From Thunnus maccoyii (Eukaryota > Chordata > Actinopteri > Scombriformes > Scombridae), in the NCBI RefSeq assembly GCF_910596095.1, contig NC_056535.1:28676505-28740504 (forward strand): DNA of 64,000 bases, given 5' to 3'. Made by a program: the position numbers and the translations under genes. Below are positions 1 to 64,000 of this stretch, in pieces. The notes under the pieces were generated by a model, which ran no database searches, was not told the DNA's origin, and was given only the letters and a program-made list of their open reading frames with translations. The stretch's first letter is position 1. The number at the start of each line of letters is the position of its first letter.

Positions 1-694
1 GTCAGGTGATCTTGTTTACCATAGTCGTCTAAGAACACACTGTCCTGCACACTGGTGATATACCTGAGCTTGGCAGTCTGGCCAACAGAAGACAAACTTT
101 TACACAAGCCTTCGACAGTAGAGACGCACACAGTGACAATATGGTCATTGTGAAAGGCTTCATCTCTGTACAAAACAATAGAAAACAAACGCGTTTAAGG
201 CAAACTTTTACTAGTAACAATGAGAGAGTGGACCTGACATCAGTAACTATATGCACACGACGATGCTGAGCTGCGGCTGTTGATACTGTATCTCACAGGG
301 TCATTATGAAAAGTTGTTTAGTTGTGGATTTCACGAAGTGGGTTATACAAAGAATCTTCAGCTATAGTACAAACTGTACAGCAGTATAGTACACATGCAG
401 ATTAGGGCATCAGTCCATCGACCATTCCTCCTGAAACACCCAGTGTGAACAGACATGACTACAGAGACATCAACAGTAGAAAATAAAGGATAAAAAAAAT
501 CAACACTGTTCTTTAATGCATAATACACGTAATCATTTACACCCATGTAATCTGTCCAATTAAAACACTTTGAGAGAAATGGACCTTTAGCTATGTTAAC
601 ATTGAGCTGTGTTCCTCGTAGGGTTAATTCACACGAATCACAAAAAATCCAAGTTGTTATCCAGCCATTCAGATGATTTTCTTTTTATGTGTCA
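1..694. other. No gene recognised
   Basis: Only short, uninformative open frames are present and no splice-linked coding exon was seen. This stretch lies downstream of cept1 and may be intergenic or part of another gene's intron. Confidence 0.4.
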
Positions 695-1385
695 ATATTT
701 TAAAAATTTCCGCTGCTGAGATTTTTGATTTCATCCCAAATACAATAAACAGAAGTTAGTTTGTGGTGTTCAAAGGATTCAAAAAGTACATTAAAAAACA
801 AAACAACAGTGTCTATTGTTGAACTACAGCTTGAAATATCACAATTCTTCCCCTCAATATTACATTTATAATTTTTTTCATAAACTATTAAAACTTTTTT
901 CTTTAAATATTGCAACTTTATAGTAGAATTACTACTTCATTCACATATTATGTCTCAAGGTTACACCTTTATCTCAATGACTTCTCAAAATATTGCAACT
1001 TTTCTCTTAAAACAACCACTTTTCTTCATATTTCGATTTTCTCAATAGTTAGAACTTACTTTTAAATTATGACTTTTTTCTCAAAATTACATCTGTAGTC
1101 TCATGACTTTTCTCTTCAAACTATTGTCTTTATTCTCAAACTAGTGCAACATTTTTTTTTTAAATTATGACTCACTGTCAAAACATTAAATTTCTTTCTC
1201 CCCATAGTAGTTTTTTTCTTCTTATGGCTCAATGCATTACATTATTCTCAAAACATCACAACATTTTTCTTTATAAATTACGACTGTACTCATGACTTTT
1301 TTTACAACTTTATTTTGTTATAACTTTTTACTCAAAATTAACACTTTATTTTCATTATTTACAATTTTTTTTCTCAATTTTTAAA
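695..1385. repeat. AT-rich degenerate tandem-like repeat
   Basis: A roughly 20-base unit recurs in degenerate form: variants of 'ctcaaaatt' and 'tctcatgact' alternating with 'aactttt' and 'gactttt'. The same sort of sequence recurs at 4290-4780. It looks like an old, decayed minisatellite of a kind common in fish genomes. Unit length is variable, so the boundaries are approximate. Confidence 0.5.
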
Positions 1386-1399
1386 AAAATTCTAATGAT

Positions 1400-1480
1400 T
1401 CTCTAATATCCCATCATAAAGACATCACAAGGCATTAAAGGACCGATGTTTTTGTGATTTGGGTGAAGTGACCCTTTAAC
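1400..1480 (-). mobile_element. Terminus of a TTAA-type miniature DNA element
   Basis: Read on the minus strand from 1480, the sequence starts TTAAAGGGTCACTTCACCC, which resembles the termini of many fish TTAA-target miniature elements. Only one end was recognised, so it is probably a truncated copy. Confidence 0.4.
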
Positions 1481-2234
1481 ACTTGTATGTGGAAGGCTTT
1501 GTTTCTACGAATCAATGACCAACAAGCTTTTTTTTTTTTCCCTCAACAGTGTTCAGATAACTGTGGCTTACGACTACACCACCGTGAACTCAAACAAACA
1601 CTGTTCTGAGGTTATTGTACACGAAGGACTCCCACTACAGTCAACACTTTGCATTATAGATCTTCTTGAACATTTGTAACAAACTGCAGAGGCTTGATAC
1701 AGTATCTGCAGATAGAACAGTTCAACGAAATATAAATAAAACAGGCACAATATGCAAAAGCAAGAAACTAATCTCTGCTGTTAAAGACAGACATGTTCTC
1801 CACATTAATACAGGCCATCACTACAGGTTTTCTTCAGAAGCAGCAACATTAAACACCCACTCAGCATGAGGTGCTGTAACAGTATTGGATGATGTTGGTA
1901 GATGTGGAGGCAGAGCGAGCAGCAGCCACTTCAAATAAACAGGTTTTTATTAACTGTCAGAGACAAAGTTTGATCCGATTCTCGTCATTTACCACCTCAA
2001 AAACTGTGATGTCATCGTGTGACCTCATTTCCTACACATTCAGTGCATGTGCAACTGTTCTGCTTCAGCAGGTATGTTTTGGGGAAACATAATGCCGACT
2101 AGATTATTATATTAATGGATGAATTTTCAAAACAGTGATTGAGTGAAGTAGCAGCATCCACCGGCAACGTAGGAAGGAGTGTGATGTTTACATAAATAAC
2201 CAACATGGCATCAGTCTGGTGATATTCAATGTTT

Positions 2235-2699
2235 TTTCTGGTCAACAAATTCCATGAAAAGACCAAAACCAACAACAAACCAATCGTATTAACAAGAAAA
2301 CTATTGCCTGTGTATCCACAGCCTGATATACAGTATCTTATTCTTCTGTGCAGTGAAGCTACTTTGTTATTCCACATCCTACAAACATCATAATGTTGCC
2401 AAAAATACTCACTAGAGCACTAAATATGGATTAATCCACCGCTGAATATAGTCCCCAACAATTGCACAATTTTCTCTTCTTTGAGTAATGTTTGTTAAAA
2501 ACTAAAGTGCCCGGCCATTTTGGGGAATAACTGAGTCTTTTTTAAATTAAACAGTATATTTCTGAGGGGTTTTTAAAGATATACGTCTTCAGTAGCAACC
2601 AGTGGGCTCGGGGCTGAGTGGAACAGACAGAGGATGGAAGTATTGAGAGACAAACTAACACTTGGTTTTGGTCCTTTCATGGGATTTGTTGACAAGAAA
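2235..2699. mobile_element. Miniature inverted-repeat element, family A copy 1
   Basis: The element is flanked by 32-bp inverted termini at 2241-2272 and 2662-2693 that match at 30 of 32 positions. They begin GTCAACAAATTCCATGAAAA. The interior is shared with copies at 28181-28732 and about 48725-49200. No transposase frame is present, so it is a non-autonomous DNA element. Confidence 0.65.
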
Positions 2700-2732
2700 A
2701 AAATAAAAACACCAGCAGATTTATCCTCATGT

Positions 2733-3063
2733 CCACCTGTTATTAACATGTGATCTGTATTTGGATACGTTATCCTGATCTGACCACAGGTTTTTACATT
2801 TAAACCTGGTATTAAAAGGTGTCCTCATTATCTCCACTGCCCACATTGTGATTATATCTCTAAATCTGCAAATTAGGTAATCAGAGCTGGCAGACTTGTC
2901 AACAGACATGGTTTGTCTCAGGTCAGAAACGATGTTAAGAGGGTGTTCAAACTGTACAGATGTCATTTACACCTGCTCAGATCGGATTAAAATGTTTGGG
3001 GGGGTTTTTCCCCCTGATCCAGATAAGGTATCCAAATACAAATCACACGTTAATAGCATGTGG
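2733..3063. mobile_element. Miniature inverted-repeat element, family B
   Basis: This is a 331-bp element whose first about 45 bases (starting CCACCTGTTATTAACATGTG) are an imperfect inverted copy of its last 45. It has no coding capacity. A fragment of one end recurs at about 42971-43025. Confidence 0.65.
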
Positions 3064-4024
3064 AGAAGAGGGATGAGGAGTGACAGAAAGCAAACTGACA
3101 ACGTGACGTGCAAGGTGCGTTTCCTTTTCTATTTACAATAAAAAGAATAAAGTGTAGAGAAAGCCTAACACCGCGAACCATTAACCAAACTATCAACTTC
3201 ATAATGAATATAGCAAATAACGTTACATGTGACAATAAACACAAAAACCCTCCCATGACTTGAACAGCACCCAAAAAACCCAACGTGTACCTTTACCAAA
3301 GTGGTTTTAGTTGACAAACTACATGAAAAAACGTTGGCAGTGAATATTTTGCAGGTTTGTTCAATAAGTACATTCTGATATGCAAAAAAAGAAAAAATGT
3401 GACAAAGTCGGCATTTAGTTTCCTCCAAAACCGTAACTTTTGCTGATGTGAAATAGTTGCACAGTTTTGTGTAACATGCAGGAAATAAAGTTGCTTAAAA
3501 ATCATAAACATAAAGGAAGAGTTTATAAATGTGTCAAAGCAGGATTTTTTAACTTAAAAGAGAAGCACAGACACCGTACAGTTTGGTATTTACAATAGCA
3601 AAAAGGTAAAGTTATGCAAATATTACAAAAATTATAATCATGAAAAGCAGAGTGATTCATTTCCTATACATTTTTCTTGCACATGAACTGTTAAAACACA
3701 CTTAAGTTTAAGTTTCTCTCCTTGAACATACTGAGTAGCACCTGTACTCTCCTGAAATATTTGCTCTGAGTTTGTCATAAGGAGAATTCCTATTACTGGG
3801 GCAGAGGATGAAACTGGTACAAATTCATTTCTGCACTGGTGAAAAAGAAACAATGACAGTAATACTCCAGTATCTTAATATATATTATTTGTCCTCACAT
3901 TCAGTTGGCAGAAGCACATACTTTACACCACGTCATCCCCTGCATCTCTACGTGGAAAACAGAGTGAAGAAAAGATGAGTGCAACTAACAGGAAGGGACA
4001 GAGTCAGTAATGGCCGGCGTGTCC

Positions 4025-4147
4025 TCAGTGAGGAGCTGAACTGAGCACTGAACAAGGCTTGATTTTGAAAACAAAAATGTGAAGATGGCAGGCAATCTGG
4101 TTGCAAACACTGACACAGTAACGCACCAAGTCAAACAAGGAAATGAC
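4025..4147 (-). CDS. cept1: cept1 coding exon 10 (terminal)
   Basis: The acceptor is 'tttctctcatgcag' and the frame is phase 0. The exon encodes 40 residues beginning [19 protein letters not shown], the last transmembrane helix and cytosolic tail, then TGA at 4025-4027. It lies hidden among spurious open frames and was found by its match to the CEPT1 C-terminus. Confidence 0.9.
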
Positions 4148-7100
4148 CTGCATGAGAGAAAGAAACACAGTCACTCTTTTCAAGCAGAAACAACTCGCTA
4201 TGGAAGACCATTACTGCCAAGAAAAGAAAGAAAAAAAAAAAAAAAAGATACATCTAAAAATTTTACCGACTCTTTTCATAGGTTTTGTCAATCTATCTCA
4301 TTATTTTAACTAGATAGATAGATATATTATTATTTTTTAATATCTAACAATATATAACAATTTACTATCTCAAAGTTTATAAAACACACTTTTTACAACT
4401 TGGTCTGAGATACTTTTGACTTTGTATTTCAGTCTCATAAATAGACTATCTCATAGTTTTGACTCATGAAATGATACTTTTGACTTAATGTCATAATTAC
4501 AAGTAATTTTGACTTAGTTTATGTCAGTATTGTCTCATAATTTTTACTTCGTATCTCATGATTTAGACTTAATTTCTCAGCTACATTATTTTGTATTATT
4601 ATGTCATACATACACAGCATGTTATACATGTTTGTCATAGTTTCATAATCCCATACGCACATATAAAAATTCTAACTCACCATCTCGTAATTGTAACTTT
4701 GTAAGTTAAGATACTATCTCATAATTTGAGATAGCATCTCATAATTATGACTCTGTGTCGGATACTTTTTAAATTTGTCATTCCAACCATTTCAAGCATT
4801 TTTTTCTTCCACGGCAGAAATGTTCTTCCATACCACACAGACAAGCAACAATCACTGACAATATGAGTCGTCCTTCGTTCTTAAATATCAGTCAATAAAT
4901 AAACATTTAAAAAGAAAAGAGAACAAGAAGTACAACTGAGTGAATCAGTGTTGGTCATGTGTGTACTTACCAATGCAATCCACAGTACCAGGTACTCATC
5001 AATAAAACTATTGAAATACTGATTCAGGAACAGTAGTCCTGGTCCAAGGAAGGCTAAATCGTGGAGATGCATCTCACTTTTTGTCATATGTGCTACCTGT
5101 GAACAGATATACAAACCACACAGTCAGCATCACACTCTACTCAGTTTACATTTCTCAATATAATCTCTGCTAACCTGAAATGGGAAAACAATGTTTGCAA
5201 AATCTTTAACTTGGCTCATCGGAGATTAGATTTTTTTTTTTACTGAATCTCAAAAAATGTGGCGTTTGAAGTGAAGTATTGTTGTAGTTCTATACAGCAG
5301 TTGTACAAAATGTGCAAACTTCCTCCGTCTACAACCACAGCATTATGTTTAACCTCTCTCTTATAAAAGTATATTCAACTTACAACTAATTTATTGGTGA
5401 TTTTGGCTGAGACGAAGCCAAACGCCAGGATATAAAGACATGGGTGTTTCTCAAAGAGCTGGACAGCAGACTTTTTGTATATCATCATCGCCAAAATTAT
5501 GACTGAACCAATATGTAAGACTGGAGAAAGGACGCTAGTTCCCTGAGGATAGAAACAACAAAGACACACAGTTAATGTCAGTAAAAAGCATACAGTAGAG
5601 CTGCTCGAACAGAATCTATAGTATGAACTGAAGTTGATGTAACAACAGTCTACTTATTTTGATGAGAAATCAAACTTGCTCTCCTGGAGGAAAGGGCAGC
5701 ACTAACAAATCAGGGGAATTGTTTAATTTTCCAGACTTACTGCTATTGTGGATCCGTTTTTGCCCACACCTCCTGTAAAAATAACTCTGAAGTAATTGGT
5801 GCAGGAGAAGATGGCTCCTAAAAAAGTGCAGATGGCAGGGACCATTTTCATCTGGATATTTAGGATCGGAATCTGGCAATCAGACATTAAAACACTAAAA
5901 TTAAGAAATAATAAGAGCAACAGACATTTTCATGAAAAGATGTAGTGATCATACTGCAACTTTCCAGCTACTTCTGTCATTTGTGAGTAAATTCATCAGT
6001 ATCATGAGCAATGTTAATGTGAATTATAATAGCATTCAGAGTGACATCCTTTATACCTCTGACATAATAAAAACAGTCAAAACAAGAATGTTAGAGCAGC
6101 ATCATAATTATATTAGCAATACTAACATAAACATGATTACATAATTATGGAATCAGTCTCATTAATCTCAATCTGTAGGAATTAGAACCAATCAGAATTA
6201 CCAGTGACTGCCAAAAAGCAGATCCTCCCACGGCGGCCAGCAAATACATGATTATTATGAAGATTTGTACCTCAGTCACATCAATGCTGAGTGGGAGGAG
6301 AGAAGCAGAGTTTACAGTGAAGATTAGTGATGTCTACCAACACAACAAACACACAGTCATCCTACAGCCTTCCTCCACAACACACACTGCTGGACATGGA
6401 GACAAAGGGTTGATTTTCCTCTGCGCTGCACAGGCAAGAAGCCGCATTAAAGACGCAATCAGTAATATTACACTGGCTCTTTCAACAAAAGAACAATCAG
6501 CAAAGGGGTGGTGATTATTATGTCTCCTTTGTTCCCACAATGACTGCCGGTCAGAAAAATTAGTTCCAGCATGCATCGCCTTATAAAACCTTAAGTTGTC
6601 CCTTTTATATTTCTATACAGATTAAACAAATATTAATCAATGAGCTTTAGAGGTGTTGGTAGGTGTATTTTTGAACTTTGGATAGGGTGAGGCTAGCTGT
6701 TTCTCCCCGTTTCCAGTCTTAATGCTAAGCTAGGCTAACCACTTCCTGTCTCCAGCTCCGAACATACTACAGAGACATGCGGCTGCTATTCATCTGACTC
6801 TGAACACGTCACTCTCAGAAAAAGTAAATAAGTATTTCCCAAAATGTTGACCTATTTCTTTTGCTGGCAAATTTCTGCATTTCTTGGTGCGTTAAAGCCA
6901 CCTGTAGATCAATGGAATAGTGTGAAAATGTTGGCAGGACTGTAACACGTCACCTACATGCACACTCATTAAAAAAAATAAAATAAACTGCTCCATAGCG
7001 CTACTAGAGATCAGAATCTCCACAGGGCTTGTCTGGATGTGTGTATTTACTACATCTGCAACTGGCAAATATGTTCATTATTAATTCATATATTGATTAT

Positions 7101-10100
7101 TTCTTAAAGAAGTGAGTGTTTAATCTATAAAACATCAGAAAATAGTGAAAAATGCCTGCCAAAATTTCCCAGAGCCTAAATCCTCCTGGCATCTACTGTA
7201 GCTTGGTGATGTAACATAAGCCTCTTTCACACATAGTTCCCGGTAAATTACTGGGAGAACCTTTCAGGCATAGTGAGTAGTGATTTTCACTATTCACCCC
7301 TGATGTTTTCACACATGCCATGGCAATGCCGGAATAGATGGGGCAAGGGACAGTCCAGCAGATGGCAATAGTGCAACACTTACGTAATATGAGAAAGTTC
7401 ATAACGCAACCGCCATGTTGAAAACAAACAAGCCAAAACCAAGCAACTCGCAGTACGTCACCCACACGTCAAGTCTTGGTGATTGGTTTGCTCGCTCCAT
7501 GTGAAAGTGTCTTTCCCTTTACATGCTTGTCCCTGAAATGTTACTGCTTTCATTCACAACACAGTCATACCGGCATTTTCCCTGAAACATTACTAGGTCT
7601 TGAGGTGGGAAACTGGTGGTACAGATCTCCATCCCTGCTCCCATTCACACATGACCCCATGCAGGAAATGTTCCTGAACATCTCAGGGACAGACTGCATG
7701 TGTGAAAGGGGCTATACTGTATGTCAGATCTCCACAGCATCTTATTCACTTTCATTCATTCATTCTTTACAACATCCAGCAGGTCTCTCATCGTGCCTCG
7801 TCTTGGTGGAGTCTTTCAGGAATTAAATGTAAAAATTTGAATAATAGCGTTAGCATCTAAGGTCACCTGTGTCTGATGTGTATTTTTGCCAGATTCTAAT
7901 TTAGAAAAGTCAAGTAAAGTCGAAACCCAGTTTAGGAGGAGATCATGCAGTTTGCAGATGGTTCATTTCCTTCATCTGATGTTATTGAAGAGCCATATTT
8001 TACTGACTGCACCTTTGAGCAGAACAGACTGAGGGGCGAGCCAATGTGACTCCATAGGAGGTCAGAGGTCATTGTGGAAGGAGACAGTAGGGAGCCATGC
8101 AGGCAGCAGCCAGGAGGTTTACCATCATATTCCACAAGCAGGGACCCACAGAGGCTGTGAGTGTCTGTAATCCTGCGAGACAGATCTGCACCTCTGTTAT
8201 GTCAAATCTACACACAGAATACATCCACATTGATACACTTTTTAAATAACTTACTTAGAGCTGTGAATTCATAAAGTTAAAATGTGTTTTGCCTTGATAA
8301 AAGCAGAACTTTTGTTGTTAATCAACTTTCCAGGCATTCGAAAACACGTATAACCTTTTCATGTCTACCGAAAATATGTTTTAGATTTTATCCTGCATCA
8401 TCCAGACAACAATAAGATGTTCTGGAGAAGCTCTCTCAATTTGATTAACTATCGCTGTCATGGCTCCACTGTGTTTGGCACAGCTGTTTCAGAGCTATCG
8501 ACCCGGTGATGTGACAGGCTGAGAGTCTATTTATTCATCACCTCACCCTTTGATCTACAGTAGGGCTGCACGATTACTGCAAAATACAATCTCAATTCAG
8601 GCTTCAATGCAATCTGATTCAATCAACAATCCTGCCGTGTTTGGATTAGCAGTGGGAAAAATCTGTTGCACTAAACCAAACTCGCCTAATTTCTCCCTAA
8701 GCTGCATCGACAAATGACAAGTGTGCATTTCTTCTATGTGACAAACTGTGCACAGGAAGAGGCTAACGTGTGTGTGAAAAACACAGGAGTCAAATGATGA
8801 TGGTGAGGAAAAACAAATACATCTATTCACACTCAGCTCTGAGTTCTTTGTCTTGTTTACATATCATTTGATCAGATATTTCCTCAACACCGATGCATTC
8901 GTCAAACAAGTTTATACTCTGCAGAGTGAGATCTCATAAAGTATTGTTTTGGAATCAGTACTGAAACTCTGGTATGATATTGGTGCCAGTATTCAAACAT
9001 GACTCCCAGTAGACCTGCTACAGAACACACAGTAACTGAGATGACTGAAGCTCATAGATTAATAATAGAAATTATCTTGTTACTTCGACAAACAACAAAA
9101 CAAGCAGCTTTAAATAACTTACATGCCAAAGCGCAGGGTTCCTGACACGTAGGTCTGCCAATGGGCACAGTAGAACATAAACATCCCAGCAAAGCAGCAG
9201 AAGAACATCCAGTCCGGGTTTGTGCCCATCTGCACTGCTATACTGGTTCCCAACACGACAAACACTGCACAGAGACAAACAACAACACAGACGGTGTTAA
9301 AAAGGGGCTTCAGATGTGCTGAGACTAAGTGAAATGGAGGCGAACAGGAAAACAAACTAACCGGTGGAGAGGGAGTCACAGCCGTGGTCAAACAGCTCGC
9401 CCAGAGGAGAGCTGCTATTGGTTCTTCTGGCCTGCTTCCCGTCGATGGCATCCAATGACTGGTAGACAAACAGACCCACCGCACACAGCAGGTACGCCCA
9501 GAGAGGAGCCTGAAACATCACACACACACACATATTCATATTCAGCAGAAACCCACAAACATCCAGCTGAATAGAGCGATCGATCAGCTCCAGGTTCAGA
9601 GCTGCTTTAGACCTCATAAAGTCATGTGACCCAGGAAGTGACCTGATACATCAATACATATGATCAAAACGCTGACTAGTTAATAAAAAGACCCACAACC
9701 GTCCCCAAATATGTCCAGAACTTGTTGGTAGAGGATCAGACTCGGATGTCTCCAAAAATCCTGCTTATTAAATACACAGCTGGATACTTTCATTCATTAA
9801 TATCCTTTTATGTACTAGTGAGCTGTTCAAAAGATTTCATTTAGAGCGCAGCAGCCAAATCTCCAAACTCCCTTTTGTATTTTTTTGTGTGATACAAGGA
9901 CATTTTAAGGACTTCTATTTTTCCTATTGGATAAATAAAGACTCATATTTTACATATGGACTATATATTTACTAGAATTACAACAATTCATTGCCTAATT
10001 GATTAGTCAATCAACAGAAAATGAATCAGCAACTATTTTTCTAATCTATTCATCATTAACTGTCATTTTGTCAAGCAAAAATTGAAAATATTTGCTTCTT

Positions 10101-12820
10101 AATGGTGAATATTTACAGCTTTTCTTCGTCTGTCTCTTTCAACATCTTTGGGTTTTAAACGGTTGGTTGAACAAAATGATCTATTTGATAACAACTTGGG
10201 GTTTAGGATATTATGACAGGCCTTAGTCACCATTTCTTAACATTTTATAGATTTTAGACTTCATAGATTTTAAACTATTAAACTGATGAATTGTGAAGAT
10301 AATCTGCAGATTCACTGATGATGAATCATTTAGTAGCAGACCTAATATTTATTGCACTTTAATGACTTAAATTAGGCTTTTCAAACACAGTTTAAATTTA
10401 TTAATTAATGAGTCTATATTTATAGTTTGCATAACTATAACTGGTGATGCGGGTATCCATGCCAGCAGCTCAGTCACATTTTTCTGTGCTGCTCTTCACC
10501 TTTCAGTATTCAAACAGAAAGTCCACATATGATCACATGAGACCTTTCTGTCATCAGTCTTCGAGATCGAGACCATTTCTCAGGTAGACGGTAGTTCCAA
10601 CAGAAAAACTGTTGACAGGGAGGTATGTGGATGATCCAGAGTAACCAGGATGTTGTTTCTAATTTTTCTAACGCCGTTGTCTCCAGCTGGCTGCAGCACA
10701 GCCGTCAAATGACGAAACCAAAACTCTCTGCTTGGATAGATACCAGTAGAGTGATTTGGGTAAACTTAATATTGTAGATGGTCCCTTACAAATGAATCAC
10801 ATAAAGACTCAACTGCAGAAGGAAACCAGGAAACCATATTTTGGACTTAAGTGAAATATAACTTAATAATGTAACTTATATAAATGTACTTTAATGTTTA
10901 TAACTTAATAATAAAAGCTACCTAAGTCTTATGACTTTAAATGCTCTTAAATTTAAGAGAGGCCTCTGATGTTTGTTTATTTCTGTTTCTGTTCTGAGGT
11001 CACCCAGTATCGACTCTGTTTGGAGTGATTGTATAAAACATAACTGGTAGCAATAGCAGAGTTTATGTTTACATGAATTTGAGCCCGTTTAATACGTTTT
11101 AAAGACCATCCAGAATAACACTGTTTCAGGATGAACTGAACTAACCTGTTCAGTGGCAGTTGGGCAGTAGTAGACGAGCACAAGGGTGGTGAAGACGTTG
11201 GTAGCCAGGCCTATGATGGTGATTAGATTGGGGGCAATCCAGGAGGGGACTCGTCCCACCAACCATTCCCAGTAACGCTGCATTAGAGGCTCCAGCAAGG
11301 AGCGTCCAGCACTGCTGTACCTGTAGCAACAAACAACAGGCAGGTGAGGACCTGAAAACTTAACCCTTGAGATTTGGGCCATGATTAATATAACTGTTAA
11401 CTGGCTTTCATTACAGCAAAACAATTATTGGTTGAGTGAGGGCAATTTATACATCGCAAGAGCTGCAATTTTAAATCATAACTTACATAATTAACAGTGC
11501 CATAAGAGGCTGGAGAAAGTGACAGTTTAAGCCGGCAACTATTGATTTCATCAGCTAAAATGAAAACTGTTGCTGTCAAATGAACTCAGTGGTGGATAAT
11601 TGAAGTCAACTGTGTAAGTCGGAGTAAGGAAAAAATAAATCTTAGCTGTTGCTTGATTGATACGTTCTCAGTGAGCCACTGTCTGTAACAAAGACGGCCT
11701 TGTTACAGAAAAATAGTGCTCTGTATAATTTTGATGTTTGAGAAAATAAGGCATGGACTGTGTCTTTTTGCTGCTCAAGAAAAAAAAAAGACCAAAGTGG
11801 CAAATTTTTTTCGCCTACACAAATAAGTTAAGTGATCACGTCACATCAGTTTCAGACAGGTAGCAGGAGATAGCTCGGCAGTTGTTAAGTGTCAATTAAG
11901 ACAGCTAACAGGGACAGAGAGGTCAGAATCTCCTGATAAACTTTTAAGCATGTCGTCATATCATCTTTTTAAGCTTATAAACTTAAGAGTTCTGAGACCT
12001 CCAGGATTCAGAGCTATGAATCAATCTGTCCTGTCAGCCTGTGAAGCTAACGTTAGCTCAAGAAGCTACATAGCAGAGCTGTCAACAGTATATAAGTTTT
12101 TGATTTTTATCATAATATGCCAGTTTTAAATGTCATATTGGATTATTAAATAGCTGAGCTGAAGTGGTCAATTTTTTTTATACAGAAAAACAAGTTTACG
12201 TAGGAGTTGAATTTTCTGACTGAATGATTGGAACTCGAGTCAAGTTTGTCAAAATCTTGGTACAATCATCTCCACAAAAACAGACCTGGAGTTTAATTTA
12301 TAGAAAATAATCACAATTAAAACTTGGTCAGAACAAAATTAATAAAAAATTGATATTTTCCTCAGATTGCTCAGCCCCAGCAGCTACTACATAAAAAGTG
12401 TCCACTCTGATAAAGCTTGATGATGTCACCAACACGACTTCCATAAAAGGTGAGCCACCACACACTAAACCCATCCATATCAGACTGGTTAATCTCTGTA
12501 TATTTCTATACATACTTCTGCTAAAAAACACAGAACTACACAGAATTACATGAAGTTAAATATAACTACCGCACAATATAAAGTTTTACTTCAGTTTGTT
12601 TCAGTCAGTAGAGCAGGAGTCAGTGGTACCTGTGCTCCTCCAGCCTCTTGAGCTGGTGTCGGGACAGGGGGGGTGAAGGCAGCTCGATCAGCCTGCGCAG
12701 CACTCCGGGGGCCAGCCAGCAGGCTGCCTCCATGCCCATGGCCTGCCCAGGGTCCTTGTCCCGGCCAAGACCTCGGCGAGAACGCAGGGCCCCCCCTTGC
12801 TGCTGCCCCGTCGTGCTCAT
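4025..12820 (-). CDS. cept1: Choline/ethanolamine phosphotransferase 1 (whole coding span)
   Basis: The enzyme transfers phosphocholine or phosphoethanolamine from its CDP-activated form to diacylglycerol, the last step of the Kennedy pathway, in ER/nuclear membranes. Nine coding exons join in frame: 12820-12630, 11320-11146, 9509-9362, 9264-9123, 6286-6202, 5872-5741, 5542-5384, 5096-4971, 4147-4025. They total 1281 nt, or 426 residues plus stop (human CEPT1 is about 416). The CDP-alcohol phosphotransferase signature DG-x2-AR-x8-G-x3-D-x3-D is intact in exon 4 (DGKQAR through FDHGCD). The remainder is a multi-pass membrane protein. Resemblance is closer to CEPT1 than CHPT1, for example [14 protein letters not shown] and the C-terminal [11 protein letters not shown]. 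The start is the first ATG after an in-frame upstream TAG. This MSTTG start matches an internal MSTTG of human CEPT1, so the human N-terminal 24 residues are absent. Confidence 0.93.
4290..4780. repeat. AT-rich degenerate repeat
   Basis: Variants of 'tctcataatt' and 'gacttt' recur irregularly, as at 695-1385. It lies within the last cept1 intron. An imperfect GATA-like stretch starts it. Confidence 0.45.
4971..5096 (-). CDS. cept1: cept1 coding exon 9
   Basis: This exon is 126 nt in phase 0, from acceptor 'ctgttcacag' to donor 'gtaagt'. It encodes [13 protein letters not shown] through [10 protein letters not shown], which is strongly conserved in CEPT1/CHPT1. Confidence 0.93.
5384..5542 (-). 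CDS. cept1: cept1 coding exon 8
   Basis: This exon is 159 nt in phase 0, from acceptor 'tatcctcag' to donor 'gtaagt'. It encodes GTSVLSP through KITNKLV, including a hydrophobic membrane segment and the KHPCLYIL motif typical of the family. Confidence 0.93.
5741..5872 (-). CDS. cept1: cept1 coding exon 7
   Basis: This exon is 132 nt in phase 0, from acceptor 'tgattgccag' to donor 'gtaagt'. It encodes IPILNIQMK, then [18 protein letters not shown] and NGSTIA. The CEPT1-type [15 protein letters not shown] stretch is clear. Confidence 0.93.
6202..6286 (-). CDS. cept1: cept1 coding exon 6
   Basis: This short 85-nt exon runs from acceptor 'cccactcag' to donor 'gtaatt'. It completes an isoleucine codon and encodes [13 protein letters not shown], then [14 protein letters not shown]. 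It matches the CEPT1 [16 protein letters not shown] segment and links exons 5 and 7 in frame. Confidence 0.92.
6575..6870 (-). mobile_element. Fish miniature repeat ('TTAGCTTAGC' type)
   Basis: Read on the minus strand it contains GTCAACATTTTGGGAAATAC, then TAGCTTAGCATTAAGACTGG, then a stretch on lacking coding capacity. I recognise this as a repeat that is widespread in percomorph genomes. A second, plus-oriented partial copy lies at 31250-31395. It sits in cept1 intron 5. Confidence 0.6.
7216..7717. mobile_element. Miniature inverted-repeat element (CCTTTCACACATG termini)
   Basis: Inverted ends at 7218-7236 and 7698-7716 (AGCCYCTTTCACACAT) bound about 500 bp without a transposase frame. 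Subterminal GGGA-rich and 'tcacacatg' motifs recur inside. It lies in cept1 intron 5. Confidence 0.6.
8560..8650 (+). repeat. Fragment of a 'GGGCTGCACGATTA' fish repeat
   Basis: The string AGGGCTGCACGATTACTGCA followed by 'caatctcaattcaggc' resembles one end of a dispersed fish DNA repeat. Only this end was recognised. Confidence 0.35.
9123..9264 (-). CDS. cept1: cept1 coding exon 5
   Basis: This exon is 142 nt, from acceptor 'ctctgtgcag' to donor 'gtaagt'. It encodes [19 protein letters not shown], then [20 protein letters not shown] and SGTLRFG. The [10 protein letters not shown] and [10 protein letters not shown] strings are typical of CEPT1. Confidence 0.94.
9362..9509 (-). CDS. cept1: cept1 coding exon 4 (catalytic signature)
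   Basis: This exon is 148 nt, from acceptor 'gatgtttcag' to donor 'gttagt'. It encodes [20 protein letters not shown], then [20 protein letters not shown] and DHGCDSLST. This holds the complete CDP-alcohol phosphotransferase motif, with all its aspartates (DG...AR...G...D...D) present, so the enzyme is predicted to be active. Confidence 0.95.
9975..10350. repeat. Dispersed 'GATTAATC' repeat copy
   Basis: The stretch begins with 'ttgcctaattgattagtcaa' and ends in 'gcagattcactgatgatgaa', with the internal signature 'ttgggttttaaacggttggt'. It is the same family as 12956-14155 and 31680-32000: AT-rich, with GATTAATCG-like ends and a conserved 'tgtcattttgt' core. Confidence 0.5.
11146..11320 (-). 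CDS. cept1: cept1 coding exon 3
   Basis: This exon is 175 nt, from acceptor 'gttgctacag' to donor 'gttagt'. It completes an arginine codon and encodes [20 protein letters not shown], then [20 protein letters not shown] and [18 protein letters not shown]. It includes the first transmembrane helix. Confidence 0.95.
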
Positions 12821-12932
12821 GGAGCCCTGCTGCCTGCTGGTCTGGTCCCCGATGGCTCTGGCTCTGGTTCTGCCACTGTCCTGCCTGAGGGGCTAAAGAT
12901 CCACAGAGGGGCTTGATGAGGCTGGACAGTAC
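12630..12932 (-). CDS. cept1: cept1 exon 2 with start codon
   Basis: The exon begins after acceptor 'tctttttttag'. Translation starts at 12820 (ATG), because an in-frame TAG lies about 75 nt upstream and no other in-frame ATG intervenes. It encodes [20 protein letters not shown] through LKRLEEH and ends at donor AG/gtacca. The N-terminal 40 residues are basic and Gly/Gln/Arg rich. They are longer than the segment between MSTTG and PSPPLSRHQ in human CEPT1, so this looks like a fish-specific extension of low complexity. Confidence 0.88.
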
Positions 12933-12955
12933 CTAAAAAAAGAGAAACAAATATC

Positions 12956-13292
12956 AATAGAGCTTCAACGATTGCCAACTATTAAATTAATCACCAACTA
13001 TTTTCATTTGGAGTCATTCTTTAAGTAAAAATTGTCCAAATTCTCTGGTTTCAGCTTCTCAAATATGAATATTTTCTAGTTTCTTTTTCTAGTAAAACTG
13101 AATATCTTTGAGTTGTGGACTGTTGGTCAGGACAAAAGACATTTGAGGACGTCATCTTGGGCTTTGGGAAATAGTAGTGATCAACATTTTTCACCATTTT
13201 ATGTCATTTTATAGACCAAAGAACTAATCGATTAAACGAAAAATATTTGACAGATAAATCGATAATGGGAATAAACCATTTATTGCAGCCCT
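12956..13292. repeat. Dispersed 'GATTAATC' repeat, copy in cept1 intron 1
   Basis: It is the same family as the copies at 13385-13660 and 13845-14155. Signatures are 'caccaactattttcatttgg', 'ggtttcagcttctcaaatat' and 'gaactaatcgattaaacgaa'. Confidence 0.5.
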
Positions 13293-13384
13293 AAATATCA
13301 CAATACTGTCCTCTTAAAATATCACAATATATTAATACAGCCTCACAAAACCCACTGCCTCTGTTTTTTTCTGGATGAAGCATT

Positions 13385-13660
13385 TTACTACGCTGCAACT
13401 CATGATTATTTTCATCATCGATTAATCTGACAATTAGTTTCTCAATTTATGAATTCATCATTTGATCTATAAAATGTCAGAAAAATGACATCACAGTTTC
13501 TCTGAGTCTAAGGTGACCTTCAGATATCTTATTTTGTGCTGACCAACCGTCCAAAACCCAAAGATATTCAGTTTACAATGATATAAAAACAGAGCAAAGC
13601 AGCAAATCCACACACTGGAGAGGCTCACAATTAATCAATTATCAAAAATATCATATCCTG
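13385..13660. repeat. Dispersed 'GATTAATC' repeat, second copy
   Basis: It opens with 'ctgcaactcatgattatttt' and 'catcgattaatctgacaatt', and contains 'tctataaaatgtcagaaaaa' and 'aacccaaagatattcagttt'. It lies opposite in orientation to the copy at 12956-13292. Confidence 0.5.
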
Positions 13661-13844
13661 AGATTATAAAAGATACATAACAGGGACACTAGCATGCACG
13701 TAAACATACACTCACAGAGCACTTTATTAGGAGCACCTGTGCAATCTGAACCAATCCGATATAACAGCTCTGTCAGAATTTCTACATTTACGAAACTTAT
13801 AAATTTTCAGTTTTTGTTGACATAATTCTACTTTATGTTTATTA

Positions 13845-14155
13845 TGGCTGCAACTAACGATTATTTTCATTATCGATTAATCTGTTGATTATTTTCTTAT
13901 TAATAGATTAATTGTTTGATCCATAAGATGTCAGAAAATGGTGAAAAATGGTCCTAAAAGGTCTTGTGTTGTCCACAAACCAAAGACATTCAGTTTACTG
14001 TAATAGAGGACTAACGAAACCAAAAAATATTCACATTTAAGAAGCTGGAATCAGAGAATTTGGAAATTTTCTTCTTAAAACAAATGACTCAAAATAATCA
14101 AATGATTATCAGAAAAATTTGCAACTAATCGACTAATTGTTGCAGCTCAAATGTT
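13845..14155. repeat. Dispersed 'GATTAATC' repeat, third copy
   Basis: It opens with 'ggctgcaactaacgattatt' and 'ttcattatcgattaatctgt', and ends 'aatcgactaattgttgcagc'. The ends are inverted relative to each other, which fits a non-autonomous DNA element. Confidence 0.55.
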
Positions 14156-14998
14156 TATTATTATTCCTAATATTACTGCCCCCGGGGTGGAAAAAATATT
14201 AAGAACACTTCTTAATATGACACATTCCAGTATACCACCACCCACTACGACTTCAATCATGAACAGAAAGTAGAATTATCACCTTTCTGAAAATGTGTCA
14301 ACAGAAAATGAAAATGTCTAAGCTTCGTAAAAATACCGGACTGCATCAGATTGCAATGGGGGTGGGGGGTTTAGTAGCACTAAAATGGTTACAAAATGAA
14401 CTGTCACACGTGTTATTGTCAATACGATTGATTCCATCAGGAGTGTATAATTTCCAAATGACTGATCAAAGTGCTTGACATGTATGACACGTTACAGTCG
14501 GACTATGATAGTGAACATATTATCTGCAAATAATCAGAAAACTTTTAACTATGTAAAAATCAAAGACAGTGTGAAGGATCCACGTGATGGACCGTATCTG
14601 TGTTACTGAAGTATTTCCTGTGACTGTCAGCAACACATGAAGCACTGACAAGCCTCTAACGATAGAAAACAACCCGCTTCGGCGGTTTGTTCCTGCTGCC
14701 GAGCACACAAGCTAAGTTACCGTTAATGCTGCTGTTGATTATTAGCATTAGCCGAGCTGGTCGTCACGTTAGCTCAGCAAGTAGCTACTTAAGACACTTC
14801 GATCAATTTAAGTCACGCACATGCAGTAGACTTATAATCACTTCTTTATACTCCCGCTGCTGAAAACGTCACTGCCCTTTTCAGATATGGATTAAAATCA
14901 GACCTCCCGTGATGACTGCGGCGAGCTGGAGCTAGCCTGACAAGCTAACCCGCAGACAGCTAGCAGCTGCTGAACTCTCGGGTGTAACACCGACTGAC

Positions 14999-15250
14999 CT
15001 GGCCGATTAAAGGACGACAGCCGCGGGCAGTCCGAGGGACGGTGAGGGCGCTTGCAAGCCGACAGACAGGACCTCTCTGTGGGTGGCTGCTTTTAGATTT
15101 CCCCCCCTTTATGATTTCAAATATCAGAGGGACGTCTGCAGCTGTAGGTGGATCTCCTCGACCGGTGTCACTGTGGTTGACACAGCGAGCTAGTTGACGT
15201 TAGCCATGACGGAAATCTCGCGTAGCGTCGTTGAGAAACAGCGACTTTAT
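14999..15250 (-). promoter_or_regulatory. Probable cept1 promoter and 5'UTR exon 1
   Basis: The 14.87-15.25 kb stretch is GC- and CpG-richer than its surroundings. A good donor, CAG/gtcagt, follows 14999 on the minus strand. There is no coding frame, so exon 1 is inferred to be non-coding and to splice to exon 2 at 12932. The start site was not located. A CCGTCATGGC string (a YY1-like core) lies near 15205. Confidence 0.5.
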
Positions 15251-15989
15251 ACCCCGAGTTACGTCTCACAGGCAAACCTCCTCTTCCTCTTCCTCCTTTG
15301 ATTTACTCTTCTCTGAGTATTTCTGCTCTCCACAAGACAAAGAATAGATTATTTCAATCACCAATCATTATCTCAGATATCGACCTTTAGCATGTTGGAA
15401 CCAGGTTTCTCTCTGTTTGGGGGCCTTATGCAAAATTTTGTTTTTTTTTATTATATCTTTTTTCAGCCACACCAAATCTGCATCATATTCCATATGCATA
15501 TAAATGAGCCCAAATGCTACTTTTTACACATAAAAAACTTATTTTGATTTAGGAAACTTAGCTGCATTGTTAACATCAAAATTAAAGCAAACATTATAAA
15601 TAATGAACCAATAAAATGACTTAAAAAACAAAATGTTTCAAATAAATTATAAATTTATCAACAAGAATAAACATAAGATTAACTATTATAAAGTGACACC
15701 AGCAAGATGAAGATAAAAGTGCAAAACAATTTTGCAACAACTAAAGTATTATTTATATTTATAATTTATAGGGCTTAATGAAACTGGCATAAAGATAAAG
15801 GTGCAAATGAACTATGAATAAATTACACAAAAATATCACTATGAAGATTAACCCAAAACTTTCACTTCCTAGATATTTTAGAAGCAAAGTCATCAATGAT
15901 ATCATCATAGGACAGTGCTGGTCAATCTCATCAGTGATTGATACTGATTATGACAAGACTGCTGAGGCGATATCGAGGCATTGATGACT

Positions 15990-16120
15990 TCAGGTCTTAG
16001 TGGCTTCAGTAGTGAGGAGCTTTTCCAAGCTGAAGCTCATCGTCACCGGGAGAGTACAAGCAATTCTCAGGGCATCCACAGATTGGGGAACAGTTATGTT
16101 AGCACAACGTACGCACACGT
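15990..16120 (+). pseudogene. Decayed hAT transposase C-terminal fragment
   Basis: The frame reads VRSFSKLKLI followed by a degraded stretch ending near VMLA. RSFSKLKLIK-type strings are the hallmark of the hAT dimerisation domain (established knowledge of the family). No long open frame surrounds it, so it is a dead remnant. Confidence 0.45.
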
Positions 16121-16187
16121 GTAGTCCAAGTATTTCCGTAGCAAGAAATGGCTTTGGTTGGAACAATTCTGCTTTTGCTTACTGGTC

Positions 16188-16495
16188 TTAAAGATTGGGT
16201 TCACAATTTTTCTTAAAAGAACAGTCAGGAGCCCAAATGAACATTGAAAATTGTAATAATTCCTCCTGTTCATATTGACCATTAGAAGATTCCTTCATAA
16301 TGCATTTACAATGTAAGTGATGGGGGACAAAATCCACAGTCTCCTTCTGTGCAAAAATGTATTAAAAAGTTTATCTGAAGCTAATATGAAGCTTCAGCTG
16401 TCAAAATGAGTCAAATCAAGTAGATATCTTTCAACGTTACAGTCTTTTTAGTGCCAAAGTCCCTCTTTTTGTTACTATACTTCCACCGAAGTCTA
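16188..16495 (+). mobile_element. Half copy of foldback element, family C
   Basis: It begins TTAAAGATTGGGTTCACAAT and continues 'cagtcaggagcccaaatgaa', 'tcctcctgttcatattgacc' and 'agtgatgggggacaaaatcc'. It matches one arm of the palindromic element at 26520-27100, including the TTAA-type terminus. Confidence 0.6.
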
Positions 16496-17689
16496 AATGA
16501 TTGACTAATCGATAAAATAATTGGCAGATTAATTGATAATGAAAATTATCTTTAACAGGCTTCAAAACTTTTTTATTCAACACTTTTTCATCTTAACTCT
16601 TGTTATTTTCTTTTATGTTGTATGTTTTTAACACTGTAGCACTTTGAGATTCACTGCAAATAAAGAGTGCAGTTTTGCATTATTAGTAGTAGTATTAGTT
16701 ATAAAATGACATGTTAAATCTTGGCTGTGGAAGTATTGTTACTACTGTAGATAGCTAGTAAGCCAGTTGGCATTTTAGCAGAGTGTTGAATCCATTCGTC
16801 ACACTTTTGCTCTTGTGTTTTTGGTTTTGGAGATGTGATGAAAAAATACACTATATTCCAAACTCTTTATATACAGAATATCTTTTTTACTGCAGCTCCA
16901 TATACATCATGTCAACCACTTCGCCTTAAACAAATCCAATACTTGATGGTTGCAAAGCTACGACTGAACAATTGACGGGGCTTTAGCAAATGGTCAGTTA
17001 GCTAAACAAAACTGTTACCAAGTTTAAGCTGAACATTAACACAGACCACAACCATGCATCCGTAAAGTTTACCAGATAAAATTACAGGCAGTCAAATCAT
17101 TATTATAGAACCACATATCTTTTTATGCATGCATTAAGAGAATTACTCAGAAACAAGGAATTCATAAATGTCACTCTATACATTGAGTTATTGGATACTC
17201 TGAATAGTGAAAACAATTCAATCACTGCTGAGTAAAAGTCATCAGTACAGCACTCTGGATTTTTTTTATTTGAGGTCACAGATGAAAACAAAGTATCTGT
17301 ATTGAAAAAATTCCAACATGTATACAGACTCTACTACACATGGATGTTATTATACACTGTAAGCATGTTATAACTGCAGCCGAGAAAAGATCAAGGAACA
17401 ACATGCACATTTCAGACATGCTGACAGCTGAATAAAGCTGCAAAAAAATCCATAATGATGATATACTGATATACTTAATATACTTAAGTATTTCCCACTA
17501 TACTAAACTTTTATCTAAATAAAAAGATCTTAAAAGATTACTGTATATCATTCCCTCCTCTCATCTGCCTCATTCACACAACTGCATCAGTCTGCCAGCT
17601 GTGGCAGATGCAGCTTTAAAGCAGAACATTTTTATTCTATCATAAGTCTATCTTTAAACAATACTCACATGGCCATATAAAGTATAAAG

Positions 17690-17840
17690 AGTTGTTGGTG
17701 TCTGTAATCATTCCTCCTGTCCATACAGGCTTCCTTACACGAGTACACTGTAAGAAATGGAGGACAAAATCTACAGTTCTCGTTCTGTGTAAAAAGGACT
17801 GAAGATAATACAGATAATATGAGGCTTCAGCAGTCTGAGT
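17690..17840 (+). mobile_element. Diverged fragment of foldback element, family C
   Basis: The strings 'tgtaatcattcctcctgtcc', 'aggacaaaatctacagttct' and 'aatatgaggcttcagcagtc' parallel the 16188 and 26520 copies but have drifted further. It is a partial copy. Confidence 0.45.
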
Positions 17841-18508
17841 TAAACCACACTTTGCTGCTGTGGTGTTCTACACCTCCACCTGGTATATTATTTTCTTGTA
17901 TCTTTGTATGTTTTTGTTTATGTATTGTACAATGCAACAACATTTTTTTTGCATGTAAGCTCCAATATTCATCTTTTGTCTGTCAGTTGCATGGAATCAG
18001 TGATTATAAGTGTTTTTTTGAAGTTTTTTAGATAGCACAGCTCGAGTTCTCATGAGTTTAGATGACACAACGAAGCAACTCTGCATCCTAGAAATTATGT
18101 TTATATGCTACTAATTTGCTTTGAGGGATCATAATTCCTGCCTGGATTATGTTCAGGGGAAGTGGAAGTGCTAAAATACAGTACGTAGCCTACTGCGCAC
18201 AAATTAAATGGGAGGTGGTCTGGATGGATGGTGGACAGACTGAGGTTCTCATTCAGAGTCCGACATGTTGTTAAGTTTAGACAACAGAAATGAAAGTGAT
18301 GTTGCAGCTTGTAGTCTGGTAGTGTGATGACATAGTGCTAAAACAATGACTTCTGCATTTATTTTCAAACACAATGCATCAGTGTTTCTGTTGGCTCACG
18401 GTGTGAATTTGCAGTTGAATGAAGTGAGTTAGCTGGAGAAGACTGCTCTGAAATAGAAAACATGCTTGAATGAGAAGGTATATCTGCATTCTTGCAGACC
18501 TACGAGAC

Positions 18509-18617
18509 ACACCCACTTCACTACATGACACACACCCCCTCGACCCCTAACCCTAACCATCTCACTGTCCATGCCTAAACCTAACCAAGTGGGTGTGTCA
18601 TGTAGTAAAGTGGGTGT
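18509..18617. repeat. Short inverted repeat enclosing telomere-like CCCTAA units
   Basis: Arms of about 29 bp at 18509-18537 and 18589-18617 (ACACCCACTTCACTACATGA and its complement) are almost perfectly inverted. Between them lie 'cccctaaccctaacc' and 'cctaaacctaacc'. It could extrude as a hairpin. Confidence 0.6.
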
Positions 18618-19530
18618 ATTGTGTAGACACTTCGAGTCCGCAGACAGACCTACTTGGCTTGAATTGCCTTTAATTGAACTGAATGAAAGATGGAGCAAAT
18701 ACAGGTGAGTAGAGCTGGGCGATATATCAATTTAATTCAAGCTATTCAAGTTTTAGTTTTGATACAATGTGTAAAATGTCTACATCATGAAAGTCAAATT
18801 ATTACAAAATACATAAGAAGATCATTTTCAGTCAAAAAGGTCAACTCTATTGGGTCATGAAAGTCCCGTAAACTGTGACATGAATACTTACAGTGTATAT
18901 GTGCACCTGCCACAGTTTACAGGACTGTCTTCACTCCAGGTGGCTAGTTGGCTCTGGCTACAGTGTAGTAAAGGTAACAATCCCATCGAGTAACAGACAG
19001 AAAGAAGACTCAAGACTTTTCTGTCAGTGTTTGTTGATGAGGCATCGTCTCTGGTTATAAGAGATAAAGCTGATTTGTGTACAGATTATACTTTGTTCAG
19101 TCTGGTACTGACATGTTAGCTGGTTAGCCCACACGATATCAGGGCAGAAGCATCTGGTACTGACAGGTCATGTGTAGCTGTGTGGGATAACTGGTAATTG
19201 CAAGTGGTGCAGGTCTTCTATTATTCTTGCTTGATTGTTTGGTCATGTGGGATTAAAACTGTGAATCGCCCCCAAGCTTGAAAACATTTTTATTTTTTGT
19301 TTTGTATATTATAGCCCTAGATGAAAGTGTAAAATGATCGTACATTAAGACAGAAAAACAGTTCCTACAGCTTCAGGCGTCTCAAATGCAAGAAACTTTC
19401 ATATCTTCAACTTAAATTTGCTCTTAAACTCCTGAGACATTTGAACACGTCTGCAGCTGAATGTGTGTCTTGACACGAGATGAGTTTGTTGTTGTGATTT
19501 AGGTGTATTTTTGTTCAAACAATGGACACA

Positions 19531-19536
19531 TTTAAT
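19531..19536 (-). terminator. Candidate poly(A) signal ATTAAA for the PTH-family gene
   Basis: ATTAAA is read on the minus strand about 45 nt after the stop codon. An alternative AATAAA is at 19289-19294. The choice cannot be made from sequence alone. Confidence 0.35.
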
Positions 19537-19579
19537 CCTTTTTACATATGTGTAGCTTCATGTGTGCATCAGTGTGATG

Positions 19580-19850
19580 TTAGGGATCTCTGTCTGGCAG
19601 TTGAGTCAGGTACGGATTAAAGAAGTCTCTCAGGAGGCTCTGCAACCGGGCGGGCTGGGGGCTTCCAGCAGAAGGGACCAGCGCCGGATTGAGAACCAGG
19701 TTCAGGGCCTTTGTGGGGTTGAAAGCGGCAGAGCGAGTCTGGGCGGTGTGGAGACCCTCGATGGCGCTGGACAGCCAGATGAGTCTCTTGAGACTCTGGA
19801 TGGTTCGGCCGCGGTCGTGCATCAGCTGGTGTTCAGTCACAGCTCGGCGA
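19580..19850 (-). CDS. pth4: pth4 exon 3 (mature hormone)
   Basis: The acceptor is 'ctgtctccctccag', preceded by a (CT)n polypyrimidine tract. The first base completes a serine codon, then Arg-Arg (processing site, 19844-19849) and the mature peptide from 19843. The C-terminal half, starting around SAAFNPTKAL and ending TQLPDRDP, has no dibasic site. Stop codon at 19580-19582. Confidence 0.88.
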
Positions 19851-22800
19851 CTGGAGGGAGACAGAGGTGAGAGAGAGAGAGAGGCCATCTGTTAGTCAGA
19901 ACTGGTACATCCTCAGTACACGTCCTCACTGTTCAATCTATACTGGCGTGACCGATTTTAATAAAGATGTTTGGCAAAGGTTTTTTATTTTATCCAAATG
20001 CAGAGGCAGATTCAAAATGTATGTACAGTACAGGTGATCTACATGAACAGATGAACATTTGTGATGGTTGAACATGTGATTCCAAAAATATGGGTATTAA
20101 TCTGCTGCTATAACAGCCTCCACTCTTCTGGTTTCAGGCTTTCCACCAGATTTTGGAACCTGGATGCAGGGACATGCTGCCGTTTATCCACAAGAGCGTT
20201 AATGAAGTCCAACACTGATGTTGGGTGATAAGGCCAGACTTGCGTTTGTGTTCCAGTCCATCATAAAGGAGTCGGAAGTTCTTCCTCATAAAACTGGGAA
20301 AACCCTTTCATATGAACCTGGCTTTGTGCACAAGGGCATTGTCATATTTAAAAACCTAAGTTACAAAGTGCTTCACACAGCAAATTAAAATCAACAAATT
20401 ATAAAATCCAATGTAAAATCTAAAAAAACATTTAAAAATAACTCAAGTAAAGTCAGGATAGATTTTCCTATAACAGATTTAAGAGGAGATTTATAAGATG
20501 ATACTGATTCAGTCAGTCTGATTTCTTCTGGCTGGTTTTTACAGAGCCTCTGGGTCCTGATTGAAAACACTCTGACCCCTCCAGTTTTAATTCTGGACTC
20601 TGAAACAAAGATCTCAGGCTACGTACAGGCTCGTATGTGGTCAGATATATTGCCAGGAGATGGGAACACGAAGAGCCTTAAAAAACATGACAATCTTTCC
20701 ATGTTGAAACTGGAAAGCATCTTCCCCAAACCGTTGCCATGAAGTTGAAAGCACATTATTGTCTAAAATATGATTGTATACTGTAGCATGAAGATTGGAA
20801 CTAAGCAACCGAAACCAAACCAGGAAAAACAGATAGTGATCACATAGTGTGTATCAGTAGGTAAAGAACACCTGCAGACACAAAATCAACCATCCCAAAG
20901 TGATATTTCATCATTTTCACATTTCACTTTCTGATTTTGTTTTGACGCTCAGTGGTGACTCACAAATCCTCGAATTTTCCTCCCAGCTCAACTGTGATAA
21001 TCTGAACGCTTTAATAAAACACATTTTTTCAACCATTTTCACCATTACAGTAATTTTGCAGCACATGTAGCCACACTATGAACGGTAGTGTTATGGTTCT
21101 GCTTTGGAGCAGGAAATATATTTTTTGTGGACTTTTTGACATGTTTTGCTGTGAGATTCTGGGTCTCCAAATAAATTCACTGTAACCTTTCAGAGTACAG
21201 GTGACAAGAAATACTAGAAATTATCTTTTCAGTGGAGTATTCCTTCAAGCTACAGCAGATGCACATAAAACATTTCCCTACTGCTACATTTATTAAGTTA
21301 CTACTCTTTTTTTCAATGCATGCAGGAACATCAAACCGCATTCTGATTCATAGCAATAAAAATAATTCCTTGCGCCTTGTAAATAAGTTGAAAACAGGAG
21401 GGGCGGTTGTCTCACCTCTCGTTCTGTTGACACTGGCCAGTTGTAAAGACAACAAGAAGCATGACAGCAAGCCACTGCACAGGCCTGTGGGACATCTGCA
21501 TCTTCTGTGGCAAAACAGCAAGAAACACATCAAAACTCATCATGTAAAAGACAAAAAAAGTTATCTTGACCCATTAAAATGAAGAAATGCCAACTTGTAA
21601 GCTCTCATCACTGATTGCATATGTCTACTGGTGTTCAACCAGTTCAACTAAAGATTGAATTCCCTTGCTAGTATATTTTAATGACTTCTGAATAATTTCT
21701 GAAGAAGTGAAATCATCCATGAACTCTCAAGAAAAGAGTAAAGATTTGAGAAAAGTCAGGAAATAAATAAATATAAATGAGCAGGAGAAACAAGCTCATG
21801 TGACCTCTCAGATTTATCTTGCGACCCCTTCTGGGGGTCCCGACCACAAGTTGGAATTATAACAGTATGCAAAACATTAAATAAATACAAACTCCTATTT
21901 AAAGGCAATGTATACAGGCAATTTCAGACACTTTTCTTCCTTTTTACCTGCACAAAATCTCATTGTGGTCTTTTAGTAAATAAGGACGCTCATAATTTGA
22001 CTATTTAGCATCTAAGGAAGCAGACTTGGAGAGTTGTATTGTAAGTGTTGTATATTTTGTGTTTGATCACTGACTATGACGTCAGCGGGATGTAATCAGC
22101 TTTGTGCCTATTTACAGTATCCATATAACGCTGCCTCTCACATCAATGAGGTTTTGGGAGCTTTAATCCAGTGTGCAGGTACTCTACACTTTTTCCATCA
22201 TGAATGTATCCTGCACCTAAACATGCTGTACGATGGGTTGTGCATTGATATCAAGATCCCATCATTTTTTAACATAATAAATACCAAACTTGTGTTTTTC
22301 TTTTCAAAAATTTGCATCAGCCTGCTTTGCCTCCCTTACCTTGTAAAGCAATTTTCCAGCCTAACAGTGATGTACACAACTATAATACGAGACATGTCAG
22401 ATGTTTACACCTCTCAGTGTTCTGTACTGGACTCTATCAATTCTCTATCCGATATCAGGAGGCTCAGCTATGAAACAGTTATATTTAAATTGCATTTCAG
22501 TCTACTTCTCTCAAGAATCTCAAATATAGGCTTCGGACCTATCTGATGAGCCAAACTTAACTGTCTGTACTGATCACATCTGACTATAATTGGACTTTCT
22601 CTCACTCTCTCTTTTGTAAAGAGTTGACTGAACACACTCACGTATACGCCAAAGCTCACAAACCCTCATTACATTTGCCTACTTTTCCTACTTTATGTTT
22701 GCTTTTTGATCCTATGGTTGCTTGTTTGCTTATTTTTGTGGATTACATGACTTTGGTATTTGCTTATAATGAATACTGAGGTGAGATTCCTTCTATAAGC

Positions 22801-23840
22801 CTCCAGAGGTTTTCTAAATCCAACCTGCACAATTTGCTTCTTGTTGTGTTTCTGCTATTTTGTTTTATCGTTTTTTTCCCCTCTGACCACAGCTGCTGTT
22901 TTCTGTGAAGAAGCAAACTACAAACTCTTTACAGCCTTCTTCTTTCAAGTGTTTGATACTGAAAAGATTTTGTATGAAAAACTACTTAAAAGTGAGTCAA
23001 AATTAAAATTTCAGTCTCTTGTTTTCAGTATTCTACCTTTGAAGTGTTGCTGAAAAATGGAAAAACTGATGTTAAAGGCTCCGCTTCATGAAAGTAGGCA
23101 TGACGACAGGTAAGACACTCAACTTCCTCTTATCTCAAGCTGAATTTATGATTCTCCAAAGCTACATATAACTGTCACAGAAAGGTGTTACTGTAGGTCA
23201 CATAAGAGTCAACAAGCACAACTCCCAAATCTCAGCAATGAATCACGCAGACATGAGCGTCAAGCAAACTGATCAATAAATCTAACTTCTAAAGTAGTAG
23301 ACATTGAAACCGCCACGTGAACGACCCCACATGTGTGTCCATCTTTCAGTCAACCTGCTGCATGGATAAAAATGGAAACTACTATTTTCTATTCTATTTC
23401 TTAATTTTTCTTTGTTAAAATTTTCATGTTAATTTCACAAATAAAAATGCAATTTTATTTTTTTTAAAAATGATTGAATGAGAGTTTTTAACACGTTAGT
23501 AATTTTAAAAATTGAAAATACATCACACAGACCTATGATGCCACACTTTTTAAAAACTTTAACAGGAAAATTTGACTGTTTTGTTGCCTGAAAGAGTCAC
23601 AAAGCTGTTTAAACAATTTAACATAAATCATCAAAGTTATAGTTTATTCACATTTTTGCAGAAATAACTCAACAGAGAGATGAATAATGACTCAGGTTAC
23701 AGAAGTGTAACTTAAAAAATGAAGCTAAAAATATCTTGAAATTGAAACAAAATCTGACTTTTTGTATTAAAGTGATGATACTTAAAGGTACTTACATTGT
23801 CCCTGTTGGTGACAGCAGCTCCTCTGATGATCAGACACTA
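19580..23840 (-). CDS. pth4: Parathyroid-hormone-family peptide, probably Pth4 (whole gene)
   Basis: This is a secreted peptide hormone precursor expected to act through class B PTH receptors. The three exons mirror vertebrate PTH genes: 5'UTR (about 23840-23796), signal peptide (21504-21416) and hormone (19850-19580). The product is 118 residues: an N-terminal signal (MQMSHRPVQWLAVMLLVVFT), a short pro-segment ending in Arg-Arg, then an 87-residue mature chain starting AVTEHQLMHDRGRTIQSLKR. Against human PTH(1-34) it keeps Glu4, Gln6, Leu7, Met8, His9, Gly12, Arg20, Trp23, Leu24 and His32. The AVTEHQL start recalls PTHrP. The compact size argues against PTHLH, and the receptor-binding half differs from PTH1. 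Pth4 (PTH-L) is therefore favoured by inference. Alternatives are pth1 or a short pthlh paralogue. Confidence 0.85.
19860..19885. repeat. (GA)n microsatellite forming a splice polypyrimidine tract
   Basis: On the minus strand this is CTCTCTCTCTCTC lying 9-35 nt upstream of the exon 3 acceptor of the PTH-family gene, so the microsatellite is the polypyrimidine tract itself. Confidence 0.7.
20060..20800 (+). mobile_element. Fish repeat split by a second insertion
   Basis: The outer element reads 'ctataacagcctccactctt', 'ccaccagattttggaacctg' and 'aagtccaacactgatgttgg', and resumes at about 20700 with 'atgttgaaactggaaagcat'. A second copy of the outer family without the interruption is at 39655-39960. 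Comparison of the two locates the insert at about 20346-20700. It lies in the second intron of the PTH-family gene. Confidence 0.6.
20346..20700. mobile_element. Inserted dispersed repeat (about 350 bp)
   Basis: It interrupts the element described at 20060-20800. Signatures are 'gttacaaagtgcttcacaca', 'ctccagttttaattctggac' and 'tctcaggctacgtacaggct', which I recognise as a recurrent fish repeat but cannot assign to a class. A 2-3 bp target duplication (AT or CAT) is possible. Confidence 0.45.
21416..21504 (-). CDS. pth4: pth4 exon 2 (signal peptide)
   Basis: The acceptor is 'ctgttttgccacag', the first ATG is at 21501, and donor GAG AG/gtgaga follows 21416. It encodes 28 residues with a hydrophobic core, LAVMLLVVFTTG, typical of a cleaved signal peptide. 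Cleavage near the Gly-Gln-Cys/Gln region is likely. A second in-frame Met is at residue 3. Confidence 0.87.
23796..23840 (-). other. pth4: pth4 exon 1 (5'UTR)
   Basis: The exon ends at donor AAT/gtaagt after 23796 and begins about 30 nt downstream of the TATA box, so the start site near 23840 is inferred. There is no ATG, as in PTH exon 1. Confidence 0.65.
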
Positions 23841-23868
23841 AACTGACTTCAGGTTCGACCTCCAGACC

Positions 23869-23875
23869 TTTTATA
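23869..23875 (-). promoter_or_regulatory. pth4: TATA box of pth4
   Basis: TATAAAA on the minus strand, about 30 nt upstream of the inferred start. PTH genes are typically TATA-driven. Confidence 0.7.
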
Positions 23876-23884
23876 AAGCTCCCT

Positions 23885-23885
23885 G

Positions 23886-23912
<27 letters not shown>
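23885..23912. repeat. (CA)13 microsatellite next to the pth4 TATA box
   Basis: An uninterrupted CA/TG tract begins about 10 bp upstream of the TATA box. Such tracts can form Z-DNA and vary in length. Confidence 0.9.
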
Positions 23913-23916
<4 letters not shown>

Positions 23917-24279
23917 TACACACAGACGCACACAGTTTGTTCAGAACCTCACACAACAGATTCATAGTGGGGCGTTTGATTTGCTAATGACACAAACGTC
24001 ATCACCATCACCTCTCTGACATGTGATTTTGTGTCTGAAGAGGGAAAATATCAAACATTTTCCAGGTTTTTTTGTGTTAATACAATCCCAAATAGCCTCC
24101 CGCACCCCATTGTGACAGTTGGAGGAGGTTTACACACTGGCAGATACTCTTTACATAATCAGGTGTTTTGAAAAGGAGGATGAAATTCAATCGAGGGATT
24201 ATCATTTTTCTATTTTCTGGTCTAATCCTCCCCATTCCTCTCGGAGAGATTCAGAAGTCTGACAAAGAGGAATTCAGAG

Positions 24280-24721
24280 AAGTGGAGGTGAATGGTTTTA
24301 TTGATGTTGACAGTGCAGACACACAGGAATGAGTCAGCGTGGATGAAGTGGATGTCAGCAAACTGTCTGTCAGTTCAGGTCGAAACTTTTCTTAACACAC
24401 TCCTGTCTGTAGTTAAGATGCTTGTCGCCTGGAGCTCTTCTCCAGCTCCTTGACATTACAACCACCTCCACCCCCCCCCCCCCCAACTCTAATGAACCCG
24501 ACTAAACTGGAGTCTCTGGTTGCCGCGGTGCTGCCACAGTCACTGTTAGAAACGCAGTCGTCTTGACAACACCTTCCAGGACGAGTTTCCCTCAGTGAGA
24601 AATGTAGGCCGCCGTCAGAGGCTCGTGGGCGGAGGGATGTAGAGAAGAGAAGTGACTTAGTCCATTAGGGAGTAAATGAAGGTGGTGTGAAGAAATTCAG
24701 AGAAAGACAGAAGTGATGAAA
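24280..24721 (-). other. Possible terminal exon of an unrecognised minus-strand transcript
   Basis: A very strong acceptor (24 of the 25 bases before 'cag' are pyrimidine) precedes 24721, and AATAAA is at 24297-24302. In one phase the exon would start SSLLSFSEFLHTTFIYSLMD and stop within about 65 nt. In another it is longer and Cys-containing. No upstream exon was recognised, so this could be a non-coding RNA or chance. A C14 run sits at 24471-24484. Confidence 0.3.
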
Positions 24722-24729
24722 CTGAAAAG

Positions 24730-26519
24730 AAAAGGAAAAAAAGAGAAGAAACTAATCAGCAGATGAAGGTGAACGTTTTCTCACAGCAGGAAGCACAGGA
24801 GCCAATCAGAGTTGTGGTTTGGTTCAGTAACCATTCAGTAATCAAGTTGTGTTTTACAGTTAATTAATCAAACCTCTAAAAGTGAGATTTGGAATGAAAG
24901 ATAAAAGAAATGACTTTTTCACTTTGACTCTTTCTCACAAACTTAAGAATAAAAACTATTTATCAAATTTCTTATGATTTAAACCACCACAGAGGTGAAA
25001 ACACCAACTTTGTTCTGAGTGATTGTTTAAGAATATCATTTGTCATGTGAAGCAATATGTAATATAATATAATATATAATATAATACACATAAAAGGTTT
25101 ACTATTTGAATTTCATTTGAATGTTTGAGTTTGATGTTGCACCACTTCTTTGCGTTTATCACAAATAAAGCTAATGTGATGGTATTATTTATTATTACTG
25201 TGACGCTGTTGGCTACAATAATCGTATCATGAAAACTGGATAGAGTTGGAATGAGTCGGGACACAAGTCTTACAACCTTTCAGACCACAGATTAAGGTTA
25301 AATGACATTTAATTGTCTGTATCACTGAATTAATTTCCAGTTTGCCAAAGCCTGATAGCGTCTGACCTGTGTCAAACCCTGATGGAGATGAGGGTCATGA
25401 TAGAGGGTCAGCTGACGCTCATGTGAGTCACTGAACTGGGTATTAGGCCACGGTACTCTGTTGGCAAACGGTGGAACTGCTCTCCCTTTGGGTTGGAAAG
25501 AATTCAAGTGATCTCAGATCAGAAGGTGGACCGGTGCGGCGCTATACTGGACTGCCTGAGCCTGAAGCTCCTGATTTGTAAAAGTCATCTATATTTATTT
25601 TAACAGTCACAGACACAGAAGTAGTGAAGAGCAGTAGTGAAGGTAACGGAAGGAGCTGGGATGTCCTGATCCGGGGGGCGAATGAGATAAAATTGTTGCT
25701 TTTCTGACGTATATCAACAGACGTTTTTCATGGGAGTCATTTTGATATGTTGAAGTAGGAGAAGCACAGGTGTAAACAATAAAATGAACAATGTCTGACT
25801 TCCATTTAGCTGGTTTTGTGCATGCTGGCTCGCACTAACACACTGTTACAGTTTAATGGGGCACTTTAATAGAACAGAGCCATCGTTAATGGTATTAATA
25901 ACACCCGTGCTCTCCTGACTATGACAAGTCAAAATGTGAAATGTGGAAAAGGCTGACGCTGGGAAACATGACAGGACATCTCGAGGCGTTGACATGTGTC
26001 GACATGTGCGGGTGTGTGTGTGTGTGTGTGTGGACTTGAATAGAAAACGATGGGTGTTGGTATTTTGATGTGCATCATACAGTGTTCTGCCAGTGTGTGT
26101 TGACCTTTAGCCCTCAGTGTCTTGTTTGATGCAGATGTATGAAACAGCAGAGAGCATGAGTCAGCGGTTTGCAGCAGAGACTGATAGAGGAAACAACTGA
26201 GAGTCAGGTGCAAATATGACAGCGACGAAGATTCACGTCATACTAGACTGTCCTGGATTATCAAACACAAGTCTAAAGTCGATGAATTGTAGAGGAATAA
26301 CAGGATTATATTTTACCAAATGGTGGCAATTAGCAGAAAATGTATCAGTAGTGTGAAATCTGTGAGATCATTTCTGATTCACAGATCACAAGCATCCAAG
26401 TGATTTTTAATTTTAATTTTATATTTCCTGCACAGACTCAATTTTGGGTGATCAAAAATCCATGTATCAATATGTATCAAAGTCAATATTTATTGTTAAG
26501 GTGACATCGATTTGTTAAT
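24730..26519. other. Gene-free stretch upstream of the orphan exon
   Basis: No host exon was recognised. It contains an AT microsatellite near 25070, a patch at 25320-25580 with weak coding character on the minus strand but no family match, and a (TG)n tract near 26010-26030. Confidence 0.4.
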
Positions 26520-27100
26520 AATCAGGTCCCCAAATGAACACTGATTGATCTTTTTCTTGCCATAATTATTCCTCCTGTTCACATTAGAAGATTCCTTCAT
26601 AATACATTTATAATGTAAGTGATGGGGGACAAAATCCACAGTCCTCCTTCTGTGCAAAAATGTATTCAGAAGTTTATGTGAAGCTAATATGAAACTTCAA
26701 TCATACAAATGAGTCAAATCAAGTTGATATCTTTCAACATTACAGTCTTTTTACTGCCGAAGTTCCTCTTTTTGTTACTATACTTCCACTGCAGCTCAAC
26801 AGGGAAACACAAAGAGGGAATTTGATGCTAAAAAGACTGTAAATGTGGCAGATATCCACTTGATATGACAGACTGTTAAAAGACTGCTGAAGCTTCATAT
26901 AAGCTTCAGATAAACTATTAACTATAAACTAAGTTGTTGTTTTTTTCCATCACTTGTATTGTAAATGCATTTGGAGATCTTCTAATGGTCAGTATGAACG
27001 GGAGGAATGATTACAGCAAGAAAAACCTCTTTCAGTGTTCATTTGGGCTCCTGACTGTTGTTTTAAGACAGACTTGAAAAATTGTGAACCCATCCTTTAA
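26520..27100. mobile_element. Foldback (palindromic) miniature transposon, family C
   Basis: The two arms, about 26520-26785 and 26800-27100, are inverted copies of each other: 'tcctcctgttcacattagaa' and 'agtgatgggggacaaaatcc' recur in reverse on the right side. The right end is TTAAAGGATGGGTTCACAAT on the minus strand, matching the start of the 16188 copy. The left end has lost that terminus. It could fold into a long hairpin. Confidence 0.7.
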
Positions 27101-27639
27101 TTTACAGAATAAAATGTTAATACTGCACCACATTGTCCATACACGACTATGATTTGTGAATCTGGTGTAAAGCAGCCTGTGTCCACACAGTGGCAGTGTT
27201 GCACTAAGCAGCTAAGTGCTGCTGAAGAAGAGGAAGTCTTGTTTGATCACAGCTGGAGCTGCAGATTTAAAGGGCGTCCGATGTTTAACATACAATAGGA
27301 CCAGGACTGTTGGGTGTCAGTGGGCAGATCCACCAAACTGTCAGATGCACTTTCCTGCTGAATCCAATGTTGTTGCTGGTTCTGATTATAGTGTTGTAAA
27401 ATAATAAGCTCCCAATGACATTTATTTACAATGAATATCAAGTATGATTAGTGCGATCTTTCCCCCGTTGAGCTTTAGCAGTAGTGGAGCTAAAGTGTCG
27501 AGTTTGTCCTGAAGATGGTGCTGAAAGAAAAATTTTAGCATCATTTAAATCTAAAGGATTCATCCTCTGAGGAGCAAGAACATCAATTATTATAACTTAA
27601 TGTAATGTCAATCTGGCCATTATTTTAAACATGCTCATC

Positions 27640-28105
27640 AACTTACCTGCAATATAGTGACACAGTGAGGATAGCACCAAATAAAGCTGCTCAAAGTAAA
27701 TAAAATCAGACAAGCTGTTCTAGAGCAACATTATCATTCATTTGGTGTTTCTGTCCACCTGGTGAATGTGAGTCCAATATTCTCTCTCTTTTAGCTGTTT
27801 TTGCTCTCTACAAACTCCTGAGGGAAATATCTGGCTCTTTAGCTGCTAAATGCTCCACTATGTTCACCAGCTAGTCTACAGCTAACTGTGTTTGTTTGCT
27901 GTTTGGTGCTGAGCAGGTAGTGCACAGTTGGTTTTTAGAGCTTTTTTTCTGAAAACAGCTGCCAGCTGCAGCCGAAAACAACGCTATGAGAGCGCCGATA
28001 GTGAACCAAAACAATAAAGTTGCAGTTGGACAGATAAACAATGAGCTGAAACGCACTATAAAGCTCCATAAAAATATCTCTCTCATATTGTACATTGGCA
28101 TTTGA
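27640..28105 (-). repeat. Dispersed fish repeat (27.6-28.1 kb)
   Basis: Signatures include 'gctgctaaatgctccactat', 'gttcaccagctagtctacag' and 'aagttgcagttggacagata'. I recognise this as a recurrent percomorph repeat. An open frame of 79 codons at 27871-28110 lies inside it and is not a host gene. Confidence 0.5.
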
Positions 28106-28180
28106 TACATTATTATAAAAAAATATTAATTTTAGATGCTTTAAGTATAATTCTGGTGTTATTCAATTCTTTTTTCTATC

Positions 28181-28732
28181 ATCAACAAATCCCATGAAAA
28201 GACCAAAACCAACAATGTGTTAGTCCATCTCTTGATACTTTCTGACTCCCATACCCCGCCTGTGGCTCTTAGTCCCAAGCAAATTAGTTCCTTCTGAAGA
28301 TGTAAATCTTTAAAAATTGATCACAAATATAAAGTTGTGTTTTTAAAAAAGTCTCAGTGATTTCCTAAAACAGCTGGTTACTGTAGTTTTTTTAGCAAAT
28401 GTTACTGGAACAGGAGGAAATAGTGTATTTGTTTGGGACTATTTTCAGTGGCGGATTAATACACAATTGGTGCTCTAGTGAGCATTTCCACTAACAGGAC
28501 GGTGTGTGTGGGACTGAGTCAAAATAAACTACAGTGTGTGTGTGTGTTCATGGTGATGAAGGAACATGTCAAAGTGTAACAGTGTGGCTCATTTAAGTGT
28601 TTTTAATAGTTTTTGGGCAACAATGGAGCTCTACAGCACAGAGGAATAAGATATATCAGGCTTTCGATGTACTGACAATATCTATTAGTAAGATTCATAA
28701 TTAGTTTGGGTCTTTGTTTGGGATTTGTTGAC
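28181..28732. mobile_element. Miniature inverted-repeat element, family A copy 2
   Basis: Termini at 28181-28212 (ATCAACAAATCCCATGAAAA) and 28701-28732 are inverted and match those of 2235-2699. Part of the interior is inverted relative to the copy at 48725-49200. Confidence 0.6.
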
Positions 28733-29539
28733 AATAAGGAAAATATAGAATATCAACATCATTTAATGTCCAGTCCTTCATCATAATGTCGTAGAGCTGA
28801 GGTTGTTCTCTTTATAGATGAATAGATTCTTGGTTAAAGCATCCAGGTTTCTGTGATTTTCAGTACAATGTTAAATTTCATTAAACATTTTGGATCCCAC
28901 TTCAAAACCCAGAAGAAAAAAAGTCTTAAGAATACATTAAAATTATAAATAAATAAAAAAGAACTCTGTATGATAATAATCTTTTTTAAAAAAATCACAA
29001 ATTGACACTGATTTATTTCAAATTCCAATGGCTTTATTTTATGTATATAGATTTGTATATATTTATATATATTTATATATTATATATATATACTTATGTA
29101 ACAACTTTTACTCAGTTGCTTGATTATCATCTTTTGTTCAGCTTAAGTTCAAACGACATGACACTAAGACCAAGGCATTCCACATGATCATATCTTACAA
29201 AAGAGTAAAGAAAACAACATGTGTGCGTGCACCTGTCGTACACACACGTACATACATCAATGTACAGGTATCGTGGTTCTGTTTGTAGAAAGTAACGGGG
29301 GGGAGGGGGGAAATAAAAAGCGGTAAAAGACGGGAGACGAGCAGACAGAGTGAGAGTGCGAGGGAGAGAGAGTGAGGAACCAAAGGAACCACCGGAGCCG
29401 AACTGGAGGATTCTGTTGCATAGATTGAAGCAAACAGGAGGAGGATGTTTGATAGGAACAGACAGGATGAGAGTGAATGAGGGAGAAGGTGAAACACACA
29501 CTGAGGAAAACACAAGCCAACAGCCCACCTGACACCAAC

Positions 29540-29583
29540 ACACACACACACACACTCACACACACACATATATATATATATAT
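29540..29583. repeat. Compound (CA)n-(TA)n microsatellite
   Basis: CA units run directly into TA units. Confidence 0.85.
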
Positions 29584-29739
29584 ATCTACGGAAGCACAGG
29601 AAGTTTTAGTTTGGTTGCCACACAAATCACTGCTGAGGCTCAGAATCCGCAAACAGGGCCGAAGATTATGACTGAAGACACTGAGGTCACGACCTCTGTA
29701 TGTTAGCAACCTGAGGGCAGTTACACTTCAACAAGACTG

Positions 29740-30030
29740 ACAGCCATGCTAACACCAACATGCTCACAATGACACACCTTACATGCAGATGTTTAGCAGG
29801 TATAATGTTCACCATTTCAGTTTAGCCTATTAGCATGCTAACACTTGCTAATTAGCACTAAAAAACAAAGTACAGTACAGCTGAGGCTGATGGGAATGAC
29901 ATTAGTTTTGTAGTATTGGACAAATCAATATTTTAACCAGATGATGGTGCTAAATGGTTCACCAGAGCTATTAAAATTAATCCCTAATGAATGTTTGTAG
30001 CAAATTTAATGATAATCTAATAGTTGTTGA
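29740..30030 (+). repeat. Dispersed 'TAGCATGCTAACAC' repeat, copy 1
   Basis: It contains 'cctattagcatgctaacact', 'tgctaattagcactaaaaaa' and 'agctgaggctgatgggaatg'. A shorter copy with the same order lies at 52530-52730. Confidence 0.55.
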
Positions 30031-30421
30031 GACCACACTAGAGGAAAAGAGATATTTAGTGTGTTTACAAGCACATTTGTATCCTGGTTTTGATCTTACT
30101 CAGGTTACGATGTTTTACATCATTCGTATTCCTGTATACATGATTCTAACAGTATCAAGGTTTCTGATCATCTGTGTCCACTTGTAGAATCTCATTTCTC
30201 CACCAACAGAGATTTTTCAGAAACCTGAATCAGGTGTTTACATGCCACAGTGTCCTGGTTTCTATTCTAGGTAGCATATCCAAGGTTCTGTGACCAGAAT
30301 ATGATGATTACAAGAGCAAAACATAACTGGTTGCTCCAAAAACCTGATCATAACCAGCATACTGGTGCAAATGTAAACGCACTCAATGAGATATTACAGC
30401 CTGGATCAAATTAGTGAACTA

Positions 30422-30454
30422 ACTGACTGACTGACTGACTGACTGACTGACTGA
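30422..30454. repeat. (ACTG)8 tetranucleotide microsatellite
   Basis: Perfect tandem ACTG units. Confidence 0.95.
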
Positions 30455-31249
30455 CGCCGCCTTCACGTCACGTGGGACGGATGGTAGAGAAGGAAATTGT
30501 TTCCCATGTTTATGGCTTGTTGTGCAAATTTAGGTTTTTTAACTATCTCGAACAAAAGTGTTTGGCTAACGTGAGGCGTCCACATGTGTTTGGTTTTTCT
30601 GCCACAATTTAGCGCCAAGTTGGATACATCGAAGTTTGGATGTTCACATGAATGCTTTTTACAAGTCCGAAATGGTAATTATGGTCATTCCAGCACTTTT
30701 AGACTCAACAGACTATATAAATGTGTCTACTTTTGGGCCAAATCTAAATAAATAAAGGGTTTTCTCATGTCCTCACTAGAACTGTATTCTGGCAACGTGG
30801 AGACGGCTTTGAAATAGCATTTAGACCTTCATGTTGGGGAATAAAATATATATATATATATACTGTTTAGTTGACTGAATAATTAAAATGGGATGAATCC
30901 AAATAATTAAAGAGTGATTAGGAGCATTTAGGATTCATGACCTCAGTGTTTCTTGAATCCTGCTGCCTGGTTTGCTTAACTACCGTCTCAACATGCTGTG
31001 TGTACTTTAACGTGACCACAAAGCTCAACATTGATACAAAACATGAACTCAGATGCCACCAGTCATTTCTTTAGCTGACAACAACCGAATATTCTCAAGA
31101 ACGTCAACTAAAAGTCAAAGAGGAAGAGAAATGTTCAGTTGTGTTGTGATGATGTTGGAGTCAGCCTACATAGGTGTATGAAACATATAATCTGGTAGAT
31201 TATCACTCATTCTTCTTTCAGCCCAGTTGTTTGCTAATACAGGTTTAAA

Positions 31250-31395
31250 GGAACAGTTCAACATTTTATGAAATCCAGAGTCAGATAAGAAGACAGACAT
31301 CAGTTTCATCTGTTCGTCCAGTACAGAGACGTATTTAGCCTAGCTTAGCACGAAGACTGGAAGCAGAAGGAAACTGCCTATGACATCATGGTCTT
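31250..31395 (+). mobile_element. Fish miniature repeat ('TTAGCTTAGC' type), partial copy
   Basis: It begins TTTAAAGGAACAGTTCAACA and includes 'tagcctagcttagcacgaag'. It is the same family as 6575-6870 but in plus orientation and truncated. Confidence 0.6.
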
Positions 31396-31679
31396 CTTTA
31401 TGGCAGTGAACGGTCAAGGTTTAAACGCCAATCCAAGTAACTATCAAAGCTTTAACAGTTTTTCTTGAATTACAAATCCCGTCATTACATCACAACACAA
31501 CAACAACACTGTTCTCAACCGTCAGACTGACAGTGATATGACTTAGAGCCTGACTGATGCTGATAACGGTCAATGTTGGTTTATAAAACATATTAAAAAA
31601 AAACATTTTTGATAAAGTTCCCTTCAATTTGAAAGAATTGTGACCAATACATGGAAAGAGCAGGAACTTTTTACTTGAG

Positions 31680-32000
31680 CAGAAACAATTAGTTGTACAA
31701 TTGATCAACAGAAAAATAATTGGCAAGAATTTTAATGATTAATTATGATGATGAATGATTAATTAGTCATTTTTTAAGTAAAAATGTCAAATATTCTCTG
31801 TATTCAGCTTCTTAAAATGTGAGGATTTTATGTTTTTCTGTCATATATGATGGTAAACCTCACGCTATAAGAAATTATAAAGGACATTTCCACTATTTTC
31901 TGACATTTTAGAGACAAAATGATAAATAATTTAATCAAAAAATAATCTTCAGATTAATAAAAACTAAAATAATAATCCTTACTTGCAGTCCTACATTTTC
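31680..32000. repeat. Dispersed 'GATTAATC' repeat copy
   Basis: 'gaatgattaattagtcattt', 'attcagcttcttaaaatgtg' and 'tttctgacattttagagaca' place it with the copies at 9975, 12956, 13385 and 13845. Confidence 0.5.
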
Positions 32001-32396
32001 CAGTTGTAAAATAAACTCTGGTGGACAAATAAAATTTCTAAATTACAATTTCTGTTCTGACGTTGTGACCATCTAGTAACTCATCAGCTGACATACACGC
32101 CGATATCAGTTGAGTCGGGCTCTGACATGAGACACAGACAACTTACAAACTTACAAACTCTCATTATCCTCATTTTTCTCCCCCACCTGGTCTGCAGAGA
32201 GAAGCAGGAGGATAATGGATGATGGAGATCAATGGATGTGATTGTTGAGATGACGACACCCGCGGAGCAGAAGCCTACCTGAAGCACATGCTGAATGTTT
32301 CAGGCCTGTTATACTGGTTAACTGTCATCGTCTCCCTCCTCCTCTCACTGCACAGGTGAGTGGGATGATGAGTTCAGGAGAATCTGTAAATCTGAG

Positions 32397-32399
<3 letters not shown>

Positions 32400-32434
<35 letters not shown>
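32400..32434. repeat. (TG)17 microsatellite
   Basis: Uninterrupted TG dinucleotides, followed by GGGTG. Confidence 0.95.
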
Positions 32435-32438
<4 letters not shown>

Positions 32439-33040
32439 AATGTGATGGGAGGATGGGACAGTGGAGACGTGGATGAGCAGACAGATCTTTTAGTGATTTT
32501 GTTTCTGGATAAATGAGATGATGGAAACAAAAGAAGAATCTTCATCTTTCATCAATCCATCCATCAGAAGTCACACAGTTTTTAATTTCCTCAGTGTGTT
32601 TCACCTCACAGTGCAAATACAGGTGTGTTTGTGTGTGTGTGTGTATGTGTGTCGGGGGCGTGTATTTGAGATTAATTTTGGAAAACAAGCCAACATTTGG
32701 GATGTTTCATTCCATACTAAAACATGCAGAACACAGAACATTGAACACATATACTGAACAGTTAGTTTTATCCAAATGCAGTTTCTCTTTTTTTTTTTTC
32801 TCTTTTCGTACAGAGTGGCTTTAGGCTACACAGAACACGACAGAACCAATCGCACCAGGTTGGACATATTGCTTTAAACCACCAAAGTTTGTATATATGT
32901 CATGCATGCCACATAGATGATATTATGTTTATACAAAAATAACACCAACGCCTATTACTGTGTATCATAGTAATTACAGAAAACAAATCTTTTTCAGTCT
33001 TTTTTGCAATGAAGTTCAACTGAGAAACCATATATATACC

Positions 33041-33098
33041 TATATATTTATATCTAACATATATATACATACACACACATATTAGATATAAATATATA
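33041..33098. repeat. Perfect AT-rich inverted repeat
   Basis: The 17-bp arm TATATATTTATATCTAA at 33041-33057 is perfectly inverted at 33082-33098 around a 24-bp centre. It could extrude as a cruciform or form an RNA hairpin. Confidence 0.75.
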
Positions 33099-33536
33099 GA
33101 TACAATATATAAATATATAGATATATATGTTAAGTGGTTATGACTTTTCCAACTGTGATATTCCAGTTCATTTGAACCTTTTTTTTTTTTATTTGTGAAT
33201 TTTGAAGTGGATGTGAAGGCTCTCCAAAGAACTCCTTAATATCCGACGCTGTTCTGAGAGAGGCATTGCTCTGAGGAGGAAGCAACGCAGTCAAAATGCA
33301 ACTATGACTGGATAAGAAGCGAGTTCCTTCTCCATACAGAAGTCCTAATGGGAAAACTGTGGAAAACTGAGAACTTCTGAATTCCAAAAAACCTTCAGAG
33401 AACTAAAACCGGGTGAGCAGTCCGCTGCTGAGTCTCAGTGGGACAGTTTGTTTCTCTTTTTTTGTTTTTTTTTTGTTTTGTTTTGTGACGTGGCTGAAAC
33501 CAGAAGCACAAACATGTCTGCAGCGTCTCTGATGAC

Positions 33537-33722
33537 GGGGGGGGGGGGGGGCTGCACTGTGCACCTGGCATGAAACGTGAGGGCAACCAGTCCAACCAGT
33601 CCAACAGACGACCACCACAGCGACACTGAGGCCATGGCGAGAGCGGAGGGACAATCTTATCCAGGCGGGGAAGGGAGGGAGGGAGCGAGGGGTTGGGGGG
33701 CGTGGGTGGGTGGGTGGGTGGG
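33537..33722 (+). repeat. G-run cluster with G-quadruplex potential
   Basis: There is a run of 15 G at 33537-33551, then GGGA repeats, then GGGTGGGTGGGTGGGTGGG ending at 33722. On the plus strand this meets the G3+N1 quadruplex rule. The atp2b4 transcript would carry the C-rich complement. Confidence 0.7.
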
Positions 33723-36639
33723 TCATGTGACTGCCAACTTTCTAAAACAAACTTGTGCAGAAGAAGAAGAAGAAAAGAAAAGAGAAAACGACTTTGGCAG
33801 AACATTCTTAAAGCTATGCTGGGTGATGATTGGCTGATTGCCCTCTCTCCCATTTCCTGTCACCGACACAGACAGCAGGTACACTTCATTCACTTATATA
33901 ATATTTACATTGTACTGACTGTAGGAGCACAGGCGTTGTGTCAGATTCAGCCGTAGAATAAAACAAAGAGGAAACGCGTCGTCGCTTGGAATGTGTGTCT
34001 CATTGATAGCCACATGACACACGGCAGGAAGAGGAAGTGATGTCACGAGCGCTTTAACAGTCCTGCTCTCTTCCCGGGAACAGTTTCTGAAACTGTCAGT
34101 TGTATAAAATGGTGATGACATCTACAGCTGAAGCTGTGTCCCGTCACAGGCGCCGCCTCCTTCGACGACCAAATTAAAAAATCAGGAATAAAGCCGAGAA
34201 ATGTGGCGTCCTTTCTGACTTTGGGTCTGGATTTAGACGCCACTAAATCTGTGAGGAGACCCGAGACTTTTTGGGGCCCTAGTCATGATTAGAAAGCCCC
34301 CCCCCCCACAACACCTCAGTATGCAAACATGTACAGCAACAGTTATGAGGATTAAAACAAACAAAATCTGCTCTGTACAAGTCAAATTTTAACCTCAAAA
34401 ACTTACAGCGTCTGTCCTGGTAACTGTAATTAAATGGAGGGATGCGCCTTTAAATATTTAAATTACAACAAATTAGTAATCTGTTTCTGGGTTCAAATTA
34501 TAATCGTCTAATCTGATCAGGTTGGTGGGGCCTGCTGTACTTCTCCAGGCCTCAGATCAGGTTTACGGTCCTTGAATCTATTTGGACCATCCCAGCTTTA
34601 AGGTGCTTTTGGGAAACAGGGCTCAGGTCTCTATTTAAAAAAAAAAAAGCATCTCATTGGTTTGTTTTATTATTTGGTCCGACTCTGCTTTGGTCCTCAG
34701 GTTACTTTCTCAGTTTTTGAGGGAATGTGAGCTTGTAAATAGCGGGGGGGGGGTGGGGGCCGACACGTCTTTATAGGCCACGCCCCGTTCAAAGGAGGCG
34801 GAGCCTGAAGGAGGAACACAGCTTTGATCCTCTTTAAAGTCGTCAGCTCTGACACCAGCCGGTTGGAAAACAGCATCAATCCACTCATTGAAAGAAACCA
34901 GTCGTAGTAGCTTCAAAGTACAGAAACAAAGAAACCCAGAGGTTGGATAAATAATTATACACTCCCATTTAATGTTTGATACAGTTAGCTGTATTCACGT
35001 TGCATTTGCTGAACTCTAATGGAGCTGGATAATTGCGAAATCACATAGCGTGTAGTGTGTCACAACATCTTAGATAAAGTGAATATACTCATGTAAAAGG
35101 GGGCTGATGAATCTAGATTGTTGAGATTCCAATTGAACGGCCAACAGGAAGTAAACAAGTCACTGCAGGTTTCTGAGCCCTAACATCAGGTGACCAAGAC
35201 GACACACGTGGCATAAATATTTAGAGAGCTGTAAAAAGACAGTCCACGGTAGATTCATCTCATTCATGTACTGTACTGTCACCAAACTCTTCAGCCTATA
35301 CATATATATTCATATATCTCCAAAATATTAAAAAGTACTTAATATAAAAATACAGAAGAATTGTAAAAAATGAGCAAAACATTGAATTTTATATGAAAAC
35401 CATGCAAGAAAGATTCCCCATTTAGTTAAATAGTAACTCTAAGATTCAGGAAAGCAAGGGAATGAAAGGGAAGTGGTCGGATGAGAGAAGCGCAGGCGAA
35501 CTGCCACCCACTCGCTTTTCATGTAAACATTGTAGAAGTCCTTTAAACTTGGTTCGGCAGTGACGACTGAAGATTTTCTCCTTGCTTTTTTGGTCGCATT
35601 TGGAGTAAAGGGCCAGGGGGAGGAGGGAGGGGGAAAGGAGGAAGGGGGAGGGGGGTCGAGGGGTGAGAAAGTCCAAAGGAAACCTCGATAACAATGAGAT
35701 AAAAAACAATACAGACAACCTATAAAATATGGCTCTGAGTTACATAGAAAAAGCTCATCAGAGGGGAGAGGAAGAACCTAGTCATGACAAAAAGTTGGAA
35801 ATATGGCAGTAGTAGCACATTACTTCAATAACGTGTCCTAGTTCAAAGATAGGTCGATGGCTGCTAGTCAGACTAAGAGGGAATTAGAAGCATCGCTGCT
35901 TCCGATTGGAGGATGATTCCTTCTTCTTTTAAGACAGTAATCTGAGGACAACGGCGGGCAGGAAGTACTGAGCGGCAGCAGGGACACACAGTTGATTTAA
36001 CTCTACAGGCTGACTGTTGACATCATCAGTCTCCCATAAACCTCAGCGCGGCCGCCACACAGACGTCTGTTAATCAAACACAGCAGAGCGGAGAGAGAGA
36101 GAGAGAGAGGGATGATGATGATGAGAGACACCCTCTCTGCTGCTGGCTGCGTGATGTCGCTGAAAGCTGATTTAGTTTATATTAATCGAGTCTGACGAAC
36201 AGGGGAACAAAAGCATCAAAAGTGGTACTAAGATTTGTCTTAAAACACAGATAGCCGGTCTAGACCCTGTTCAGAGATCCATCAACTTCCTGTCTGGTGA
36301 AATGAACTTCCTGCACTGTGACCAAACACAGACTCATCAATACTGTAGCTATTCCCCCTTTTATTTAAGGTGAGACTGAAGGCGAAGCAAAGTTTAGAGG
36401 TGGCATGATTACGTATGAAGTTAATGGAAAGACATTTTTGCTCATCTTGCAGCTGTTTGACTCTTCATGAACGTACAGAGAAGAAACTGCTTTCACTCAG
36501 ACTCTCAGTTTCAAAATTCAGACTGAAAAATATTCGCTTTGCACCTTTATTCATGATAAAGTTATGTATAATTATAGAAAAACCAGTTGTTCAAGAGGAA
36601 CTATGATAAAGCGTGAGGTTTAGTGAGGTGTCGGCAGTA

Positions 36640-37035
36640 ATGTGGACGTTGTACCGGACTGTGGTGACGGAGAGGAAAGCGATCTACGTTCAAACCCTCA
36701 CCTACGGTTCATGAGCTCTGTGTCTGGAGGAATTAAATGGTGGATCCAAGCTGCTGAAATGAGTTTCCTCTGCAGGACTCAGTCTCAGAGACCGGTCGAG
36801 GAGCTCGAAGGAGAACCGCTGCTCCTTCGTGTGTCGAAAGGAGTCAGTTGAGACTGTTTACAATCTGATACCTCCTATTCTTAAGACGTCCAACTAGCAG
36901 AGCCAGAGCACACTGGAGGGATTATACATCCCATCTGGTCTGCAAACACCTCTGGAGGAGCTGGAGGACGTGGCCGGGGTCATGACAAGGTAGACTCGAC
37001 CTAGATAAACGGCTGAAAATGGATAGAATATAAAT
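36640..37035 (+). mobile_element. 3' end of a non-LTR retrotransposon (LINE), decayed
   Basis: The pieces GTACCGGACTGTGGTGACGG, 'gatctacgttcaaaccctca', 'gctgctgaaatgagtttcct' and 'ggaggagctggaggacgtgg' match the order of a LINE open reading frame 3' end common in fish (RTE/Rex3- or L2-like). One frame shows QAAEMSFLCR and EPLLLRV. Frameshifts abolish any product. The coding sequence is degraded and the usual tandem tail near 37020 is replaced. Confidence 0.65.
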
Positions 37036-37829
37036 AATGAATGAATGAGGACTCAAAGACTTTGTCTAAAAGCACTTCTACTTTGACGAGACAAAGCGCT
37101 GAATAACTCTCCTCTTGTGGCATCCCGGGATTAAAGCAAGAAAAGATTTGTGAGCCTGAAAGCTTGTCTAGGAAGAAATGTGTACAACACATTGAATTAA
37201 GGATTTAAAACTGCTCTATGGTGCCAGAGAACTTTAACTCCTGGGCACCTGTGTATTCAGCAGGAGAGTCCAAACCTTCAAGATGTGACCAAAATGTTTA
37301 GTCGACTATGACGCTGTATTGAAAAGCAGAGCAAAGCCTAAATGACATTTTCCACGTGGCTGTGAGGGTCTATGCGACATGGATTTTGCCATCTACAGAT
37401 GTTTGCAAGTGCAGAGAGAGGCTGCGGCCCCTTTCAATCCAGTATATATAGGTGGACCACAACCTTTCGTACAACTACGATTTGTAGAGCACGTCCACAT
37501 ACGTTAACACCCACTGTAGGATGTATATCAAGTATATCGGGGCGTTTCCTGCCCTGCTACGGTTTCCTCTGCGCTAGCCAAGTATTGACGAGTCTGTTTC
37601 TTCCCGTCGTATAACAGGATGTTCAGACCTACAGACAGGAAGTTCACGGAGCTCTGAACAGACGCTGCTGCAGACTAACACATAGATGGTCGTCTAAACA
37701 GAATCCCAAATATTCATTCCTAAGTTATCATGCGACTCAACACGAATGAAACATAACATGCATCCTTCTAGAGGGGGAAACATGAACTCCTCACACTCCT
37801 GTTTCCTACTGACACTGTGGATGTACGAA

Positions 37830-37860
37830 GGGTGGGGGGGTGGGGGGGTGGGGGTGTGGA
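37830..37860 (+). repeat. G-rich tract
   Basis: Runs of 7, 7 and 5 G are separated by single T. It has G-quadruplex potential on the plus strand. Confidence 0.7.
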
Positions 37861-38178
37861 AGAGGGGCAGAGAGAACCAGAACCCTGACTGGATGAGATG
37901 AGGTCAGACGCGCACTGAGCAGAAAGCGAGCCCTCTCTGGATGCCGCCATGGTAGATATTTTTGGGTAGTAAACATTCTGTCCTTCCACATGCAACACAG
38001 CAGCTAAAGGAAAAAGCAACACATAAAGACACAACAAGGGAAGAACAATTTTTTTTTTTTTTAACAGGTGAACCTTGTTGACTGTAGTGTCACACTCACA
38101 AGACATTCTCAGGATTTTGAATCAACCATCAATTAACATTCGTTAGAGGTTTTAGGAACAAACAAATGCTCAACATCT

Positions 38179-38238
38179 AAAAAAAAAAAAAAAAAAAAAA
38201 AATTAAAATAAAATAAAATAAAATAAAATAAAATAAAG
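38179..38238. repeat. A-run and (AAAAT)n microsatellite
   Basis: A24 is followed by AAAAT units. On the atp2b4 strand this reads as ATTTT units and a T-run, lying about 630 nt after the stop codon. Confidence 0.9.
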
Positions 38239-38809
38239 GTTACATTTTTGCATTTGCCTAAAAATCTTCTGATCACCAAACCTGGCTGTTAGCTGTGTAA
38301 AAGAGCGGAAGCGTATGTACATGAGAATCACTGCACTCTTTGAAAAGTTCTGTGCTGTTTTCGAGAGCGTTACGCAGGAATGAAGCGAGTACAGAAACAC
38401 GACATGCTGCTGCGAGTCCCGCGAAGATCGAACCCAACAAAAGTTTAAAAGCTTTTCAAAAGGATCATCGAGTAAAAAATATACATGAATGGACGAGGAC
38501 AGACAGGCCTTTCCGCTGTGTGGAGACTCTGGACTCCACACTCTACTGATTCATGCGTGTGGTAGTGGTGGAGGAGGAGGAGGAAGAGGAGGAGGAGGAG
38601 GGACGAACTTACAGGCAGAACGACGCCACAGTCAGTATGAAAAACGCAACGTGGCAGGAATGACTGAGGGAGGGGCGGTGGGGGGGGGGGGGTGAAGACG
38701 ATGTGAAGCATGTGTTTGGTGTGCGTGCAGAACGAGGGGATGAGCAGAGTGGTGACTTCCCTCCTCAGTGTGACAGTTCGGTTGGTGGGATGACAGATGA
38801 TGCTGATGA

Positions 38810-38863
38810 AGAGGAAGGAGGAAGGAGGAGGAGGAAGGAGGAGGAGGAGGAAGAGGGGAGAGG
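38810..38863 (-). repeat. Pyrimidine (CCT)n tract right after the atp2b4 stop
   Basis: On the coding strand, CCTCCTCCTTCCTCCTCCTC-type sequence starts within about 15 nt of the stop codon. Such C/U-rich tracts are typical binding sites for PCBP and PTB proteins (inference). Confidence 0.8.
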
Positions 38864-38866
38864 AGC

Positions 38867-63259
<24,393 letters not shown>

Positions 63260-64000
63260 CTGGTTAGAATGAGCAGTTTGTTAGCATCAGCACATCAAGT
63301 CAGATCAATTTTATTCATAGAGGCTAATAATCGCAAATTTGTCCTTAAACTGATGTAGTAGTGAATTTCTCTAATATCCCCTCATATGACTCTGTAATAT
63401 GATGAATACTGTCAGTATTCTATTACAATGAAAAGCTTATGTTTTATTGTCATAGTTATTCTTTGGTAACACTTTTAAAATGTCTTGGTGATGCATTCAA
63501 GGACATTGTGATGTTCAGTAACTCATATCAACTTAATGAAAAGCGATGACGTGTCATGTTCAATTCAATTCCACCATTGGCGCCTAATCATAACAAAAGT
63601 TATCTCAGTGCACTTTTCACATGGAGCAGGTCAAGACCGTACTCTTTAATTACTCATGTTGGAACGTTTAAATTCAGAGAACACAAATTAAGAACAGTAA
63701 GACTGGGATTTTGGTTGTTTTGTGAATCAAAAAAGTTTGCAAACTGGCGTCTTTATGGCCCAGTGATGTAAGATGCAAACCCTGTAATCACAATGTCCCA
63801 GGTTTGACTTCAACCTTTGTTGCATGTTATCCCTTTTGTCTGTCTCTACTATCAAATAATGGCAAAAAAATACCACAAAGAAACAAAATAATACATATAA
63901 AATAATAAATATATACTGTACATATTTTTAATTGCAGATTTTGAATGCACCTTTCGTTTATTTGTTTACCTATATATAATTATCATTTGACTTGACTGAC
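63260..64000. other. atp2b4 intron, no further exon seen
   Basis: No PMCA coding sequence was recognised in the last 740 bp. It contains the SINE below and AT-rich sequence. Confidence 0.6.
63752..63880 (+). mobile_element. tRNA-derived SINE copy
   Basis: It begins TGGCCCAGTGATGTAAGATG (A-box like), continues with 'ggtttgacttcaacctttgt' (B-box GGTTCGAxTCC degraded) and ends 'tctctactatcaaataatgg' followed by an A-run. The order is that of a fish SINE family whose copies end TCAAATAAAGGCAAAAA. The Pol III boxes are mutated, so it is probably inactive. Confidence 0.6.

Follow-up and report, generated by a model that had tools for sequence, protein, structure and literature searches.

The window, that is, the whole stretch of 64,000 nucleotides analysed here, almost certainly carries an intact pth4 (PTH-L) orthologue of percomorph fish, very likely that of Thunnus maccoyii (southern bluefin tuna). 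This analysis established the structure of the gene, its open frame and hormone signature, its orthology and its shared-contig neighbourhood. Because pth4 is already known and widely annotated among bony fishes, the tuna copy is ordinary, and the conserved C-terminal block LLRDFFNP is the only less familiar feature of the gene and the one point worth pursuing. The T. maccoyii genome retains a brain-to-bone hormone gene that eutherian mammals are reported to have lost; the absence from eutherians stated in the original prediction, which was made from the letters alone, agrees with the available text of a published study (PMC5640766).

On the minus strand, exons 2 and 3 (Table 1) join in frame to give a 118-residue prepro-hormone with no internal stop. 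The 3' end of exon 2, read on the minus strand as GAGAG/GTGAGA, is a consensus GT donor, and the acceptor of exon 3 at 19850 (...CTCCCTCCAG/TCGCCG) has the consensus AG, so that the junction reads QQNE/SRRAVTE in the protein. The precursor consists of the leader MQMSHRPVQWLAVMLLVVFTTGQC, hydrophobic by eye and a putative signal peptide, the pro-piece QQNESRR, the mature peptide AVTEHQLMHDRGRTIQSLKRLIWLSSAIEGLHTA, which starts AVTEHQLMHD, and 53 more residues. It matches the Pfam family Parathyroid (PF01279) with 53.2 bits (cut-off 22, E = 5.4e-14), a match beyond chance. Ten open frames lying within the locus or close to it were also compared with Pfam; no family was matched over its cut-off, and two frames gave weak matches below it. 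The GT and AG ends, the open frame and the Pfam score bear out the original prediction of an intact PTH-family gene coding for an in-frame 118-residue precursor with putative Arg-Arg processing. All ten hormone positions that it had named (Glu4, Gln6, Leu7, Met8, His9, Gly12, Arg20, Trp23, Leu24 and His32) are present, counting precursor A32 as 1.

Table 1. Features of the pth4 locus and its neighbours in the window
Feature	Position	Strand	Remarks
cept1, 5' coding exons	9122..12892	-	Downstream neighbour, same strand as pth4
ATTAAA, possible polyadenylation signal	19531..19536	-	From sequence only; further AATAAA at 19294-19289
Exon 3, coding part	19580..19850	-	(S)RR and mature hormone; stop TAA 19582-19580
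LLRDFFNP, precursor residues 101-108	19613..19636	-	Conserved C-terminal block
Mature hormone, residues 1-34, AVTEHQLMHDRGRTIQSLKRLIWLSSAIEGLHTA	19742..19843	-	Pfam, identities, tree
Exon 2	21416..21504	-	Codes leader and pro-piece MQMSHRPVQWLAVMLLVVFTTGQCQQNE(S); sequence read directly
Start codon, exon 2	21501-21499	-	First ATG of exon 2
Exon 1	23796..23845	-	Donor ACAAT/GTAAGT at 23796; 5' limit inferred from TATA spacing
TATAAAA, TATA-box-like	23869..23875	-	Upstream of exon 1; putative, sequence read directly
Plasma-membrane Ca-ATPase, coding exons past the N-terminal ones	38891..63257	-	Upstream neighbour, same strand; compatible with atp2b4

Exon 1 contains no in-frame ATG; splicing it to exon 2 gives the in-frame leader IIRGAAVTNRDNKMQMSHR, in which Met1 is the first ATG. 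This arrangement suggests that exon 1 is untranslated in T. maccoyii pth4. The spliced leader resembles the annotated N-termini of the Acanthopagrus schlegelii (P0029, MIRGAAVNNKKMQMSHR) and Chaetodon auriga (P0006, MAVTNRDTMQMSHR) proteins, the two of 120 listed orthologues with an annotated coding stretch similar to it, and this resemblance indirectly supports the exon 1-2 junction. The database entry for isoform X1 of Lates calcarifer (P0031) has eight additional residues, hinting at an upstream acceptor for exon 3; in the tuna sequence, the nearest AG found by eye lies 38 bases upstream, in a different frame. Upstream of the TATA-like element, at a distance of 10 bases, is a TG/CA microsatellite (23886..23912, minus strand); changes in the length of this microsatellite could affect pth4 expression.

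The protein search returned 220 homologues at E <= 0.001, the top match being a Chelmon rostratus protein annotated as parathyroid hormone 4 (93% over 100%). Among the best 120 of the 220, 72 are named 'parathyroid hormone 4', 16 are unnamed and 32 bear other names (PTHrP, PTH, hypothetical and others). Annotation thus does not generally overlook the gene, and the suggestion that standard predictors can miss it found no support. No T. maccoyii pth4 entry appears among these best 120 of 220, though one may sit within the cluster of P0001 (11 members). In ungapped comparison counting precursor A32 as 1, residues 1-34 are identical at 29-34 of 34 positions (median 32) to 116 of the 120 listed proteins, the other four having been dropped for want of a measurable core. 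The corresponding ungapped identities to human peptides are 18/34 for PTHrP, 12/34 for PTH and 2/34 for TIP39.

A profile search of the 782-Mb T. maccoyii genome, which scored the best candidates only and disregarded introns, gave four PF01279 matches: the window gene on a contig of 37,555,862 bases (C3), two pthlh-like genes (L001 on C23 and L002 on C5) and, also on C5, one resembling pth1 (L004). The pth1-like gene is identical to the annotated pth1a of Thunnus albacares over 38 compared columns. It has a PTH-family hormone region in common with the window gene, but is identical to it at 15 of 34 positions, has an MHN motif and bears RKR before its mature peptide. The pthlha-like (L001) and pthlhb-like (L002) genes share with the window peptide the MHD motif and HTA at 32-34, but are identical to it at 18/34 and 16/34 positions, respectively, have a long basic C-terminal part and occupy separate loci.

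The gene also agrees with what has been published on teleost PTH-L. The teleost pth-l gene is reported to be interrupted by an intron immediately ahead of SRR, to lack a KR site in front of the hormone and to carry an MHD motif (PMC4354418); in the T. maccoyii gene, the intron likewise lies right before SRR, no KR site precedes the hormone and MHD occupies positions 8-10 of the mature peptide. The PTH-L precursor is reported to be coded by two exons (PMC3009671), as it is here by exons 2 and 3. The zebrafish pth4 forward primer in Table 1 of PMC5645135 reads, by our own translation, LKRLIW in one frame, and this core is present in the window peptide. With teleost pth4/PTH-L, known from zebrafish and Takifugu and annotated in many percomorphs, it shares the two coding exons, the intron before SRR, the MHD motif, the LKRLIW core and, over the listed proteins, 29-34 of 34 hormone residues; we saw no substantive difference. 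A few T. maccoyii substitutions that are rare among relatives lie outside the hormone region (S89 in 0/113, D117 in 1/107 and V81 in 3/116).

In a tree of 38 rows and 38 columns (18 rows from the 120 of the pth4 list, 14 from the 110 of the pth1 list, the three paralogues of the same genome, two human peptides and the window), the window gene falls inside the pth4 group of 19 rows, itself included, with support of 99/98. The original prediction had named clustering with pth1 or pthlh as what would speak against pth4; this placement and the hormone identities instead uphold the pth4 assignment. The pth1 rows form a separate group (100/95), and the three pthlh rows did not come out as one group with these 38 columns. 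In the AU tests, the row of the window gene, which two other pth4 rows match exactly, was for that reason left free, so that these tests say nothing usable about its placement; under this setting, placement of the window with pthlh gave a p-AU of 0.31, and that with pth1 was returned as 'already one side'.

The window gene might instead be a paralogue of pthlh (PTHrP). PTHrP is the best-scoring solved structure (32 bits, against 22.8 or less for PTH), some database entries within this orthologue group carry the name PTHrP or pthlhb, and the AU test, with the window row free, did not reject such a grouping. However, PTH-L has been published as nearer to PTHrP than to PTH (PMC4354418), the genome has its two separate pthlh-like genes, which are identical to each other at 30 of 34 positions, and the tree places the window with pth4; this paralogy is therefore extremely improbable. 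A second pth1 copy (pth1b) would share the two coding exons published for PTH (PMC3009671), and a single pth1-like gene was found among the family matches, best candidates only, in this genome. This reading has next to no probability, being opposed by the separate pth1 group, by MHD rather than MHN at positions 8-10 and by just 7-16 of 34 identities (median 14) to 90 of the 110 sequences in the list obtained with the tuna's own pth1, the other 20 having no measurable core. On the identities and the tree, paralogy with either pthlh or pth1 was rejected.

An unexpressed or decaying copy of pth4 might explain an exon 1 without an in-frame ATG, but the hormone region is identical to that of orthologues, and a TATA-like element and possible polyadenylation signals are present. 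Because the frame and the consensus splice sites are intact, we rejected a pseudogene as very improbable, if slightly less so than either paralogy, and regard the gene as an intact pth4.

Of the two neighbours named in the original prediction, cept1 was confirmed, with 366 bits to choline/ethanolaminephosphotransferase 1 versus 295 to the best cholinephosphotransferase 1. The upstream neighbour is a plasma-membrane Ca-ATPase whose best match among those listed is from T. maccoyii (95% identity to a query assembled from exon pieces); among its listed relatives, those of several fishes are called ATPase 4 and those of many others 1-, 2- or 3-like, and this mixed naming makes atp2b4 a likely identity rather than a demonstrated one. 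The Ca-ATPase gene beside pth4 appears to be the one that accompanies it in other fishes. Among the matches listed (the best 120 for each protein), 23 species had both proteins with a contig size, and in 19 of these the two are listed with contigs of equal size (Takifugu flavidus, Trachinotus anak, Perca fluviatilis, Solea solea, Acanthopagrus schlegelii, Brachyistius frenatus, Scophthalmus maximus, Anarhichas minor, Spinachia spinachia, Pampus argenteus, Ophioblennius macclurei, Echeneis naucrates, Labrus bergylta, Centroberyx gerrardi, Amphiprion ocellaris, Pagrus major, Tautogolabrus adspersus, Betta splendens and Dunckerocampus dactyliophorus); since each cluster is shown with the size of its longest contig and the lists hold the best 120, this evidence of linkage is indirect. 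The sizes are unequal in Channa argus, Pseudochaenichthys georgianus, Pungitius pungitius and Centroberyx affinis, and Seriola was excluded because its cluster mixes species. In Pampus argenteus, pth4 and the ATPase bear the consecutive names PAMA_010201 and PAMA_010200. For SFRS3, a neighbour of tetrapod PTH-L, the available text of PMC3009671 reports that no link was found in Takifugu; MRPS35 has been published as a neighbour of PTHrP. Literature searches for pth4 together with atp2b4 and for T. maccoyii together with parathyroid hormone returned nothing relevant.

For secretion, cleavage, receptor use, expression in the hypothalamus and function, we draw on published work in other species and propose the following scenario as likely by analogy. 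The neuropeptide precursor would shed its signal peptide, and cleavage after Arg30-Arg31 would release the peptide starting AVTEHQLMHD, whose helical 1-34 region may activate the class B PTH receptors Pth1ra/Pth1rb; Pth4 may then act on phosphate, calcium and bone mineral. In zebrafish, Pth4 is reported to be made by hypothalamic neurons and to influence phosphate and bone mineral through Pth receptors (PMC5640766). Published receptor data on chicken PTH-L do not all agree, the abstract of PMC3483286 describing it as effective on chicken PTH1R and the discussion as having low capacity.

Percomorphs conserve the LLRDFFNP block, and it can still be recognised in gadiforms, smelt and salmonids. 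Among the 64 windows of eight residues that lie outside precursor residues 30-69, it varies least, with a weighted entropy of 0.76 bits versus a mean of 1.75 (s.d. 0.39) for these windows and 0.24 for the hormone. DFF or NFF is kept in eight of ten smelt, salmonid, gadiform and opah sequences, three of which have LLRDFF exactly; the block is missing in two, since P0110 stops short of it and P0111 has a different sequence there. For the part coded by exon 3, a structure model, weak in view of its mean pLDDT of 66 and pTM of 0.34, has predicted helices at precursor residues 32-71, 74-82 and 94-106, the last reaching into the block. The block might be a second functional element, serving as a further receptor contact, as a signal for sorting or as a peptide in its own right, but we consider this rather unlikely. 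A limited search for C-terminal terms found no mention of it in the available text of the pth4 literature.

Two further stretches of the window, 20108-20305 and 39586-39828, were left unpaired by an ungapped repeat search, and the latter has no Pfam match. By eye, they resemble pieces of a single interspersed repeat, and both read PGSKIW in one frame.
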